This document shows positions 1 to 64,000 of a stretch of DNA of 64,000 bases, piece after piece. The stretch covers positions 1 through 64,000 of the forward strand of contig NZ_JXDF01000001.1 in NCBI RefSeq assembly GCF_001308195.1. The letters run 5' to 3'. Made by a program: the position numbers and the translations under genes. The notes under the pieces were generated by a model. It did not search any database, had not been told where the DNA came from, and saw nothing but the letters and a program-made list of their open reading frames with translations. How positions within the stretch are numbered: position 1 is the stretch's first letter; every line of letters starts with the position of its first letter. The stretch is from Apilactobacillus kunkeei (GTDB lineage: Bacteria > Bacillota > Bacilli > Lactobacillales > Lactobacillaceae).

Positions 1-1344
1 ATGGATAAAGACTCTTTATGGGAAGCAATCAGTGAAGCTTTTGAAAAAAATTACTCCACTACAACCTATTCAACATGGATTGCTACAGTTAAACCCATTA
101 GCTTAGTCGGAAATGAGCTAACGCTAGAACTTCCATCTCCTCTCCATCGTGATTATTGGGAAGATAAGTTAGAGGACTCTTTAGTAGAGTATTCATATCA
201 AATAACTAAAAGAGATATCGTTCCAAAATTTGTTTTAGAAGGAGATCTTAGGAGTTCTAATAGGAAAGATGATGCCGTTAAAGAGAATTCAGGCAGCGTA
301 AACAAAAATGAATTCTTACAAAACAGCCATCTAAATCCTAACTATACATTTGAATCCTTCGTTATCGGTAAAGGTAACCAAATGGCGCATGCAGCGGCGC
401 TAGTTGTTTCCGAAGATCCAGGAAAAATGTATAACCCACTTCTTTTGTACGGAGGTGTCGGTTTAGGAAAAACCCACTTGATGCATGCAATTGGTAACAA
501 AATCTTAGAAGACAATCCAACTGCAAACATTATGTATGTAACTAGTGAGTCATTCACCAACGATTTCATTAATGCGATTCAAAATAATGAAACCGAAGCA
601 TTCAGACAAGAATACAGAAACGTTGATGCACTGCTAGTTGATGATGTTCAGTTCTTCGCTGATAAGGACGGAACTCAAGAAGAATTCTTCCATACTTTCA
701 ATGATTTGTATGAAAATAAAAAACAAATTGTTTTAACTTCTGATCGTTTACCAAAGGAAATTGCCAAGTTGCAAGATCGTTTGGTTTCTCGATTCGCCTG
801 GGGACTTCCGGTAGATATTACCCCTCCAGACCTAGAAACAAGAATTGCTATCTTGCGTGCGAAAGCAGAAGCAGACGGGATTCAAGTTCCCCCAGATACG
901 CTTAATTACATAGCTGGTCAATTTGATTCAAACGTTCGTGAACTAGAAGGTGCACTATCTCGTGTACATGCATTTGCTAACTTCAAAAAGGTTCCAATTA
1001 CAACTGACTTAGTTTCAGAAGCCCTACGTGGCCTTAACAATGGTGATTCCAAACCTGAAATTACGGTTGAAAACATCATTAAATCAGTTTCAAATTACTA
1101 CAACGTTTCTATAGACGATTTAAAAGGGAAAAAACGCGTTAAAACAATCGTCATCCCTCGTCAGATAGCGATGTATTTAAGCCGTACCTTAACTAATAGT
1201 TCTCTTCCAAAGATTGGTAACGCCTTTGGCGGTAAGGATCATACAACTGTTATCCATGCTTACGATAAAATAGCCGATGCAGTTCAATCTGATTCAACAA
1301 TCAAAGAACAAATCCAAGAACTAAAGGAAACATTAGAGAGATAA
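1..1344 (+). CDS. dnaA: Chromosomal replication initiator DnaA
   Basis: DnaA binds DnaA boxes at oriC, melts the origin with ATP and loads the helicase DnaB. The 447-residue length is normal. Domain I lies in roughly residues 1-85, followed by a poorly conserved linker. The AAA+ core has Walker A GGVGLGKT at 151-158 and Walker B LLVDDVQF at 211-218. The C-terminal DNA-binding domain carries the DnaA signature GGKDHTTVIHAYDKI at 410-424. The window begins at its ATG, so its promoter and ribosome site are not visible. It is followed by oriC and dnaN, the usual Firmicutes order. Confidence 0.99.
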   Translation: MDKDSLWEAISEAFEKNYSTTTYSTWIATVKPISLVGNELTLELPSPLHRDYWEDKLEDSLVEYSYQITKRDIVPKFVLEGDLRSSNRKDDAVKENSGSVNKNEFLQNSHLNPNYTFESFVIGKGNQMAHAAALVVSEDPGKMYNPLLLYGGVGLGKTHLMHAIGNKILEDNPTANIMYVTSESFTNDFINAIQNNETEAFRQEYRNVDALLVDDVQFFADKDGTQEEFFHTFNDLYENKKQIVLTSDRLPKEIAKLQDRLVSRFAWGLPVDITPPDLETRIAILRAKAEADGIQVPPDTLNYIAGQFDSNVRELEGALSRVHAFANFKKVPITTDLVSEALRGLNNGDSKPEITVENIIKSVSNYYNVSIDDLKGKKRVKTIVIPRQIAMYLSRTLTNSSLPKIGNAFGGKDHTTVIHAYDKIADAVQSDSTIKEQIQELKETLER

Positions 1345-1510
1345 GGGTGTGGAAAAACGTGGTAAGTTATCCACAGGTTATCCACATGTGCAAAACTTTG
1401 TGTCCGTAAGAGTAAATCGAGTTTTCCACAGTATACACAAGCCCTACTACTACTGTTTTAACTATATATATTAATTAATATTAAATACTACATGCGAGGA
1501 GACTTTCAAA
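1345..1510 (+). other. oriC: Replication origin oriC (dnaA-dnaN intergenic): DnaA boxes, DnaA-trio, AT-rich unwinding element
   Basis: Two perfect DnaA boxes TTATCCACA lie at 1367-1375 and 1378-1386. One-mismatch boxes lie at 1422-1430 (TTTTCCACA) and, reversed, at 1348-1356 (TGTGGAAAA). After a short GC patch (1440-1444) comes CTACTACTACTG at 1444-1455, which matches the DnaA-trio element of the bacterial basal unwinding system. It leads straight into a nearly pure A/T stretch at 1456-1492. The order box, GC patch, trio, AT-rich segment is the one known from Bacillus subtilis. The dnaN ribosome site (AGGAG, 1497-1501) lies at the right edge. A possible second box cluster upstream of dnaA is outside the window. 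Confidence 0.93.
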
Positions 1511-2647
1511 ATGAAATTTTCAATCAAACGATCAGCATTCATTCAAGGAATAAACATGGTTTCAAGAGCAATTTCATCAAAAACCACTATTCCTATTTTG
1601 ACTGGTCTAAAGTTAAGTGCATCAAACGAAGGTTTGATCTTAACTGGTAGCAATGCTGATGTTTCTATCGAAACTGTTATTGACAGAAACGATGCAGATA
1701 ACGAACTAATCATCGAAGAAGAAGGTTCAATCGTTTTACCTGCTAGATTCTTCAGTGGAATCGTTAAGAAATTACCTAGCGATAAAATGACACTTTCCGT
1801 TGCAAATGGTTTCCAAACTGAAATCACTTCAGGAACTTCATCATTCACTATCAATGGTTTAGATGCTGCTGATTACCCTCACTTACCTGAAATCGAAAAC
1901 GATAACGAAATTTCATTATCAGGTGACGTGTTTAAGGAAATCATTAACCAAACTGTTATCGCCGTATCAAACCAAGAAAGTCGCCCTATCCTAACTGGTG
2001 TTCACTTTGTGCTAAAAGACGGTACTCTATTTGCTGTCGCAACTGATTCACACCGTCTAAGTCAACGTAAAGTTGCCCTACCAGATAACCAAGGCGAATA
2101 CGACGTTATCATTCCTGGTAGCAGTCTTTCAGAACTATCAAAGATGATTTCAGACGATACTGAAAACGTTAAGATGAAGATCACCGAAAACCAAGTTCTA
2201 TTCACTATTGGTAACACTTACTTCTACTCAAGACTTCTTGAAGGAACATACCCTGATACTTCTAGATTGATTCCAAAAGATTCAGAAACTAACGTTCAAT
2301 TCGATGCCTACGAACTACTTGGTGCGATTGAAAGAGCTTCTCTTCTATCTCACGAATCAAGAAACAACGTTGTTAAGCTAACTATCAAGGCAAATGTTAA
2401 ACAAGTAACCATCTCTGGTAACTCTCCAGACGTTGGTAACGTTGAAGAAGAAGTTGAAAGCAAGGAAGTTGCCGGAAATGACTTAGAAATTTCCTTTAAC
2501 CCTGATTACATGAAGGACGCCCTACGTGCATTTGGACACTCAATGATCAATGTGTCATTCACATCATCACTACGTCCATTCACCCTTGTTCCTTCTGAAG
2601 ATGCTGAAAACTTCATCGAATTAATCACCCCAGTACGTACTTTCTAG
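1511..2647 (+). CDS. dnaN: DNA polymerase III beta subunit (sliding clamp)
   Basis: The ring-shaped clamp holds the replicative polymerase on DNA and recruits other replication and repair proteins. The 378-residue length is standard and the three-domain clamp fold is recognisable. The start MKFSIKRSAFIQ and the C-terminal motif TLVPSEDAENFIELITPVRTF-like ending fit the family. ATG is preceded by GAGGAG about 8 bases upstream. It may be read from the dnaA promoter through oriC and ends at a terminator at 2670-2708. Confidence 0.98.
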   Translation: MKFSIKRSAFIQGINMVSRAISSKTTIPILTGLKLSASNEGLILTGSNADVSIETVIDRNDADNELIIEEEGSIVLPARFFSGIVKKLPSDKMTLSVANGFQTEITSGTSSFTINGLDAADYPHLPEIENDNEISLSGDVFKEIINQTVIAVSNQESRPILTGVHFVLKDGTLFAVATDSHRLSQRKVALPDNQGEYDVIIPGSSLSELSKMISDDTENVKMKITENQVLFTIGNTYFYSRLLEGTYPDTSRLIPKDSETNVQFDAYELLGAIERASLLSHESRNNVVKLTIKANVKQVTISGNSPDVGNVEEEVESKEVAGNDLEISFNPDYMKDALRAFGHSMINVSFTSSLRPFTLVPSEDAENFIELITPVRTF

Positions 2648-2669
2648 GGATTTTAATAATTCATCTAAT

Positions 2670-2708
2670 AAAACGCGAGCCCCGTCTAATAAAGGGTCGC
2701 GTTTTTTT
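2670..2708 (+). terminator. Rho-independent terminator after dnaN
   Basis: The arms AAAACGCGAGCCC and GGGTCGCGTTTT flank a short loop and are followed by a run of T. It separates dnaN from pepQ. Confidence 0.85.
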
Positions 2709-2778
2709 AATTTACGAATTAATAATTGTTTGAAATTTTGTAATTTTAGTCTAAGATATATTAAAAGGAGGGGTTTGC

Positions 2779-3873
2779 ATGTCTAAGATAAAGTCAATCC
2801 AGGACTGGACCTACAACAATGGATTAGATTTCACATACCTAAGTGATCCGAAAACAATTCAATACTTAACTGGGTTTTACAGTGATCCGGTAGAGAGGGT
2901 ATTAGCATTAATCGTATTTCCTGAAAAGGATCCGTTTATGTTTGCACCCGCATTGGAAGTAGAAGCAATTAAAGATACTGGTTTTCCATATGATGTTTAT
3001 GGATACTTAGATCATGAAAATCCATGGCAAAAGATTGCTGCTCATGTCCAACAAAGAGTGGCAACGCCAAAATCAGCAGGAATTGAAAAAGAAAGCTTAA
3101 CAGTTGCACGTCTAGAAAATTTACACAGAGAGTTGCAAGATGTAACTTTTGAAACTGACGTCACTGATTACTTGAACACAATGCGTTTGATTAAGACTCC
3201 AGACGAAATCGAAAAGTTGAAGGAAGCGGGTAAAGAAGCCGACTTTGCTTTCGAAAAAGGTTTCGCAGCATTAAAAGCAGGGAAGTCAGAAAAATCAGTC
3301 GTTGCTGAATTGGAATACGCACTAAAACAAAAGGGTGTCATGGAAATGAGTTTTGATACCTTAGTTCAAGCAGGGGCGCATGCTGCTGAACCACACGGTG
3401 CAACCTCCGATAATTTAGTAAAAGAAAATGAAATGGTGCTATTTGATCTAGGAACAGTGCATGATGGATACATCTCAGATGCCACCAGAACTGTTGCCGT
3501 TGGTGAAATTAGCGACAAACAAAAAGAAATTTACGATGTCTGTCTAGAAGCTCAATTAGCTGCGATGGATTTCGTTAAACCAGGTGTAACAGCTGAAGAA
3601 GTCGATAAGGTCGCAAGAGACATTATCGAAAAGGCGGGATATGGTAAATACTTCATTCACCGTCTAGGCCATGGAATGGGGATGTCTGAACACGAATTCC
3701 CATCAATCATGGAAGGAAACAAGATGGTATTGAAACCAGGAATGTGTTTCTCAATCGAACCTGGAATTTATGTCCCAGGATTCGCTGGTGTCCGTATCGA
3801 AGATTGCGTTTACGTAACCGAAGATGGATGCGAACCATTTACCCATACACCTAAAGAAATTAAATATTTATAA
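2779..3873 (+). CDS. pepQ: Xaa-Pro dipeptidase PepQ (M24 metallopeptidase)
   Basis: PepQ is a cytoplasmic dipeptidase that cleaves X-Pro dipeptides during peptide nutrition. The 364 residues consist of an N-terminal creatinase-like domain (about 1-130) and the pita-bread catalytic domain. The five metal ligands are visible: D223 (LFDLG), D234 (YISDATRT), H298 (HRLGHGMG), E327 (SIEPGIY) and E341 (RIEDC). Overall similarity to lactobacillar PepQ is strong from memory. ATG follows AGGAGGGG closely. It is a single-gene unit between two terminators, inserted between dnaN and yaaA, which are adjacent in many relatives. Confidence 0.93.
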   Translation: MSKIKSIQDWTYNNGLDFTYLSDPKTIQYLTGFYSDPVERVLALIVFPEKDPFMFAPALEVEAIKDTGFPYDVYGYLDHENPWQKIAAHVQQRVATPKSAGIEKESLTVARLENLHRELQDVTFETDVTDYLNTMRLIKTPDEIEKLKEAGKEADFAFEKGFAALKAGKSEKSVVAELEYALKQKGVMEMSFDTLVQAGAHAAEPHGATSDNLVKENEMVLFDLGTVHDGYISDATRTVAVGEISDKQKEIYDVCLEAQLAAMDFVKPGVTAEEVDKVARDIIEKAGYGKYFIHRLGHGMGMSEHEFPSIMEGNKMVLKPGMCFSIEPGIYVPGFAGVRIEDCVYVTEDGCEPFTHTPKEIKYL

Positions 3874-3877
3874 AATA

Positions 3878-3914
3878 AGACCCCTTAGAAAGTTATCTAA
3901 GGGGTTCTTTTTGC
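3878..3914 (+). terminator. Rho-independent terminator after pepQ
   Basis: GACCCCTTAGA pairs with TCTAAGGGGTTC across a 6-base loop, followed by TTTTT. Confidence 0.85.
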
Positions 3915-4075
3915 GTTTAAAGTGATTTTTTAAGGATATGAGCGATTTTGGCATGGATTTAACAAACTAGTAAGCACTTTTATATAATTGCTTAGAAAGG
4001 CTAAAATCAGCTTATAAACTATACTTTTGACGTCCAAAAGGGTATAATAGTACATAGGAAAAGGTGGGTGAAGTT

Positions 4076-4294
4076 TTGAAAAAGAATGTTTTCATCGATA
4101 CCGAATATATAACATTAGGTCAGTTGTTGAAGGAAGAAGATATCGTATCTTCCGGTGGTCAAGCTAAGTGGTATTTGAAGGACCATGCAGTGAAACTAAA
4201 CGACGAACCTGAAGATCGTCGTGGTAAGAAATTATACGACGGGGATAACGTTGAAGTTATTGATGTTGGTTTGTTTTTTATTCGCAAAAAGTAG
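4076..4294 (+). CDS. yaaA: S4-domain RNA-binding protein YaaA
   Basis: This 72-residue single S4-domain protein sits between dnaN and recF in most Firmicutes; its RNA target is not well defined. The sequence FIDTEYITLGQLLK, then GGQAKWYL and NDEPEDRRGKKLY, matches the family nearly end to end. I choose TTG at 4076: AAGGTGG (4061-4067) lies 8 bases upstream, and the resulting length equals that of known homologues. The GTG at 4064 lies inside that ribosome site and would add four unsupported residues. A -10-like TATAAT is at 4043-4048, without a convincing -35. It is followed 9 bases later by recF. Confidence 0.93.
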   Translation: MKKNVFIDTEYITLGQLLKEEDIVSSGGQAKWYLKDHAVKLNDEPEDRRGKKLYDGDNVEVIDVGLFFIRKK

Positions 4295-4303
4295 GCTTTA
4301 TTT

Positions 4304-5419
4304 ATGAAATTAAGAGAACTCAAATTACGTAATTTTCGTAATTATAGCGATGTAGAGGTGCAGTTCTCACCTTCAATTAACGTCTTGTTGGGTAACAATG
4401 CCCAAGGAAAGACCAACATGCTAGAAGCAATCTATGTTTTGGCATTAACGCGTAGTCATCGTACTAATAACAATCGCGACTTGATTAATTGGGAAAATGA
4501 AAATGCGCAGGTCTATGGCGAGGTTGAAAAAGAACTAGGCACCACCAAATTGGAAATCGATTTGGGAAAGAAAGGCAAACGTGCAAAAGTAAATCAACTC
4601 GAACAGGCTAAACTATCCTCCTATGTGGGTGAACTAAACGTGATTTTGTTTGCTCCGGAGGACTTATCCATCGTTAAGGGAGCTCCAACGGTTCGCCGTC
4701 GCTTCATGGACATGGAATTTGGTCAAATGAGCAGTCAGTATTTATACAATAATTCTCAATACAGAAAGATTCTAAAACAACGAAATAATTACCTAAAGCA
4801 GCTTCAGCTAAAAGAGGCTTCGGATAAGCTTTATCTAGATGTCTTATCAGATCAATTAGCTGCTTATGGTGCCAAGTTAATTTTTCAACGTTTGGAATTA
4901 TTGAAGAAGTTGCAGGGATGGGCAGCAAATATCCATGCCGAAATTTCTCAAGGCAAAGAAGAATTGAAGTTTAAATATGTTTGCGCATTAAAGAAAAAAC
5001 AGCAGACCAATGAAAATGACATTTACACCGGTCTAAAGGAATTGTTTGACGAAAACAAGGACAAAGAAATTAGACAGGGTAATACGTTATATGGTCCGCA
5101 TCGTGATGATTTACAGTTTATTATCAACGGAAAAGATGTTTCAACGTTCGGCTCACAGGGCCAACAAAGAACATCCGCACTTTCGGTTAAGTTAGCCGAA
5201 ATTGATTTGATGAAGGAAGAAACGAACGAATATCCAATCCTATTGTTGGATGATGTTTTATCCGAGTTAGACGATAATCGTCAGACTCATTTACTAAAGT
5301 CAATTCAAGATAAAGTGCAAACGTTTTTGACGACTACGAGTCTAAGCGGAATTGCTCGCGACTTAATATCTGATCCGAAGGTGTTCAATATTTCAAGTGG
5401 GCAAGTCGTAGAAGAATAG
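4304..5419 (+). CDS. recF: DNA replication and repair protein RecF
   Basis: RecF is an SMC-like ATPase that binds gapped DNA and helps RecO/RecR load RecA. The 371-residue length is normal. Walker A GNNAQGKT is at 30-37, the ABC-type signature SQGQQR at 284-289 and Walker B PILLLDDV at 311-318. It lies 9 bases downstream of yaaA and 23 bases upstream of gyrB, so yaaA-recF-gyrB-gyrA is probably one transcription unit. Confidence 0.97.
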   Translation: MKLRELKLRNFRNYSDVEVQFSPSINVLLGNNAQGKTNMLEAIYVLALTRSHRTNNNRDLINWENENAQVYGEVEKELGTTKLEIDLGKKGKRAKVNQLEQAKLSSYVGELNVILFAPEDLSIVKGAPTVRRRFMDMEFGQMSSQYLYNNSQYRKILKQRNNYLKQLQLKEASDKLYLDVLSDQLAAYGAKLIFQRLELLKKLQGWAANIHAEISQGKEELKFKYVCALKKKQQTNENDIYTGLKELFDENKDKEIRQGNTLYGPHRDDLQFIINGKDVSTFGSQGQQRTSALSVKLAEIDLMKEETNEYPILLLDDVLSELDDNRQTHLLKSIQDKVQTFLTTTSLSGIARDLISDPKVFNISSGQVVEE

Positions 5420-5424
5420 TCTGA

Positions 5425-7389
<1,965 letters not shown>

Positions 7390-7395
7390 CATGGA

Positions 7396-7411
7396 TGTTT
7401 CATGTGAAACA
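7396..7411. other. parS: parS-like centromere site (copy 1)
   Basis: TGTTTCATGTGAAACA differs from the Firmicutes ParB site consensus TGTTNCACGTGAAACA at one central base. It is the exact reverse complement of the site at 29650-29665. It lies in the gyrB-gyrA gap close to oriC, where parS sites cluster. ParB itself is not in the window, so binding is inferred. Confidence 0.72.
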
Positions 7412-7447
7412 TTTTAATGTAACGACCATGAATTGGAGGTAAAAACA

Positions 7448-9985
7448 TTGGCCAATAATGAAGATTTATCAAGCCATCGTATTGAAAACGTTGACTTATC
7501 TGAAAAAATGAAAACATCATTCTTGGACTACGCAATGAGTGTTATCGTTGCGCGTGCCCTTCCTGATGTTCGAGACGGAATGAAACCAGTTCACAGAAGA
7601 ATCCTATACGATATGCGTGAACTTGGTTTAACTCCTGACAAACCATTCCGTAAGTCTGCCAGAATCGTAGGGGATACTCTTGGTAAGTATCACCCCCATG
7701 GTGATGCTGCAGTTTATGGATCAATGGTTAGAATGGCCCAAACATTTAGTTACAGATATCCATTGGTTAATGGACATGGTAACTTCGGTTCTGTCGATGG
7801 TGATGGTGCCGCTGCCATGCGTTATACCGAAGCAAAACTAAGTAAAATTGGGATGGAAATGCTAAGAGACATCAATAAGGATACTGTCGATTTCCAAGAT
7901 AACTTCGATGGTAGTGAAAGAGAACCAGAAGTGTTACCTTCTCGTTTCCCTAACCTACTTGTTAATGGTGCTTCCGGAATTGCCGTTGGGATGGCTACAA
8001 ACATTCCTCCTCACAATTTAAGCGAAGTAATCTCAGCAATTCATATCTTAATGAACAATCCAGAAGCTACTACTGCTGACTTGATGGAAGCATTACCTGG
8101 ACCTGATTTCCCAACCGGTGGGGTCGTTTTAGGTAAGTCTGGAATTAGAAGAGCTTACGAATCTGGTAAGGGTAGCATCGTGCTACGTGCTAAGACTGAA
8201 ATTGAAGAACAAAAGAGTGGTAAGCAACGCATTATCGCTACTGAAATTCCATACATGGTTAACAAGGCGAAGTTAATCGAACACATCGCTAACCTTGTTC
8301 GTGACAAACGACTAGATGGGATTACAGATATCAATGATGAATCTGACCGTGATGGTATGAGAATCGTGATTGATGTTAGACGTGATGCATCTGCTCAAGT
8401 CGTTCTAAACAACCTATATAAGCTAACATTAATGCAAACTAGCTTTAGTTTTAACATGCTAGCTATCGTTGAAGGTACTCCAAAGATTTTAAGTTTGAAA
8501 GAAATCTTAAATGAATACTTGGAACACCAAGTTAACGTTATCAAACGTCGTACTGAATACGAATTAGCCAAAGCTGAAAACCGTGCGCACATCTTAGCCG
8601 GTTTAATCGTTGCTTTGGATAACATTGACCGTGTTATTACAATCATCCGTGAATCACAAACCTCAGCAATCGCTAAGGATCAATTAATGAGTGAATTCTC
8701 ACTAACCGATAAGCAAGCCCAAGCTATCTTGGACATGCGTCTTGTTCGTTTGACTGGTTTGGAACGCGACAAGATTGTTAGCGAACATGCCGAACTATTA
8801 AAAGACATCGAACGTTACAAGGAAATTCTAGGTAGTCGTGAAAAGATTAATGAATTAATCTATCAAGAATTACTAGAAATCCAAGAAAAATACGGTGACG
8901 AAAGAAAGACTGAACTACGTGTTGGTGAAGTTCTAAGTATCGAAGACGAAGATTTAATCGCTGAAGAAGATATCATGATTACATTGACTCACAACGGTTA
9001 CATCAAACGTACTGCTACTTCCGAATTCAAGAGCCAAAACCGTGGTGGTCGTGGTGTGCAAGGAATGGGTGTCCACGATGATGACTTCATCGAACACTTA
9101 CTAGCAACTACTACTCACCATTCATTACTATTCTTTACCAACCTAGGTAAGGTTTACAGAATGAAGGGTTACGAAATCCCTGAATACGGTCGTTCCGCTA
9201 AGGGAATTCCAATCATCAACCTATTAGGAATTGATACAGATGAAAAGATTCAAGCTGTTATTCCAGTTGACGATAACGAAAGTAACGACGGCAAGTTCTT
9301 ATTCTTCACAACCCTAAAGGGAACTGTAAAACGTACACCAATCGATGAATTCCAAAACATCAGAAGTAATGGTCTAAAGGCTATTCACTTGAAGGATGAA
9401 GACGAATTGATGCGTGTATCAACAGTATCTGAAGACCAAAACATTATTATTGGTACTCACTTAGGTTACTGTGTCAGCTTCAAGGTTTCAGACGTTCGTT
9501 CAATGGGACGTTCTGCTACCGGGGTTCGTGGTATCCGTCTAAGAGAAAATGATTACGTAGTTGGTGGGGATGTATTAGATCCAAACGACAATGTCTTCGT
9601 TATCTCTGAAAATGGTTACGGTAAGCAAACTCCTGCTTCCGAATACCAAATCAAAGGCCGTGGTGGTAAGGGTATCAAGACAGTTAACGTGACTGAAAAG
9701 AACGGTCCATTAGCTGGATTGACTACTGTTGCCGGTGATGAAGATATCATGCTTGTTACTGACAAGGGTGTTATGATTAGATTTAGTATTTCTGACGTTT
9801 CACAAACCGGTCGTGCTACTCTAGGGGTTCATTTAATCAAGATTGATGAAGATTCTAGAGTATCAACTGTTGCCCGTGTTCAAAAAGAAGACGAAACAGA
9901 AGATGATGCTGAAGAAAAAACCGCTGAAGTAAGTTCTGACAATGCAGAATCAACTGACGAAGCAAATAACAACGACGAAGAATAA
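7448..9985 (+). CDS. gyrA: DNA gyrase subunit A
   Basis: GyrA is the cleavage-religation subunit of gyrase. TTG at 7448 is chosen because TTGGAGGT (7433-7440) is its ribosome site; a start at TTG 7433 would lie inside that site. The 845 residues include the winged-helix/tower domain with catalytic Tyr126 (AAMRYTE), then the C-terminal beta-pinwheel with its GRGGRG-type box (NRGGRGVQG), and an acidic tail of about 35 residues. At the quinolone-binding positions the usual Ser and Asp/Glu (Ser83 and Asp87 in E. coli) are Ala87 and Gly91. It shares the unit with gyrB and ends at a strong terminator. Confidence 0.98.
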
Positions 9986-9994
9986 TCGTCAAAC

Positions 9995-10044
9995 AAAAAA
10001 AGCTTTCATGTAGGATATCAAAGTCCTATGATGAAAGCTTTTTT
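9995..10044 (+). terminator. Long Rho-independent terminator after gyrA
   Basis: AAAAAAGCTTTCAT pairs with ATGAAAGCTTTTTT, with an inner GTAGGA/TCCTAT extension. The hairpin has about 20 bp in total and is followed by T residues. Confidence 0.92.
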
Positions 10045-10112
10045 ATTGTGGTTGTTCACCAATAAATCTATAATTAGGCCTTAATACACTTTATAAAACG
10101 GGGGGTGAGCGA

Positions 10113-11402
10113 ATGGAAAAACAAAATCAACTAACGCAGAGCCAATCCAACCAACAAATTATTAAGTCACTGACGAGTAATGGGCTGGGGGCCTTTAGTT
10201 ATGGAATATTCCAGTACGGAATTAGTTTCATGCTATTGCATGCCACCCATTCTCCATTGAGCTTTGGGATGAACATTGCCGTCGGTCCCTTGATTAGTTT
10301 ATTGACGTTTATTCCGATTGGAAACTTCGTTGATACCCATAATCATAAGCGCATTATCTTTTGGGGTTATGTCTTAAGAATGATTGGTTTTCTTGCATTA
10401 GCATTAGCACTACCATTTTTCCACGGTGGATCATTATTGATTCCTGTCGCGATTTTTATTGCGATTGATTCTATCTTGGTGAACCTGAGAAACACAGCGT
10501 ACTCAGCATCAATTCGTCAATTAGTGAGAATGTCGGATGTCGCAAAACTGACTTCGCTCACCACCGCAGTTGCATCAGCTTCTAGAATATTATCGCCCGT
10601 CTTAGGGATTACGCTGTATGCCTTGATTAGTGTCGAGGGATTAATCGCTTTAGAAATCGCAGCGACGGTAGTAGCTATGTTAATTATGATGTCGCTTCAT
10701 TTCTACGAGGTTAAAGCGGAAAAACAAGAACGCGTATCGCAAAGACAACAGTTTAAACAAACTCTTCAATACGTTAAAAGACGGCCATTTATTCGAGACA
10801 GTATTGTGGCGGAAATCGTGGTTAACTTCTTCTACACGGCTGTTGTTACCGGGAGTCCATTCATCATCGTTAACCAATTAGGGTTGCCCAATTCGGTAGT
10901 AATTTGGACGGAAACCGGATACTCAATTGGTTATCTAACTGGTAGTTTGATTACCAGTCGATTAAGGCAACAAAATCACTTTGGAATTAAGATTATGTCG
11001 ACCATGATTTTGGTTGGAATCAGTCTAGTTGTCTTAGGATTCCTATTCACCGTTACCAAGAATCAAATGATTGTTTCGGTAATTGGGATGCTATTGTCAT
11101 TATTGATGGAATTATCCTTTGCCATCTTTGATTTGGCGATTGAAATTCGTCTTCAAAGTACCGTTGAACATAACATTTTGGGCAGGGTTAGTTCCACGCT
11201 TTACACGGTTGGATACGCCATTATGCCATTTGGAACCTTGGTATATACTTGGTTATATGACATGTTCCCAAATGGTAGTTTGATTATGATTATTAGCGGT
11301 GTGATTTTAATAGTCTATACCGTGTTTAGTATTTCTCAATTCATTAGAAACATTAAAAAAGATGATTTGTATGTAGAAGAGCATGCGGATCAGATTAATT
11401 AA
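10113..11402 (+). CDS. MFS transporter, MFS_3/macrolide-efflux-like
   Basis: A 429-residue protein with about 12 membrane helices and a central basic loop near residue 205 (KAEKQERVSQRQQFKQ). The N-terminal half has the loop motif GNFVDTHNHKRI, a variant of the MFS signature between helices 2 and 3. The pattern suits the MFS_3 group (EntS/MefA-like exporters); the substrate cannot be told. ATG is preceded by GGGGGGTGAG. The next gene begins 10 bases after the stop, so the two are probably cotranscribed. Confidence 0.8.
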   Translation: MEKQNQLTQSQSNQQIIKSLTSNGLGAFSYGIFQYGISFMLLHATHSPLSFGMNIAVGPLISLLTFIPIGNFVDTHNHKRIIFWGYVLRMIGFLALALALPFFHGGSLLIPVAIFIAIDSILVNLRNTAYSASIRQLVRMSDVAKLTSLTTAVASASRILSPVLGITLYALISVEGLIALEIAATVVAMLIMMSLHFYEVKAEKQERVSQRQQFKQTLQYVKRRPFIRDSIVAEIVVNFFYTAVVTGSPFIIVNQLGLPNSVVIWTETGYSIGYLTGSLITSRLRQQNHFGIKIMSTMILVGISLVVLGFLFTVTKNQMIVSVIGMLLSLLMELSFAIFDLAIEIRLQSTVEHNILGRVSSTLYTVGYAIMPFGTLVYTWLYDMFPNGSLIMIISGVILIVYTVFSISQFIRNIKKDDLYVEEHADQIN

Positions 11403-11412
11403 GGAGAATAAT

Positions 11413-11886
11413 ATGCGTTCAAAGAAACATCATTCACCAGAAACGATTAAACAAATTCATGATTTTTTTAAATACACGAAAATATCCGTGGTTAACATTA
11501 TCTTGTTGTCACTTTGCTATGATGTCTACGACTTCATTCGAAATTCTGGCAGGATGGATTTGGCAAATGTCTTATTTATATCAGCTACCAGTAGTATGGT
11601 TGTATTTTCGGCCGTTGCCTTTGATAAGGATGACTTCTTAAGTATGAGTAAAATTGTTATTTCAATTAGTTTCGTAGTCTATACAATCTCCTCAATTCTA
11701 TGGAGCTGGCTTTTTATTTATTTAGTCGGCAAGATAGATCAAATGATCTCATCAATTTATTTTGAACCGGTTATTCATTTTATCGTTAATTTTTTGAGAT
11801 ATACTTTTCCATCAATTTCCCTTCAAATGGTCTTTATATATATACTTTTTGTGGTTTATAAAATCATCATGCGTAAAGATGATTGA
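11413..11886 (+). CDS. Small integral membrane protein, unknown function
   Basis: I do not recognise this 157-residue protein. It has a basic N-terminus (MRSKKHHSPETIK) and four hydrophobic segments at roughly 25-45, 50-65, 85-110 and 125-150. The ATG at 11413 is chosen because AAGGAG (11401-11406) precedes it; a start at 11383 would overlap the transporter gene. It probably shares a transcript with that transporter and may be an accessory protein (inference). Confidence 0.65.
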   Translation: MRSKKHHSPETIKQIHDFFKYTKISVVNIILLSLCYDVYDFIRNSGRMDLANVLFISATSSMVVFSAVAFDKDDFLSMSKIVISISFVVYTISSILWSWLFIYLVGKIDQMISSIYFEPVIHFIVNFLRYTFPSISLQMVFIYILFVVYKIIMRKDD

Positions 11887-11979
11887 ACGTAAAGTATAAT
11901 AAATTAATAAATTCTTAATTAAAATTTTATTAAATTGGTGATAGAATTAAAACATATCAAGAATTGAGGGGATATTCTT

Positions 11980-13068
11980 ATGACTTTTAAGAGAGATTTG
12001 AAGACTTTGTTGTTTGTCTTTTCATTGTTCCTATTGATTGCTATGGGAGTTAACGCTAATGCTAGCGTTAAGACATACCATCAAAGGGGATATGCTTTGA
12101 AGGGTGGTTATGCAACACACTTCGTAAACAACGGAAACTATGCATACATTCCAAAGTACAGTTACGGTTCTAGCGATGGATACTACGAAAGCTCTACTTA
12201 CCAATCAAGTTCATACACTATGTTTGCAAAAGGTGGAAATTTCCGTCGTAATGCCAAAACTAGTTTTTACCTACCAGTTTCATACAAATCAAGTGGTGAT
12301 CTTGGAAATCCACAAAGTGTCGCTATTTCAAGATCTGGTCAATACGCTTACGTAATGTACCCAGATACTGAAAACACCATTATTAGATACGACCTTTGGA
12401 AGCTACAAAGTTTAGGTATTGATACTACCAACATGGCTCAATTAAGAATGGGTGTTAGAGATCGTGACCCACAAATTATGTCAGCCATCAAGTTTGGTCC
12501 TAAATTTGACGCCGGTCATGGTCAATCACTAGCATTGAACCCAAAGACTAATACGCTATGGTATGTAAAAATGGGCGTTGTGACAACTTCACCAACATTA
12601 GTTGAAGTTAGTCCAACTACATTAAAACCAATTAAGCAAATTAAGTTTAACTTCAGTCCTTCATACTCAATTAATAATGAATTAGCGATTGATAACAACG
12701 GAAACTTCTATACATACGTTAAATACCGTATGCAAGGTAAATCCGCTGGTAGAATCGTTATCTTCAAGGGACAAGTTAAGAACAACCGTGTTACTTTCCA
12801 AGCTATCAAGCAAGGTTTAGCAAACGGTCAAGGTTTCCAAACTCAAGGAATGGGTTACAACCCAGCAAATAATCGTTTATACCTAGTTTCTGACGGTGTT
12901 ATTTCATCAATTCCAGTAAACAAGTTAAACAAATTACGTCCAAGTGATGTTAGAACAACTAAATTTAAGACTAACCTAGAATTCGAAGGAATTGCCTTTA
13001 ACCAAGCTGGTTTAGGATACATCCTAACAATTCGTGGATCACAACTATTTACTATTAATAACTTTTAA
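11980..13068 (+). CDS. Secreted protein, possible beta-propeller, unknown function
   Basis: A 362-residue protein with a clear signal peptide: basic start, hydrophobic core LLFVFSLFLLIAMGV, cleavage near ANAS (about residue 28). The mature part is rich in Tyr, Ser and Asn and has repeated segments such as LALNPKTNTLWYV, LAIDNNGNFYTYV and MGYNPANNRLYLV, which resemble propeller blades. Similar surface proteins occur in plant- and insect-associated lactobacilli, from memory. An extended -10 (TG-A-TAGAAT, ending 11947) precedes GAGGGG and the ATG. It ends at its own terminator, so it is monocistronic. Confidence 0.75.
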   Translation: MTFKRDLKTLLFVFSLFLLIAMGVNANASVKTYHQRGYALKGGYATHFVNNGNYAYIPKYSYGSSDGYYESSTYQSSSYTMFAKGGNFRRNAKTSFYLPVSYKSSGDLGNPQSVAISRSGQYAYVMYPDTENTIIRYDLWKLQSLGIDTTNMAQLRMGVRDRDPQIMSAIKFGPKFDAGHGQSLALNPKTNTLWYVKMGVVTTSPTLVEVSPTTLKPIKQIKFNFSPSYSINNELAIDNNGNFYTYVKYRMQGKSAGRIVIFKGQVKNNRVTFQAIKQGLANGQGFQTQGMGYNPANNRLYLVSDGVISSIPVNKLNKLRPSDVRTTKFKTNLEFEGIAFNQAGLGYILTIRGSQLFTINNF

Positions 13069-13073
13069 AAAAT

Positions 13074-13132
13074 AACGGGAATGTTTCTTTGCGTATATAT
13101 AAATGTATCGCAGAAAAACAATCCCGTTTTTT
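13074..13132 (+). terminator. Terminator after the secreted protein gene
   Basis: AACGGGA pairs with TCCCGTT, with further pairing inward (TTGCG/CGCA), then TTTTTT. Confidence 0.8.
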
Positions 13133-13198
13133 GTATTGAATATTTTATTTTTTAATGTTAAACTTATTGAACGTGAGTATTGGTTATAAATAACTCGT

Positions 13199-13252
13199 AC
13201 TCCTTACTCAACCCAAGAGGTTGGGTCTAAAGTCCACAAGGAGGTGTAATTC
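13199..13252 (+). promoter_or_regulatory. Probable S6:S18 ribosomal-protein leader of rpsF
   Basis: An inner hairpin, ACCCAA (13211-13216) with TTGGGT (13221-13226) around loop GAGG, sits inside an outer helix. In that helix CTCCTT (13200-13205) pairs with AAGGAG (13238-13243), which is the rpsF Shine-Dalgarno sequence. The asymmetric internal loop carries GTCCAC. This is the architecture expected of the S6:S18-binding leader that represses the operon in many bacteria. The family assignment is by shape and position, not by a model search. Confidence 0.65.
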
Positions 13253-13543
13253 ATGGAAGAACACAAATATGAAATTACTTACATCATTCGTCCAGATATG
13301 GAAGAAGGAGCTAAGAACGACTTAGTTGCTAAGTTCGACAAGGTTCTAACTGACAATGGTGCTAAGATTATTGATTCAAAAGACTGGTCAAAGCGTCGTT
13401 TCGCTTACGAAATCGCCGGTTACAACGAAGGTGTATACCACATCGTTAACCTAACTACTGCAGACAAGACTGCTCTAGACGAATTCGACCGTCAATCAAA
13501 ATTCAGTGATGACATTCTACGTCAAATGACTGTAAGAAGATAA
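13253..13543 (+). CDS. rpsF: 30S ribosomal protein S6
   Basis: S6 binds S18 on the platform of the small subunit. The 96-residue length and the motifs [10 protein letters not shown] and [23 protein letters not shown] are typical. ATG follows AAGGAGG, which the leader can sequester. It is first in rpsF-ssb-rpsR. Four of its five leucines use CTA, an unusual codon for a ribosomal protein of a low-GC Gram-positive. Confidence 0.98.
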
Positions 13544-13587
13544 TTTAGAATTTAAACGTTTTAAAAAAGAGAGGAGTAATTTTCAGC

Positions 13588-14085
13588 ATGATTAATCGTA
13601 CAACTTTAACTGGTAGATTAACACGGGATGTTGATTTGCGATACACTCCAAGCGGTTCAGCCGTAGGTAACTTCACTTTAGCTGTTGATCGTAGTTTTAC
13701 CAACCAACAAGGTGAAAGAGAAGCAGATTTTATCAACTGTGTTATCTGGCGTAAATCCGCTGAAAACTTTGCTAACTTCACCCATAAGGGTGCTTTGGTT
13801 GGTATTGATGGACGTATTCAAACAAGAAATTACGAAAATCAACAAGGCCAAAGAGTATATGTTACTGAAGTAGTTGTAGAAAACTTTGCATTACTAGAAC
13901 CTCGTTCAAGTAACCAAGGTAACAACAACGCCGGCAACAATGCTCCTCAAGCAAATGCAGGAAATAACAATCCATTTGATTCATCAAACAACGCCCCATC
14001 AAATAATGGTGGCAACAACTCAGCGGATCCGTTCGCTAACTCTGGTGATCAAATTGATATTTCCGATGATGATTTACCATTTTAA
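13588..14085 (+). CDS. ssb: Single-stranded DNA-binding protein
   Basis: SSB coats single-stranded DNA and recruits repair and replication enzymes through its tail. The OB fold covers residues 1-110 ([20 protein letters not shown], then [15 protein letters not shown]). A disordered Asn/Gly-rich linker (about 112-152) and the canonical acidic tip DISDDDLPF follow. Length is 165 residues. It lies between rpsF and rpsR, as in other Firmicutes. Confidence 0.98.
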
Positions 14086-14113
14086 TGTGTAAATAAAAGA
14101 GGAGGGAAATTTA

Positions 14114-14350
14114 ATGGCTCAACAAAGAAGAGGTGGCCGTCGTCGCCGTAAGGTTGACTTCATCGCCGCAAACCACATCGAATACATCGATTACAAAGAT
14201 ACTAACCTATTAAGTCGTTTCGTATCTGAAAGAGGTAAGATTTTACCACGTCGTGTTACTGGTACTAGCGCAAAGAACCAACGTAAGTTAACTCTTGCTA
14301 TCAAGCGTGCACGTATCATGGGCTTAATGCCATTCGTTTCAGAAGACTAA
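14114..14350 (+). CDS. rpsR: 30S ribosomal protein S18
   Basis: A 78-residue, strongly basic protein. The motifs [39 protein letters not shown] and [14 protein letters not shown] are diagnostic. It pairs with S6, and the S6:S18 complex is the expected ligand of the leader upstream of rpsF. GAGGAGGG precedes the ATG. Confidence 0.98.
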
Positions 14351-14362
14351 AAATAACTTTTT

Positions 14363-14398
14363 AACTGGGATTGATTTTTTATCGGTCTCAGTTTTTTT
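14363..14398 (+). terminator. Terminator after rpsR
   Basis: AACTGGGA pairs with TCTCAGTT (including G-T pairs), followed by seven T. Confidence 0.7.
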
Positions 14399-14453
14399 AT
14401 GCTCAAAAATACCGATATAAAGGGGATACAAATAATGTTTGTAGCTCCTTTTT

Positions 14454-14480
14454 TTGAATAATCACCTAATGTGATAAAAT
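14454..14480 (+). promoter_or_regulatory. Probable promoter of gdpP
   Basis: TTGAAT (14454-14459) is followed by an extended -10, TG-A-TAAAAT (14472-14480), with a 15-base spacer. It lies just after the rpsR terminator. Confidence 0.5.
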
Positions 14481-14514
14481 AAAGATATAAAAAAATAAAA
14501 AAAGAGGAGTTACA

Positions 14515-16551
14515 ATGAAAAAATTGTTCTCGCTAACTAACCTACCTCCATTTTTGAAGAACCAAGTTCTTAGATGGATTGCGTTAGCTTTAACCGTATT
14601 ATCAATCTTTGGTTTGGTTGTATCTTTCCTATACGATTGGAAATCCGGTGTCCTTTTCTTAGTATTCGTATGTTCATTGTTATCTTACATCTTTAAGAAA
14701 ATGAACGATCTAAGTGTCAGCACCGATAATTACATCTCAGACCTTTCATACCGTATGCACCGTGGTGAACAAGAAACACTCTTGGAAATGCCAGTTGGTG
14801 TATTAATGATCAGTGAAACAGGAGCAATTGAATGGGTAAACCCATATTTGACCCCTTATTTTGGTGATCAAGATTTACTTGGTAAGACCGTCGAAGAGGT
14901 AAATGAAGAATTGTCCGATATCCTAGAAAACAATTGGGATAATCCTGACTACGCAACCGTAAAGTGGGAAGACCATTACTTTACAATGTTGATTCAAAAG
15001 GAATATCGCACCATATACATGATGGATATCACTAAGTACTACCAAATCGAAAAAGACTACAACGACGAAAAAATCGCCGTTGGTCAAGTTTTCTTGGATA
15101 ACTATGATGAAATTACTCAATCAATGACCGACCAAGAAATCTCAAACCTAAATAACTACGTTACCAACGAATTGACTATTTGGGCGCAAAAATTTGGTTT
15201 ATTCATCAAACAAGTTGATGAAGATCACTACATCATGATGGCCTACTCAAAGGTTCTAAAGGATATCGAAGATGACAAGTTCAGCATCCTAGATGAAATC
15301 CGTGAATCTACATCTAAGCAAAACTACCCAGTTACCTTGAGTATCGGGATTGCTTATGGTGAAGACAACCTAAACGACCTATCCGAACAAGCCCAAAGTG
15401 ATTTGGACTTAGCCTTAGGTCGTGGGGGAGACCAAGTTGTTGTGAAGGCTAAGGACCACGAAGCTCGTTTCTATGGTGGTAAGACCAACCCAATGGAAAA
15501 ACGTACCAGAGTTCGTGCTCGTATGATTTCTCAAGCCCTACAAGAACTATTCAAAGAAGCAGATACTATCTTCGTGCAAGGTCACAGCCAACCAGATATG
15601 GACTCAATTGGTGCTGGCTTAGGTATTCATCGTTTAGCTAAGATGAACAACAAGCACTGTTACGTTGTTATCCCAGATGGAACTTTCCACTCTGACGTAC
15701 AACGTTTAATCGACAAGACTAAGGAAGACGAAACTCTAGCTTCGGACATCATCACACCAGATGAAGCCCTACAACTAGCTACTGACAACAGTCTTTTAAT
15801 CATGGTGGACCACTCTAAACCATCAATGAGTGTGTCTGAAGACCTATACAACAGATTGGAAAGCAAGGTTATGATTATTGACCACCATAGACGTGGTGAA
15901 GAATTCCCTGAAAACCCAGTCTTGGTCTACATCGAACCATACGCTTCATCAACCTGTGAATTGATTACCGAAATGTTTGAATATCAATCACAAGATGCTG
16001 AACCAGTAAGCAAACTAGAAGCAACAGCAATGTTGACCGGTATCTTTGTTGATACTAAGCAATTCACTTTACGTACAGGAACTAGAACGTTTGATGCTGC
16101 ATCATACCTACGTTCAGCGGGTGCTGATTCAGAAGAAATGCAACAATTCATGCGTGAAAATCCTGATGCCTACATGGCAAGAATGCATCTAATTTCAATG
16201 GCCAAGGTCGTTGAAGGACACGAAAACATGATGTACGTAGCCGGTGAAGAAGACAAGGTCTACGATCCTGTTACTGCCGCTCAAGCTGCTGATTCAATGT
16301 TAAACATGTCTGGTGTTGAAGCTTCTTACGTTATCTCTCATCGTCCAGATGATTTAATTGGTATTTCTGCAAGAAGTAACGGTGAAGTTAACGTGCAAAG
16401 AGTAATGGAAGAACTAGGTGGTGGTGGTCACTTATCAAGTGGTGCTACCCAAATTGCCGATAAGACAATTGAAGAAGTGGAACAAATGCTTTTGGATTCT
16501 ATCAATGAAGTAAAGAGCGAAGAAGCTCCTGAAGAATCAGAAGACAATTAA
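14515..16551 (+). CDS. gdpP: Cyclic-di-AMP phosphodiesterase GdpP
   Basis: A membrane-bound enzyme that hydrolyses c-di-AMP, the signal controlling potassium and osmolyte transport and wall stress. Of its 678 residues, two N-terminal helices span about 19-59. A PAS-like domain covers about 85-175 and a degenerate GGDEF domain about 180-320. The DHH domain follows with H357/D361/D363 (GHSQPDMDS), D432 (VDHSKPS) and D456-H457-H458, and the DHHA1 motif GGGGHLSSG is at 635-643. ATG follows AGAGGAG. rplI and dnaB lie downstream in the usual order. Confidence 0.97.
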   Translation: MKKLFSLTNLPPFLKNQVLRWIALALTVLSIFGLVVSFLYDWKSGVLFLVFVCSLLSYIFKKMNDLSVSTDNYISDLSYRMHRGEQETLLEMPVGVLMISETGAIEWVNPYLTPYFGDQDLLGKTVEEVNEELSDILENNWDNPDYATVKWEDHYFTMLIQKEYRTIYMMDITKYYQIEKDYNDEKIAVGQVFLDNYDEITQSMTDQEISNLNNYVTNELTIWAQKFGLFIKQVDEDHYIMMAYSKVLKDIEDDKFSILDEIRESTSKQNYPVTLSIGIAYGEDNLNDLSEQAQSDLDLALGRGGDQVVVKAKDHEARFYGGKTNPMEKRTRVRARMISQALQELFKEADTIFVQGHSQPDMDSIGAGLGIHRLAKMNNKHCYVVIPDGTFHSDVQRLIDKTKEDETLASDIITPDEALQLATDNSLLIMVDHSKPSMSVSEDLYNRLESKVMIIDHHRRGEEFPENPVLVYIEPYASSTCELITEMFEYQSQDAEPVSKLEATAMLTGIFVDTKQFTLRTGTRTFDAASYLRSAGADSEEMQQFMRENPDAYMARMHLISMAKVVEGHENMMYVAGEEDKVYDPVTAAQAADSMLNMSGVEASYVISHRPDDLIGISARSNGEVNVQRVMEELGGGGHLSSGATQIADKTIEEVEQMLLDSINEVKSEEAPEESEDN

Positions 16552-16618
16552 TTCATTCATTTAAAAAAACACCCAGAGAGTTTATAATAATATAAAGACA
16601 TTAAGAGGAGTGATTTGA

Positions 16619-17071
16619 ATGAAAGTTATATTTTTAGAAGATGTTCGCGGTAAAGGTAAACGTGGAGAAATCAAGAACGTTTCCGACGGATATGCACAAA
16701 ACTTCTTAATTAAACAAGGTAAAGCTAAAGAAGCAACCAACTCAGCATTAAGCCAACTTCAAGGTGAAAAACACGCCGAAGCAAAAGAAGCTGCAGCTGA
16801 ATTACAAGAAGCCAAAGACTTAAAGGCAAAACTAGAAGATGATAAGACAGTCGTTGAATTATCTGCTAAAGTTGGTGCTGACGGCCGTTTATTCGGATCA
16901 GTATCCTCAAAACAAATCGTTGCAGAAATGCAAAAACAACATGGCTTAAAGATTGATAAGCGTAAGATTGAATTGGGTGAACCAATTAGAACCTTAGGTT
17001 ACACTAACGTTCCAGTTAAACTACACAAACAAGTTACTGCTACAATCAGAGTTCATGTAAGTGAAAAATAA
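16619..17071 (+). CDS. rplI: 50S ribosomal protein L9
   Basis: A 150-residue protein with the N-terminal rRNA-binding domain ([20 protein letters not shown]-type start, [14 protein letters not shown]). A long Ala/Glu/Lys connecting helix runs from about 50 to 78, and the C-terminal domain ([15 protein letters not shown]) follows. AGAGGAG precedes the ATG, and a TATAAT at 16583-16588 hints at an additional promoter. dnaB starts 25 bases downstream. Confidence 0.98.
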
Positions 17072-17096
17072 ATCTTAAAGGAAATCGAGGGGTAGT

Positions 17097-18485
17097 ATGA
17101 GTAACGAGTATATGAATGGTCAAACACCACCACAAGATTTAGATGGTGAAAAAGCCGTCTTGGGTGCTGTCCTATTAGACAATGAAAAATTAGCAGAAAC
17201 CCAAGAATTTATTACCTCTGATGATTTTTATCGACATGCTCATCAGTTGATTTTCGCCGCTATGGAGACATTGGGTGACAAGGACGAACCAATTGATGCG
17301 TCGACTTTAAGAACTGAACTTGAAGGTGGCCATAATCTAGAAGATGCCGGTGGTGTGGCTTACTTAGCTGAATTAGCAACCACAACACCAACCGCTGCCA
17401 ATGCCGTTTACTATGCCAAAAACGTTCACCAAAAGGCAGTTGCTAGACGTCTGATCAAGACCGCAACTGACATTGTGACCGAAAGTTACAACAATAATGG
17501 AAACATTGATGAACTATTGGATAACGCTGAACGCTCAATCTTAAACGTTTCAGAAGATAGAAACAGCAATGGTTTCAAGTTCATTGGGGATGTTTTAGGA
17601 CAATCCCTAGACAGTATTCAAGAATTAGCACAACAAAAATCAACTGTTACTGGTTTGTCGACTGGCTTTCCAGCCCTAGATAAAATGACAACCGGTTTGC
17701 ATGATGATGAATTAGTAATTCTAGCCGCTCGTCCAGCCGTTGGTAAGACTGCGTTTGCCCTAAACTTGGCGCAAAACGTGGGTACCAAGTCTGGAAAAGC
17801 AGTTGCTATTTTCAGTTTGGAAATGAGTGCCGAATCACTAGTTAGTCGTATGATTTGTGCCGAAGGAAGTATTGATGCCAACCATTTGAGAACTGGTCAA
17901 TTGACTGGTGAAGAATGGCAAAGTGTTTACATGGCAATGGGTAGTCTATCCAATGCCAGCATCTACATCGATGACACTGCCGGAACTAAGATTTCCGAAA
18001 TTCGTGCTAAATCAAGACGTTTGGCCAAGGATACTAACAACCTTGGTCTAATCGTGGTCGATTACTTGCAACTGGTTGATGGTGGTAGCCAAGAAAACCG
18101 TCAACAAGAAGTTTCATACATTTCACGTCAATTGAAGAAGATTGCCAAGGAACTGGGTGTTCCAGTTATTGCGCTATCCCAATTGTCTCGTGGAGTTGAA
18201 CAACGACAAGACAAGCGTCCGGTTCTATCTGATATTCGTGAATCTGGATCAATCGAACAAGATGCCGATATCGTTGCCTTCCTATACCGTGATGATTATT
18301 ACGAAAGAGAAGACGGCGACGATGATGAAGAAGAATCAGAAGTAGAAGAAAACAACGACGTAGGTGAAGTTGAAGTAATTATCGAAAAGAACCGTTCAGG
18401 TCCTCGTGGAACTGTTAAGTTACTATTTATCAAATCACATAATAAATTCTCATCTATCGCATACAATCCAGATGATGAGGGTTAA
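17097..18485 (+). CDS. dnaB: Replicative DNA helicase DnaB (DnaC of Bacillus)
   Basis: The hexameric helicase that unwinds the fork. The 462 residues contain the N-terminal primase-interacting domain (about 14-115) and the RecA-like core, with Walker A RPAVGKTA at 212-219, IVVDYLQL and the LSRGVEQR-DKRPVLSDIRESG region. An acidic insertion (EDGDDDEEESEVEENND) lies before the final NRSGPRGTV motif. It ends at the terminator at 18494-18523. Confidence 0.97.
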   Translation: MSNEYMNGQTPPQDLDGEKAVLGAVLLDNEKLAETQEFITSDDFYRHAHQLIFAAMETLGDKDEPIDASTLRTELEGGHNLEDAGGVAYLAELATTTPTAANAVYYAKNVHQKAVARRLIKTATDIVTESYNNNGNIDELLDNAERSILNVSEDRNSNGFKFIGDVLGQSLDSIQELAQQKSTVTGLSTGFPALDKMTTGLHDDELVILAARPAVGKTAFALNLAQNVGTKSGKAVAIFSLEMSAESLVSRMICAEGSIDANHLRTGQLTGEEWQSVYMAMGSLSNASIYIDDTAGTKISEIRAKSRRLAKDTNNLGLIVVDYLQLVDGGSQENRQQEVSYISRQLKKIAKELGVPVIALSQLSRGVEQRQDKRPVLSDIRESGSIEQDADIVAFLYRDDYYEREDGDDDEEESEVEENNDVGEVEVIIEKNRSGPRGTVKLLFIKSHNKFSSIAYNPDDEG

Positions 18486-18493
18486 TTAAAACT

Positions 18494-18523
18494 AAATCCT
18501 TAGCGTTTGCTAAGGATTTTTTT
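18494..18523 (+). terminator. Terminator after dnaB
   Basis: AAATCCTTAGC pairs with GCTAAGGATTT around loop GTTT, followed by a T run. Confidence 0.9.
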
Positions 18524-18546
18524 GTCAAAATTCGGGGGGTGAGAGA

Positions 18547-19728
18547 ATGAATGAAATTAAACTGCATTGGTTATTTCTAGGATCATTAATTAATAACATT
18601 GCGGTAAGTACGGTCTGGCCGCTTACGACCGTCTACATGCATGATGCATTGGGCAAGTCATTGACTGAAGTCGGCATAATTTTGTTCCTATACTCAAGTT
18701 CTAACGTTTTGGGTAATTATATATCGGGGAAACTATTTGACCGCCATAATCGCTATATTTTGACGATAATGGGGATTATTACTTCCGTGTTGATATCATT
18801 TGGATTAATTTTCTTCAATGGCTGGCCATACTATCCAATTGGATTGGTATTATTTGGCTTTACGACCGGTTGGAACCTAACGATGATTAATTCCTTAGGA
18901 ACCACCGTTAAACTAAAATCAGGGCGTTTTATTTTTAATATGTTGTACTTAGCGCAAAACGTCGGTGTGGTATTTGGCACGATTGCGGTTGGATTTATCT
19001 ATCCAATCGGAATTGGCTACGTCTTTATGTTGACCACCGCCATATTGATTATTTACGGAATTAGCGCTATCTTGACCTATCACAAAGAGGGGTCAATTTA
19101 CCCAATCAAACGTGATGCAATGAAGAAGACAAAGGTGAAGTTACCACGTCCAAACTGGATTATTGTCACCACATTCTTTGTGACGCTAGCTATCATTTGG
19201 ATTGTCTATGAACAATGGGTATCCAACATGTCTGTATACATTACCGGATCAGGAATTCCACTATCAATGTACAGTCTATTGTGGACGTTAAACGCATTCT
19301 TATTGGTAGTATTCCAACTATTGATTAATTGGATTGCACAAAAACACGACAGCCTATACTTCCAAATTTACTTTGGAATCCTATTTATTGGTTTGTCATT
19401 CTTTACACTAATCTTTACCCATACCTACACCGGATTCGTTATCTCAATGATTGTTCTAACATTGGGAGAAGCATCCGTAATTCCTTCAATTCCAGCGTTG
19501 GTCAACGAGCTAACGCCGGTTGAAGTAAAAGGTAAGTACCAAGGATTAACCAACGCCTGGGCCGCAATTGGTAAGGCAATTGGACCATTGGTTGGTGGAA
19601 TCATCATTGATGCCACTTCGTATGGATTATTGTTCATCATTTGTACAATCACGTGTGTGGTAATTATTTTAGGATCAGAATTAATCGCTAGATATTCACG
19701 TAAAAAAGTAACTAAATATTCAGAATAA
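18547..19728 (+). CDS. MFS transporter, DHA1/MdtH-like
   Basis: A 393-residue, 12-helix permease. The helix 2-3 loop reads GKLFDRHNRYI, the MFS signature form. The second half carries PALVNELTPVEVKGKYQGLTNAWAAIGKAIGP, typical of drug-type exporters. The substrate is unknown. ATG follows GGGGGGTGAGAG, nearly the same unusual G-rich ribosome site used by the transporter gene at 10113. It is a single-gene unit. Confidence 0.8.
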   Translation: MNEIKLHWLFLGSLINNIAVSTVWPLTTVYMHDALGKSLTEVGIILFLYSSSNVLGNYISGKLFDRHNRYILTIMGIITSVLISFGLIFFNGWPYYPIGLVLFGFTTGWNLTMINSLGTTVKLKSGRFIFNMLYLAQNVGVVFGTIAVGFIYPIGIGYVFMLTTAILIIYGISAILTYHKEGSIYPIKRDAMKKTKVKLPRPNWIIVTTFFVTLAIIWIVYEQWVSNMSVYITGSGIPLSMYSLLWTLNAFLLVVFQLLINWIAQKHDSLYFQIYFGILFIGLSFFTLIFTHTYTGFVISMIVLTLGEASVIPSIPALVNELTPVEVKGKYQGLTNAWAAIGKAIGPLVGGIIIDATSYGLLFIICTITCVVIILGSELIARYSRKKVTKYSE

Positions 19729-19757
19729 AAAAGAACCCTTCGACAGGGTTCTTTTTT
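19727..19757. terminator. Bidirectional terminator between convergent genes
   Basis: AAAAAAGAACCCT and AGGGTTCTTTTTT flank loop TCGAC, with A and T runs on opposite sides. It serves the MFS gene and the opposing DUF1129 gene. Confidence 0.88.
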
Positions 19758-20580
19758 ATTTGTTTCTTTTTAGGATTTTCCAAATTGTCCTTACGTTAAT
19801 GATTAATATGAAAACCAAAAAGATTAGAACAATTCTTGCTAGATTTTGTGAATGATCATGATAAAGATATTTTTCAAAAAGAGGAATTCTGATAATGATT
19901 CCAATAATGGAAAAACCGATTTCGTATAGATACACGGCAGATAAGAAAGGTAGGTTTTTTCGTTCAATTATATAAATAACGGTTGATATGATGAATATAC
20001 CAATGATTGTTAGTATGCCGGATAGACCTGGTAGATGAATTGTTAGAGGAGTTTCTATTAAGAATCCACCAATAACAAAAGCCAAAAATAAAATAAATAA
20101 TATTGAGTAATTAATTGCAGTAACTAATTTATTCTTTTGATATGCTTGATTTCCGATTAACCATAAAATTATAAGAGCAAAAAGGAAGACGGTGATACCC
20201 ATTAAGACTATTCTTCCCAAGTCCATCTTTGAATTAGGATCAATCATTTGTGGAATACTGAAGAAAGCAATGTAACCAAAGAAGATATAACAAGCTAATT
20301 TAAAGGTATCAAAAAATGATTTTGGTAGGTTATCAATAATTTCAGATGCTAGTTGTTCAGGATCTTTACCAAAATAATCTTCGGCGTCTTGGCCATTGTT
20401 TTGAGCGTCGATTAAATCATTTAGGATTTCTAATAAGGTGGTTTCGACATCCTCGTCTTTTTGAAAGACTGCTTTGGCGCGGATATAAAGTAACAAGTTT
20501 TCGTAGTATTTCTTGTTTTTGGGATTTAATTTTTCCCTAAGTTCATTATTTTGCTCGATTAGTTGTTCAGCTTTCATCAT
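19756..20580 (-). CDS. DUF1129/HAAS-type membrane protein
   Basis: A 274-residue protein. The N-terminal 90 residues form a soluble helical domain (LNPKNKKYYENLLLYIR, GKDPEQLASEIIDNLP) of the HAAS/DUF1129 type, and about six membrane helices follow. Such genes typically sit beside a PadR regulator, as here: its start overlaps the end of padR by 14 bases, so the two are translationally coupled. The biological role of the family is unclear; a sensing partner of the PadR protein is an inference. Confidence 0.75.
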   Translation of the reverse strand: MMKAEQLIEQNNELREKLNPKNKKYYENLLLYIRAKAVFQKDEDVETTLLEILNDLIDAQNNGQDAEDYFGKDPEQLASEIIDNLPKSFFDTFKLACYIFFGYIAFFSIPQMIDPNSKMDLGRIVLMGITVFLFALIILWLIGNQAYQKNKLVTAINYSILFILFLAFVIGGFLIETPLTIHLPGLSGILTIIGIFIISTVIYIIERKNLPFLSAVYLYEIGFSIIGIIIRIPLFEKYLYHDHSQNLARIVLIFLVFILIINVRTIWKILKRNK

Positions 20581-20926
20581 TTTGCCCTCTTTCGTTGATT
20601 AATTTGTTTACGTTTAGCGATAAGTTGTTCCATTGATTTATAAATGATTCTAGAGATTTCCTACCATTGTCGGTGATATAGTAGTATTTTCTCTTAGGTC
20701 CTTCTTTTGACGGCTGCATTTTACTAAAGATTAATTCTTTCTTTTCCATGCTAATAAGAAGTGGGTAGATTGTTCCCTTCGGAACGTCTTCAAAACCGTA
20801 TTGTGAAAGGCCCTGACTTATTTCATATCCATAATATGGCTTTTGGTTAATTAAGATAAGAAGGCATCCTTGGAGGATTCCTTTTAGCATTTGACTGGAT
20901 ATATCTTGAGATTTTTTTGTACCCAA
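20567..20926 (-). CDS. PadR-family transcriptional regulator
   Basis: A 119-residue winged-helix regulator. The PadR signature is clear: KGILQGCLLILINQKPYYGYEI, GTIYPLLISMEKKELI and GPKRKYYYITDNGRK. TTG at 20926 is the start; AAAGGAG lies 8 bases upstream. Upstream are a good promoter and two matching palindromes that fit autoregulation. It forms an operon with the DUF1129 membrane gene. Confidence 0.9.
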   Translation of the reverse strand: MGTKKSQDISSQMLKGILQGCLLILINQKPYYGYEISQGLSQYGFEDVPKGTIYPLLISMEKKELIFSKMQPSKEGPKRKYYYITDNGRKSLESFINQWNNLSLNVNKLINERGQNDES

Positions 20927-20942
20927 CGCACATTCTCCTTTG

Positions 20943-21004
20943 CTAGTTTGTATAACATACTAGTGAGTATAAATAACTTCCACTAGTTTGTAAAGCAAAC
21001 TAGT
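20943..21004 (-). promoter_or_regulatory. padR promoter with two palindromic operators
   Basis: On the minus strand, TTTACA (20994-20989) and TATACT (20971-20966) are separated by 17 bases. Operator 1 is CTAGTTTG-N5-CAAACTAG (20983-21003), perfect, and it covers the -35. Operator 2 is CTAGTTTG-N5-CATACTAG (20943-20963), with one mismatch, just downstream of the -10. Centres are 40 bp apart. The natural ligand is the PadR protein encoded here (inference). From 21005 to about 21140 I see nothing else. Confidence 0.8.
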
Positions 21005-21140
21005 TAATTTACTAAAAAAGATTTAAATATGATCTATATTATTAGAATTAAATGAGAGTGGTAAACGCTTCTGTGTAGCTATTATTATTTTATCTAATGT
21101 TAGTATCGAAAACGTAAATGGCAAAATGGTTAGAAAATCA

Positions 21141-21169
21141 TTGACCTTTTTAAACTCAAAGTCTAGTAT
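21141..21169 (+). promoter_or_regulatory. Candidate promoter of the T-box transcript
   Basis: TTGACC (21141-21146), a 17-base spacer and TAGTAT (21164-21169). A second possible pair starts at TTGAAA (21170). The region is very AT-rich, so the choice is uncertain. Confidence 0.4.
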
Positions 21170-21221
21170 TTGAAATGTTCAATAAATAAAAAATAAATAA
21201 CTAATAAAACATTTTTGATGA

Positions 21222-21466
21222 AGGTAATTAGATCTTTAGCCGTACTAAGCGAGTGTCGTTGCTGAAAGGACATTGCGACTACTGATTGAAAGACTTGATT
21301 GTATAAGTTCACTTTTCCAGGTGAAATGGTTGTACCCATTATCGTACCGCGTATGAAGCATTAATTTGTGTAGTACGAGCGAGAAAATATTTGTGAAGAT
21401 ATTTTGAATCTGGGTGGTACCGCGTTACAAACGTCCCTTGGCCGATTGGCTGAGGGGCGTTTTTTT
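21222..21466 (+). promoter_or_regulatory. T-box riboswitch (tRNA-sensing leader) with terminator
   Basis: The T-box core GGGTGGTACCGCG is at 21412-21424. It is followed by a terminator, ACGTCCC...GGGGCGT plus TTGGCC/GGCTGA (21431-21460), with a T run to 21466. The terminator 5' arm can instead pair with the T-box to form the antiterminator. Upstream are several hairpins, including TCGTAC/GTACGA (21342-21378) and AAAATAT/ATATTTT. The base after UGG in the bulge is U, which implies a tRNA with discriminator A. Stem I looks short or atypical and I cannot assign the specifier codon safely. Confidence 0.88.
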
Positions 21467-21498
21467 AGTTATTTGTTAAAAAGTTGGGAGAGATTTAT

Positions 21499-22689
21499 AT
21501 GCATAGAAAAATTTTTAAAAACGCCAACATCTTTGATGGAGTCCACGAAGATGTCTTTAAAGATTTTAGTTTTGCAGTCGATGTAGAAACAGGGAAGATT
21601 ACTGAAATTGCTCAAGAAATTTCGCCAGCAGCAGACGATGAAGTAATTGATGTAAATCATAAGTTTGTCGCTCCGGGTTTAATCAATGCCCACACTCACA
21701 TCACCAGTGATCCTAACATTAGCACTGGAGGTGATAAGGACGTTGTAGAAACCACAGTCGATGCCATCAAGGCATTACGAGCATTCTTAAAATCTGGCTG
21801 TACATACGTCAGACAATGCGGTGCTAGATACGGAATCGATATTCCAATCAAGCGTTTAATTACCGAAGGCAAAATCGATAATGTCCCACACGTGATGGCC
21901 TCAGGAAAGGCCTACACAATGACTGGTGGACATGGTGATTATGCTAACGGCGGAAACGTTGTTGATTCTCCAGATGAAATGAGAAAGAAGATTCGTGAAG
22001 GATTAAAAGCTGGTGCTGATTGCATCAAGATCATGGCATCTGGAGGTGTCATGTCACCTGGTGACTTCATGGACGAAGCTCAATTAACGATTGAGGAAAT
22101 GAAGGTCGCCGTTTACGAAGCACATAACAAACATAAGATTGTCGCAGCTCACGCTGAAGGTAATCCAGGAATCAGAAACGCCATTGAAGCTGGTGTAGAT
22201 TCTATCGAACACGGTTTTTACGTTGACGATGAAGAAATCGCAATGATGAAAGAACGTGGCACATATATTGTTCCAACCATTATCGCCGCAGCATCTGTAA
22301 CCGAAAAGGGTAAGGAAACATTACCTAAGTGGGAACACCAAAAGATGGCTAACGCAATGGATGATGCATATACCAATGTCAAAAAGGCTTATCAAAACGG
22401 CGTCAACATTGCATTAGGTACTGATGCAGGAACACCTTATAACTACTTTGATATGACCACTCCTAAGGAATTAGAGATGATGGTTGAACGCATCGGAATG
22501 AGTGAATTTGAAGCGTACAGAACTTCTTACAAAGCCGCCGAGTTAATGAAAATTGATGATGAATACGGCTCAATCGAGAAAGATAAATATGCGGATTTCA
22601 TAATCATTGATGACAACCCAATGGAAGACATCAAAGCAGTCCAACAAACAGATAAAGAAGTGTACGTAAGCGGAAGAAAAGAATTTTAG
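21499..22689 (+). CDS. Metal-dependent amidohydrolase, putative Xaa-amino-acid dipeptidase
   Basis: A 396-residue amidohydrolase-superfamily enzyme. Metal and catalytic motifs are all present: HxH in NAHTHIT, the Lys of DCIKIMASGGV, HAEG, the His of SIEHGF, and Asp in GTDAG. It belongs to the imidazolonepropionase-like group (COG1228), whose characterised members include Xaa-Arg/Lys/Pro dipeptidases. Control by a T-box and the adjacent peptide-binding lipoprotein favour a role in releasing one amino acid from peptides (inference). ATG at 21499 is chosen because GGGAGAG (21486-21492) precedes it. Confidence 0.8.
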   Translation: MHRKIFKNANIFDGVHEDVFKDFSFAVDVETGKITEIAQEISPAADDEVIDVNHKFVAPGLINAHTHITSDPNISTGGDKDVVETTVDAIKALRAFLKSGCTYVRQCGARYGIDIPIKRLITEGKIDNVPHVMASGKAYTMTGGHGDYANGGNVVDSPDEMRKKIREGLKAGADCIKIMASGGVMSPGDFMDEAQLTIEEMKVAVYEAHNKHKIVAAHAEGNPGIRNAIEAGVDSIEHGFYVDDEEIAMMKERGTYIVPTIIAAASVTEKGKETLPKWEHQKMANAMDDAYTNVKKAYQNGVNIALGTDAGTPYNYFDMTTPKELEMMVERIGMSEFEAYRTSYKAAELMKIDDEYGSIEKDKYADFIIIDDNPMEDIKAVQQTDKEVYVSGRKEF

Positions 22690-22706
22690 ACTAGGGGATG
22701 AATTTT

Positions 22707-24350
22707 ATGAAGAAAAACAAAATGATTATCGGATCAACCATGATTATGATGGCCATTGGTTTAGTTGCCTGTGGTAAATCTAACTCAGCAAGTGAAACAT
22801 CAAATAACGGAACTACCAAGCCAATTAATTGGATGTCTACAGCAGAAATTACAACTTTAGACCCATCAAAGATTGTTGATACATCAACTGCTAATACTGC
22901 TTTAAATGCAGAACAAGGATTATTAACATATGGTGAAAAAGGAAAGTTAGATTATGGAATTGCCAAGAGTTACGATGTTTCAAAAGATGGTAAGACATAC
23001 ACATTCCATTTAAGAGATAACGCTAAATGGAGCAATGGCACTAAGGTAACTGCCAAGGACTTTGTTTACGGAGCTCAAAGAACAGTTAACCCAAAAACTG
23101 CCGCACAAAATACATATGATTTCGATCATGTCGTAAATTACGAAGCTATTAGTAAGGGTCAAATGTCATACAAGAAGTTAGGTGTATATGCACCTAATGA
23201 CAAGACGGTAGTATATAAACTATCTAACCCACAACCATACTTTAAGTACCTAGTAGCTGGTACTGATTTCCTACCTCAAAACCAAGCTTTCGTAGAATCA
23301 AAGGGTAGCAAGTATGGAACTAACTCAGAAAATCAAATTTACGATGGACCATTTAAGGTTACCGGCTGGACCGGAACCAATGATACTTGGATGCTAGAAA
23401 AGAACGACAACTACTGGGATGCCAAGAGTACTAAACTAGAAAAGATTAAGATTAGCGTTCAAAAAGATGCTAACACTGCCTACAACGAATACCAATCAGG
23501 TCAATTGGATGAAATGATGTTAGCTGATAAAGAACAAGTTAAACATTACAAGGGCACTCCTGAATTCCATCAATTAGCCAGTGCACGTAACAACTACCTA
23601 GAATTTAACGAAGATAGAATTCCTGCATTTAAGAACGTCAACATCAGAAAAGCTCTATCAATGGTAGTTAACAGAGATCAATTTGTTAACGACGTAATGG
23701 GTGATGGTTCATTCCCAGCTAAGGGATTAGTTTCAACTGGAATGATGAGTAGAAACGGTGTTGACTTTGCAGATGCTGCTTACGTTAAGGATGCTGCTAC
23801 CTACAACAAGAAGAAGGCACTATACTACTGGAACAAAGGGATGAAAGAAATCGGTAAGAAGACACTTACATTCAACATCTTGTTCGATGATACTTCTGAA
23901 GGTAAATCAATCACTGAATTCCTACAAAGTTCAGCATTTAGTCAACTACCTGGTTTGAAGGTAACTGCTACTAACATTCCAACTAAGGCTCGTTTGAGTA
24001 GACAAATTGCTTACGATTACGACGCCACAGTTACTGGATGGAGCACCACTTACCCAGACCCAATCTCATTCCTACAATTGCTAACAAGTACCTACCCATA
24101 CAACTTTGCAAGATGGAAGAATGCTGAATACGACAAGTATGTAAATGCTGCATCAACTACCGATGCCAACAATTCAGCAAAACGTTGGGATGACATGGTT
24201 AAGGCCGAAAAGATTCTTATGAACGATCAAGGTGCCGTACCATTCTACCAAAGCTCAGAACCACAAGTTGTTAAGACTAACATCAAAAACGTTACTCACT
24301 CAGCTACTGGTTTGGAATGGAACTTCAGCAAAGCATACGTTGAAAAATAA
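22707..24350 (+). CDS. Oligopeptide ABC transporter substrate-binding lipoprotein (OppA-like)
   Basis: A 547-residue solute-binding protein of family 5. The signal peptide ends in lipobox LVAC, with lipidated Cys22. The motifs AEQGLLTYGEKGKLDYGIAKSY, YTFHLRDNAKWSNGTKVTAKDF and NYLEFN are typical of OppA. ATG at 22707 is preferred to ATG 22698 because AGGGG (22693-22697) fits it. It follows the amidohydrolase by 17 bases under the same T-box. No permease or ATPase genes are nearby, so it is an orphan binding protein that must share another Opp system (inference). Confidence 0.88.
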   Translation: MKKNKMIIGSTMIMMAIGLVACGKSNSASETSNNGTTKPINWMSTAEITTLDPSKIVDTSTANTALNAEQGLLTYGEKGKLDYGIAKSYDVSKDGKTYTFHLRDNAKWSNGTKVTAKDFVYGAQRTVNPKTAAQNTYDFDHVVNYEAISKGQMSYKKLGVYAPNDKTVVYKLSNPQPYFKYLVAGTDFLPQNQAFVESKGSKYGTNSENQIYDGPFKVTGWTGTNDTWMLEKNDNYWDAKSTKLEKIKISVQKDANTAYNEYQSGQLDEMMLADKEQVKHYKGTPEFHQLASARNNYLEFNEDRIPAFKNVNIRKALSMVVNRDQFVNDVMGDGSFPAKGLVSTGMMSRNGVDFADAAYVKDAATYNKKKALYYWNKGMKEIGKKTLTFNILFDDTSEGKSITEFLQSSAFSQLPGLKVTATNIPTKARLSRQIAYDYDATVTGWSTTYPDPISFLQLLTSTYPYNFARWKNAEYDKYVNAASTTDANNSAKRWDDMVKAEKILMNDQGAVPFYQSSEPQVVKTNIKNVTHSATGLEWNFSKAYVEK

Positions 24351-24354
24351 CATT

Positions 24355-24386
24355 AAAAAGAACCCGATTACCGGGTTCTTTTTTAT
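24355..24386 (+). terminator. Terminator after the OppA-like gene
   Basis: AAAAGAACCCG pairs with CGGGTTCTTTT around ATTA, followed by TT. Confidence 0.9.
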
Positions 24387-24445
24387 TTTGTCAATTTACT
24401 TAGATGAAATTAATTCATTTTTCTAATACAAAATTAATAATTAGT

Positions 24446-24475
24446 TTGACATTGGCTATATAATCGTAATAATAT
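24446..24475 (+). promoter_or_regulatory. Probable promoter of the aminotransferase operon
   Basis: TTGACA (24446-24451), an 18-base spacer and TAATAT (24470-24475), in an AT-rich gap. Confidence 0.55.
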
Positions 24476-24528
24476 ATCGATAATGTTTCTAATCATTTTC
24501 TAATATTTGTAAAGGGAGGTTGATTAAT

Positions 24529-25695
24529 ATGTCTAAATTAATTAACAAAATTAGTGACAGAATGAGTAACGTTAAACCTGATGTCTTATTAGGTTTCAGC
24601 GATTCAATTTCTGATGTTGAAGGTTTAATTCCATTAACAATTGGAGAACCTGACTTCAACACACCTGATCACATTAAGGAGGCAGCAATTGCGGCAATCA
24701 ACAACAACCACAGTCATTACACTGATTCACGTGGCGTTAAGGAATTGCGCGATGCTGCCGTTAAATTTTTAGCAGATAAATACGATTTACATTACGATTC
24801 TGAAACTCAGTTCATCGCCACTGTTGGTGTTACCGAAGCGCTATTTATCACGTTTGGAGCATTGCTAAACCCTGGGGATGGCGTTGTGGTACCTTCACCC
24901 GCGTTTTCTCCATATTTTAACAATGTTGAATTCTTTGGCGCTCATTCGGTAGAAGTTGATACATCCGACGATGGATTTGTCCTAACTCCCGAAAAATTAG
25001 AAGCAGCGATTAAGGAACACCCAACAATTAAAATTGTCATCATCAATACACCAAACAACCCAACTGGAGTGTCATACACTTCAGAACAATTAAAGGGCTT
25101 GGCTGATGTGATTGAAAAACACGACCTCGTCTGTTTTAGCGACGAAATTTACAGTGAATTAACTTACGATCAAGAACATGAATCAATTGCGAAATTCATT
25201 CCTGAACGCACAATTGTATTCAATGGACTATCTAAGTCACATGCGATGACAGGATGGAGAGTTGGTCTGGTTTATGGACCAGAAGAAATCATCCATACTG
25301 CGCGCTCAATTCACGAATACACTGCCACATCATTACCTGGTGTCGTTCAATACGCCGCCGTTGAAGCTTTAACTAACGGTAAAGATGATGGTATTGAAAT
25401 GAGAAAAGTTTACGAAAAGCGCCGTAACTTACTACGTCAGGGATTAGCTGATGCAGGAATTGAAAGTCCTAACCCAATTGGTGCATTTTACATCTTTGGT
25501 AAGATTCCTGAAAAATTTGGCGACGATGACTTTGAATTCTGTCGTCGAGTTGCCAGAGAAGCCAAGGTTGGAACAATGCCTGGTAGTGCGTTTGGTAAAT
25601 CTGGAAAGGGGTATTTCCGTTTAAGTTATGCAACCAGTGAAGACAATTTGAATGAAGCAGTGAAACGCATTGCTAAGTTTGTGGAGGATAACTAG
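24529..25695 (+). CDS. Class I/II PLP-dependent aminotransferase
   Basis: A 388-residue fold-type I aminotransferase. The PLP lysine is K236 in SKSHAMTGWRVG; NTPNNPTG and SDEIYSELTY supply the cofactor-binding Asn and Asp/Tyr, and the C-terminal FRLSYA holds the carboxylate-binding Arg. The substrate cannot be fixed; the AraT/PatA-like group acting on aromatic, branched or aspartate-type amino acids is possible. ATG 24529 follows AAAGGGAGGT. The next gene's ATG follows the stop codon directly, so the two are coupled. Confidence 0.85.
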   Translation: MSKLINKISDRMSNVKPDVLLGFSDSISDVEGLIPLTIGEPDFNTPDHIKEAAIAAINNNHSHYTDSRGVKELRDAAVKFLADKYDLHYDSETQFIATVGVTEALFITFGALLNPGDGVVVPSPAFSPYFNNVEFFGAHSVEVDTSDDGFVLTPEKLEAAIKEHPTIKIVIINTPNNPTGVSYTSEQLKGLADVIEKHDLVCFSDEIYSELTYDQEHESIAKFIPERTIVFNGLSKSHAMTGWRVGLVYGPEEIIHTARSIHEYTATSLPGVVQYAAVEALTNGKDDGIEMRKVYEKRRNLLRQGLADAGIESPNPIGAFYIFGKIPEKFGDDDFEFCRRVAREAKVGTMPGSAFGKSGKGYFRLSYATSEDNLNEAVKRIAKFVEDN

Positions 25696-26685
25696 ATGAA
25701 AATACTAATGTTTAACACCCAACCATATGAAGTAGAAACTTTTGCAAAAATTGCTGATGATTTGAAGGTCCAAATCGACTGGACAGAAGAGGGACTATCC
25801 CTTGATAATGTCGATAAGACCAAGGATTACGATGCAATTACTATCCAACAACACGGTAACCTTGAAGGCGAAGATTTATACAAACGTTTGGCCGAAAATG
25901 GTATCAAACAAATTTCGTTACGTAGTACCGGATACGAAATTATTGATTTAGATCTAGCCAACAAATACAACCTAAAAGTTACCAATGTTTCTGGGTACTC
26001 ACCTCGCTCAGTCAGTGAATTAGTATTAGCTGATACCATGGCATTATTACGCCGTTTAAAGGATTACAGCAAGCGTGAGGAACGAAACGACTTTAGTTGG
26101 ACTGGTGCGCAAGCCCGTGAAATTCACAACTTAACCGTTGGAGTAATCGGAGCCGGTACCATCGGAAGTGCATCCGCACGTATTTTTAGAGCGCTAGGCG
26201 CTCGTGTGTTAGCATACGATCCAGTCCAACGAACTGATTTGGCTGATACGGTCGAATACGTAGATGTAAACTACCTATTATCAGAATCTGATGTCGTAAC
26301 CCTACACACACCATTAACGCCTGAAATGGACCGTTTTATGAATTTTGATCGATTCAAGAAGATGAAAAACGATGCTATTTTCATCAACGCCTCCCGTGGT
26401 GGAGTTGTTGATACTGACGCGTTGGTTGCTGCCCTAGAAGCCGGTGAAATCGGTGCAGCAGGAATTGATGTGTTTGATGGTGAAGCTGGAATTACCAGTG
26501 TCGACCTTGGTGACAAGGGATACGACAATGACAACTTAAAAGCTTTAATTGCGATGGATAACGTAATTGTTACTCCACATATTGCCTTCTTTACCGACAT
26601 TGCGGTCTACAATATGGCGTTATTCTCAACGAGAGATGCTATCAAGATTGTTAACGGAGAAGAGGCTGTGTACCCCGTTAATTAA
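25696..26685 (+). CDS. D-2-hydroxyacid dehydrogenase (D-lactate dehydrogenase family)
   Basis: A 329-residue NAD-dependent enzyme that reduces 2-keto acids to D-2-hydroxy acids. It has the Rossmann motif GAGTIG (152-157) and the catalytic set R234 (NASRGG), E263 and H295 (TPHIAFFT). It resembles D-hydroxyisocaproate/D-lactate dehydrogenases. It is fused in expression to the aminotransferase, so the keto acid produced by transamination is a plausible substrate; this would also regenerate NAD. It could equally be a plain D-lactate dehydrogenase. Confidence 0.85.
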   Translation: MKILMFNTQPYEVETFAKIADDLKVQIDWTEEGLSLDNVDKTKDYDAITIQQHGNLEGEDLYKRLAENGIKQISLRSTGYEIIDLDLANKYNLKVTNVSGYSPRSVSELVLADTMALLRRLKDYSKREERNDFSWTGAQAREIHNLTVGVIGAGTIGSASARIFRALGARVLAYDPVQRTDLADTVEYVDVNYLLSESDVVTLHTPLTPEMDRFMNFDRFKKMKNDAIFINASRGGVVDTDALVAALEAGEIGAAGIDVFDGEAGITSVDLGDKGYDNDNLKALIAMDNVIVTPHIAFFTDIAVYNMALFSTRDAIKIVNGEEAVYPVN

Positions 26686-26691
26686 AGAAAC

Positions 26692-26721
26692 AAAAAAGAG
26701 CTCATTATGAGCTCTTTTTTT
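26692..26721 (+). terminator. Terminator after the hydroxyacid dehydrogenase gene
   Basis: AAAAAGAGCTC and GAGCTCTTTTT flank ATTAT. The same hairpin recurs at 27756-27784, and a close variant at 28162-28191. Confidence 0.9.
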
Positions 26722-26750
26722 GTTGGAAAATAATATGTAATTGTGATATA

Positions 26751-26764
26751 GTTGCATTTGCAAC
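26751..26764. promoter_or_regulatory. Palindromic operator before marR
   Basis: GTTGCA-TT-TGCAAC is a perfect palindrome 20 bases upstream of the marR start codon. Its form is that of MarR-family operators, so autoregulation is likely. Confidence 0.72.
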
Positions 26765-26783
26765 AAAAAACGGAGGTGCTTGT

Positions 26784-27233
26784 ATGGATTCATTAAGGAA
26801 AATAGGTGTGATAGCAAGGTCTTTGGATTCAATTAGTAATATAGAGTTTAAGGAATATGAATTATCAAAGGGGCAATATCTATATTTAGTCCGTATAGGC
26901 GAAAATCCTGGGATTATTTTACAACAACTATGTGAAATGATTTGTGTTGATAAGACAACTGGTAGCAGGTCCGTTAACAATTTAGTAAAAGCACAGTTAA
27001 TAAGAAAAGAAATTAGTGTAAATAATAGAAAAAATCAGCTCTTATACCTGACTGAAAAAGGAAAAGAAATGTATGACATTGTAGATAGGGAGAATAAGTA
27101 TTCTAATGAAGTTGCTCTTAATGGTTTTAGCGCATCCGAAAGAAAATTATTTAATCAATTATTAGATAAAGCCAAAGACAATGTCGTAAAAGATTGGCAA
27201 AAAGTCAAACGTGGTGAGAAAAGAGACTACTAG
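26784..27233 (+). CDS. MarR-family transcriptional regulator
   Basis: A 149-residue winged-helix regulator. The helix-turn-helix LQQLCEMICVDKTTGSRSVNNLVKAQLIRKEI and wing NNRKNQLLYLTEKGKEM are typical. CGGAGGTG precedes the ATG. A perfect palindrome lies just upstream. It is cotranscribed with the GNAT gene 11 bases downstream, its probable target. Confidence 0.88.
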   Translation: MDSLRKIGVIARSLDSISNIEFKEYELSKGQYLYLVRIGENPGIILQQLCEMICVDKTTGSRSVNNLVKAQLIRKEISVNNRKNQLLYLTEKGKEMYDIVDRENKYSNEVALNGFSASERKLFNQLLDKAKDNVVKDWQKVKRGEKRDY

Positions 27234-27244
27234 GAGGCGTTATT

Positions 27245-27757
27245 ATGATTGAAATGAAGAAAGTTAAATTATCTGATGTTTACGAACTTCGTCAAATTAG
27301 TATTGAAACTTTCAAAGATACTTTTGGTGATGATAACAGTCAGCAAGATTTAGAAGAAATGTTTGAGAACAATTATGGAATTGATCAGCTAAAGAAGGAA
27401 ATTAGCGATGATAAAACTGATTTCGAGTTTATCTACGTTGATAATGAATTGGCTGGTTACCTAAAGATTAATATTGATGAAGCTCAATCTGAAGATATGG
27501 GCAGTGACTATTTAGAAGTTGAAAGAATTTACATCAGAAAGAATTTTAAACGTCGCGGCTTAGGATCTCAATTTATGAACTACGCGATTAATGCTGCTAA
27601 AGAAGCGGATAAGAGCTTTATTTGGCTTGGCGTTTGGGAAAACAATACAAACGCGATTGGTTTCTATCAAGTAAAAGGATTTACGCCTTTCTCTGAACAC
27701 ATCTTTGTTGTTGGTTCCGATAAACAAAGAGATATTTTAATGAAAAAAGCAATATAA
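27245..27757 (+). CDS. GNAT-family N-acetyltransferase
   Basis: A 170-residue acetyltransferase. The acetyl-CoA-binding motif A is seen as YLEVERIYIRKNFKRRGLGSQFMNYAI, followed by WLGVWENNTNAIGFYQVKGF. The substrate is unknown; spermidine/spermine-like (PaiA-type) acetylation is possible from the WLGVWE motif. It follows marR closely and ends at a bidirectional terminator. Confidence 0.85.
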   Translation: MIEMKKVKLSDVYELRQISIETFKDTFGDDNSQQDLEEMFENNYGIDQLKKEISDDKTDFEFIYVDNELAGYLKINIDEAQSEDMGSDYLEVERIYIRKNFKRRGLGSQFMNYAINAAKEADKSFIWLGVWENNTNAIGFYQVKGFTPFSEHIFVVGSDKQRDILMKKAI

Positions 27758-27784
27758 AAAGAGCTCATTATGAGCTCTTTTTTT
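27756..27784. terminator. Bidirectional terminator
   Basis: AAAAAGAGCTC-ATTAT-GAGCTCTTTTT lies between the GNAT gene and the opposing small membrane gene. Confidence 0.88.
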
Positions 27785-28103
27785 AGTTATATAAACTATA
27801 TACGCTTAATAGGACTGAAATGATTAAATTAATCAAAATGATGGTAAAACCAAGTGTCCCGTTTGCGACTAGAATGATTCCTAAGATAAATACGATGATG
27901 CCGATTACTGCGGGGATCATCCAATTGTTTTTCCAGAAAAATAAAATGATTTCAACAAATGTCAAAATGGTGATTAACCATAATAGTGTTAGTGAAAAAT
28001 CAGTTACGTATAAGTCTGAAATATCTTTGATGGTGATAATTAGCATGTAGACAGTCATCAAAAGACTGATGGCAGCTAACACGCCTTTAGTAGTTTTTTG
28101 CAT
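27783..28103 (-). CDS. Small four-helix membrane protein, unknown function
   Basis: A 106-residue, very hydrophobic protein with four membrane segments (about 8-27, 35-55, 62-80 and 83-103). ATG is preceded by AGGAGTTG about 10 bases upstream. I recognise no family. It lies downstream of aspA but is separated from it by a terminator, so it is probably transcribed on its own. Confidence 0.6.
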   Translation of the reverse strand: MQKTTKGVLAAISLLMTVYMLIITIKDISDLYVTDFSLTLLWLITILTFVEIILFFWKNNWMIPAVIGIIVFILGIILVANGTLGFTIILINLIISVLLSVYSLYN

Positions 28104-28161
28104 TTGTATTCAACTCCTGACTTTATTTTAAATGTCTCAGGGTTGCTTGTAAAACTAAAAT

Positions 28162-28191
28162 AAAAAAGAGCTCTATTCGAGCTCTTTTTTT
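28162..28191. terminator. Terminator between aspA and the small membrane gene
   Basis: AAAAAAGAGCTC and GAGCTCTTTTTT flank TATTC. It terminates aspA on the minus strand. Confidence 0.88.
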
Positions 28192-28192
28192 A

Positions 28193-29560
28193 TTAGCTTT
28201 CACCGTTAACTAGATATTCTGGGGAGAATAGTTGTTTAACTTTTTCAGGAGATAAAATATGGTTTTGAATTAGTAGGTTTGGTACAGTCTTGTTTTCCTT
28301 GGTGGCTGTCTTGATTAGTTCGGTGGTCTTGTTGTAACCCAAGATAGGAGATAGGACTGTGGCGGTTACGGCTGATTTACGAACGTCATCTAGACACTGT
28401 TTAACATTGACGTCGATACCGTCTAGACAGTGGTCAACCAATGTTTCGATTGCGCGTGCCAAGTGAACTTCGGCGGTTAGGATGCTCTTGAACATGATTG
28501 GTTCAAAGGCATTTAGTTCCAATTGACCGGCTTCTGAAGCGGCAGTGACGGTGGCGTCAAAACCGATTACTTCAAAGGCAACCTGGTTCACAACTTCTGG
28601 GATAACAGGGTTAACCTTGTTAGGCATGATTGATGAACCGGCTTGGCGTTTTGGTAGGATTAATTCATTCAAACCAGATTGTGGACCGCTACCAAGTAGA
28701 CGTAAGTCGTTACTGAACTTGGATAAGTCAACGGCCAATGTTTTTAAACTAGAGGAGAATGCGACGAAGTGATCTGTGTTTTGAACAGCGTCGATTAAAT
28801 CTTCATCCTGTTTTAGATCGAAACCGGTAATCTTGTTAATTTCGTCCACGATGTGATCACGGTAGTACTTAGTGGTGTTAGTACCAGTACCGATGGCAGT
28901 TCCACCCATGCTGACGGCCTTTAGTTCATTTTCAGCGCTGTTGATTCGTTTCAAATCACGACGGAATAATGAAGCGTAAGCATGGAATGTTTTTCCATAG
29001 GTAGTAGGAACGGCATCCTGAAGTTGGGTTCGACCTAGTTTAATGGTGAACTGGAATTTCTTGGATAGTTCATCTAGGATTTCGATTAATCGATTAATTT
29101 CGCTGGTTAATTTTGGTAAACGTTTAATCATTGCTAGTTTACCAGCTGTTGGGTAGGTATCGTTAGTAGATTGTGCCTGGTTAACATCATCGTTTGGATG
29201 AATGAAGACATCAGGGTGTAATTTCATTGCGACATTGGCAATTACTTCATTTACGTTCATATTTGTGGAAGTTCCGGCCCCACCTTGGATTGCTGGAGTG
29301 ATAAAACTCTCTGGTGAGGGGTGCTCAAGTAAGTAGTCGCAAGCATCTACGACTGTGTTATATTTTATAACATCAGTCGCTTTTGCACCGTAATTTGCGG
29401 TGATTGAGGCTTTTTTAATCTGAATGTAACTTTCGATCAAAAGCGGGTCAACTTTCTCTTCTGTAATCGGGAAATTCCCTGCGGCTCTAAGGGAGTGGAT
29501 ACCATACAAAGCATCATCAGGAACTTCTAGTTTACCAACACAATCTTTTTCGATACGCAT
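28193..29560 (-). CDS. aspA: Aspartate ammonia-lyase
   Basis: Aspartase converts L-aspartate to fumarate and ammonia. The 455-residue length fits. The family signature GSSIMPNKVNP is intact, as are the substrate-binding segments GGAGTSTNMNVNEV and STNDTYPTA and the start region ALYGIHSLRAAGNFPI. The last favours aspartase over class II fumarase, but fumarase cannot be fully excluded. A good minus-strand promoter lies upstream. It is a single-gene unit. Confidence 0.88.
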   Translation of the reverse strand: MRIEKDCVGKLEVPDDALYGIHSLRAAGNFPITEEKVDPLLIESYIQIKKASITANYGAKATDVIKYNTVVDACDYLLEHPSPESFITPAIQGGAGTSTNMNVNEVIANVAMKLHPDVFIHPNDDVNQAQSTNDTYPTAGKLAMIKRLPKLTSEINRLIEILDELSKKFQFTIKLGRTQLQDAVPTTYGKTFHAYASLFRRDLKRINSAENELKAVSMGGTAIGTGTNTTKYYRDHIVDEINKITGFDLKQDEDLIDAVQNTDHFVAFSSSLKTLAVDLSKFSNDLRLLGSGPQSGLNELILPKRQAGSSIMPNKVNPVIPEVVNQVAFEVIGFDATVTAASEAGQLELNAFEPIMFKSILTAEVHLARAIETLVDHCLDGIDVNVKQCLDDVRKSAVTATVLSPILGYNKTTELIKTATKENKTVPNLLIQNHILSPEKVKQLFSPEYLVNGES

Positions 29561-29605
29561 AAAAACATCTCCTAAAATAGTTATATGTTATAAAATATTA
29601 CATTA

Positions 29606-29633
29606 AGTATAAACTAAATCTTTAATTAGTCAA
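29606..29633 (-). promoter_or_regulatory. Promoter of aspA
   Basis: On the minus strand, TTGACT (29633-29628), a 16-base spacer and TATACT (29611-29606). Confidence 0.65.
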
Positions 29634-29649
29634 ATGAAATATCTAAATT

Positions 29650-29665
29650 TGTTTCACATGAAACA
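29650..29665. other. parS: parS-like centromere site (copy 2)
   Basis: TGTTTCACATGAAACA is one base from the ParB site consensus and is the exact reverse complement of the 16-mer at 7396-7411. It lies between the suf operon terminator and the aspA promoter, about 28 kb from oriC. Confidence 0.72.
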
Positions 29666-29667
29666 AA

Positions 29668-29700
29668 AGCGCCCCTAGAAAAGCTCTAGGGGCGCTAGTT
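29668..29700 (-). terminator. Terminator of the suf operon
   Basis: AGCGCCCCTAGA and TCTAGGGGCGCT are 12-bp perfect arms around AAAGC, followed on the minus strand by TTTTG. It lies immediately after sufB. Confidence 0.9.
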
Positions 29701-31110
29701 TTAACCAACGGAATCTTCCATTTGGTAATCAATTAATTTATTTAATTCCATCGCGTATTCCATTGGAAGTTGGTTTGAGAAGGGTTCAATGAATCCCATG
29801 ATAATCATCTTAGTAGCCTGAGCTTCGGATAAGCCACGGCTCATTAAGTAGTATAGGTCGGTTTCTGAAATCTTTGAAACCTTGGCTTCGTGTTCGATTT
29901 CTGAATCACCGTTGTAAATGTCATTGTGCGGAATGGTGTCACTCATTGAGTCATCATCCATGATGATCGTGTCGCATTCAATGTGTGACTTAGAGTAGTG
30001 AGCATCTTCAATCATACGGATTGTTCCACGGTAGTTACAAATCCCACCATCTTTACAGATTGATTTTGATACCACGTTGGATGAAGTGTGAGGAGCATGG
30101 TGCCTCATGATGCATCCGGTATCTTGGTAAATGTCACCGCTGGCAAATGCGATTGATAGCATTGTTCCGTTGGCGTAGGGACCATTCAAATCGATACTTG
30201 GGTACTTCATGGTGACCTTGGATCCTAGGTTTCCGTCGACCCATTCCATTGTGGCATTTTCATCTGCGGAAGCACGTTTGGTTTCCAAACTGTAAACATT
30301 GTCGGACCAGTTTTGAATGGTGGTGTAACGACAAAAGGCGTTCTTCTTCACGAAGACTTCGACGTCGGCTGCATGCAAACTATCTTCTGAGTAGTTAGGG
30401 GCGGTACAACCTTCAACGTAGTTCACACTGGCATCTTCATCAACTATGATGAGGGTTCTTTCGAATTGACCGGTTCGACCGGCATTGATTCTAAAGAATG
30501 CCTGAATTGGAATCTTGGCATGGACACCCTTTGGAACGTACAAGAAGACACCACCAGACCAAACCGCTGTGTTTAGCGCAGCGAATTTGTTCATTTGAGG
30601 TGTTACTAGTTTACCGAAGTATTCCTTCACTAAATCAGGGTGTTCTTTTAATGCTGTATCGGTATCGGAAAAGATGATTCCCATGTCGGCGAATTCTTTT
30701 TTGATGTTGGCGTAAACAGCTTCTGATTCGTATTGAGCTTCGGCACCAGCTAGGTATTTACGTTCTGCTTCTGGCACCCCGATTTTTTCAAAGGTGTTCT
30801 TAATATCTTCTGGAACATCATCCCAACTACGTGATACTGAATCGGTCGCTCTTTGGAAGTATCTGATTTTGCTTAAGTCGAGATCAGATAGGTCGGGACC
30901 AAAGTCAGGCATGGGTAGTTTTTGGAAGATTTTAAAAGCATTCAAACGAATATCTAACATCCATTTGGGTTCATGTTTTTGTGCTGAGATTTCGCGGACG
31001 ATATCTTCAGTTAGGCCATCACCGGTTGAAAAGACGGGTTTAACGTTGTCTTTAAAACCGTATTGATAATCATCATTTAAGTGTTGGATTGATTTATCGA
31101 TTGATATCAT
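29701..31110 (-). CDS. sufB: Fe-S cluster assembly scaffold SufB
   Basis: SufB is the core scaffold of the SufBCD complex, on which new Fe-S clusters are built. The 469 residues include the conserved beta-helix core, YVEGCTAPNYSEDSLHAADVE with its scaffold-region Cys, and the C-terminal ESEIEHEAKVSKI and YLMSRGLSE motifs. It is last in the operon and overlaps sufU by 17 bases, which implies coupled translation. Confidence 0.97.
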   Translation of the reverse strand: MISIDKSIQHLNDDYQYGFKDNVKPVFSTGDGLTEDIVREISAQKHEPKWMLDIRLNAFKIFQKLPMPDFGPDLSDLDLSKIRYFQRATDSVSRSWDDVPEDIKNTFEKIGVPEAERKYLAGAEAQYESEAVYANIKKEFADMGIIFSDTDTALKEHPDLVKEYFGKLVTPQMNKFAALNTAVWSGGVFLYVPKGVHAKIPIQAFFRINAGRTGQFERTLIIVDEDASVNYVEGCTAPNYSEDSLHAADVEVFVKKNAFCRYTTIQNWSDNVYSLETKRASADENATMEWVDGNLGSKVTMKYPSIDLNGPYANGTMLSIAFASGDIYQDTGCIMRHHAPHTSSNVVSKSICKDGGICNYRGTIRMIEDAHYSKSHIECDTIIMDDDSMSDTIPHNDIYNGDSEIEHEAKVSKISETDLYYLMSRGLSEAQATKMIIMGFIEPFSNQLPMEYAMELNKLIDYQMEDSVG

Positions 31111-31516
31111 CTCCGTTAATTAATTGATAAATTGCTTTGAAGGGAAGCATGGCACATTTAATGCGAATTGGTAGGTGCACGACAGATTGAAAGGCGACTA
31201 AATCACCTAACAGTTCTTCGTTAAAATCTTCGTGTGTCATCATTTTGGACATATTTAAAACGAGTTCATTGATTTGATCAGCGGATTTATCTTGAATTGC
31301 TTCTAACATCATCTGAGTAGCACCCTTACAAATAATGCAGCCATCGCATGCCACTTGTAGGTTTTCTACGTTGGGTTGCTTTGCATCAGCAGCCATCATA
31401 ATGTCATCACCACAGGTGGGATTAGTTAGATGGACGTCTGAATCAAACTGATTATTGTTAGGGCATTCACTGGCTTTTTGCATGATGATGCGTTGATAAA
31501 TGTTACTTAGATCCAT
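31094..31516 (-). CDS. sufU: SufU zinc-dependent sulfur relay protein
   Basis: SufU accepts persulfide sulfur from SufS. The 140-residue protein keeps the ligand pattern NPTCGDD, a Cys in CDGC and the Cys of RIKCAML. The usual GCSIS-A-SMM segment reads GCIICKGATQMM, and the Trp after KCAxLP is Phe (LPFKA), so it is a divergent member. It overlaps sufS by 14 bases and sufB by 17. Confidence 0.93.
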   Translation of the reverse strand: MDLSNIYQRIIMQKASECPNNNQFDSDVHLTNPTCGDDIMMAADAKQPNVENLQVACDGCIICKGATQMMLEAIQDKSADQINELVLNMSKMMTHEDFNEELLGDLVAFQSVVHLPIRIKCAMLPFKAIYQLINGDDINR

Positions 31517-32717
31517 TGAAAAATTCCTTCATTTCGTTAATACAGTCGACTAGTCGGTTGCATTCTTCAATCGTGTTGTAAATGTAGAGACTAGCACGTA
31601 ATGTCGCGTTGACTCCCAGTTTGTGGGTTAGTGGTTCGGCACAGTGTTGACCAGCTCTGACGTCGATATTCTTAGAGTCAAGGAAGGTTGCAGCGTCGTG
31701 TGGGTGAATATTGTCGACGTTAAAAGAGACGATTCCAGTTTGACGTTTAGTTGGTCCGTATACTGAAACACTGTCTAATGCATTAAGTTGGTCGTATAGG
31801 TATTGACCTAGTTTTTCACATTGTGCCTGCACGTTAGTCATTTTAAGTTCTTTTAGATAAGAAATTGCGGCGTCTAAACCGATGACACCCTCAATATTTG
31901 GGGTGCCGGCTTCTAGTCTGTATGGAATGTCTTTGACCTTGTAGTCGGTAGTTGATACTGATTCAATCATCTCGCCGCCGACACGGGGACTATCCATGTT
32001 TTCTAGTAAATCTTGTTTACCGTATAAAACCCCGATTCCGGTTGGTGCCATCATCTTGTGTCCGGAAAAGGCTAACCAGTCAATTGGTGTTTCTTGCACA
32101 TCGATTGGTAATTCGGGAGCAGCTTGCGCACCGTCGACTAGGATGTCAGCGCCGTGTTCATGAGCCAATGTGGTTAGTTGATCAATGGGATTGATGTTTC
32201 CTAAGACATTGGAAACGGCAGTGACTGCCACTAATTTGGTTTTGTCGGAAATGATTTGTTTAGCGGCATTTAAGTCGAGGTTGGCATCTTCATTTAGCGG
32301 AATGAATTTCAAAGTTGCGCCGTTATTTTTCGCAATCTTTTGCCATGGAAGGAGGTTACTGTGGTGTTCTGCGATTGAAACCACAATCTCGTCACCATAT
32401 TTTATGTGCTTTGCATAATATCCGTTAGCGATTAAGTTAATGCTATCGGTGGTACCAGCAGAAAAGACGATTTCTTTTGCGCTACTGGCATTAATGAATG
32501 AGGCAATGTTTTGTCTGGATTGTTCAAACATTTCTGTCGTTTCCCCGGCATCAGTGTAGACGCTTCGGTGCACGTTGAAATTGTGGTTAGTGTAAAAGTT
32601 ACTGATTGCGTCAATGACGTACTTTGGCTTTTGAGTCGTTGCAGCGTTGTCAAAGTAAATCATATCTGAATGCTCTTTGAAGATGGGAAAGTGATGACGA
32701 ATGTTTAGACTATCCAT
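31503..32717 (-). CDS. sufS: Cysteine desulfurase SufS
   Basis: A PLP enzyme that removes sulfur from cysteine for Fe-S assembly. Of 404 residues, the PLP lysine is K221 (SGHKMMAPTGIG) and the persulfide-carrying catalytic cysteine is C359 (RAGQHCAEP). YFDNAATTQKP and AEHHSNLLPW are typical of the class. It overlaps sufD by 8 bases and sufU by 14 bases. Confidence 0.97.
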   Translation of the reverse strand: MDSLNIRHHFPIFKEHSDMIYFDNAATTQKPKYVIDAISNFYTNHNFNVHRSVYTDAGETTEMFEQSRQNIASFINASSAKEIVFSAGTTDSINLIANGYYAKHIKYGDEIVVSIAEHHSNLLPWQKIAKNNGATLKFIPLNEDANLDLNAAKQIISDKTKLVAVTAVSNVLGNINPIDQLTTLAHEHGADILVDGAQAAPELPIDVQETPIDWLAFSGHKMMAPTGIGVLYGKQDLLENMDSPRVGGEMIESVSTTDYKVKDIPYRLEAGTPNIEGVIGLDAAISYLKELKMTNVQAQCEKLGQYLYDQLNALDSVSVYGPTKRQTGIVSFNVDNIHPHDAATFLDSKNIDVRAGQHCAEPLTHKLGVNATLRASLYIYNTIEECNRLVDCINEMKEFFNGSK

Positions 32718-33867
32718 GAATACGCTCCTCTAAGTTATTTAATAGGTGTTCTTGAACTGATTTGTCGGGGAATTTTTCAATTAAAGGTGTCAAGAATCCG
32801 CGGGTTAATAGGAAACGGGCGGTCTTGGTGTCAATTCCTCTTGTTTTTAAATAGTATAGCTGTTCGGGGTTAACTTTACCAACACTCGCAGCGTGACCGG
32901 CAACCACATCGTGATTGTCGATTAAAAGAATTGGGTCAATTTTCCCCTTACTTTCGTGACTTAAAGTCAATAGTCGACTGATTTGATCTGAATCAGAGTC
33001 GCTAGCTTCCAGCTTAATTTGACCAGTAGTATCGTAGACAGTCTTGGATTTATCGGCGACGATACCACGTTGTGATATCAAGCCACTCGTATTGGGACTT
33101 TTATTGATAATTTTGGTTTGAACTACTTGGTTTTGGTTTTGATCGGATAGACTCACTAGATTAATTCTAGCGGAACTGCCCATACCATCGAGGTCAATGT
33201 TGCTGTAGTAGCGACTGTCACCATGATTAAATAGTCCGACATAAGTCTTTAAGTTGGCGTTTTGCGCTAAATAAGCATTTAAAACGCGGTGAGATTTTTC
33301 GCTATTAGTCATTGCAGCGTCATAGAAGGAGACGTTGGCGTGATCTCCTAGCAATACTTCAATCATTAGGCGGTCGTTTTTAGGGTGTTGTTTTGAATCC
33401 TTGTAGGTGAATGAAACTTCACTTCCTGAAGCAGCGATAATTAGGAGGTGTTTTTCCTGCATGTTGTGATCGACTAAGTCGGAGATGTCGATTGATTCAT
33501 CAACGCAGACATCTTTAGGGATGAAAACAAACCCACCACTTTGTAGATACGCAAGATGGTTCGCATTTAATGCGTTATCACGCCAATAAATTGCTTTTTC
33601 CATCAAGTTTTCTTGGATTAGTTCCGGAAACTCGTTTGCAGCGGCGAACAAGTCCATCATGATAATGCCTAAATCCTGTAAGTTTTTAGGTGCTAAGTTT
33701 TGCGTATCTATTGAACGGGAGTTAAGTTCAGGAGATTCAAAGTGAAACTTGCGAAGTGGTGCGGGAACCTTCATCGTCTTTTTCATATCGTTTGCGACAA
33801 TGCGTTTAACGGTTAACCATTGTGGTTCGTTATGTGATTGGGCAAATTCTTGAACTGACATACTCAT
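32710..33867 (-). CDS. sufD: Fe-S cluster assembly protein SufD
   Basis: SufD is the SufB paralogue of the SufBC2D complex. The 385 residues share the beta-helix core (LSHESKGKIDPILLIDNHDVVAGHAASVG) and the C-terminal YLKTRGIDTKTARFLLTRGFL motif. Its ATG overlaps the sufC stop codon by one base (TAATG). Confidence 0.96.
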   Translation of the reverse strand: MSMSVQEFAQSHNEPQWLTVKRIVANDMKKTMKVPAPLRKFHFESPELNSRSIDTQNLAPKNLQDLGIIMMDLFAAANEFPELIQENLMEKAIYWRDNALNANHLAYLQSGGFVFIPKDVCVDESIDISDLVDHNMQEKHLLIIAASGSEVSFTYKDSKQHPKNDRLMIEVLLGDHANVSFYDAAMTNSEKSHRVLNAYLAQNANLKTYVGLFNHGDSRYYSNIDLDGMGSSARINLVSLSDQNQNQVVQTKIINKSPNTSGLISQRGIVADKSKTVYDTTGQIKLEASDSDSDQISRLLTLSHESKGKIDPILLIDNHDVVAGHAASVGKVNPEQLYYLKTRGIDTKTARFLLTRGFLTPLIEKFPDKSVQEHLLNNLEERIHG

Positions 33868-34634
33868 TATTCATCCACCAGCTTTACGTCGATGCCTAAT
33901 TGATCACGCAATTGGGCGTAACCGTTTTGTTCTAGTTGTTCAGCTAGGTGATAGTCACCGCTGGTAACGACGCGACCACCCATCATAACGTGAACGACAT
34001 CTGGTTTAACGTAACGTAAGATGCGGTTGTAGTGGGTGATGATAAGTGAAGAGAAGTTATCGTCTCGCATGTGATTGATTCCCTTTGAAACAACTTTTAA
34101 GGCGTCGATATCTAGCCCAGAATCGATTTCATCTAGGATGGCTAGATTGGGTTGAATCATCATCATTTGAAGGATTTCGTTTCGTTTCTTTTCACCACCG
34201 GAGAAACCTTCGTTAAGGTATCTGTCGGTGTATGATTCGTCGATATCTAAGAAGTCCATGACGTAGTCTAAACGTTTCATGAAGTCTAAAACTGATACTG
34301 GTTTGTCAGCCACCGCATTCATTGCGGCATGAATGAAGTCGACATTTTTTATCCCACTGATTTCGGTAGGGTATTGCATACCAATGAAGAGACCCAAACG
34401 GGCACGTTCATCGGTTGCCATGTCGTTTAATTCCTTGCCATCGAATGAAATGGTTCCTTCAGTAATTGAATACTTTGGTGAACCCATGATGGTCTGAGAA
34501 AGAGTCGACTTACCAGTTCCGTTGGGTCCCATGATGACATGGACTTCACCGTCTGGGATGGTTAAGTTTAGTCCCTTGATGACTTCTTCATCGGTTTCAT
34601 TGATTTTAACGTGTAGGTTTTCAATTTTTAACAC
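33867..34634 (-). CDS. sufC: Fe-S assembly ATPase SufC
   Basis: The ABC-type ATPase of SufBC2D. The 255 residues have Walker A GPNGTGKS (36-43), signature FSGGEKKR and Walker B LAILDEIDSGLD. The start is GTG at 34634 behind AGGAGG with 6-base spacing. It begins only 10 bases after nrdG ends, with no terminator between them, so it probably shares the nrdDG transcript. Confidence 0.97.
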   Translation of the reverse strand: MLKIENLHVKINETDEEVIKGLNLTIPDGEVHVIMGPNGTGKSTLSQTIMGSPKYSITEGTISFDGKELNDMATDERARLGLFIGMQYPTEISGIKNVDFIHAAMNAVADKPVSVLDFMKRLDYVMDFLDIDESYTDRYLNEGFSGGEKKRNEILQMMMIQPNLAILDEIDSGLDIDALKVVSKGINHMRDDNFSSLIITHYNRILRYVKPDVVHVMMGGRVVTSGDYHLAEQLEQNGYAQLRDQLGIDVKLVDE

Positions 34635-34644
34635 AATAATCCTC

Positions 34645-35226
34645 CTAGTGAACTAACTTGTCCCAAAGTACGACCTTATTTTCTTCAAGTGACTTTGGCA
34701 CATTGATAATTCTTTGGTTAGCACTACCGCGGAATTGAAGAGTTAAATCTTTTTGGTCTTCCATGAAACGACCATCAACTAGGATGTCGATCATTGAAAG
34801 TAGTTTTAATTTGTCATATGAATCTTTTAGTAATTCATCGAATGTGTAACCTGACCATGACCAGATGTCCTTGGTGTGGCCGAATTCTTCTCTAACTCGT
34901 TTGCATAAACGAAGGCAAACTTGCGTATTCAAGAAAGGTTCTCCACCCAATAGGGTAAGACCTTGAACGTAATCTTTTTTCATATCTTCGATGATTTGGT
35001 CTTCTAAATCTTGTGAGTAAGGTTGTCCGTAATGGAAGTTTTGTGAGGCGACATTGTAACAGCCGGGGCATAAGAACTTGCAACCAGAAACATAGATACT
35101 GCAACGGATTCCCTCACCATCAACGAAGTTAAATGGCTTATAGTCAGCAATATATTGTTGGCTTAAGTCTTTTGCAAGCCATTCCTTAGGCTTTGGATTG
35201 TTTGGCTGTCTCTTCATGTGCGACAC
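34645..35226 (-). CDS. nrdG: Anaerobic ribonucleoside-triphosphate reductase activating enzyme NrdG
   Basis: A radical SAM enzyme that installs the glycyl radical on NrdD. The CX3CX2C cluster motif is C49-C53-C56 (CKFLCPGC), preceded by FNFVDGEGIRCSIYVSGC and followed by LTLLGGEP. Length is 193 residues from GTG 35226; ATG at 35217 (190 residues) is a real alternative. The start overlaps nrdD by 41 bases, so the two are translationally coupled. It needs a 4Fe-4S cluster, and the suf genes follow immediately. Confidence 0.95.
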   Translation of the reverse strand: MSHMKRQPNNPKPKEWLAKDLSQQYIADYKPFNFVDGEGIRCSIYVSGCKFLCPGCYNVASQNFHYGQPYSQDLEDQIIEDMKKDYVQGLTLLGGEPFLNTQVCLRLCKRVREEFGHTKDIWSWSGYTFDELLKDSYDKLKLLSMIDILVDGRFMEDQKDLTLQFRGSANQRIINVPKSLEENKVVLWDKLVH

Positions 35227-37360
35227 TTTCTACCATTCCTTTCGACATATTCTTTTGACGTGATGAAATTTCAACGTGACGACCGTGAACCATTGGACGT
35301 GCTTGAGGGTTACCTAAGTAACCACAAGTTCTCTTAACAACGTCACAGTACTTAGGATCGTGGTTTCCACATTGAGGACACTTGAAACCACGGGCGGTAG
35401 CTTCAAATTCACCCTTGAAACCACACTTGAAGCATTTATCGATTGAAGTGTTGGTACCTAGGTATCCAACATGGTCGTATGCCCAGTCCCAAACGGCTTC
35501 TAGTGCCTTAGGGTTTTGCTTTAGGTTAGGGTATTCACAGTAGTGAATGAATCCAGCTGAAGCATAGTGGGGATAAGCCTCTTCAAATGTTAGTTTTTCA
35601 AATGGGTTAGGACGTTTTCTAACGTCGTAATGGAAACTGTTTGTGTAGTATTCCTTGTCGGTAATGTCTTTTACTTTACCAAATTTTTCGATATCATCTT
35701 GAGCAAATGTATCGGTTAATGATTCGGCTGGAGTGGAGTATAGACTGTAGTGGTATCCACTTTCCTTACTCCAAACCTTGCATAGACGGTTTAATTCAGC
35801 GACGATGCTGACAGTGAAGTCATGAGCTTCTTGATTTGATTCCCAATCTGGACCAAAGAATGCAGTGCCTACTTCGTATAGTCCGATATAACCAAGCGAT
35901 ACCGTGGCACGTTCGTTTCTGAAAAGTTCATCAACACTATCAGTTGATTTTAGTCGTTTCCCAAATGCACCATACTTGTATAGTAGTGGAGCGTTATCTG
36001 GTTTTGCTTCCTTAGTTCTTTCAATACGGTATGCCATTGCTTGGTGGACAATACCTAGTTTTTCTTCAAAAATGTGCCAGAACAAGTCCATGTTACCTTT
36101 GGATAATAGTGCAATACGTGGGAGATTAACGGTCACAACACCTAGATTCATACGACCGGCGTTGACGGCTTTGCCGTTTTCATCGGTCCACTTAGGTAAA
36201 AATGATCGACATCCCATTGGTGCTTTAAAATCACCAGTAATTTCACAAAGCTTGTCGTACATCAAAATATCAGGGTACATACGTTTTGTAGCACATTCGA
36301 TGGCTAATTCTTTGACGTCATAATTTTTGTCGTTAGGGTTTAAATTTAATCCTTTTTTCAATACATAGATTAGCTTAGGGAAAATTGCGGTACGACGTTC
36401 TTTACCAAGTCCTTTAATTCTGATTCTTAGAATATCTTTTTGAATTTCTTTTTCAATCCAATTGGTTCCTAGACCAAAACTAACAGTGGTGAAAGGTGTT
36501 TGACCTTGTGATGAGTATAGGGTATTAATTTCGTATTCTAGTGATTGCATCGCATCAAAGATATCTTTTTTGGTACGATCTTTTGCGTATTCTTCGCGCT
36601 TGTCTTCCTCTACCCATTTAGAAGCGGTCTTTAGGTGTTTTTCGTAGTTAATTTCGGCGAATGGTGCCAATACTTCATCGGCACGGTCGAATGATAGGCC
36701 ACCGTATTGTAGAGATGCAACGTTTGCGATGATTTGAGAAACTTGAGCGGTTGCAGTTTGGATTGAACGAGGTGATTTAACTTCTGCGTTACCAATTTTA
36801 AAACCGTTATTCAACATTTCTGCAAAATCAACTAAGCAACAGTTGGTTTCAGGAGTTGCTGGTGAGTAGTCTAAATCATGCCAGTGAATATCACCTCTAA
36901 GGTGTGCTTTTGCAACGAGTGGAGGTAGCATTTGAAGTCCAATGGCTTTGCTAGCTGCTCCTGCTTCTAGGTCTCGTTGGGTGTTAAAGACGTTACTATC
37001 TTTGTTGGCATTTTCGTGAACAACACGGTCATAACGGTTGAATAGTTGGTCGATACGAGCCTTTACATCGGTTGCTCTTTTGAATTTTTCAATGTCTTTT
37101 TTTTCATATTTTAAGTATTGCTCTTTAGCATCTAAGAAATCATTTTCTTCAAGAAATTGAATGATGAAGTCATGAATATGACTTGAAGTAATTTCTTCTT
37201 GATCCTTAGTAAATAGGTTCAAACGTTCAAAGAAACGTTTGTTATCTTCTTTACTAATACCCAATTGATTTAGTACAAAATCAATTTTGTATTTATAGAA
37301 TTTGGTCTTGTCACCAGAATTCTTTATAACGTTTAAATGAGCAAAAGTTTTATCAAACAT
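35186..37360 (-). CDS. nrdD: Anaerobic (class III) ribonucleoside-triphosphate reductase NrdD
   Basis: NrdD makes dNTPs anaerobically using a glycyl radical. I place the start at ATG 37360 (724 residues), preceded by AAGGATAGGAC; a start at 37453 would lie inside the promoter and operator. The C-terminus has the zinc site CFKCGF...CPQCG and the radical-glycine motif RTCGYLGNP. The N-terminus (VIKNSGDKTKFYKYKIDFVL) resembles a degenerate ATP-cone, so allosteric control may be reduced (inference). Two NrdR boxes lie upstream. nrdG overlaps its end. Confidence 0.95.
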   Translation of the reverse strand: MFDKTFAHLNVIKNSGDKTKFYKYKIDFVLNQLGISKEDNKRFFERLNLFTKDQEEITSSHIHDFIIQFLEENDFLDAKEQYLKYEKKDIEKFKRATDVKARIDQLFNRYDRVVHENANKDSNVFNTQRDLEAGAASKAIGLQMLPPLVAKAHLRGDIHWHDLDYSPATPETNCCLVDFAEMLNNGFKIGNAEVKSPRSIQTATAQVSQIIANVASLQYGGLSFDRADEVLAPFAEINYEKHLKTASKWVEEDKREEYAKDRTKKDIFDAMQSLEYEINTLYSSQGQTPFTTVSFGLGTNWIEKEIQKDILRIRIKGLGKERRTAIFPKLIYVLKKGLNLNPNDKNYDVKELAIECATKRMYPDILMYDKLCEITGDFKAPMGCRSFLPKWTDENGKAVNAGRMNLGVVTVNLPRIALLSKGNMDLFWHIFEEKLGIVHQAMAYRIERTKEAKPDNAPLLYKYGAFGKRLKSTDSVDELFRNERATVSLGYIGLYEVGTAFFGPDWESNQEAHDFTVSIVAELNRLCKVWSKESGYHYSLYSTPAESLTDTFAQDDIEKFGKVKDITDKEYYTNSFHYDVRKRPNPFEKLTFEEAYPHYASAGFIHYCEYPNLKQNPKALEAVWDWAYDHVGYLGTNTSIDKCFKCGFKGEFEATARGFKCPQCGNHDPKYCDVVKRTCGYLGNPQARPMVHGRHVEISSRQKNMSKGMVESVAHEETAKQSKA

Positions 37361-37385
37361 TATATCAGTCCTATCCTTAAAATAT

Positions 37386-37453
37386 ACACTATAACTTGTG
37401 TCTGAAATAATGTTAACACGCATATATAGTGTAAAAACATTCTTGAATGTCAA
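37386..37453 (-). promoter_or_regulatory. Promoter with two NrdR boxes upstream of nrdD
   Basis: Two 16-bp NrdR-type palindromes lie 31 bp apart, i.e. about three helical turns, the classical arrangement. They are ACACTATAACTTGTGT (plus strand, 37386-37401) and CACGCATATATAGTGT (37417-37432); the consensus is ACACWATATWTWGTGT. A minus-strand -35, TTGACA (37453-37448), lies just upstream, and the A/T centre of the upstream box offers the -10 (TATATA). NrdR should repress when dATP/ATP levels are high. Confidence 0.85.
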
Positions 37454-37643
37454 TTTGAATAGTGCGTACTGAATGATTATAATAATTTAATTTTCTCATA
37501 ATACGTAGTGATGAGCGATTTCGCCTTTTTTCGTCGAACATTTTTGGAATTTTGTCTAAAAATGTTCAAATTGAATGCTTACGTATCGTGCCCAAAGTAT
37601 TGATATACTAACGTTTAATAAGTGAAATCCGAATGAAAAACAC
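37454..37643. other. Gap between nrdD and aldB, no gene seen
   Basis: No convincing ORF lies here. It contains an inverted repeat with 10-bp perfect arms, GAACATTTTT (37536-37545) and AAAAATGTTC (37558-37567), of unknown meaning, in otherwise AT-rich DNA. Confidence 0.5.
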
Positions 37644-37676
37644 AAAAAAAGAACTTTATTGAAAAAGTTCTTTTTG
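37644..37676 (-). terminator. Terminator after aldB
   Basis: AAAGAACTTT and AAAGTTCTTT flank a short loop, with a T run on the minus strand. Confidence 0.85.
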
Positions 37677-37679
37677 GGA

Positions 37680-38393
37680 TTATCTTTCAGTTTGATTGAT
37701 GGCACCTTCGATATCATCCTTGGAAAAATCGTGTTCCAAGAATTCTTTGTTATCGGTAGGTAGTTGCAGGATGAATTGGTTAAATTTTTGAATGCCGAAT
37801 TCACCGTTAAAATTACGAAAGTCGCTTAAGTGTCCACCAATTGATAAATCATCTGCGATGAAGTGCATATGAAAACCATACACAGCAATTTGACTAAATG
37901 GAGATGGATTATAGTATCCGATGATGGTTCCAGTGACGTTTTCGCCGTTAAAGATATGTTCACTTTCAGCTGTCTTAATTAGATTAGGATATGGCTTACT
38001 TTGTTTGTATACGGATCTCAGCTTAACAGATTGAAAAGTCCCGTGGAACTTAATTGCGAATTGAGTATTTTGTAGTTTGGACTTGTTAAAAATCGCATCG
38101 TTTAATTCATTGATTGATAGATTATCTTTGACCTTAAAGTCTTGGAAATCGGCGAAGTGGGCATTACCAAAAGGCATGGTGAAATCATCTGAAACGATGG
38201 AGACATTACCATCACCGTCTATCTTGTAAGGGTTGCCATCAATAATGATTAGTTCACCGTCTAGACCATCACCGCTGCCGATTCCGGTATCACCGTGTGA
38301 TAGGAGTTCCTTGATTGATAGGGTTCCGTCGAAAAGTCCGGGGACTACGATTGCACCAGTTCCATTTTGAAATAATTGGTTTGTGTTTTGCAT
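37680..38393 (-). CDS. aldB: Alpha-acetolactate decarboxylase
   Basis: Converts alpha-acetolactate to acetoin, diverting pyruvate from lactate and lowering acidity. The 237-residue protein keeps the zinc ligands H175, H177 and H188 (YGFHMHFIADDLSIGGH). The FDGTLSIKELLSHGDTGIGSGDGLDGELI start region is diagnostic. TTGGAGG precedes the ATG. It is divergent from a TetR-type gene that may regulate it. The acetolactate synthase gene is not in the window; an acetoin reductase gene lies 5.5 kb away. Confidence 0.95.
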   Translation of the reverse strand: MQNTNQLFQNGTGAIVVPGLFDGTLSIKELLSHGDTGIGSGDGLDGELIIIDGNPYKIDGDGNVSIVSDDFTMPFGNAHFADFQDFKVKDNLSINELNDAIFNKSKLQNTQFAIKFHGTFQSVKLRSVYKQSKPYPNLIKTAESEHIFNGENVTGTIIGYYNPSPFSQIAVYGFHMHFIADDLSIGGHLSDFRNFNGEFGIQKFNQFILQLPTDNKEFLEHDFSKDDIEGAINQTER

Positions 38394-38405
38394 AAATATA
38401 CCTCC

Positions 38406-38467
38406 AATATTTTGTTGATATATTTAATATTAGGGTATAATTTAACCAATTCAATTTACAAAATATT
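38406..38467. promoter_or_regulatory. aldB-tetR divergent promoter region with mirrored repeats
   Basis: AATATTTTGT (38406-38415) and ACAAAATATT (38458-38467) are perfect inverted copies 52 bp apart, flanking a plus-strand TATAAT (38436-38441). They may be half-sites for the neighbouring TetR-like regulator. Because the sequence is AT-rich, chance is a real alternative. Confidence 0.45.
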
Positions 38468-38499
38468 ACATGTGTTCAATTTTCAAAAAGGGTGATTGG

Positions 38500-39072
38500 A
38501 TGTACCAAAACAAGCGGGATAAAACTAGAAAACAGATAATTAATGCATTTATGGAGTTGGTCTCAAAATATGGAATCAAGGAAGTAACTGTAAAACAAAT
38601 AGCTGAATTAGCCGGGATTTCCAGAGGGACTTTTTACCAACATTATTACGACAAGTATGCTATTTTCGATGATCAAAAACAGATGATTTTTCAGGAAATC
38701 ATCATCCAACAAAACTTATTTTTAGCAAAAAAAGAATCTGCCTTACGAGCAGATTTGTTGGAAGGTAAGTTTGTATCGAAAATATTGGATATAGTAAAGG
38801 ATAAACAAAATATTGTGGCCTTTTTATTCAATCATGATGATGAATTTAGGGTGCAGGCTAGTGATTTCTTTGAACGAATAAATCAAAAGACACTGACCAA
38901 AATTAATCCTTTGGTTACCACGAAACGAATTGAAATCATTTCAGCCGTGATTGCGACGGTTTTGATTAAGTTCATCGAACTATATATTTTTTATCCAGAT
39001 AAATACGATAAAGCCTTTATCTTAAAGGAAAGTCGAGAATTAATTCGGGTTAATGTGTTAACAATTATATAA
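38500..39072 (+). CDS. TetR/AcrR-family transcriptional regulator
   Basis: A 190-residue regulator. The N-terminal helix-turn-helix is typical: TRKQIINAFMELVSKYGIKEVTVKQIAELAGISRGTFYQHYYDKYAI. The C-terminal half resembles the TetR_C_7 (DhaS-like) group. ATG 38500 is chosen because AAAGGGTG precedes it; a start at 38470 lacks a ribosome site. Its divergent position makes aldB the first candidate target (inference). Confidence 0.88.
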   Translation: MYQNKRDKTRKQIINAFMELVSKYGIKEVTVKQIAELAGISRGTFYQHYYDKYAIFDDQKQMIFQEIIIQQNLFLAKKESALRADLLEGKFVSKILDIVKDKQNIVAFLFNHDDEFRVQASDFFERINQKTLTKINPLVTTKRIEIISAVIATVLIKFIELYIFYPDKYDKAFILKESRELIRVNVLTII

Positions 39073-39100
39073 AAAGAGACCATTACTGGTCTCTTTTTAT
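39071..39100. terminator. Bidirectional terminator
   Basis: AAAAAGAGACC and GGTCTCTTTTT flank ATTACT, between the tetR gene and the opposing YdcF-like gene. Confidence 0.88.
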
Positions 39101-40242
39101 CGTTGGATGTTTGGAATTAACCAATAGCCACTGGTTCTTAATGAATCTAAGAGGATTTTATTTACCGCTGGATCAGTTTGTTTTAATGCGTTTAGGGCGT
39201 TCGGATCATCGACAGATACTAGTTGAGAAAGACTGTATTTCCCGTTTGAAACCAGTTTGGCGGTCTCAAACAGTGTATATGCTCGACGCATATGAGATGC
39301 GCTGGAGACAATTGTTGCGTGTTTGGCGTGGTGATTGTTCAATATCTGAGTTACGTTTAAAGCGTTGCCGACGGTGTCGAGTGAACCTTGTTCGGTGATG
39401 ATACGATCACTTTCCACGCCGTGCTGAATCAACCAGTTCTTCATAACCTTGGATTCAACCTTTGGTTCAGCTGGAAGTTCACCACCGGAGACGATTATTT
39501 TGGCCTTTGGTTGTTGTTTAGCTAGCGCCAATCCTTTCTCTAGTCGTTGAACCAGCGTCTTTTGTGGTTTTCCATTGCTATCTAGGACAAATCCTAAGAT
39601 GACAATGTAGTCACTTTTACCATCTTTATTAGTGCTTTTAACGGTTTGGTTTAACTTCATATCCAATGATTTTGTGATTAATTGAGTGACCTTTTTGATT
39701 TGATCGGTTTTAGTGCTGTTCAAACGATTTAGTTTTTGAAGTGAAGAATTGAATTTTTTTGGTTGTTTGAATAGTTCATTATTCATCGCTAATTGGAGTA
39801 ATGCCTGATAGTTACTCGGATTGATATTTCTGATTCTGTTTAATACCAATTGAGCTTCCTTTGGATTTCCGTTTAACTGGTAGATGGAAGCCAATCCCAG
39901 TAGGTATTGGACGTTATTGGGGCTGATTTTTAGGGCCTTTTCAAACAACGAGATTAGTTCGTCATTGTTAGAGGAGCTGGTCACACCAACCTTTTGTGTT
40001 GTGCCGAAATTAGGTTTGTGCCAGTAGTTATACAAGATTGCTTGATTAATCGCATCAAGCTTGGATTGCATACTCTTATCATTCTTTAGGTGGTCTAAAA
40101 CGGATTTGTAAGAGAAATTGTAATTGTATTGCTTAGCCTTGGTTTCACTGCTAGCGTGCGATGTAAACTTTGGTGATAGTGCCGATTGACCCATGAATAG
40201 AAATGTCGATAGTAATAAAAGGTATTTGTGTTTTTTTAACAT
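39097..40242 (-). CDS. Secreted TPR plus YdcF/DUF218-domain protein
   Basis: A 381-residue protein. Residues 1-30 form a signal peptide (MLKKHKYLLLLSTFLF..., cleavage near SHAS). Residues about 90-165 contain TPR-like helices (LFEKALKISPNNVQYLLGLASIYQLNG). Residues about 210-375 form a DUF218/YdcF domain (YIVILGF, RLEKGLALAKQQPKAKIIVSGGE, ESKVMKNWLIQHGVESDRIITEQGS, SSASHMRRA). DUF218 proteins relate to SanA/ElyC and envelope processes; the exact reaction is unknown. GAGGAGGGG precedes the ATG. Confidence 0.8.
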   Translation of the reverse strand: MLKKHKYLLLLSTFLFMGQSALSPKFTSHASSETKAKQYNYNFSYKSVLDHLKNDKSMQSKLDAINQAILYNYWHKPNFGTTQKVGVTSSSNNDELISLFEKALKISPNNVQYLLGLASIYQLNGNPKEAQLVLNRIRNINPSNYQALLQLAMNNELFKQPKKFNSSLQKLNRLNSTKTDQIKKVTQLITKSLDMKLNQTVKSTNKDGKSDYIVILGFVLDSNGKPQKTLVQRLEKGLALAKQQPKAKIIVSGGELPAEPKVESKVMKNWLIQHGVESDRIITEQGSLDTVGNALNVTQILNNHHAKHATIVSSASHMRRAYTLFETAKLVSNGKYSLSQLVSVDDPNALNALKQTDPAVNKILLDSLRTSGYWLIPNIQR

Positions 40243-40312
40243 CCAACCCCTCCTCTGCTTTAGTAACTACAGATTAGCAGTGCGATGTTGTTTTTAAGTA
40301 AATTAAACGTAA

Positions 40313-40343
40313 AAAAAGAGTAAATTTGAAATTTACTCTTTTA
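40313..40343 (-). terminator. Terminator after the DUF1275 gene
   Basis: AAAAGAGTAAATTT and AAATTTACTCTTTT form a long, tight hairpin with T residues on the minus strand. Confidence 0.85.
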
Positions 40344-41036
40344 TAGTTGGTTTTCGTGTCGATAGATTAGGATGCAGCGAATTTGGAATACTAAAATGAT
40401 GATTAGTTCCAAACCGACAACCCAGATGGTCTTAGTATGGAAGAAAAGTGATAGGATGCTGGCCTCAAAAGCTCCGCATAGAAAACTTAAAACCAGGCCA
40501 CCGTAGTAAAGTAACTTGGTTTTGAATTCGTGTTTTTTAGTTTCCAAATACAAGAATAGGTTATTCATTGTTTTTTGAAGGTTTCCAGTACTAAACATAT
40601 TGGAGTATCCCAATCCAGACATTGTATTAAATGTTGAAAGCTGAAGGGCCGTGGTTAAAGACATTGAAGTCGTGATCATTAATTGTGGGACGTTGTATTT
40701 CAAAAAGCCCACAATTGTACAGACTGCAATTTCAATGGCCAAAATATAGACCTTCCAGTAGTTTAGTTTATGTTTATCTAGATTATGGTGAATCCAATTA
40801 GCTAATAGAATTCCGATTGAAAATGCAATCACCGGTAAAATTCTTTCTAAAAAGTGACCATAATCGAATTGTGTCAACGCTAATGCGGACAAAATTAAAT
40901 TCCCTGTTTGGGTACTTGCAAATATTCCACCATGTTCGATGTAAGTATAGGCATCAAGACAACCACCGATGGAGGTTAAGAAGAATGCCGTTGATATTTT
41001 TTCACCGAATCGGGCGGGGTGAGGTGCGTCGATAAT
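40341..41036 (-). CDS. YoaK/DUF1275 family membrane protein, apparent AUU start
   Basis: A 231-residue protein with about six membrane helices. The first ATG/GTG/TTG in frame is TTG at 40892, but the 48 codons upstream encode the conserved family N-terminus (TAFFLTSIGGCLDAYTYI, then EHGGIFASTQTGNLILSAL). The frame closes upstream at TAG; only AGA AAG GGA GTC AAC separate this stop from ATT at 41036. AAAGGGAG lies 5 bases before that ATT. I therefore call AUU as the start. The function of the family is unknown. It is divergent from the antiporter gene. Confidence 0.8.
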   Translation of the reverse strand: MIDAPHPARFGEKISTAFFLTSIGGCLDAYTYIEHGGIFASTQTGNLILSALALTQFDYGHFLERILPVIAFSIGILLANWIHHNLDKHKLNYWKVYILAIEIAVCTIVGFLKYNVPQLMITTSMSLTTALQLSTFNTMSGLGYSNMFSTGNLQKTMNNLFLYLETKKHEFKTKLLYYGGLVLSFLCGAFEASILSLFFHTKTIWVVGLELIIILVFQIRCILIYRHENQL

Positions 41037-41146
41037 GTTGACTCCCTTTCTCTAAAGTAATAAGTTATACATAAGTTATTTATAAATAGTACTACCATAT
41101 TGTTTTAAAATAAACAGAATTGTTTTATTCGGGGAGAAGGATTTAT

Positions 41147-42301
41147 TTGGATTATTTAATCGCATTGTTTTTAATGATTACATTTGCGAAATTTTTTGGA
41201 ATGATTGCTTCTAAAATTCACATTCCAGAGGTAGTCGGACAAATCATGGGTGGTGTCATTCTTGGCCCATCCGTACTAGGATTGATTCACCGACAGGATA
41301 TTGTAATTGCACTAGCTTCATTGGGGGCTGCACTATTGATGTTTGGTGCCGGTCTAACTTGTGATATCGACAGATTGAAGAAGTATTTTGGTCCAGGTGT
41401 CATCGTGGCACTGTTTGGGGTAGTGTTTCCGGTCGGATCAATTTATCTAATCTGTAGATACTTCCAACTTTCGATTATTGAAAGTGCCTTTATCGGAATC
41501 GTGTTCGCGGCAACATCAGTGTCCATCTCAGTTGCCGTCTTAGAAGAAATGCATGAATTGAAATCCGCAGCTGGAATTACGATTTTAGCCGCAGCCGTAG
41601 CCGATGATATTATTTCAATCGTCTTGCTAAGTGTCTCTATTCCTATTTTAGGAGTGGGCCGTGGCCACGGTGATTCAGATGCATTATTCCTAATTATTTT
41701 ACAAATTGTATTTTTCTTATTCTTATGGCTTTGCTATAAGATTGTAACTTTATTAATCAACATTTTGGATGTTGATCCTGCTAAGGCAGGGGTATATTCA
41801 TTCCTATTGTGCCTATTCTTAGCTGGAACTGCCGAAATGGTCAGATTAAGTGCCGTCACAGGTGCTTTCTTCGCTGGCCTAATCATCAGTCAGACTAAGT
41901 TTAAAAAGGTACTAATGTCTAGGTTAAAGAGCCTAGGAACATTGCTGCCAATTCCAATCTTCTTTGTAAGTATTGGTGTTGATATGCAAGTTAACGGAAT
42001 CTACAAGCACTTATTGATGTTTATAATCCTAACTGTGCTAGCGGTGGTTACTAAGTTCTTAGGTGCCTTTATCGGTGCCAAACTTAGCCGAATCGACTTA
42101 GCAAACTCCGTGGAAATCGGGGCAGGGATGATTAGTCGAGGAGAAGTCGGAATTGTTATCGCACAAGCTGGATTGGGCAGTCATTTTATTTCAACTAGCT
42201 ATTATTCAACATTGATTGCTGTAATAGTTGTGACAACAATCTTAGCTCCACTAATTTTAAAACCAGTCGTATTATGGAAACGCAAAAGAGAGTCAGTATA
42301 A
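41147..42301 (+). CDS. Cation:proton antiporter, CPA2/KefB-like
   Basis: A 384-residue membrane transporter with about 12 helices. Motifs of the CPA2 family are clear: IPEVVGQIMGGVILGPSVLG near the start, AAAVADDIISIVLLS with its double Asp in the transport site, and GAGMISRGEVGIVIAQAG. It lacks the C-terminal RCK/TrkA domain of KefB. The ion is Na+ or K+, not resolvable. TTG at 41147 follows GGGGAGAAGG; starting at TTG 41120 would include that site. A paralogue is encoded at 46556-47695. Confidence 0.88.
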   Translation: MDYLIALFLMITFAKFFGMIASKIHIPEVVGQIMGGVILGPSVLGLIHRQDIVIALASLGAALLMFGAGLTCDIDRLKKYFGPGVIVALFGVVFPVGSIYLICRYFQLSIIESAFIGIVFAATSVSISVAVLEEMHELKSAAGITILAAAVADDIISIVLLSVSIPILGVGRGHGDSDALFLIILQIVFFLFLWLCYKIVTLLINILDVDPAKAGVYSFLLCLFLAGTAEMVRLSAVTGAFFAGLIISQTKFKKVLMSRLKSLGTLLPIPIFFVSIGVDMQVNGIYKHLLMFIILTVLAVVTKFLGAFIGAKLSRIDLANSVEIGAGMISRGEVGIVIAQAGLGSHFISTSYYSTLIAVIVVTTILAPLILKPVVLWKRKRESV

Positions 42302-42318
42302 GCTGACCCTCTTTTTTT
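42284..42318. terminator. Terminator after the antiporter gene
   Basis: AAAAGAGAGTCAG and CTGACCCTCTTTT form a hairpin followed by T residues. The opposing miniprotein gene ends inside it, so it may act in both directions. Confidence 0.8.
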
Positions 42319-42574
42319 ATGGAATATAAGATATTAATACCAGGATTAAATCGATAATAACAACGGTCACAATCGCACAAATAAAAGCTAGTAGTGGTAG
42401 GAATCTTTCATCACCAAACCGACTCATGTGGCGGACGTTTCTATCAAAGGAATTTGTAAATCGTTTATATGATTTTTTTAGATCTCTTTTTAGTTGAGCA
42501 GTGATAAGACGACAGTACTTACATTTGATTTGATTGAAGAATAAATTACCGCAAATCGGACACTTTAAATGAAT
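42317..42574 (-). CDS. Zinc-ribbon plus membrane-helix miniprotein, apparent AUU/AUC start
   Basis: A gene without any ATG/GTG/TTG start. The frame opens after TGA and runs past AAGGAGGAG to ATC ATC ATT. From the ATT it encodes 85 residues: CPIC and CKYC (C5, C8, C18, C21) form a zinc ribbon, a basic helix (LKRDLKKSYKRF) follows, and one membrane helix (about 60-84, LLAFICAIVTVVIIDLILVL) sits at the very end. The strong Shine-Dalgarno, the Cys pairs and the TAA inside a terminator support a real gene. The exact start may be either ATC or the ATT. The function is unknown. Confidence 0.7.
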   Translation of the reverse strand: MHLKCPICGNLFFNQIKCKYCRLITAQLKRDLKKSYKRFTNSFDRNVRHMSRFGDERFLPLLAFICAIVTVVIIDLILVLISYIP

Positions 42575-43044
42575 GATGATTAACTCCTCCTTATTGATTT
42601 TTCACTATTGTATCAGGGGTTCTAACGGAAATAAATTTAGTGAAAAACTTAAAAATAAACACAGAGTTCATAAATATTCATTTAAGTATCGATATTGATG
42701 AATTATTGGACACAAAGTAAAAATAAAAAAATTATAGATTGATGATAAGTTAGTAAAATCACAAATGCTTTTGGATGGCATGTGTCAAAATGTGTTAAAT
42801 TCTTTTGTTTCTTATAAACATGAACATTTGTATCTAAAAAATGACATAGATGCAATTTGTTCAAAATGGATAATCACAAAACCCCTTTGAAAATACGATA
42901 AATATTTAACTTCCTAAGTTATTCATTAACATGAAATTATTTATATATACGCATTCATCGATAGACTTTAAACAAACGTTATAATATTATTACTTTATTG
43001 CAATTATATTTTAATTTTGTTACATAAATTAGGGGGATTTTGAT
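42575..43044. other. AT-rich gap, no gene seen
   Basis: Apart from the miniprotein's ribosome site, I see no ORF with a ribosome site in this 470-base gap. A TATAAT at 42980-42985 and AGGGGG before the ATG at 43045 probably serve the downstream surface protein gene. The long leader could hold regulation that I cannot identify. Confidence 0.5.
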
Positions 43045-43809
43045 ATGAAAATCAAAAAGTCATTTCTTGCCATTTTGGCAGTATTCACACTTTTTGCTGC
43101 TAGTGCATCAACTTCTGTCAGCGCCTTTACATCAGTAGAAGCAAACGCTGCTACTCATCATAAAGACACTAAGAAGCACAAGAAAGCAAAGAAGTCTTCA
43201 AAGAAACACAAGAAGGCAACAAAGAAGAGTAAAAAGAAGGCTACTAAAAAGCATTCAAAGAAAAAAGTAACCAAGAAGAAACCAACTAAGAAGGCAGTTA
43301 AGAAGCATGTTGTAAAGAAGCCTGATGGACCTACTCCAATTACTTACAAGAACCCAACTATTACTATCAACCCAACAGGTGATAATTCTCTTAAGGTTGA
43401 ATACACTAATAAGCAATACAAGTCATACAATGATCAACTTATTAGTGATGATAGCAATGATAGTGATGCACCAAATAAACTAACATTAAAGGGTATTACT
43501 TACTATAACTTAACGAATAGTCAATATCATACTGCAATGACATTTACTTTCTTAGTTCAAAACCCAGATAGTTCATCAGACCACTCATACTTTATTAGTG
43601 ATAATGACAGTACTTATATATCATCAAACAATGTTGATAAGAAACTTTACCCATCATGGAGTGGATACGCAATGGATGTTCCAGCAAACAGTCAACAAGT
43701 GGTTGACCTAACTTTCGTTGGAACTGATGATTCAACTCCAGCTGACTTTAGTTCATTCACATTTAACTACACACCTGATAACACTATTGCTGTTAACCTT
43801 AACTTTTAA
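43045..43809 (+). CDS. Secreted Lys-rich surface protein
   Basis: A 254-residue exported protein. The signal peptide has core FLAILAVFTLFAASASTSVSA, with cleavage near ANAA (about residue 36). A strongly basic stretch at about 38-93 follows, built of KKA/KKH/KKS units. An acidic C-terminal domain of about 150 residues (TITINPTGDNSLKVEY, QQVVDLTFVG) resembles DUF4352/immunoglobulin-like folds. The basic belt could bind teichoic acid or nucleic acid at the wall (inference). It has its own terminator. Confidence 0.75.
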   Translation: MKIKKSFLAILAVFTLFAASASTSVSAFTSVEANAATHHKDTKKHKKAKKSSKKHKKATKKSKKKATKKHSKKKVTKKKPTKKAVKKHVVKKPDGPTPITYKNPTITINPTGDNSLKVEYTNKQYKSYNDQLISDDSNDSDAPNKLTLKGITYYNLTNSQYHTAMTFTFLVQNPDSSSDHSYFISDNDSTYISSNNVDKKLYPSWSGYAMDVPANSQQVVDLTFVGTDDSTPADFSSFTFNYTPDNTIAVNLNF

Positions 43810-43814
43810 CATTT

Positions 43815-43847
43815 AAAAAAGCCCACCGCTTTCGGTAGGCTTTTTTT
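43815..43847. terminator. Bidirectional terminator
   Basis: AAAAAAGCCCACCG and CGGTAGGCTTTTTTT flank CTTT, between the surface protein gene and butA. Confidence 0.85.
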
Positions 43848-43856
43848 ATTTGGTTT

Positions 43857-44630
43857 TTATGAAAATTGAATTCCACCATCAACGATAATTGATTGGCCGG
43901 TAATGTAATTTGATTTATCACTTGATAAGAATGAGACAAGGTTAGCGACGTCTTCTGGTTGTTCACCACGGCCTAAAGCAATGCTATTAATTGCATCCTT
44001 TAAAGCAGATCCCTTTTCACGACCGTCTAGTTTAGTCATTTTATCATCGATTTCGTCCCACATTGGAGTTAAAACAATACCAGGGCAGTATGAGTTTACG
44101 GTAATCTTATCCTTTGCCAATTCCTTGGCTGCAGCTTGTGTTAATCCTCTAATCGCAAACTTAGTTGCTGAGTAAACACTTAGCATTGGGAAGCCTTCGT
44201 AACCTGCGATTGAGGAAGCGTTAATGATTTTACCAGGTGTTCCTTGCTTCTTAAATTGTTTAGCAGCAGCTTGAATTCCGTATAAAGAGCCTAAAACATT
44301 GATTTCCAATAGATTGCTTGCATCCTTTTCTGAGATGTCTTCCACTGGATCAACGATAGCAATTCCGGCGTTGTTAATATAAACGTCAAGCTGGCCGAAT
44401 TCAGAAACGGCCACTTCAATGGCTTTTTGTACATCTTCTTTCTTATGGACATCACATTGAATTCCGATGGCTTGACCACCGGTATTATTAATTTCGGTCG
44501 CTACATCATTAACCTTATCTAGATGACGACCTGCGAGTGCAACGGTAAATCCATCATTGCTTAACTGTAAAGCAATTCCTTTTCCAATACCTTGACCAGC
44601 ACCTGTAATTAAAGCAACTTTTTTAACCAT
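43857..44630 (-). CDS. butA: Acetoin/diacetyl reductase (short-chain dehydrogenase)
   Basis: A 257-residue NAD(P)-dependent SDR. It has the cofactor motif [14 protein letters not shown], the catalytic S140-Y153-K157 set and [17 protein letters not shown], which is typical of ButA/BudC acetoin reductases. ATG at 44630 follows TAGGAGG; the longer frame upstream has no ribosome site. It would reduce diacetyl to acetoin and acetoin to butanediol, complementing AldB. Another SDR substrate is possible. Confidence 0.88.
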
Positions 44631-44761
44631 AATATAGAACCTCCTAGCGGATAATAAAATCATTCCACCGCTATTATAGAGCCAGTATGATAGATAAAAC
44701 AACAATTGTTAACTAAACTTATACAATAATAAACTTTTTTATAAATTTGTATATACTAGAG

Positions 44762-44790
44762 AAAAAAAGACCCTTAGTAGGGTCTTTTTA
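44762..44790 (-). terminator. Terminator after the ElaA-like gene
   Basis: AAAAAGACCC and GGGTCTTTTT flank TTAGTA. Confidence 0.85.
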
Positions 44791-45216
44791 TTAGTATTCC
44801 ATCTTAATATGATCAATTCCAGCTTCAATAAATGGTTCACTTGTAACTTTGAAGCCACCTTTTTCATAATAGCCAACTGCATGTGCTTGAGCGTCGATTT
44901 CGACTCTGGTGTTAGGGAAGTGTTCCTTGATAACCTTTAGAATATATTCCAAAAGTTCCTTACCCTTACCGGTTCCGCGGACTTGTTGGGTGGTTAAGAC
45001 ACGGCCAAATGTAACGTGGTCGTCATCTTTGAAGATTCTGGCGTACGCGGTGATGGCCTTTCCATTGGTTTCAAAAACGTGCAGTGATTGCTTGTCATTT
45101 TCATCTGGATCAGTGTAGACGATGTGTTGTTCCTCAACGAATACTTCTGATCTGACGCGGTAAATTTCGAAAAGTTCTTCTAGGGTTAGTTCTGAAAATT
45201 GTTTAGTCTTCCACAT
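44791..45216 (-). CDS. ElaA-like GNAT acetyltransferase
   Basis: A 141-residue protein of the ElaA group. ELFEIYRVRSEVFVEEQHIVYTDPDENDK and YARIFKDDDHVTFGRVLTTQQVRGTGKGKELLEY are characteristic. The substrate is unknown. ATG 45216 follows AAGGTGG; GTG 45228 lies next to that site. It is 22 bases downstream of the 45239-45754 gene and probably cotranscribed. Confidence 0.88.
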   Translation of the reverse strand: MWKTKQFSELTLEELFEIYRVRSEVFVEEQHIVYTDPDENDKQSLHVFETNGKAITAYARIFKDDDHVTFGRVLTTQQVRGTGKGKELLEYILKVIKEHFPNTRVEIDAQAHAVGYYEKGGFKVTSEPFIEAGIDHIKMEY

Positions 45217-45238
45217 GATTGATTCCACCTTTTTTTAT

Positions 45239-45754
45239 TTAAACATGTTTCCCAATATACCCACTTTCGAGAAACGGAATATAATTAAATTTTTCTAATA
45301 TTCCATTTGAGTGTCTGTACCATGAAATGCCATTAGAATCGGTAAAGAAAACTTCTGGAACCATGTGTTCATTTCCGGTGGCACTCCCGAGAGGATGTTT
45401 AAATATTTTATAAGAATTTGGTTTAAAGAATTCAAAGTATCCAAAAATATGATTGTTTCCCATTATAACTTCTTTAAGATTTTTTCCTTCTTTGTTAATT
45501 CCATGTCTACTTTGCATATTACTTCTTCCAAATAAAAACACATTGTAAATGCATTCTTCGCTACTGTTATATATTGTATACAAACCTTGACCTGGCTTTT
45601 TTTCGCTCTTTTCAAGCCATATATTTATGTGTTTAGCTTGTTTTTTTTCGATAATTTTTGTGTCTAAATGTCTATAAAATATTGTTAATATTAAGGCACT
45701 TATTGAAGATAGCGGAACAAGAATATTTATAAATATTTCCCTTAAAAGGTTAAT
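45239..45754 (-). CDS. Membrane-anchored protein of unknown function, apparent AUU start
   Basis: A minimal reading starts at TTG 45583 (114 residues), but the open frame continues 57 codons upstream to a TGA. That extension encodes an N-terminal membrane helix (ILVPLSSISALILTIFY). No ATG/GTG/TTG occurs in it. After TGA come AGT GTT ATT, and AAAAAAGGAG lies about 10 bases before the ATT at 45754. From there the product is 171 residues: one helix, then a charged linker (KIIEKKQAKHINIWLEKSEKKPG) and a Phe/Tyr/Asn-rich domain. I recognise no family. Confidence 0.65.
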   Translation of the reverse strand: MNLLREIFINILVPLSSISALILTIFYRHLDTKIIEKKQAKHINIWLEKSEKKPGQGLYTIYNSSEECIYNVFLFGRSNMQSRHGINKEGKNLKEVIMGNNHIFGYFEFFKPNSYKIFKHPLGSATGNEHMVPEVFFTDSNGISWYRHSNGILEKFNYIPFLESGYIGKHV

Positions 45755-45789
45755 AACACTTCACTCCTTTTTTCTAGTATTATATTCTT

Positions 45790-45818
45790 TTGACTATTTC
45801 ATTCAACTACGATATGAT
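45790..45818 (+). promoter_or_regulatory. Promoter of the thiT transcript
   Basis: TTGACT (45790-45795), a 17-base spacer and TATGAT (45813-45818), just upstream of the riboswitch. Confidence 0.75.
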
Positions 45819-45834
45819 TTGAGAATACAAACAT

Positions 45835-45951
45835 TAATGGGGTGCCTTAATCGGCTGAGATTATACCCAAGAACCTGATCCAGATAATGCTGGCGCTAGG
45901 GAAGATAAACGCACTTGGACTGTCCCTATCTAAATAGATAGGGACTTTTTT
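45835..45951 (+). promoter_or_regulatory. TPP (THI-box) riboswitch with terminator
   Basis: The conserved aptamer blocks are present in order: GGGGTGC, GGCTGAGAT, ACCC, GAACCTGATCCAGATAATGC and the closing TAGGGA. It is followed by a terminator, GTCCCTATCT and AGATAGGGAC (45922-45945), with TTTTTT. Thiamine pyrophosphate should switch off thiT by premature termination. Confidence 0.95.
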
Positions 45952-46015
45952 AATTAAGATGCTGTGCAGGAATACCCCATTAATGAAGTATACATATTTG
46001 AGGGGAGCTTTATTA

Positions 46016-46525
46016 ATGGATTCAAAAGTTAGCATCAAGAAAGTAACAATTTTAGCAATTATGATTGCACTAGATTTCGTTTTATCACCCATTTTTAGAA
46101 TTGAAGGAATGGCACCAATGTCATCAGTACTAAACGTAACAGCAGCGGTATTGATGGGACCTTGGTATGCACTAGTCATGGCTATCGTCTGTGCTTGCCT
46201 TAGAATGTTATTGCTAGGAATTCCACCACTAGCATTCACTGGAGCAGTCTTCGGGGCGTTTTTGGCCGGATTACTATATCTTATCTACCGTAAGAACTGG
46301 ATGGCTGTCATCGGTGAAATTATCGGAACTGGGGTATTGGGCTCACTTGCTTCATATCCTGTCATGGTTTGGTACACCGGAAGTTCTAATCAACTATTCT
46401 GGTTCGTGTTCACGCCAAAATTCTTTGGTGGTGCAATTTCAGGATCCATCATTGCATACGTTATCTTATTGAGACTTTCAAAGACTCGTCAATTTAAAGA
46501 TATTCAAAAGCTATTTTTTAAGTAA
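46016..46525 (+). CDS. thiT: Thiamine ECF transporter S component ThiT
   Basis: A 169-residue, six-helix substrate-binding subunit that works with the shared EcfAA'T module to import thiamine. ALDFVLSPIFRIEGM, ALVMAIVCACLRMLLLG and YTGSSNQLFWFVFTPKFFGG resemble ThiT. ATG 46016 follows GAGGGGAG; upstream ATGs lack a ribosome site. The TPP riboswitch confirms the vitamin. It is expressed alone and ends at a terminator. Confidence 0.95.
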   Translation: MDSKVSIKKVTILAIMIALDFVLSPIFRIEGMAPMSSVLNVTAAVLMGPWYALVMAIVCACLRMLLLGIPPLAFTGAVFGAFLAGLLYLIYRKNWMAVIGEIIGTGVLGSLASYPVMVWYTGSSNQLFWFVFTPKFFGGAISGSIIAYVILLRLSKTRQFKDIQKLFFK

Positions 46526-46528
46526 ACT

Positions 46529-46558
46529 AAAAAAAGACACCCACGGGGTGTCTTTTTA
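46529..46558. terminator. Bidirectional terminator
   Basis: AAAAAAGACACCC and GGGTGTCTTTTT flank ACG, between thiT and the opposing antiporter gene. Confidence 0.88.
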
Positions 46559-47695
46559 TATTTGTTTTATTTTCATCACGATTGGTTTTAGTAATAATGG
46601 TGCCAAAATTGTGGTTAATATGATTGAAGCGATGATTGTTGAGTAGTAATTATCTGAGATTAGATTATTTTTCAAACCGATTTCGGCAATAATTAAACCA
46701 ACTTCGCCTCGACTAATCATTCCAACACCAATTTCGGTTGCGGATAATCGAGTGAATTTAAAGAAACGAGATCCTAAATATGCTCCTAAGAACTTCGTTA
46801 TAATAGCAATAATTGATATGATCAGGAATAATGATGCGTTTTCTACGATTCCTCTTATATTCATGTTAAGACCAACGTTTACGAAGAAAATTGGAATGAA
46901 TAATAGATTACCAAGTTGATTCATTTGGTGATTAACTGATTTTTTATAATTAGTCTGTCCGACTAATATTCCAGCGAAGAATGCTCCAGTAATTGCGCTG
47001 ATTTGAACGTGTTCTGCCAAAGCGGATAATGATAAACAAGCGATTAAAGCAACTATTGGTGCCAATGTAGGAGTAAGTTTAATTTTGAATTTTTTGACTA
47101 AGATGAATAAAATCCAAACGAAAATAAAGAATCCAATTTGCATTAATATCAAAAGGATAATGTTTGGCTTTCCCTTTGATGAGCTACCGCTGGTAAATGT
47201 AATAACAATGCTTAACAGTAAAATTGAAAGAATATCATCTGCCACTGCGGCACCTAAGATTGTTACGCCTGGTTTTGTATTTAGGGCATTCATGGACTTC
47301 AGTACGGCGACTGAGATTGATACCGATGTTGCAGCGAAAATAACGCCAATGAATAGACTTTCGATATTTGATAAAGCAAATAACTTACTTGTGTAAAAAA
47401 TACTGACGACCGGGAAAATAATCCCCATTATGGCCACGACAATGCTTGGCTTGAAATATTTTTTGAGTAGTTTTAAATCACTTTCTAAACCGGCGATAAA
47501 CATTAATAAGATAACGCCTAATTCAGCCAATGACGAGATTAAGTTCGTTGGTTTCACGAGGTTTAAAATTGCTGGACCGATTATGATACCAGCCACCAGT
47601 TGGCCAACTACTGATGGCAGGTTCGTTTTAGAAAATATTTTTCCGATAATCAGAGCAGCTAATAGAATGATGGAGATTGATAAGATGTAATCCAC
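46556..47695 (-). CDS. Cation:proton antiporter, CPA2/KefB-like (second paralogue)
   Basis: A 379-residue paralogue of the 41147-42301 product. It has LPSVVGQLVAGIIIGPAILNL, GAAVADDILSILLLSI with the transport Asp pair, GAFFAGILVGQTNYKKSV and GVGMISRGEVGLIIAEIG. About 12 helices are predicted and there is no RCK domain. Two such antiporters within 6 kb suggest roles in pH or Na+/K+ homeostasis, but which ion each moves is unknown. The 222-base gap before the next promoter shows nothing clear. Confidence 0.88.
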   Translation of the reverse strand: MDYILSISIILLAALIIGKIFSKTNLPSVVGQLVAGIIIGPAILNLVKPTNLISSLAELGVILLMFIAGLESDLKLLKKYFKPSIVVAIMGIIFPVVSIFYTSKLFALSNIESLFIGVIFAATSVSISVAVLKSMNALNTKPGVTILGAAVADDILSILLLSIVITFTSGSSSKGKPNIILLILMQIGFFIFVWILFILVKKFKIKLTPTLAPIVALIACLSLSALAEHVQISAITGAFFAGILVGQTNYKKSVNHQMNQLGNLLFIPIFFVNVGLNMNIRGIVENASLFLIISIIAIITKFLGAYLGSRFFKFTRLSATEIGVGMISRGEVGLIIAEIGLKNNLISDNYYSTIIASIILTTILAPLLLKPIVMKIKQI

Positions 47696-47894
47696 TAAAT
47701 CTTCCTTTCGTTTTGTTTACGGAGATTATAAACATAGATTGAAATCCTGTAAATATCGGCTGATTTAGTTCTATAAATATGAAGAAAGATGAACTATTTA
47801 GACTGAAAAATTGGCTATTTGTCTTAATTTATCAGTATGTTGAGCAATATTTAGAAAATATTTTTAAATTTTGGTAAATAATTCCCCACAAATA

Positions 47895-47974
47895 TTGAAA
47901 AGCTTTATCTATAAACTATGATGAAGATAAAAACAGACGAGGGGGAGAAGTCCACGCTACGTGGACAAACGGTT
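47895..47974 (+). promoter_or_regulatory. Promoter and structured leader of the CPBP protease gene
   Basis: TTGAAA (47895-47900), a 16-base spacer and TATGAT (47917-47922). The transcript then carries GGGGGAGAAG (47941-47950). A tight hairpin follows, GTCCACG-CTA-CGTGGAC (47950-47966), with the ATG at 47975. The hairpin would bring the ribosome site and the ATG to normal spacing when folded. Confidence 0.55.
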
Positions 47975-48619
47975 ATGACAATTTTAAAACGAGTATTAAT
48001 TTTATTCGGATTATTGATTCTGTCACCATTTGTGGGATTGATTTCTTACCCGCTTAATTCTTTTCGCGGCGGCAACTTTCTAGCGTTAATCTTCCAAGTT
48101 ATTTTCGCCATTGTAGTTGTCATTGGGGTAACAATCATTCTATACAGATGGTTGATCAAAGAAAAGTTCATCAGATTGTTTAAGGATAGTCATTTTTCCA
48201 AGAAACTGATAGTTTATACCATTGAAATGATTGTGGTCGTTGTTTTATTAATGTTGATGAGTGGTACGCCTAACGGGACGATTTATCAAAAACTGGTGCA
48301 CATGACTAGTTTTACAGACGTTAGACTCCAATACTTCTTCATTATCATTAGTGTGATTTTGGCGCCAATTGTCGAAGAATTCTACTTTAGAGGCCTAATA
48401 TTCACCTACGTTAAGAAGACAACTAACCTAACCACAGCACTAATCATCTCATCGCTATTTTTTGGATTGGCTCATTCACTATTCAATCCATTTATCTTCA
48501 TTACACATGCGATTGTAGCTATTTTCATCGGGTTAGCCAGAAATAAATCAAACGGAATCATCGCGCCAATTATCATGCACATGATTTGGAACTTATTAAT
48601 ATTCTTAATGATCCTATAG
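47975..48619 (+). CDS. CPBP-family (CAAX-like) intramembrane metalloprotease
   Basis: A 214-residue membrane protein with about six helices. The three Abi/CPBP motifs are present: EEFYFRG (motif 1, EExxxR), FGLAHS (FxxxH) and HMIWN. Family members act in membrane proteolysis, bacteriocin immunity or unknown roles. ATG 47975 is preferred, because the upstream ATGs at 47918 and 47921 overlap the promoter -10. A less likely alternative is an in-frame ACG at 47954. Confidence 0.82.
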   Translation: MTILKRVLILFGLLILSPFVGLISYPLNSFRGGNFLALIFQVIFAIVVVIGVTIILYRWLIKEKFIRLFKDSHFSKKLIVYTIEMIVVVVLLMLMSGTPNGTIYQKLVHMTSFTDVRLQYFFIIISVILAPIVEEFYFRGLIFTYVKKTTNLTTALIISSLFFGLAHSLFNPFIFITHAIVAIFIGLARNKSNGIIAPIIMHMIWNLLIFLMIL

Positions 48620-48653
48620 AAAAAGCATCCTGAAATAAATCGGGATGCTTTTT
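48620..48653 (+). terminator. Terminator after the CPBP gene
   Basis: AAAAAGCATCC pairs with GGATGCTTTTTT, with the inner pairs TGA/CG less certain. Confidence 0.85.
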
Positions 48654-48671
48654 TATTTGTAAGAAACAACA

Positions 48672-48703
48672 AAAAAAGACATCGCCTAAGCGATGTCTTT
48701 TTA
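48672..48703 (-). terminator. Terminator after tRNA-Lys
   Basis: AAAAAGACATCGC and GCGATGTCTTTTT flank CTAA, with T residues on the minus strand. Confidence 0.88.
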
Positions 48704-48710
48704 TCAGTTA

Positions 48711-48783
48711 TGGGCAGTCAGGGGATCGAACCCTGGACCCACGGATTAAGAGTCCGTTGCTCTGCCAGCTGAGCTAACTGCCC
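48711..48783 (-). tRNA. tRNA-Lys (anticodon CUU)
   Basis: A 73-nt cloverleaf on the minus strand. The acceptor arms GGGCAGT and ACTGCCC carry discriminator A, the anticodon loop is CTCTTAA, and GGTTCGATCC forms the T loop. CCA is not encoded. A good promoter lies upstream and a terminator downstream, so it is expressed alone. Confidence 0.97.
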
Positions 48784-48820
48784 AAAATATTTATCTGTTG
48801 GCTATCAACCAACAAAAACT

Positions 48821-48849
48821 ATAATACCATGTTGGAGTAAGGATTGCAA
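48821..48849 (-). promoter_or_regulatory. Promoter of tRNA-Lys
   Basis: On the minus strand, TTGCAA (48849-48844), a 17-base spacer and extended -10 TGG-TATTAT (TATTAT at 48826-48821). Confidence 0.75.
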
Positions 48850-49019
48850 CACCTTTTTTAAAATTAATTAACAAGATGTTTATCAATTCCTTGCCTCAAA
48901 TCAACGATATTTATAATAGCATGATAATTATTATTTTGACAACCCCTAATTTTTGAAAAGTGTCGTACTTTAAATCTTCATTGCAAGAACATTACGTTTA
49001 GAAAACAAAAGTCCAAGCG

Positions 49020-49028
49020 TGTTATAAT
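49020..49028 (+). promoter_or_regulatory. Extended -10 promoter of the wal operon
   Basis: TG-T-TATAAT (49020-49028) lies 119 bases upstream of walR, without a recognisable -35. The rest of the gap 48850-49146 shows no gene. Confidence 0.5.
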
Positions 49029-49146
49029 GTAGTAAGTTAACGGTTTAAAAATAGATAAAAGTATAACTATCCTTGAAGTGATAGTATTTCGTTAACATTT
49101 ACATGAACAAAAAACAAATCAATTCCTGTTAAGGAGATAGAATATT

Positions 49147-49854
49147 ATGGCAAAAATTTTAGTTGTAGATGATGAAAAACCGATCACAGATATTGAAAAA
49201 TTTAATTTAGAAAAAGAAGGATACGACGTTGTAGTCGCATATGATGGGGAAGAAGCACTTCAAAAAGTTGAAGAAGAATCCCCTGATTTGATTATCCTAG
49301 ATTTAATGTTGCCTAAGGTTGATGGACTAGAAGTGGCTAGAGAAGTCAGAAAGACTCGCGATATGCCAATTATCATGGTAACAGCTAAAGATTCTGAACT
49401 GGATAAGGTCCTAGGACTTGAATTGGGTGCTGATGACTATGTTACTAAACCATTCTCAAACCGAGAATTAGTTGCTCGTGTTAAGGCTAATTTGCGTCGT
49501 CAATCAAGCAACGACAATGGACAAGTTTCAGATAATGAAAACAAGGACATCAAGATTGGTGACTTAGTAATTCATCCAGAAGCTTACACCGTTACAAAAC
49601 GTGGTGAAAATATCGAATTAACTCACCGTGAATTCGAATTGCTACATTACTTAGCTCAACATATTGGTCAAGTAATGACTAGAGAACATTTGCTACAAAC
49701 GGTTTGGGGTTACGACTACTTTGGTGATGTTCGTACAGTTGATGTTACTGTTCGTCGTCTAAGAGAAAAGGTTGAAGACAACCCAAGTCACCCAATCTGG
49801 CTAATCACAAGACGTGGGGTAGGATACTACCTACGCAACTCAGAACAAGAATAA
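49147..49854 (+). CDS. walR: Response regulator WalR
   Basis: The essential OmpR-type regulator of cell-wall metabolism. The 235 residues comprise a receiver domain with phosphoacceptor D52 ([10 protein letters not shown]) and K101-region TKPF, and a C-terminal winged helix ([51 protein letters not shown]). AAGGAG precedes the ATG. First gene of walRKHIJ-htrA. Confidence 0.97.
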
Positions 49855-49880
49855 TCGACAGAACTAAGGAGTAGTTTGCG

Positions 49881-51737
49881 GTGAATAGTAAGATTAAGTA
49901 TTTTCAATCAATTCATTTTAAAATTGCGCTTGTGCTTGCGCTAATCTTATTGGTGACCCTAGAAATTGTTGGGGCCGTTTTTGTTAACCAATTGGAAAAC
50001 AAGAATATGGCTTCATTTAAAAAACAAGTTCAGGTTCCTACTTACGTAAACACAACCTTAACGAATGAGCTTTCTAGCTCTAATATTGCCAATGCCAATG
50101 TAAAAATTAAGTCATTATTATCTAATATTGATAGTAACAACTACACCGAAATTAAGGTTGTTGATGCTAAGAACACTATTCGTGGTACTAATGAAGTTGG
50201 TGATCAAAGCTCAGTCGGCCAAAAAAACTTTAGAACAGATATTAAAAACGCGATTATTAACCGTCGTTCATCTAGTTCAATTACTAGTAACCCGGGCGAT
50301 AGTTCGCGTTATTATACTATTATCACACCGCTAATCAAGAGTAGTAATAACGAATTAGTCGGTGTTGTTTATGTGCACGCTAATTTAAATACCGTTTATA
50401 ACGAAATTAACCAAATCACGGTTATTTACGTTGTTGCTGCAATGGTTGCCATCCTATCTGGTTTGTTAATTTCCATTGTTATTTCAAAGGCGATTACTAA
50501 ACCCATTGATGAAATGAAGAAACAAACATTACAAATTGCCCGTGGGGACTACTCCGGTCAAGTTCACGTGTACGGACGTGATGAATTGGGTCAACTTGCC
50601 AATGCGGTTAACAACCTTTCTGTTAAGGTTGAAGAATCCCAAGAATCAACTGAATCAGAACGTCAAAGACTGGATTCCGTCCTAACCAACATGACCGATG
50701 GGGTTATTGCGACTGACCGTCGTGGATACGTCATCATCATGAATGATGAAGCGGCTAGTTTCCTAGAAACCACTGAAAAAGATGCACTCGGGAACTCCAT
50801 TTTAGACATTTTGGATATCAGAAAAGAATACAGTCTACGTGACTTAATCGAAAACCCCGATGAAACCATCATCGACCGTTCAGATAAGGATCATGACTTA
50901 ATCTTGCACGCTCACTTCTCACTAATTCAAAGAGACTCTGGTTTCGTATCAGGGCTAGTCTGTGTGCTACACGATGTTACCGAACAACAAAAGATTGATA
51001 ATGACCGTAAGGAATTCGTTTCAAACGTTTCTCACGAATTAAGAACACCATTAACTAGTGTTCACTCATACATTGAAGCCTTACAAGATGGTGCCTGGAA
51101 GGATCCAGAAATCGCACCTAACTTTTTGAAGGTTACCCAAGAAGAAACCGACCGTATGATTCGAATGATTAACGACCTATTAACCTTGTCTAGAATGGAT
51201 TCTGGAACCCAAAAGATTGATAAGGAACTAGTTAATATCACTGAATTATTCAACTATATCTTGAACCGATTCGACATGATTATTAAGTCAGATGACAACA
51301 ATAGCGAAAAGCCTAATAAGCACTACCGCATTGAACGTCATTTCACTAAACAAGACCTATGGGTAGAAGTCGATACTGATAGATTTACTCAAGTAATCGA
51401 TAACCTAATGAACAACGCCATCAAGTATTCTCCTGATGGGGGAGTGATTACTTGTTCACTATACAAGACCAAGCACAGCGTTATCTTAAGCGTTAGAGAC
51501 CAAGGTTTGGGAATTCCTAGAAGTTCCATTCCACACATTTTTGATCGTTTCTACCGTGTTGATAAGGCGCGTTCTAGAGCTCAAGGTGGAACTGGTCTTG
51601 GATTAGCAATTTCCAAAGAAGTGGTCGAAGCACTTGGCGGTAAGATTTGGGTAGAAAGTACCGAAAATAGAGGTTCTACTTTCTACATCTCACTACCATA
51701 CGAACCAATCGAGGAGGACTTATGGGATGAAGATTAA
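49881..51737 (+). CDS. walK: Sensor histidine kinase WalK
   Basis: A 618-residue kinase. Membrane helices at about 14-36 and 180-201 enclose an extracellular PAS-like domain. HAMP follows at about 202-254, then PAS at about 262-370, HisKA with H385 (SNVSHELRTPLTS), and the ATPase domain (NLMNNAIKYSPDGG, DQGLGIPRSS, GGTGLGLAIS). GTG at 49881 follows AAGGAG. Its end overlaps walH by 11 bases. Confidence 0.97.
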   Translation: MNSKIKYFQSIHFKIALVLALILLVTLEIVGAVFVNQLENKNMASFKKQVQVPTYVNTTLTNELSSSNIANANVKIKSLLSNIDSNNYTEIKVVDAKNTIRGTNEVGDQSSVGQKNFRTDIKNAIINRRSSSSITSNPGDSSRYYTIITPLIKSSNNELVGVVYVHANLNTVYNEINQITVIYVVAAMVAILSGLLISIVISKAITKPIDEMKKQTLQIARGDYSGQVHVYGRDELGQLANAVNNLSVKVEESQESTESERQRLDSVLTNMTDGVIATDRRGYVIIMNDEAASFLETTEKDALGNSILDILDIRKEYSLRDLIENPDETIIDRSDKDHDLILHAHFSLIQRDSGFVSGLVCVLHDVTEQQKIDNDRKEFVSNVSHELRTPLTSVHSYIEALQDGAWKDPEIAPNFLKVTQEETDRMIRMINDLLTLSRMDSGTQKIDKELVNITELFNYILNRFDMIIKSDDNNSEKPNKHYRIERHFTKQDLWVEVDTDRFTQVIDNLMNNAIKYSPDGGVITCSLYKTKHSVILSVRDQGLGIPRSSIPHIFDRFYRVDKARSRAQGGTGLGLAISKEVVEALGGKIWVESTENRGSTFYISLPYEPIEEDLWDED

Positions 51738-53025
51738 ATATTTTATACTACCAGCATTATTAACGATTGCAGTTGTAGTTAGTTTTGCCCTTTCTGCCTC
51801 CATTTTGATTAACCCGGCTCACTACGACCGTTCAAGTCAAAAGGTTTCTACGCAAAGTAGTCAGATTGATGCTAAACCAATGTCGACAATCTACTCACCA
51901 ACTCAGGTGATTAGAACCAAGGACTCTGGTAAGCAATACGTTCTAACCAACCAATCAGTTAACTTAACCACCGAAATTGGCCAACAAATGAACAACTATA
52001 AGGATCCTAAGTTTACAGAGGTAAAGAGTAATGAAGAAAGTTACCTTAAGTATCTAAATAAAGATGATTCTGTCATGCTAAACTATCCGGATGCTTTGAA
52101 CCTAAAGATTGTTAGCCAATACATTAGTAAGAGTTTTAAATCATTACCTAACGTTTCAATCAATCGAATTGTGATTCCGTTTGACGACAGTAATGATATT
52201 TACCTATTTTCGGACCACAACTACAAGGTCTACAAGGTTCACGTCTCAGATACTAACGTGAAGGGAATTCAAAAGGTTATCGAGGATAACGTCAGAGCAA
52301 TTCCCGTTAAGATGAAGATGATTAGCCACACTCCATTTATTGATTTCTATAAATCATTTACCATGCCTCAATATGGATACTTGATTAATCGAACTTCACA
52401 AAATTACTACGTGACAAGACTGCTATCAGACTCACAAGATATCAGTGTCAAACGTCACCGTAGCTCAACTGTATACAATGACGAAAATTCCCGCCAGTTG
52501 TCGTTTTCAAACGATGGCGAGGTTAACTACTACGATAGTCATCCTGGTAATATTTCTACCAATATGACCCAATTCTTGAAGGATTCATATCAAAATATTT
52601 CCCAACTACTAGTCAGCGATACCTTAGCCAACATTCGTTTCTTCGATTACGATGCTAAGAATTCAAGTGTTGTCTACAGAAACTACGTTGAAGGTTTCCC
52701 AATCTTCGATCAAACTCCTTACGGGGCAATCGAAATGAGACTGGTTGATAATACTTCCTTGAAGTACAACTTCTCACTAAATACCCTTCAAATCCCGGTA
52801 CCAACTGGACGTAAGGATACTAAACTAATTACTACCGACGAACTATTGAACAGCCTACGTAATCACGGATACAATTCCGACAAGATTACAGACATCGAGT
52901 TGGCTTACCAATGGAGTAATACCAAGTCTTCTGACATCTTGATTACACTACAACCAACATGGTTTGTTAAATATAACGGTAAGTACATGAATTACACCCA
53001 AATGTTATCAAGGGGACCACAATAA
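51727..53025 (+). CDS. walH: WalK regulator WalH (YycH)
   Basis: A 432-residue protein with one N-terminal membrane helix (LLTIAVVVSFALSASILI) and a large extracellular part (QVIRTKDSGKQYVLTN, FPIFDQTPYGAIEMRL). Its place after walK and its architecture identify it. YycH modulates WalK through the membrane together with YycI. GGAGG precedes the ATG within the walK end. Confidence 0.92.
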   Translation: MKIKYFILPALLTIAVVVSFALSASILINPAHYDRSSQKVSTQSSQIDAKPMSTIYSPTQVIRTKDSGKQYVLTNQSVNLTTEIGQQMNNYKDPKFTEVKSNEESYLKYLNKDDSVMLNYPDALNLKIVSQYISKSFKSLPNVSINRIVIPFDDSNDIYLFSDHNYKVYKVHVSDTNVKGIQKVIEDNVRAIPVKMKMISHTPFIDFYKSFTMPQYGYLINRTSQNYYVTRLLSDSQDISVKRHRSSTVYNDENSRQLSFSNDGEVNYYDSHPGNISTNMTQFLKDSYQNISQLLVSDTLANIRFFDYDAKNSSVVYRNYVEGFPIFDQTPYGAIEMRLVDNTSLKYNFSLNTLQIPVPTGRKDTKLITTDELLNSLRNHGYNSDKITDIELAYQWSNTKSSDILITLQPTWFVKYNGKYMNYTQMLSRGPQ

Positions 53026-53042
53026 GATAGGAGGAAAGCTAC

Positions 53043-53870
53043 ATGGACTTTAAAAAGATACAAATCATTTTCTTGATTATCTTCGTGATGATTGATGTCT
53101 TCTTATTCTCTTTATTCAGAGAAAACTCACATCTTCAAACCGAAAACAGTAATCAAGGTAGTGATACCGAAATCATTAAGCAAATGCAAAATGATCAAAT
53201 CACTGTAGCACCTAAACTATCTACAAGTGGTCAAACCGGATACTATTTATCCGCAGTCAACGATGACACTTTAAACAACGACGTCAATAAGTTATCTAAC
53301 CAAAAGGTGACTTACGCCAATCACATCTTAAGAAGTACTTTCAAACGACCAATCGGTCTATATTCCGGCGATTACCGTGATATCTTAGACAAGTTGATGA
53401 AGAAATCCACCTTCGTTTCACACGGGACGGAATATGAATACAATTCTGATTTATCTACCAAGAACAGTATTGTGTACTCACAAAAGACATCTGACGGATT
53501 GCTTTATGGTACAAAACACGGTCAGATTACCTTCGACATTAGTAGTGACCATCTACTAGAAGGATATACGCAAAGTTACATGAATGATGTCAGCATTTTG
53601 CGTGAAAAAACCGACATCATTTCACCAGCTAAGGCTTTAGTATGGTTATACCAATACAACGAAATCCCTGATAACTCAAAGATTAAATGGGTTCGCTTGT
53701 ACTACACCCAATTACTATCAATTAAGAACAATATTGTTTTAATTCCAACTTGGGTAATTGGATACACCACTTCAGATTCCTCTTCAGTAGTAGCTAAGAG
53801 AATCAATGCCTTTAACGGTGCCATCTTGGACGGCAGTAGCTCGACTCAATCGGCTACCCAATCGAATTAG
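53043..53870 (+). CDS. walI: WalK regulator WalI (YycI)
   Basis: A 275-residue protein with an N-terminal membrane helix (IQIIFLIIFVMIDVFLFSLF, the typical YycI start) and an extracellular YycI domain (ALVWLYQYNEIPDNSKI, PTWVIGYTT). It follows walH by 17 bases, with AGGAGG at the start. Confidence 0.92.
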   Translation: MDFKKIQIIFLIIFVMIDVFLFSLFRENSHLQTENSNQGSDTEIIKQMQNDQITVAPKLSTSGQTGYYLSAVNDDTLNNDVNKLSNQKVTYANHILRSTFKRPIGLYSGDYRDILDKLMKKSTFVSHGTEYEYNSDLSTKNSIVYSQKTSDGLLYGTKHGQITFDISSDHLLEGYTQSYMNDVSILREKTDIISPAKALVWLYQYNEIPDNSKIKWVRLYYTQLLSIKNNIVLIPTWVIGYTTSDSSSVVAKRINAFNGAILDGSSSTQSATQSN

Positions 53871-53891
53871 AATTTTAGAAAGAGGATCAAA

Positions 53892-54704
53892 ATGAACAAC
53901 GAAGCAGACGATATGAAAATTAGTGTTTTATCCAGTGGAAGTGGGGGCAATGTAACCTACATTGAAACTAATCAACATAAAATACTGCTAGACGCTGGTT
54001 TGAGCGGTGTCAGAATCGAAAGATTGATGAAGTCAATTAACCGTTCAATGAAGGATGTCGACATGTTGTTGGTTTCCCATGAACATACCGACCATAGTAA
54101 GGCGGTCGGTGTATTGGCCAGACGTTACCCACAAATCAACGTCTACGCAAACCAACCAACATGGGATGCAATGCATGAAACCATCGGAGAAATTCCAAAC
54201 GAACAAAAGAATATCTTCCCACCAAACATGGTAATGAACTTTGGTGACATCGATATCGAAAGTTTTGCCGTTTCTCATGATGCTGCGCAAGCACAATTCT
54301 ACGATTTTCATCATCACAATAAGAGCTTCGTTGTCCTAACCGATACCGGATACATTTCAGATCACATCTTTGGTGTTATCAATAACGCCAATGCCTATGT
54401 TTTGGAATGTAACCACGACGTTGAAATGCTTAGAAGTGGGGAATACCCATGGTCATTGAAGCAACGTATCATGAGTGATGAGGGCCATTTATCTAACGAA
54501 GATGGTGCTAACTCACTAATGGAATGTATCGGATATGACACAAAACGCATATTTATCGGGCACAGAAGCCATCACAACAACGTGAAGGAATTAGCCCATC
54601 TAACTGTCGCATCCATGTTAGAAGAAAACGATTTTGGTGTAGGCACCGATTTTGATTTATTGGATACCGATGTTGAAAAGGCATCTAAATTATTTACACT
54701 TTAG
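53892..54704 (+). CDS. walJ: Metallo-beta-lactamase-fold exonuclease WalJ (YycJ/VicX)
   Basis: A 270-residue cytoplasmic metallo-hydrolase. The signature HEHTDHSKAVGVLARRY holds the metal ligands; DTGYISDHI and IGHRSHHN hold others. Homologues have 5'-3' exonuclease activity in mismatch repair. The ATG used (53892) follows AGAGGATC; an internal ATG at 53913 (MKISVLSSGSGGN) matches the usual family start and is an alternative. Confidence 0.92.
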   Translation: MNNEADDMKISVLSSGSGGNVTYIETNQHKILLDAGLSGVRIERLMKSINRSMKDVDMLLVSHEHTDHSKAVGVLARRYPQINVYANQPTWDAMHETIGEIPNEQKNIFPPNMVMNFGDIDIESFAVSHDAAQAQFYDFHHHNKSFVVLTDTGYISDHIFGVINNANAYVLECNHDVEMLRSGEYPWSLKQRIMSDEGHLSNEDGANSLMECIGYDTKRIFIGHRSHHNNVKELAHLTVASMLEENDFGVGTDFDLLDTDVEKASKLFTL

Positions 54705-54762
54705 TTTGATTTAAGATTATTTAATATAATAAGATTAATAAAATTGATAGGGGGAAAACCTT

Positions 54763-55977
54763 ATGAAAAAAAGTGACCGATTTGTCTTAAAAACAGGATT
54801 AATTGCCTTAGTGGCTGGACTATTGGGTGGAGGAATCGCATACGGTGGTGCGAGCTTGTTGCAAAGCACAGGTGTCGACGTTGCCGTACCTGCAGGTTCT
54901 AACGCCGGGGGCACAGCCTCAACATCAAATTTAAAAGTTAACGTGCAATCACAATCAGAAAAAGCATACCAAGCTGTTAAGAATTCAGTTGTTTCTGTAA
55001 TCAACCTAAAATCAACTAGTTCAAGCTCATTTGATTCAATGCTAGGGAAGAGTTCTAGCAAACTAGAAGCTAACAGTGAAGGTTCTGGTGTGATTTACAA
55101 GAAGAGCGGTAACGCCGCATACATCGTAACTAACAACCACGTTGTTTCCGGAGCTTCAGCAATTCAAGTGCTATTAAGCAATGGTAAACAACTAGAAGCC
55201 AAGGTTGTTGGTACTGATAGTGTGACCGACTTAGCCGTATTGAAGATTAACGGAAGCATGATCAAATCAGTCGCTTCATTTGGTAACTCTGACAACATTA
55301 AGGTTGGTGAAACCTCTCTAGCAATTGGTTCACCACTAGGTTCTGCCTACGCTTCTTCACTAACTCAAGGAATCATTTCTGCTAAGAAACGTGAAGTGCC
55401 ATTGACTGGTTCAAATGGTCAAGCAACAGGTAACACCGCCACAGTTATCCAAACTGATACTGCAATCAACCCCGGTAACTCAGGTGGTCCATTGATTAAC
55501 TTGGCTGGTCAAGTTATCGGAATTAACTCAATGAAATTAGCTTCTGATAGTGAAGGTACCAGTGTTGAAGGAATTGGTTTCGCTATTCCAAGTAATGAAG
55601 TGGTTAAGATTATCAACCAACTAGTTAAGAACGGAAAGATTGAACGTCCAGCCCTTGGAATTCAATATGTTGACTTAACTAACATTGCCGTTAGCCAACA
55701 AAAATCAATCCTAAAACTACCATCATCCGTTGAAAACGGGGTAGTGGTTTACACAGTTACTAAGAATAGTCCTGCTGAAAACGCCGGATTGAAGAAATAC
55801 GACGTGATTGTTGAACTTGCTGGTAAGAAGATTTCTAGCCAAGATGAAGTTAAGAACATTCTATACAGTCAAAAACTTGGATCAACAGTAAGTATCAAGT
55901 ATTACCGTGATGGAAAGCTAAAGACTGGAACCATTAAGTTGACGGAAAGTACTTCTCAATTGAAAATCAATCAATAA
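54763..55977 (+). CDS. htrA: Serine protease HtrA/DegP
   Basis: A membrane-anchored quality-control protease facing outside. The 404 residues have a helix at about 11-33 and a Ser/Gly linker. The trypsin-like domain carries triad H126 (TNNHVVSG), D156 (VTDLAVL) and S240 (NPGNSGGPL), and one PDZ domain (about 300-395) follows. AGGGGG precedes the ATG. It lies 58 bases after walJ, the common arrangement in lactobacilli, and ends at a terminator. Confidence 0.96.
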   Translation: MKKSDRFVLKTGLIALVAGLLGGGIAYGGASLLQSTGVDVAVPAGSNAGGTASTSNLKVNVQSQSEKAYQAVKNSVVSVINLKSTSSSSFDSMLGKSSSKLEANSEGSGVIYKKSGNAAYIVTNNHVVSGASAIQVLLSNGKQLEAKVVGTDSVTDLAVLKINGSMIKSVASFGNSDNIKVGETSLAIGSPLGSAYASSLTQGIISAKKREVPLTGSNGQATGNTATVIQTDTAINPGNSGGPLINLAGQVIGINSMKLASDSEGTSVEGIGFAIPSNEVVKIINQLVKNGKIERPALGIQYVDLTNIAVSQQKSILKLPSSVENGVVVYTVTKNSPAENAGLKKYDVIVELAGKKISSQDEVKNILYSQKLGSTVSIKYYRDGKLKTGTIKLTESTSQLKINQ

Positions 55978-56009
55978 CACGCAATAATTTGAAAAAATTT
56001 TAAGTTATG

Positions 56010-56044
56010 AAAACGCTGACATGCTGGACATTGTCAGCGTTTTG
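56010..56044 (+). terminator. Terminator after htrA
   Basis: AAAACGCTGACA and TGTCAGCGTTTT are perfect 12-bp arms around a 10-base loop. Confidence 0.85.
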
Positions 56045-56130
56045 GCGTTTTTAAGGGGTTGTATTTAATCTAAATAAGATGTATAAATTTATATATTGGA
56101 TTTTAAATTGATAAATAAAAGGAGTTTTTC

Positions 56131-56976
56131 ATTATCACTATTTTTGGTTTTAGTGTATGGACATTGCTATTATTCATTCCAGTTGGTATCGTTGCCGGTA
56201 TCTTAAGTACAGTAACTGGACTAGCTTCACTTGCCTCATACCCAGCGCTATTATATTGGGGTGCTTTAAACCCAATTTCAGCAAACATTACTAACACTTC
56301 CGCTTTACTATTTAACGTAGTAAGTTCTGGTATTTCATCCAAGCGCGAATTAGATGGACACTGGAAGGAACTATTCAAAGTTATGACTATCATCTTCTTC
56401 GGTGGTATCGTTGGTGTTATTTTACTAACATTCTTACCATCAAAGGACTTTGAATACGCAGTACCTGTATTTATTGCAGCTGCTGGTATTGGTATCTTAT
56501 TACCAAGCAAGGACACTACTAAGGCACCTACTGCTAAGGTAGTTGAAGAAGACACTGTTGGCTCAAAGAAAATGCTTGTTGACTTCGGAATGATTGTTTT
56601 ATTCTTCGCTATTGGTATCTACGGTAGTTACTTCGGTGCTGCTGCTGGTGTTATCCTATTAGCTGTTCTATCAAGAACAAGTAAAGATCCATTCCCTGTT
56701 TACAACGCTATCAGAAACGTTGCCATGGGTTCAGCTAACGTTATTGGTACTATCTTATACTCATTCAAGTATGGTCAACACGGTAGCACCCACATTTACT
56801 GGGCACTAGCTATTCCTCTAGGTATTGGTTTCCTAATTGGTGGTTACGTTGGACCTAAGATGGTTCGTGTATTACCAGTTAAGTTAATCAAGATCGTTAC
56901 TGGTATTTTAGCGCTATACCTAGCTTACACTCAATTCGTGTCAGCATACGGTATTCACTTATTCTACTTCTTCTAA
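56131..56976 (+). CDS. TauE/SafE-family permease 1, apparent AUU start
   Basis: A 281-residue, eight- to nine-helix anion permease of the TauE/SafE type (GIVAGILSTVTGLASLASYPALL, FGGIVGVILLTFLP, YLAYTQFVS). The only canonical start is TTG 56164, which would cut the first helix. The frame closes upstream at TAA (56116-56118), followed by AAG GAG TTT TTC ATT ATC ACT ATT. AAAAGGAG lies 6 bases before ATT 56131. The residues after it (TIFGFSVWTLLLF) align with the same region of the tandem paralogue, so they are coding. The substrate, probably a sulfur-containing or organic anion, is unknown. Confidence 0.82.
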   Translation: MITIFGFSVWTLLLFIPVGIVAGILSTVTGLASLASYPALLYWGALNPISANITNTSALLFNVVSSGISSKRELDGHWKELFKVMTIIFFGGIVGVILLTFLPSKDFEYAVPVFIAAAGIGILLPSKDTTKAPTAKVVEEDTVGSKKMLVDFGMIVLFFAIGIYGSYFGAAAGVILLAVLSRTSKDPFPVYNAIRNVAMGSANVIGTILYSFKYGQHGSTHIYWALAIPLGIGFLIGGYVGPKMVRVLPVKLIKIVTGILALYLAYTQFVSAYGIHLFYFF

Positions 56977-56989
56977 AGATGAAATTTTG

Positions 56990-57026
56990 GCACCTATTGT
57001 TATTTATAACGGTAGGTGCTTTTTTT
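56990..57026 (+). terminator. Terminator between the tandem TauE genes
   Basis: GCACCTA (56990-56996) and TAGGTGC (57013-57019) pair and are followed by TTTTTTT. Confidence 0.82.
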
Positions 57027-57100
57027 ATCCTTTTCTTTTATTCGAAAAATGTTAATATGAAATTATGATTTTATTTTAGTAGAAAAAGAGATGAGAAGTC

Positions 57101-57928
57101 ATTACTATTTTAGGTGTAAGTATTTGGATTATTTTATTGTTTATTCCTGTTGGGATTGTGGCAGGAATCTTGGGAACAGTTACTGGTCTATCATCACTAG
57201 TATCATATCCCGCATTGCTATACTTTGCTGGACTACCAGCTGTTTCCGCAAACGTGGTTAACAAGGCGTCACTAATGTTTAATGCCGTTGGATCATGTAT
57301 TTCTTCCACCCGTGAACTTAGAGGTCACTGGAAGGAACTATTCAAGATTATGGTTATCATCTTCTTTGGTGGAATTACAGGGGCCATCTTGCTAACTGCA
57401 CTACCATCATCTAGTTTTACCCATATCGTGCCATTCTTTATTGCCTTTGGTGGTTTAATGATTTTGCTTCCAGACAAGAAAGAAGTTAACGAAAATACAG
57501 AGGGTGCATTGAACTTTAATCCTGCAGCTAAAAAAGATACGCCATGGACTTGGCTAAAGAATATCGCCATCATTGTCCTTACATATTTAATTGGTGCATA
57601 CAGCGGATATTTTGGCGCAGCATCAGGAATTTTATTATTAGTCCTACTAACTAGAACTACATATAATGAATACACTGTAAGTAACGCAATTAGAAATGTA
57701 GCGATGGGAGCTGCAAACATCGTGGCAACCGTCTACTATTCACTTTTCTCACACGTTGTGTGGATCCTAGTTCTACCATTAGGAATTGGCTTTTTCATTG
57801 GTGGATACATCGGACCAAAGATTGTGCGTGTGCTACCCGTTAAATTCATCAAGATTGCGACTGGAATTTTGGCCTTGATTTTAGCTTACACTCAATTTGT
57901 TTCAGCTTATCATGTCCACTTTCTATAA
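57101..57928 (+). CDS. TauE/SafE-family permease 2, apparent AUU start
   Basis: A 275-residue tandem paralogue of the preceding permease; long blocks such as RELRGHWKELFKIMVIIFFGGI are shared. Its first canonical start is TTG 57137, but TILGVSIWIILLF upstream aligns with the paralogue. The frame closes at TGA (57092-57094), leaving only GAA GTC before ATT 57101. The ribosome site is weak (GAGATGAGAAG). An ATG at 57091 is in the wrong frame. A separate terminator lies between the genes, so it is probably an independently transcribed duplicate. Confidence 0.8.
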   Translation: MTILGVSIWIILLFIPVGIVAGILGTVTGLSSLVSYPALLYFAGLPAVSANVVNKASLMFNAVGSCISSTRELRGHWKELFKIMVIIFFGGITGAILLTALPSSSFTHIVPFFIAFGGLMILLPDKKEVNENTEGALNFNPAAKKDTPWTWLKNIAIIVLTYLIGAYSGYFGAASGILLLVLLTRTTYNEYTVSNAIRNVAMGAANIVATVYYSLFSHVVWILVLPLGIGFFIGGYIGPKIVRVLPVKFIKIATGILALILAYTQFVSAYHVHFL

Positions 57929-57957
57929 AAAGAGCGAAAAAAATTCGCTCTTTTTTT
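57927..57957 (+). terminator. Terminator after TauE permease 2
   Basis: AAAAAGAGCGAA and TTCGCTCTTTTTTT flank AAAAA. Confidence 0.88.
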
Positions 57958-58044
57958 GTGCTTAAAATGTGAGTAATTTTAGAAAAGATAAAAATGATAA
58001 TTAAAAACTATTTATATTTATAACGGAAAAGGAGGAATTGCGTC

Positions 58045-58149
58045 ATGCACGATGCAATCTTCTTACTATTAGCTAACACTAAGTTCATCCATTATGTTTT
58101 CTGTGATTATGCCGTACAAGACGAAAAATTAAAACTAAGAGTAAAATGA
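58045..58149 (+). CDS. Possible small ORF, 34 residues
   Basis: AAGGAGG sits 9 bases before ATG 58045. The product is 34 residues (MHDAIFLLLANTKFIHYVF, then a charged tail). I recognise no family. The good ribosome site is the main support. It could be a small peptide gene or the remnant of a longer one. Confidence 0.35.
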   Translation: MHDAIFLLLANTKFIHYVFCDYAVQDEKLKLRVK

Positions 58150-58262
58150 TAAAAGGCGATATTGCAATGTTTGAACCCTCTAATCATTAATTAAAACTTA
58201 ACTGAATTATAACTACAAATTATGTAAAAGCAGTGCTACAATACAAAATTGTTCCTCAGGTG

Positions 58263-58397
58263 ATGCATGCAAATGATCACTTTTGTGGAGTTTACATCTT
58301 TATAAGCTCTATATTTAATATCTTGATTCGATTGCCATTCTTATTTTTTCTAAGACGCGCGATGAAAAAATTCGGTGGACGAATGGCAGTTGGATGA
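58263..58397 (+). CDS. Possible small hydrophobic ORF, 44 residues
   Basis: It starts MHANDHFCGVYIF, with a hydrophobic centre (FNILIRLPFLFFL) and basic RRAMKKFGGR. It has only a weak ribosome site. Its stop overlaps the next small ORF as ATGA, which suggests coupling or a frameshifted older gene. Confidence 0.3.
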   Translation: MHANDHFCGVYIFISSIFNILIRLPFLFFLRRAMKKFGGRMAVG

Positions 58398-58498
58398 TGA
58401 ATCAATATGTTATCTATATTGTTTATATCGTAAATGCATATTGTTATGGTTTGTACGTCAAATACGCAAACCTAAGACAATTTAAGCAATCTAAATAA
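58394..58498 (+). CDS. Possible small hydrophobic ORF, 34 residues
   Basis: It begins MMNQYVIYIVYIVNAYCYGLY, with a basic tail, and overlaps the previous ORF by 4 bases. The two together could be one decayed membrane protein gene. No family recognised. Confidence 0.3.
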   Translation: MMNQYVIYIVYIVNAYCYGLYVKYANLRQFKQSK

Positions 58499-59075
58499 TG
58501 CACTTTTCGTTGATTACTTCTTAATCGGAGTAAATAGTCTAACTTGAGAGACTATTTCTCATCAATAACTTTGTGATGGATATCTAGCAGCAATGATTTG
58601 GTAGGATCATTGTGATGCTTTTAACCATTAGCATTGCTCCTTTTATTGATTGAGGTTAATCCATTAGGACACATAGTGTTTAGCTATTATTTATTATTTC
58701 TGATTCATATGATTATGTATTGTTCTGTGTGATGGTAGACACACAGATCAGTCAATTCCCCCAATCATTTATTAAGTTATGTTTCATAACGTACACGTAA
58801 GCTTTGATAATGACAGTTTCGTATGAATTTCGTTTTAAAAGTTGTTGAACCTTCTCTAGTATTTAGATGCTGCATTTAAAGATGTATTTAAGTAGCAATT
58901 CTTTTATTAAGACGTAATGGTCGAAAAAAGCAATTGGTAGTTATTTCGAGAATTCAAGCAATCGGTGATGCATCTCCGTCACGCAGATTTATCCCAAAAT
59001 CGTAATACTTTTCATTCCTTATAATAAAAGCATTCTCGATGGTAATTATTATTTAGACTATTATTATATTGCACT
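58499..59075. other. Gene-poor segment with several inverted repeats
   Basis: I find no credible CDS on either strand. It holds three hairpin-forming repeats: AAATAGTCT/AGACTATTT (about 58532-58557), CAATGAT/ATCATTG (58591-58612) and CTGTGTG/CACACAG (58725-58746). It may be decayed sequence or an unannotated structured RNA. Confidence 0.45.
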
Positions 59076-59109
59076 AAAAAAGCTTATCCTTAGCGGGATA
59101 AGCTTTTTT
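59076..59109. terminator. Strong terminator before ade (serves the minus strand)
   Basis: AAAAAAGCTTATCC and GGATAAGCTTTTTT are perfect 14-bp arms around TTAGCG. It terminates ade and could also end any plus-strand transcript from the gene-poor segment. Confidence 0.9.
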
Positions 59110-59112
59110 GTT

Positions 59113-60786
59113 TTATTCAGCTTCTACACTGATGATTTTTTGCTGATCGAAGTCGTATAGACCTTGGTCGGTTAGTTTTAATGTTGGAATTACGGGTAGT
59201 GTTAAGAATGATAGAGTGATGAATGGGTCGAAATCGACACCATCACTAATTTCTTTAAACGCTGCCTCAATTTCTTCTAGTTCGTGGCTGGCTTTTTGCC
59301 ATGACTTATCAGACATTAATCCAGCAACCGGTAGTGGCATGGTAGCTAAAGTTTTTTCTTCATCGACAACGGCAATTCCACCCTTAGTGGCGGTAACCTC
59401 TTGGATTGCGCGGTAGATGGCTTCCTTGGTAGTTCCGACAGCGACGATGTTGTGAGAATCATGGGCGACAGTAGTGGCAATGGCACCGTTTTTGATGTTG
59501 AAACCATGAACCAATGCCAAGCCATAGGTGCCTAGTTGATGATGACGTTCCGCGTCGACCATTAATAGGACATCGTTTTTTAAATCAGTTTTGAAATAAC
59601 CATCTTCTATCGGAACTTCTTGGATGGAGTAGGTAGTTTCAATGTGATTTGCGATTACACCCATTACGTGGCATTTATTTGAGTTTAAAGGTAGTTTTAA
59701 ATCATTAACTGATAGGTTTTGGTGGACGCAGTTTTCGTCAAATTCAATTGGAGTGGTGTTAAAACTTTCTTCGGTCATGACCTTACCGTTTTTGATGACG
59801 GTCTTAACGTCGACTTGGTCTAGGTGATCGACGATGACTAAATCTGCTTGGTAGTCTTCCTTGATGGCGCCTAATTTATCTAGTTTGTGAGCAACAGCAG
59901 CGTTGTAGCTGGCCATCTTGTATGCAGTTTCGGGTTTTAGTCCGTATTGAATCGCTAACTTAATATTGAAGTTAATGCTACCTTCTCTAATGATGGTAGT
60001 GATGAACTTGTCATCAGTACAGAATGAAAAACGATCGGAATTTTCTTCAGTAACTGCTTGAATGGTGTTTTGTAAATCTCTTTCGACGGTTCCTTCTCTT
60101 AAGAAGACATTCATGTCGGCAGCAAGTCTGTCGTTCATTTGTTCTAAACTGACTGATTCGTGGTCGGTAGTAATGCCGTTTTCACGATATTCCTTAAGTT
60201 GTTCCAAGGATAATCCGGCACCGTGACCGTCGATTTGATACCCGTGGTCTAGGGCATCCTTTAGCTTTGCCATCATGTCTTTATCCTTATTATGTACGGC
60301 TGGGTAATCCATTACTTCGGCTAAACCGATTACGGATTCTTCATTATATAGTGGGTGCAAGTCTTTCGCGGTCAAAGTCGCACCGTTATGTTCGAAACTA
60401 GTAGCGGGAACTGATGAAGGTAACATCACTAATACTTCCAGTGGAGTTTGTTTGGCATCTTCAATCATGTATTTAATCCCGTCGGCACCAGAAACGTTTG
60501 CGATTTCGTGTGGATCGACGACGATAGAAGTGACACCCATGGGTACTAACACCTTACCCAATTCAGATGGAGTGACTAGTGAACTTTCGATGTGAACGTG
60601 TGAATCAATAAAACCAGGAACGACAAATTGATTGTTAGCGTCGATAATTTCCTTAACTTTTAACTCTGGATGATTGCCGACAGCAATAATCTTGCCATTG
60701 TTAATGAAAATATCATTAATTTCGAAGCTGTTTGTAAATACGTTTAAAACTTTTCCATTTTGAACAAGTAAATCGATTGTTTGCAT
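59113..60786 (-). CDS. ade: Adenine deaminase
   Basis: Converts adenine to hypoxanthine for purine salvage. The 557 residues are typical of the AdeC family in the amidohydrolase superfamily: FIDSHVHIESSLVTPSELGKVLVPMGVTSIVVDPHEIANV, HGAGLSLEQL, and the C-terminal domain with TVAHDSHNIVAVG. A clear promoter lies upstream. It is a single-gene unit. Confidence 0.96.
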   Translation of the reverse strand: MQTIDLLVQNGKVLNVFTNSFEINDIFINNGKIIAVGNHPELKVKEIIDANNQFVVPGFIDSHVHIESSLVTPSELGKVLVPMGVTSIVVDPHEIANVSGADGIKYMIEDAKQTPLEVLVMLPSSVPATSFEHNGATLTAKDLHPLYNEESVIGLAEVMDYPAVHNKDKDMMAKLKDALDHGYQIDGHGAGLSLEQLKEYRENGITTDHESVSLEQMNDRLAADMNVFLREGTVERDLQNTIQAVTEENSDRFSFCTDDKFITTIIREGSINFNIKLAIQYGLKPETAYKMASYNAAVAHKLDKLGAIKEDYQADLVIVDHLDQVDVKTVIKNGKVMTEESFNTTPIEFDENCVHQNLSVNDLKLPLNSNKCHVMGVIANHIETTYSIQEVPIEDGYFKTDLKNDVLLMVDAERHHQLGTYGLALVHGFNIKNGAIATTVAHDSHNIVAVGTTKEAIYRAIQEVTATKGGIAVVDEEKTLATMPLPVAGLMSDKSWQKASHELEEIEAAFKEISDGVDFDPFITLSFLTLPVIPTLKLTDQGLYDFDQQKIISVEAE

Positions 60787-60831
60787 TTTTCCACCCCAAC
60801 GTTAATTTAATTTTGATTAAAATTATCAAGT

Positions 60832-60860
60832 ATTATGAAACATTAATGAAAGAAAGTCAA
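60832..60860 (-). promoter_or_regulatory. Promoter of ade
   Basis: On the minus strand, TTGACT (60860-60855), a 17-base spacer and CATAAT (60837-60832). Confidence 0.7.
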
Positions 60861-61024
60861 ATCTATTTTAATGTTCGGGAAACATGCATAGTATTAAGCC
60901 TTTAATAGATATATTTTCTATACTTGATAGAGTAATTTTTCAGTAGTACCTAAAAAAATGTTTAAAAAGGGGGAAATGTAGTGTACAATTGTATTGTTCT
61001 TAAAAATAGAAAGGGTGAAGAACT

Positions 61025-62584
61025 TTGAGTGAAAACGTTTCACATGAAAAAAAGGGCTTCGTTGAATATGCCAACGGTCCTTCACTAGAAGAAATTAACG
61101 GTGGAATTAAAGTTCCTAAGGATTGGGGATTCTGGAAAACTTTATTCGCCTACTCTGGACCAGGTGCATTAGTTGCGGTTGGTTACATGGATCCAGGTAA
61201 CTGGGCTACATCAATTACAGGGGGTCAAAACTTTGGTTACCTATTGATGTCTGTCATCTTAATTTCAAGTTTGATTGCGATGTTACTTCAATACATGGCG
61301 GCTAAACTTGGAATCGTGAGTCAGATGGATTTGGCACAAGCCATTCGTTCAAGAACCTCAAAGACACTTGGTGTTGTTCTATGGATTATGACTGAATTAG
61401 CAATCATGGCTACTGATATCGCCGAAGTTATCGGTGGGGCCATTGCCTTGTATCTTTTATTCCACATTCCTCTAATCTTAGCGGTATTCCTTACCGTATT
61501 TGATGTTTTATTATTGCTATTATTAACTAAAGTGGGATTCAGAAAGATTGAAGCAATTGTTGTTTGTTTAATCCTTGTTATCTTAGTAGTCTTCATTTAT
61601 GAAGTTGTACTATCAAACCCAGATTGGTTTGGCGCTATTAAAGGTTTAGTACCAACTGAACGTACTTTTGCTAGTGACCATCCAGTTGCTGGAATGACTC
61701 CACTATCAGGTGCTTTAGGTATTATTGGTGCTACTGTTATGCCACATAACTTATACCTACATTCAGCTATTGCTCAAACTAGAGCTATCGATCACAACGA
61801 TGAAGAAGACGTTGCAAGAACTGTTCGTTTTGCTACTTGGGACTCAAACATCCAATTAACATTCGCATTCTTCGTTAACGCTTTACTATTAATCATGGGT
61901 GTGGCCGTATTTAAGACTGGTGCCGTTCAAGATACATCATTCTTCGGTCTATTCGATGCTTTAAACAATACTAAGATGCTATCAAACCCAATTCTAATTG
62001 GTGTTGCTAAGTCTGGTATTCTATCAACATTATTTGCTGTAGCATTGCTTGCTTCAGGTCAAAACTCAACCATTACTGGTACTTTATCAGGACAAGTTAT
62101 CATGGAAGGTTTCGTTAACATGAAGGTTCCTCTATGGGCTCGTCGTTTAATTACTCGTTTAATCTCAGTTATTCCAGTGCTTATCTGTGTGCTATTGACA
62201 GCAGGTGAATCAACACTAAAACAACATGCTGCGATCAACGATTTGATTGAAAACTCACAAATTTTCTTAGCATTCGCATTACCATTCTCAATGCTTCCAT
62301 TGTTAATGATGACTAATAGCGGTCAAGAAATGGGTAACCGTTTCAAGAACAGATTATGGGTTAACATTTTAGGTTGGATTTCAGTTATCGTGTTAATTTA
62401 CTTAAACGCAATTAACATGCAACCTGCCGTTGCTGGTTTCTTCAGTGACAACCCAACTGCTGCTCAAAACGCAGAAGCTGGTGTAATTGCTAACATCATT
62501 AACGTTGTTATCATTCTTCTACTAATCTGGACATTAGTTGAACTATACCTAGGTAACAGACGTTTAAGAAACAGAGAAAACTAA
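61025..62584 (+). CDS. mntH: Nramp-family manganese transporter MntH
   Basis: A 519-residue, proton-coupled divalent metal importer. The Nramp motifs are intact: [18 protein letters not shown] in helix 1 and MPHNLYLHS in helix 6, with [13 protein letters not shown] later. The start is TTG at 61025 behind AAAGGGTGAAG. Lactobacilli rely on manganese against oxidative stress. It is cotranscribed with uspA. No Mn riboswitch or clear MntR box was seen. A -10-like TACAAT is at 60984-60989. Confidence 0.96.
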
Positions 62585-62616
62585 AATAAAAAATTCAAGA
62601 ATAGAAGGCGAAAATT

Positions 62617-63063
62617 ATGCAAAACATGGACGTCGAAATTAATTTCAAGAATATTTTAGTTGCTGTCGATGATTCAGATGACGCTTTATTAGCTTTCAAG
62701 TACGCGATTTCACGTGCTAAATCAGAAGGCGCAAAGCTAACCATCGTTTCAGTACTAGAAGATGAAGAAATCAATGTTTTCCAATCATTATCAGGACAAT
62801 TTGTTCATGGTAAGTATGAAGATTTAGAAAAACATCTAGAAAAATACAAGCAAACTGCTGAAGCTGCCGGTGTAGCCGATGTTGATATTATTGCATCAAC
62901 CGGTGAAGCTGGGGAAACCATCATCAAGGATGTGCTTCCTAAGGTTAACCCTGATTTATTGATCGTTGGATCAGAATCAAAGAAGGGCTTAGCTCGTCAC
63001 TTTGGTAGCCAAGCTGCCTACATGGCAAAATACTCACCAGTATCAGTTATGGTGATTAGATAA
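62617..63063 (+). CDS. Universal stress protein (UspA family)
   Basis: A 148-residue single-domain Usp. FKNILVAVDDSDDALLAFKYAI and the ATP-binding GSESKKGLARHFGSQAAYMAKYSPVSVMVIR (split here by its Gly-x9-Gly loop) are typical. It lies 32 bases after mntH, a pairing seen in other lactobacilli. ATG 62617 has AGAAGGCG upstream; ATG 62626 is possible. Confidence 0.93.
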   Translation: MQNMDVEINFKNILVAVDDSDDALLAFKYAISRAKSEGAKLTIVSVLEDEEINVFQSLSGQFVHGKYEDLEKHLEKYKQTAEAAGVADVDIIASTGEAGETIIKDVLPKVNPDLLIVGSESKKGLARHFGSQAAYMAKYSPVSVMVIR

Positions 63064-63090
63064 AAAACTATTGATTAATTACTCACTCCG

Positions 63091-63125
63091 AAAAAAGACT
63101 CAAGATTATATCTTGGGTCTTTTTT
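63091..63125 (+). terminator. Terminator after uspA
   Basis: AAAAAAGACTCAAGA and TCTTGGGTCTTTTTT flank TTATA. Confidence 0.9.
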
Positions 63126-63142
63126 GTTTGCATAAAATAAAA

Positions 63143-63162
63143 AAGTGTAGTAAGCTACACTT
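63143..63162. promoter_or_regulatory. Palindromic operator before marR (efflux pair)
   Basis: AAGTGTAG-TAAG-CTACACTT has perfect 8-bp arms and ends 24 bases before the marR start. Its position and form suit autoregulation by the MarR-like protein. Confidence 0.7.
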
Positions 63163-63186
63163 ATTCGAATTTAAGGGGGGATGTTA

Positions 63187-63645
63187 GTGCTTTTTAGTAA
63201 GGATAATTTTGGCATCAAAATAAATGTCATTAGTAACTTGGCAGGAGCCCACTTCGACAAAGAAGTTAAATCAGTAATAAGTAACTTAACTAATACACAG
63301 TTCGCTGTCATGACTTATCTGTTTGATCACAAGGATGAGGTCATCACACAAAATCAATTGGCATCAGTGATGCACTCAAGTCATCCGACAATGCGCAATG
63401 TCATTAAGCGCATGCTGGACAAGGACTTGATTAACACCAATCAATCTAAAGAAGATAAAAGAAAAATTGAGGTCCAACTATCTGATAACGGATTATCACT
63501 TATGAACGATAAGAGTTCTGCAATTCAAAAGATGTTGGTTGATAACCAAAAATTTTTAACTGATGGACTATCGGAAAAAGAAGTTTCGGATTTGAACAGA
63601 ATGTTAGACAAGGTAATTAGTAATTTAAAGGGGAGTGAATACTAA
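63187..63645 (+). CDS. MarR-family transcriptional regulator
   Basis: A 152-residue regulator. The winged helix TQNQLASVMHSSHPTMRNVIKRMLDKDLINTNQ is followed by EDKRKIEVQLSDNG. GTG at 63187 lies 6 bases after a G-rich site (AAGGGGGG); ATG 63181 touches that site. Its stop codon overlaps the ATG of the efflux gene (TAATG), so it very likely controls that transporter. Confidence 0.88.
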   Translation: MLFSKDNFGIKINVISNLAGAHFDKEVKSVISNLTNTQFAVMTYLFDHKDEVITQNQLASVMHSSHPTMRNVIKRMLDKDLINTNQSKEDKRKIEVQLSDNGLSLMNDKSSAIQKMLVDNQKFLTDGLSEKEVSDLNRMLDKVISNLKGSEY

Positions 63646-64000
63646 TGGCAAACATCAAAAAACGTAATTTAATGATGGCCGTGATTTTGTTCGGGGCATT
63701 CATGGCACTATTAGCGGAAACATTATTTAACAACGCATTAACCAATATCATGCACTCATTTAGTATCAACCAAGCCACAGTTCAATGGTTATCAACCGGA
63801 TACCTATTGGTTGTTGGTTTGATGATTCCGATTTCGTCATGGGTATTCAATAACTTCAAGACCAAGTACAACTACTTGTTCATGATTACGCTATTTTTAA
63901 TCGGATCTGTAGTCGGCTGGGTAGCACCCAACTTTGGTATCTTGCTACTTGGTCGTTTTGTTCAAGCCATTGCCGCTGGACTATTGATGCCATTCATTCA
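63645..64000 (+). CDS. MFS efflux transporter, DHA2/EmrB-like (cut by window end)
   Basis: The first 118 residues of a 14-helix-type drug exporter; the gene runs past the window end. FGAFMALLAETLFNNALTNI and QWLSTGYLLVVGLMIPISSW are typical of the EmrB/LmrB group, and LLLGRFVQAIAAGLLMP is motif-like. AAAGGGGAG precedes the ATG, inside the marR end. The coupled marR gene and operator suggest substrate-induced efflux. Confidence 0.88.
   Translation, partial: MANIKKRNLMMAVILFGAFMALLAETLFNNALTNIMHSFSINQATVQWLSTGYLLVVGLMIPISSWVFNNFKTKYNYLFMITLFLIGSVVGWVAPNFGILLLGRFVQAIAAGLLMPFI

Follow-up and report, generated by a model that had tools for sequence, protein, structure and literature searches.

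The 64,000-nt window, i.e. the whole stretch of DNA analysed here, carries on its minus strand a short gene, encoding a miniprotein, that is almost certainly real (Table 1). Read along that strand, TGATACAAT is followed by a short leader, AAGGAGG, 8 nt, ATC, the open frame and an inverted repeat that it shares with a convergent Na+/H+ exchanger-family gene, a layout best explained as a single-gene transcription unit. As judged by eye, the same inverted repeat read on the minus strand runs into TCTCTTTT. An earlier note on this DNA had placed the miniprotein gene at 42317-42574 and left its strand unstated. The frame itself stood; it is read from the minus strand, many stops interrupting plus-strand frame 1 across this interval, and its start is better placed one codon upstream. 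Instead of ATT at 42574-42572, which would give about 85 residues, the best-spaced start is ATC at 42577-42575, which gives 86. The gene had rightly been described as hidden from ordinary start rules, as the window frame offers no in-frame canonical start before an ATG at codon 51 (ATC 42577-42575 being codon 1). Standard gene finders are blind to non-AUG starts and would miss this gene, because its start appears to be AUC rather than AUG.

Table 1 Features of the miniprotein locus and of two further candidate genes.
Feature	Position	Strand	Remarks
Coding sequence	42317..42577	-	86 residues and TAA stop (42319-42317); frame kept in 7/16 genus genomes, under purifying selection
Zinc-ribbon-like module (Cys6, Cys9, Cys19, Cys22)	42512..42562	-	all four Cys conserved in the 7 carriers
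Basic helical stretch, extending to the M-x2-FGD motif	42413..42496	-	modelled as a helix, at low confidence
Predicted membrane helix at the C-terminus, Asp76 invariant	42332..42388	-	hydropathy
Most likely start codon, ATC	42575..42577	-	8 nt after AAGGAGG
Shine-Dalgarno sequence, AAGGAGG	42586..42592	-	sequence
Extended -10 element, TGATACAAT	42607..42615	-	TGnTACAAT in 7/7
Terminator between two convergent genes	42292..42314		listed for the plus strand only
Na+/H+ exchanger-family gene	41120..42301	+	PF00999, E 4.2e-67; context, not part of the miniprotein gene
74-residue hydrophobic protein, AUC-start candidate	G000:C18:125527-125748 (L073:1279-1503)	-	AAGGAGG, 8 nt, ATC
BCCT transporter	G000:C24, about 6144 downwards (L121:1-645)	-	PF02028, E 3.1e-43

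The strong Shine-Dalgarno (SD) sequence claimed earlier is present ahead of the frame as AAGGAGGAG (42592-42584). The preferred ATC adjoins two alternative start codons, ATC at 42580-42578 (5 nt from the SD) and ATT at 42574-42572 (11 nt), and its spacing makes it the most likely of the three to initiate. Of the seven genomes that carry the frame, six have ATC as the in-frame codon at a distance of 8–9 nt from the SD core; A. apinorum has ATT, and its 8-nt codon sits one position further on in the protein alignment than that of the others. The core reads AAGG(A/G)GG in six of the seven and CAGGAGG in A. apinorum. The SD duplex, calculated with a generic 16S tail, is predicted at -10.2 to -11.8 kcal/mol in all seven, with the best predicted duplex of A. 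apinorum displaced towards the start codon. From the upstream stop to the first Cys, the frame contains no ATG, GTG or TTG in any of the seven genomes. With none of the canonical codons usable, an AUH codon at SD distance across species (7/7) and an SD as strong as expected of AUH-start genes, the miniprotein is very probably started at AUC or AUU, as far as sequence comparison can indicate.

The extended -10 element ends 14–18 nt before the SD core in all seven genomes, and transcription is predicted to start at about 42600; the leader is thus short and a start further upstream is very unlikely. No convincing -35 element was found for this promoter, which is absent from the output of a consensus promoter scan. 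A frameshift from another start was rejected, since the interval from the -10 box to the first Cys offers no ATG, GTG or TTG at SD distance. One out-of-frame canonical triplet overlaps the first Cys codon in 7/7, and the GTG just 3' of the -10 box in two of the seven is out of frame and opens a frame of four codons. The leader was also rejected as an RNA element, as it folds no better than its shuffles (z 0.15) and the region 42200-43100 gave no Rfam match up to an E value of 1. The 64-kb window was scanned for an SD followed by ATH and an open frame of at least 50 codons, with no canonical start upstream to the stop or within the first 15 codons, and the miniprotein locus was the sole match.

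The frame is present in seven of 16 Apilactobacillus genomes, the window's included, and is kept among several bee-associated lactobacilli, A. apinorum being one carrier. The six other proteins are 49–96% identical to that of the window, and 30 residues are invariant among the seven, the four Cys included. The earlier note had named conservation of these Cys with synonymous changes as support for the gene, and this is what all seven carriers display. Since ATG or TTG codons occur earlier in some relatives, silent and changing codons were also counted over just the 11 codons from the first Cys, which come before any canonical codon of the frame in each of the seven genomes. There, the six non-apinorum genomes differ pairwise (15 pairs) by 0–7 silent and 0–1 amino-acid-changing codons; the window's genome (G000) and G005, for example, differ by seven silent codons and no changing one. 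The six pairs with A. apinorum show 2–5 silent and two changing codons, with none at codon position 2. For the part of the frame that runs from the first Cys to the invariant codon-51 ATG, dN/dS amounts to 0.03–0.14 in the non-apinorum pairs with finite dS (9/15, the others being saturated) and 0.23–0.47 in the A. apinorum pairs with finite dS (5/6). The front part of the miniprotein therefore evolves as protein ahead of the canonical starts. The constraint is uneven along the frame, because in the part that starts 18 codons past the first Cys and ends at the ATG changing codons outnumber silent ones in many pairs, as with the 3 silent and 17 changing codons that separate G000 from A. apinorum.

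The gene is dispensable, since the other nine of the 16 genomes gave no miniprotein match. When genomes were sampled at the level of the family (397), the order (395) and the class (398), 13 weak partial matches turned up outside the genus (E 0.001–0.01; four in the family, two in the order and seven in the class sample); eight of the 13 have an internal stop, and all were taken as chance. A scan of a collection of genome contigs returned six miniprotein loci, all from Apilactobacillus, and profile searches of NCBIfam, PHROGs and PDB with the miniprotein gave nothing convincing. Within the collections searched, the family was found only in Apilactobacillus. The whole genome to which the window belongs has one intact copy. 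It also has a decayed paralogue on contig 12 (G000:C12:137911-138084, L002), which has lost the Cys region and contains one internal TAA; by eye, it presents AGGAG followed by ATT/ATC and keeps the helix with its Asp.

Both Cys pairs of the earlier note, CPIC and CKYC, are encoded on the minus strand. The CPIC-x9-CxxC pattern is like that of short zinc ribbons, and two CxxC knuckles, as in Zn_ribbon_3, occur in all seven proteins. The Pfam profile Zn_ribbon_3 (PF13248) matches all seven members with a best E value of 0.00048, and the window protein scores 18.7 bits (E 0.0011), below the curated cut-off of 27 bits. On this sub-threshold match, the miniprotein may bind zinc. The basic helix proposed earlier corresponds to a basic middle part that is helical in a low-confidence AlphaFold2 model; the net charge before the hydrophobic helix is +2 to +10 across the seven proteins, with +2 in A. 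apinorum. An M-x2-FGD-x4-P motif lies between the basic stretch and the hydrophobic helix. Conservation and hydropathy likewise bear out the single C-terminal membrane helix, with a 19-residue Kyte-Doolittle mean of 2.7–3.15 and an Asp in all seven. Each member is thus predicted to have the layout of a tail-anchored protein, with one hydrophobic helix near the C-terminus and a basic part ahead of it. The AlphaFold2 model has a mean pLDDT of 64 and a pTM of 0.29; only the C-terminal helix is confident (block pLDDT 79–91), and the zinc-ribbon-like part is of low confidence. The charge asymmetry would favour an N-in orientation, weakly so in A. apinorum.

A tail-to-tail arrangement with a cation antiporter gene, also proposed earlier, holds in six of the seven carriers, the window's genome included, and fails in A. 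apinorum, where the miniprotein and exchanger genes lie on one contig about 63 kb apart. Exchanger orthologues (68–100% identity) are present in exactly the seven miniprotein-carrying genomes of the 16. Matches of 40–49% identity to the exchanger occur in all 16 genomes, and are the only ones in the nine that have no orthologue. A two-gene tree with midpoint rooting does not unite the carriers in a clean clade: neither the miniprotein nor the exchanger gene is found in G011, which falls beside the main group, or in G010, the sister of A. apinorum. Inner-branch support within the main group is 32–67, except for 99 at the G004/G005 pair. The G010 assembly is 86% complete, and the G011 region, judged by coordinates, would extend past a contig end. 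The shared distribution hints at a link between miniprotein and exchanger, a link that kinship, adjacency in 6/7 genomes and incomplete drafts confound and weaken. A second Na+/H+ exchanger-family gene is found at 46556-47695 of the window, about 4 kb from the first. The product of 43045-43809, judged by eye, is predicted to be secreted; it contains a long stretch rich in lysine and matched no Pfam family at E 0.001.

The comparison brings out, at the level of sequence, a coding frame, the absence of a canonical start ahead of the Cys module and a conserved promoter-like element with an SD. Taken as a whole, the locus probably encodes a scarce, membrane-tethered zinc-ribbon protein whose translation begins at AUC or AUU. 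The strong SD would place ribosomes on the AUC (AUU in A. apinorum). Because the initiator tRNA mispairs at AUC and AUU and IF3 discriminates against such codons, the protein level would be expected from known biology to be low and to follow IF3 activity; such a low, IF3-tuned level is, by analogy, somewhat more likely than not. The protein would be oriented N-in, C-out, its zinc-ribbon and basic helix in the cytosol and held by the one C-terminal membrane helix, whose buried Asp probably touches a membrane partner. For that partner, perhaps the Na+/H+ exchanger with which it co-occurs, the miniprotein may serve as a zinc-dependent adaptor or sensor present in few copies; we put forward the zinc-dependent membrane adaptor as a tentative assignment. 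It could also, as the earlier note suggested, be a small membrane regulator.

Other readings of the locus have to be weighed against this one. Translation might begin only at internal ATGs, so that only a short membrane peptide would be made and the Cys-rich part would be untranslated leader. The ATG at codon 51 is indeed invariant in 7/7, an earlier, species-specific ATG stands at least two codons after the second Cys pair in 5/7, and ordinary gene callers probably choose such codons. However, the 11 codons that come before any canonical codon show protein-like evolution, the low dN/dS of the finite-dS non-apinorum pairs extends to codon 51 with the four Cys invariant, and that codon has the conserved SD about 160 nt upstream, all of which makes initiation from internal ATGs alone highly improbable. 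We give the same very low weight to a decaying gene, i.e. a young pseudogene whose ancestral AUG was lost. The broken paralogue in the same genome, with its stop and without its Cys, would fit such a history, as would the lack of a match in nine of the 16 genomes. Yet an AUG is found at the start in none of the seven carriers, despite saturated synonymous sites in several pairs, while purifying selection continues and both the SD and the promoter element are retained.

Somewhat less remote, though still quite improbable, is a real AUC start whose weakness keeps a harmful product low, the product being a self-limiting, membrane-active peptide of the toxin-like or stress type. The small size of the protein with its strongly hydrophobic C-terminal helix, the patchy distribution in the genus and the one decayed paralogue are compatible with it. 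At the locus, however, no Rfam family was matched, antisense RNAs included, and a zinc-ribbon-like module with a long basic helix is unusual for membrane toxins.

Other genes of the genus show comparable start regions. In all 16 genomes infC reads GGAGG, 9 nt, ATA (G000:C17:20401-20604 region, L022), and the first in-frame ATGs, those of codons 5 and 6, are some 21 nt away from GGAGG, with an out-of-frame TTG in between in 2/16. Judged from position, infC appears to start at AUA in the genus. A genome scan for AGGAGG-N6-9-ATH listed 59 places. The control with the reversed pattern gave 126, which means that AGGAGG-N6-9-ATH shows no enrichment of its own. Frame reading covered 60 places in 53 loci, of which 35 had fewer than 30 codons and the 25 others were examined. 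Four of these 25 have no canonical codon 3–14 nt after the SD, namely the miniprotein gene, a hydrophobic-protein gene, the BCCT transporter gene and L088, and three (L094, L100 and L112) have only TTG or GTG at that distance. L088, with its in-frame ATG 2 nt after the SD, looks like an ordinary gene; L094 and L100 also have canonical codons farther upstream.

The start region of the 74-residue hydrophobic protein is identical in seven of the eight genomes with a match; the eighth, G006, is more distant (31% identity) and lies outside the seven-genome start listing. Codon 7 is GTG in two genomes and GTA in five. Directly upstream lies a gene for an ABC-F ATPase, which scores 372 of 380 bits with NCBIfam ribo_prot_ABC_F, the scored copy being truncated at the end of the locus. 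The BCCT transporter gene reads AGGAGG, 6 nt, ATT in all 16 genomes, and nine of them have no in-frame canonical codon ahead of the ATT. An upstream start is possible in the other seven, because an in-frame ATG directly before AGGAGG (4/16) or a GTG further upstream (3/16) precedes the ATT there. By their start regions, both genes seem to use AUC or AUU starts too. The zinc-ribbon miniprotein, the 74-residue hydrophobic protein and the betaine/carnitine/choline transporter might then belong to a translational regulon of three membrane-protein genes with conserved AUC/AUU starts and strong SDs, their levels set jointly by IF3 or ribosome status, an idea we consider rather unlikely. If it were true, IF3, apparently AUA-started itself, could co-set these levels in bacteria of sugar-rich niches. 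The miniprotein has strong comparative support across the genus, and one simple pattern scan gave two more candidates; together they suggest that non-AUG-start genes of this kind are under-annotated in Firmicutes, and bee lactobacilli, which are harmless and culturable, would offer a testable IF3-dependent gene set.

To our knowledge, few conserved non-AUG starts in bacteria are on record. Among the literature matches listed (titles and abstract openings, with subscription journals mostly outside the search), none reported non-AUG starts in Apilactobacillus. In its protein, the miniprotein resembles short zinc-ribbon membrane proteins of Firmicutes (Zn_ribbon_3; TcaA-like), which carry CxxC-x9-CxxC close to the N-terminus and, after it, a single membrane helix; unlike them, it has no extracellular domain, and the TcaA profile gave a weak match (E 0.085) to one of the seven members. 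The AUH start is of a known kind, and the miniprotein family is known here only from the genus. According to the available excerpts of PMC13009471, S. aureus cvfC1 (AUU) and ccpN (AUA) show start-site ribosome peaks, their reporters reach about 10% of AUG, with up to 30% for ccpN in rich medium, and ribosomes are enriched at the AUA of infC. The excerpt of PMC13068326 states experimental confirmation for Listeria infC (ATT) and rnhC (ATC), and that of PMC9410913 gives AUU starts for E. coli infC and pcnB. As described in these excerpts, cvfC1 shares with the miniprotein its small size, a possible zinc finger and a very strong SD, and its AUU start is conserved among staphylococci and lowers expression (PMC13009471). 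It differs in having 61 residues and in being the first gene of an operon, and the excerpt mentions no membrane helix, the two proteins being compared by description only (PMC13009471). The AUH start is shared with infC, ccpN, rnhC and pcnB (PMC13009471, PMC13068326, PMC9410913), and in infC, ccpN and cvfC1, as excerpted, it lies behind a strong SD, as in the miniprotein gene. In contrast, infC, ccpN, rnhC and pcnB encode different proteins; here the start would be AUC in six of the seven genomes and the product is predicted to be membrane-anchored.
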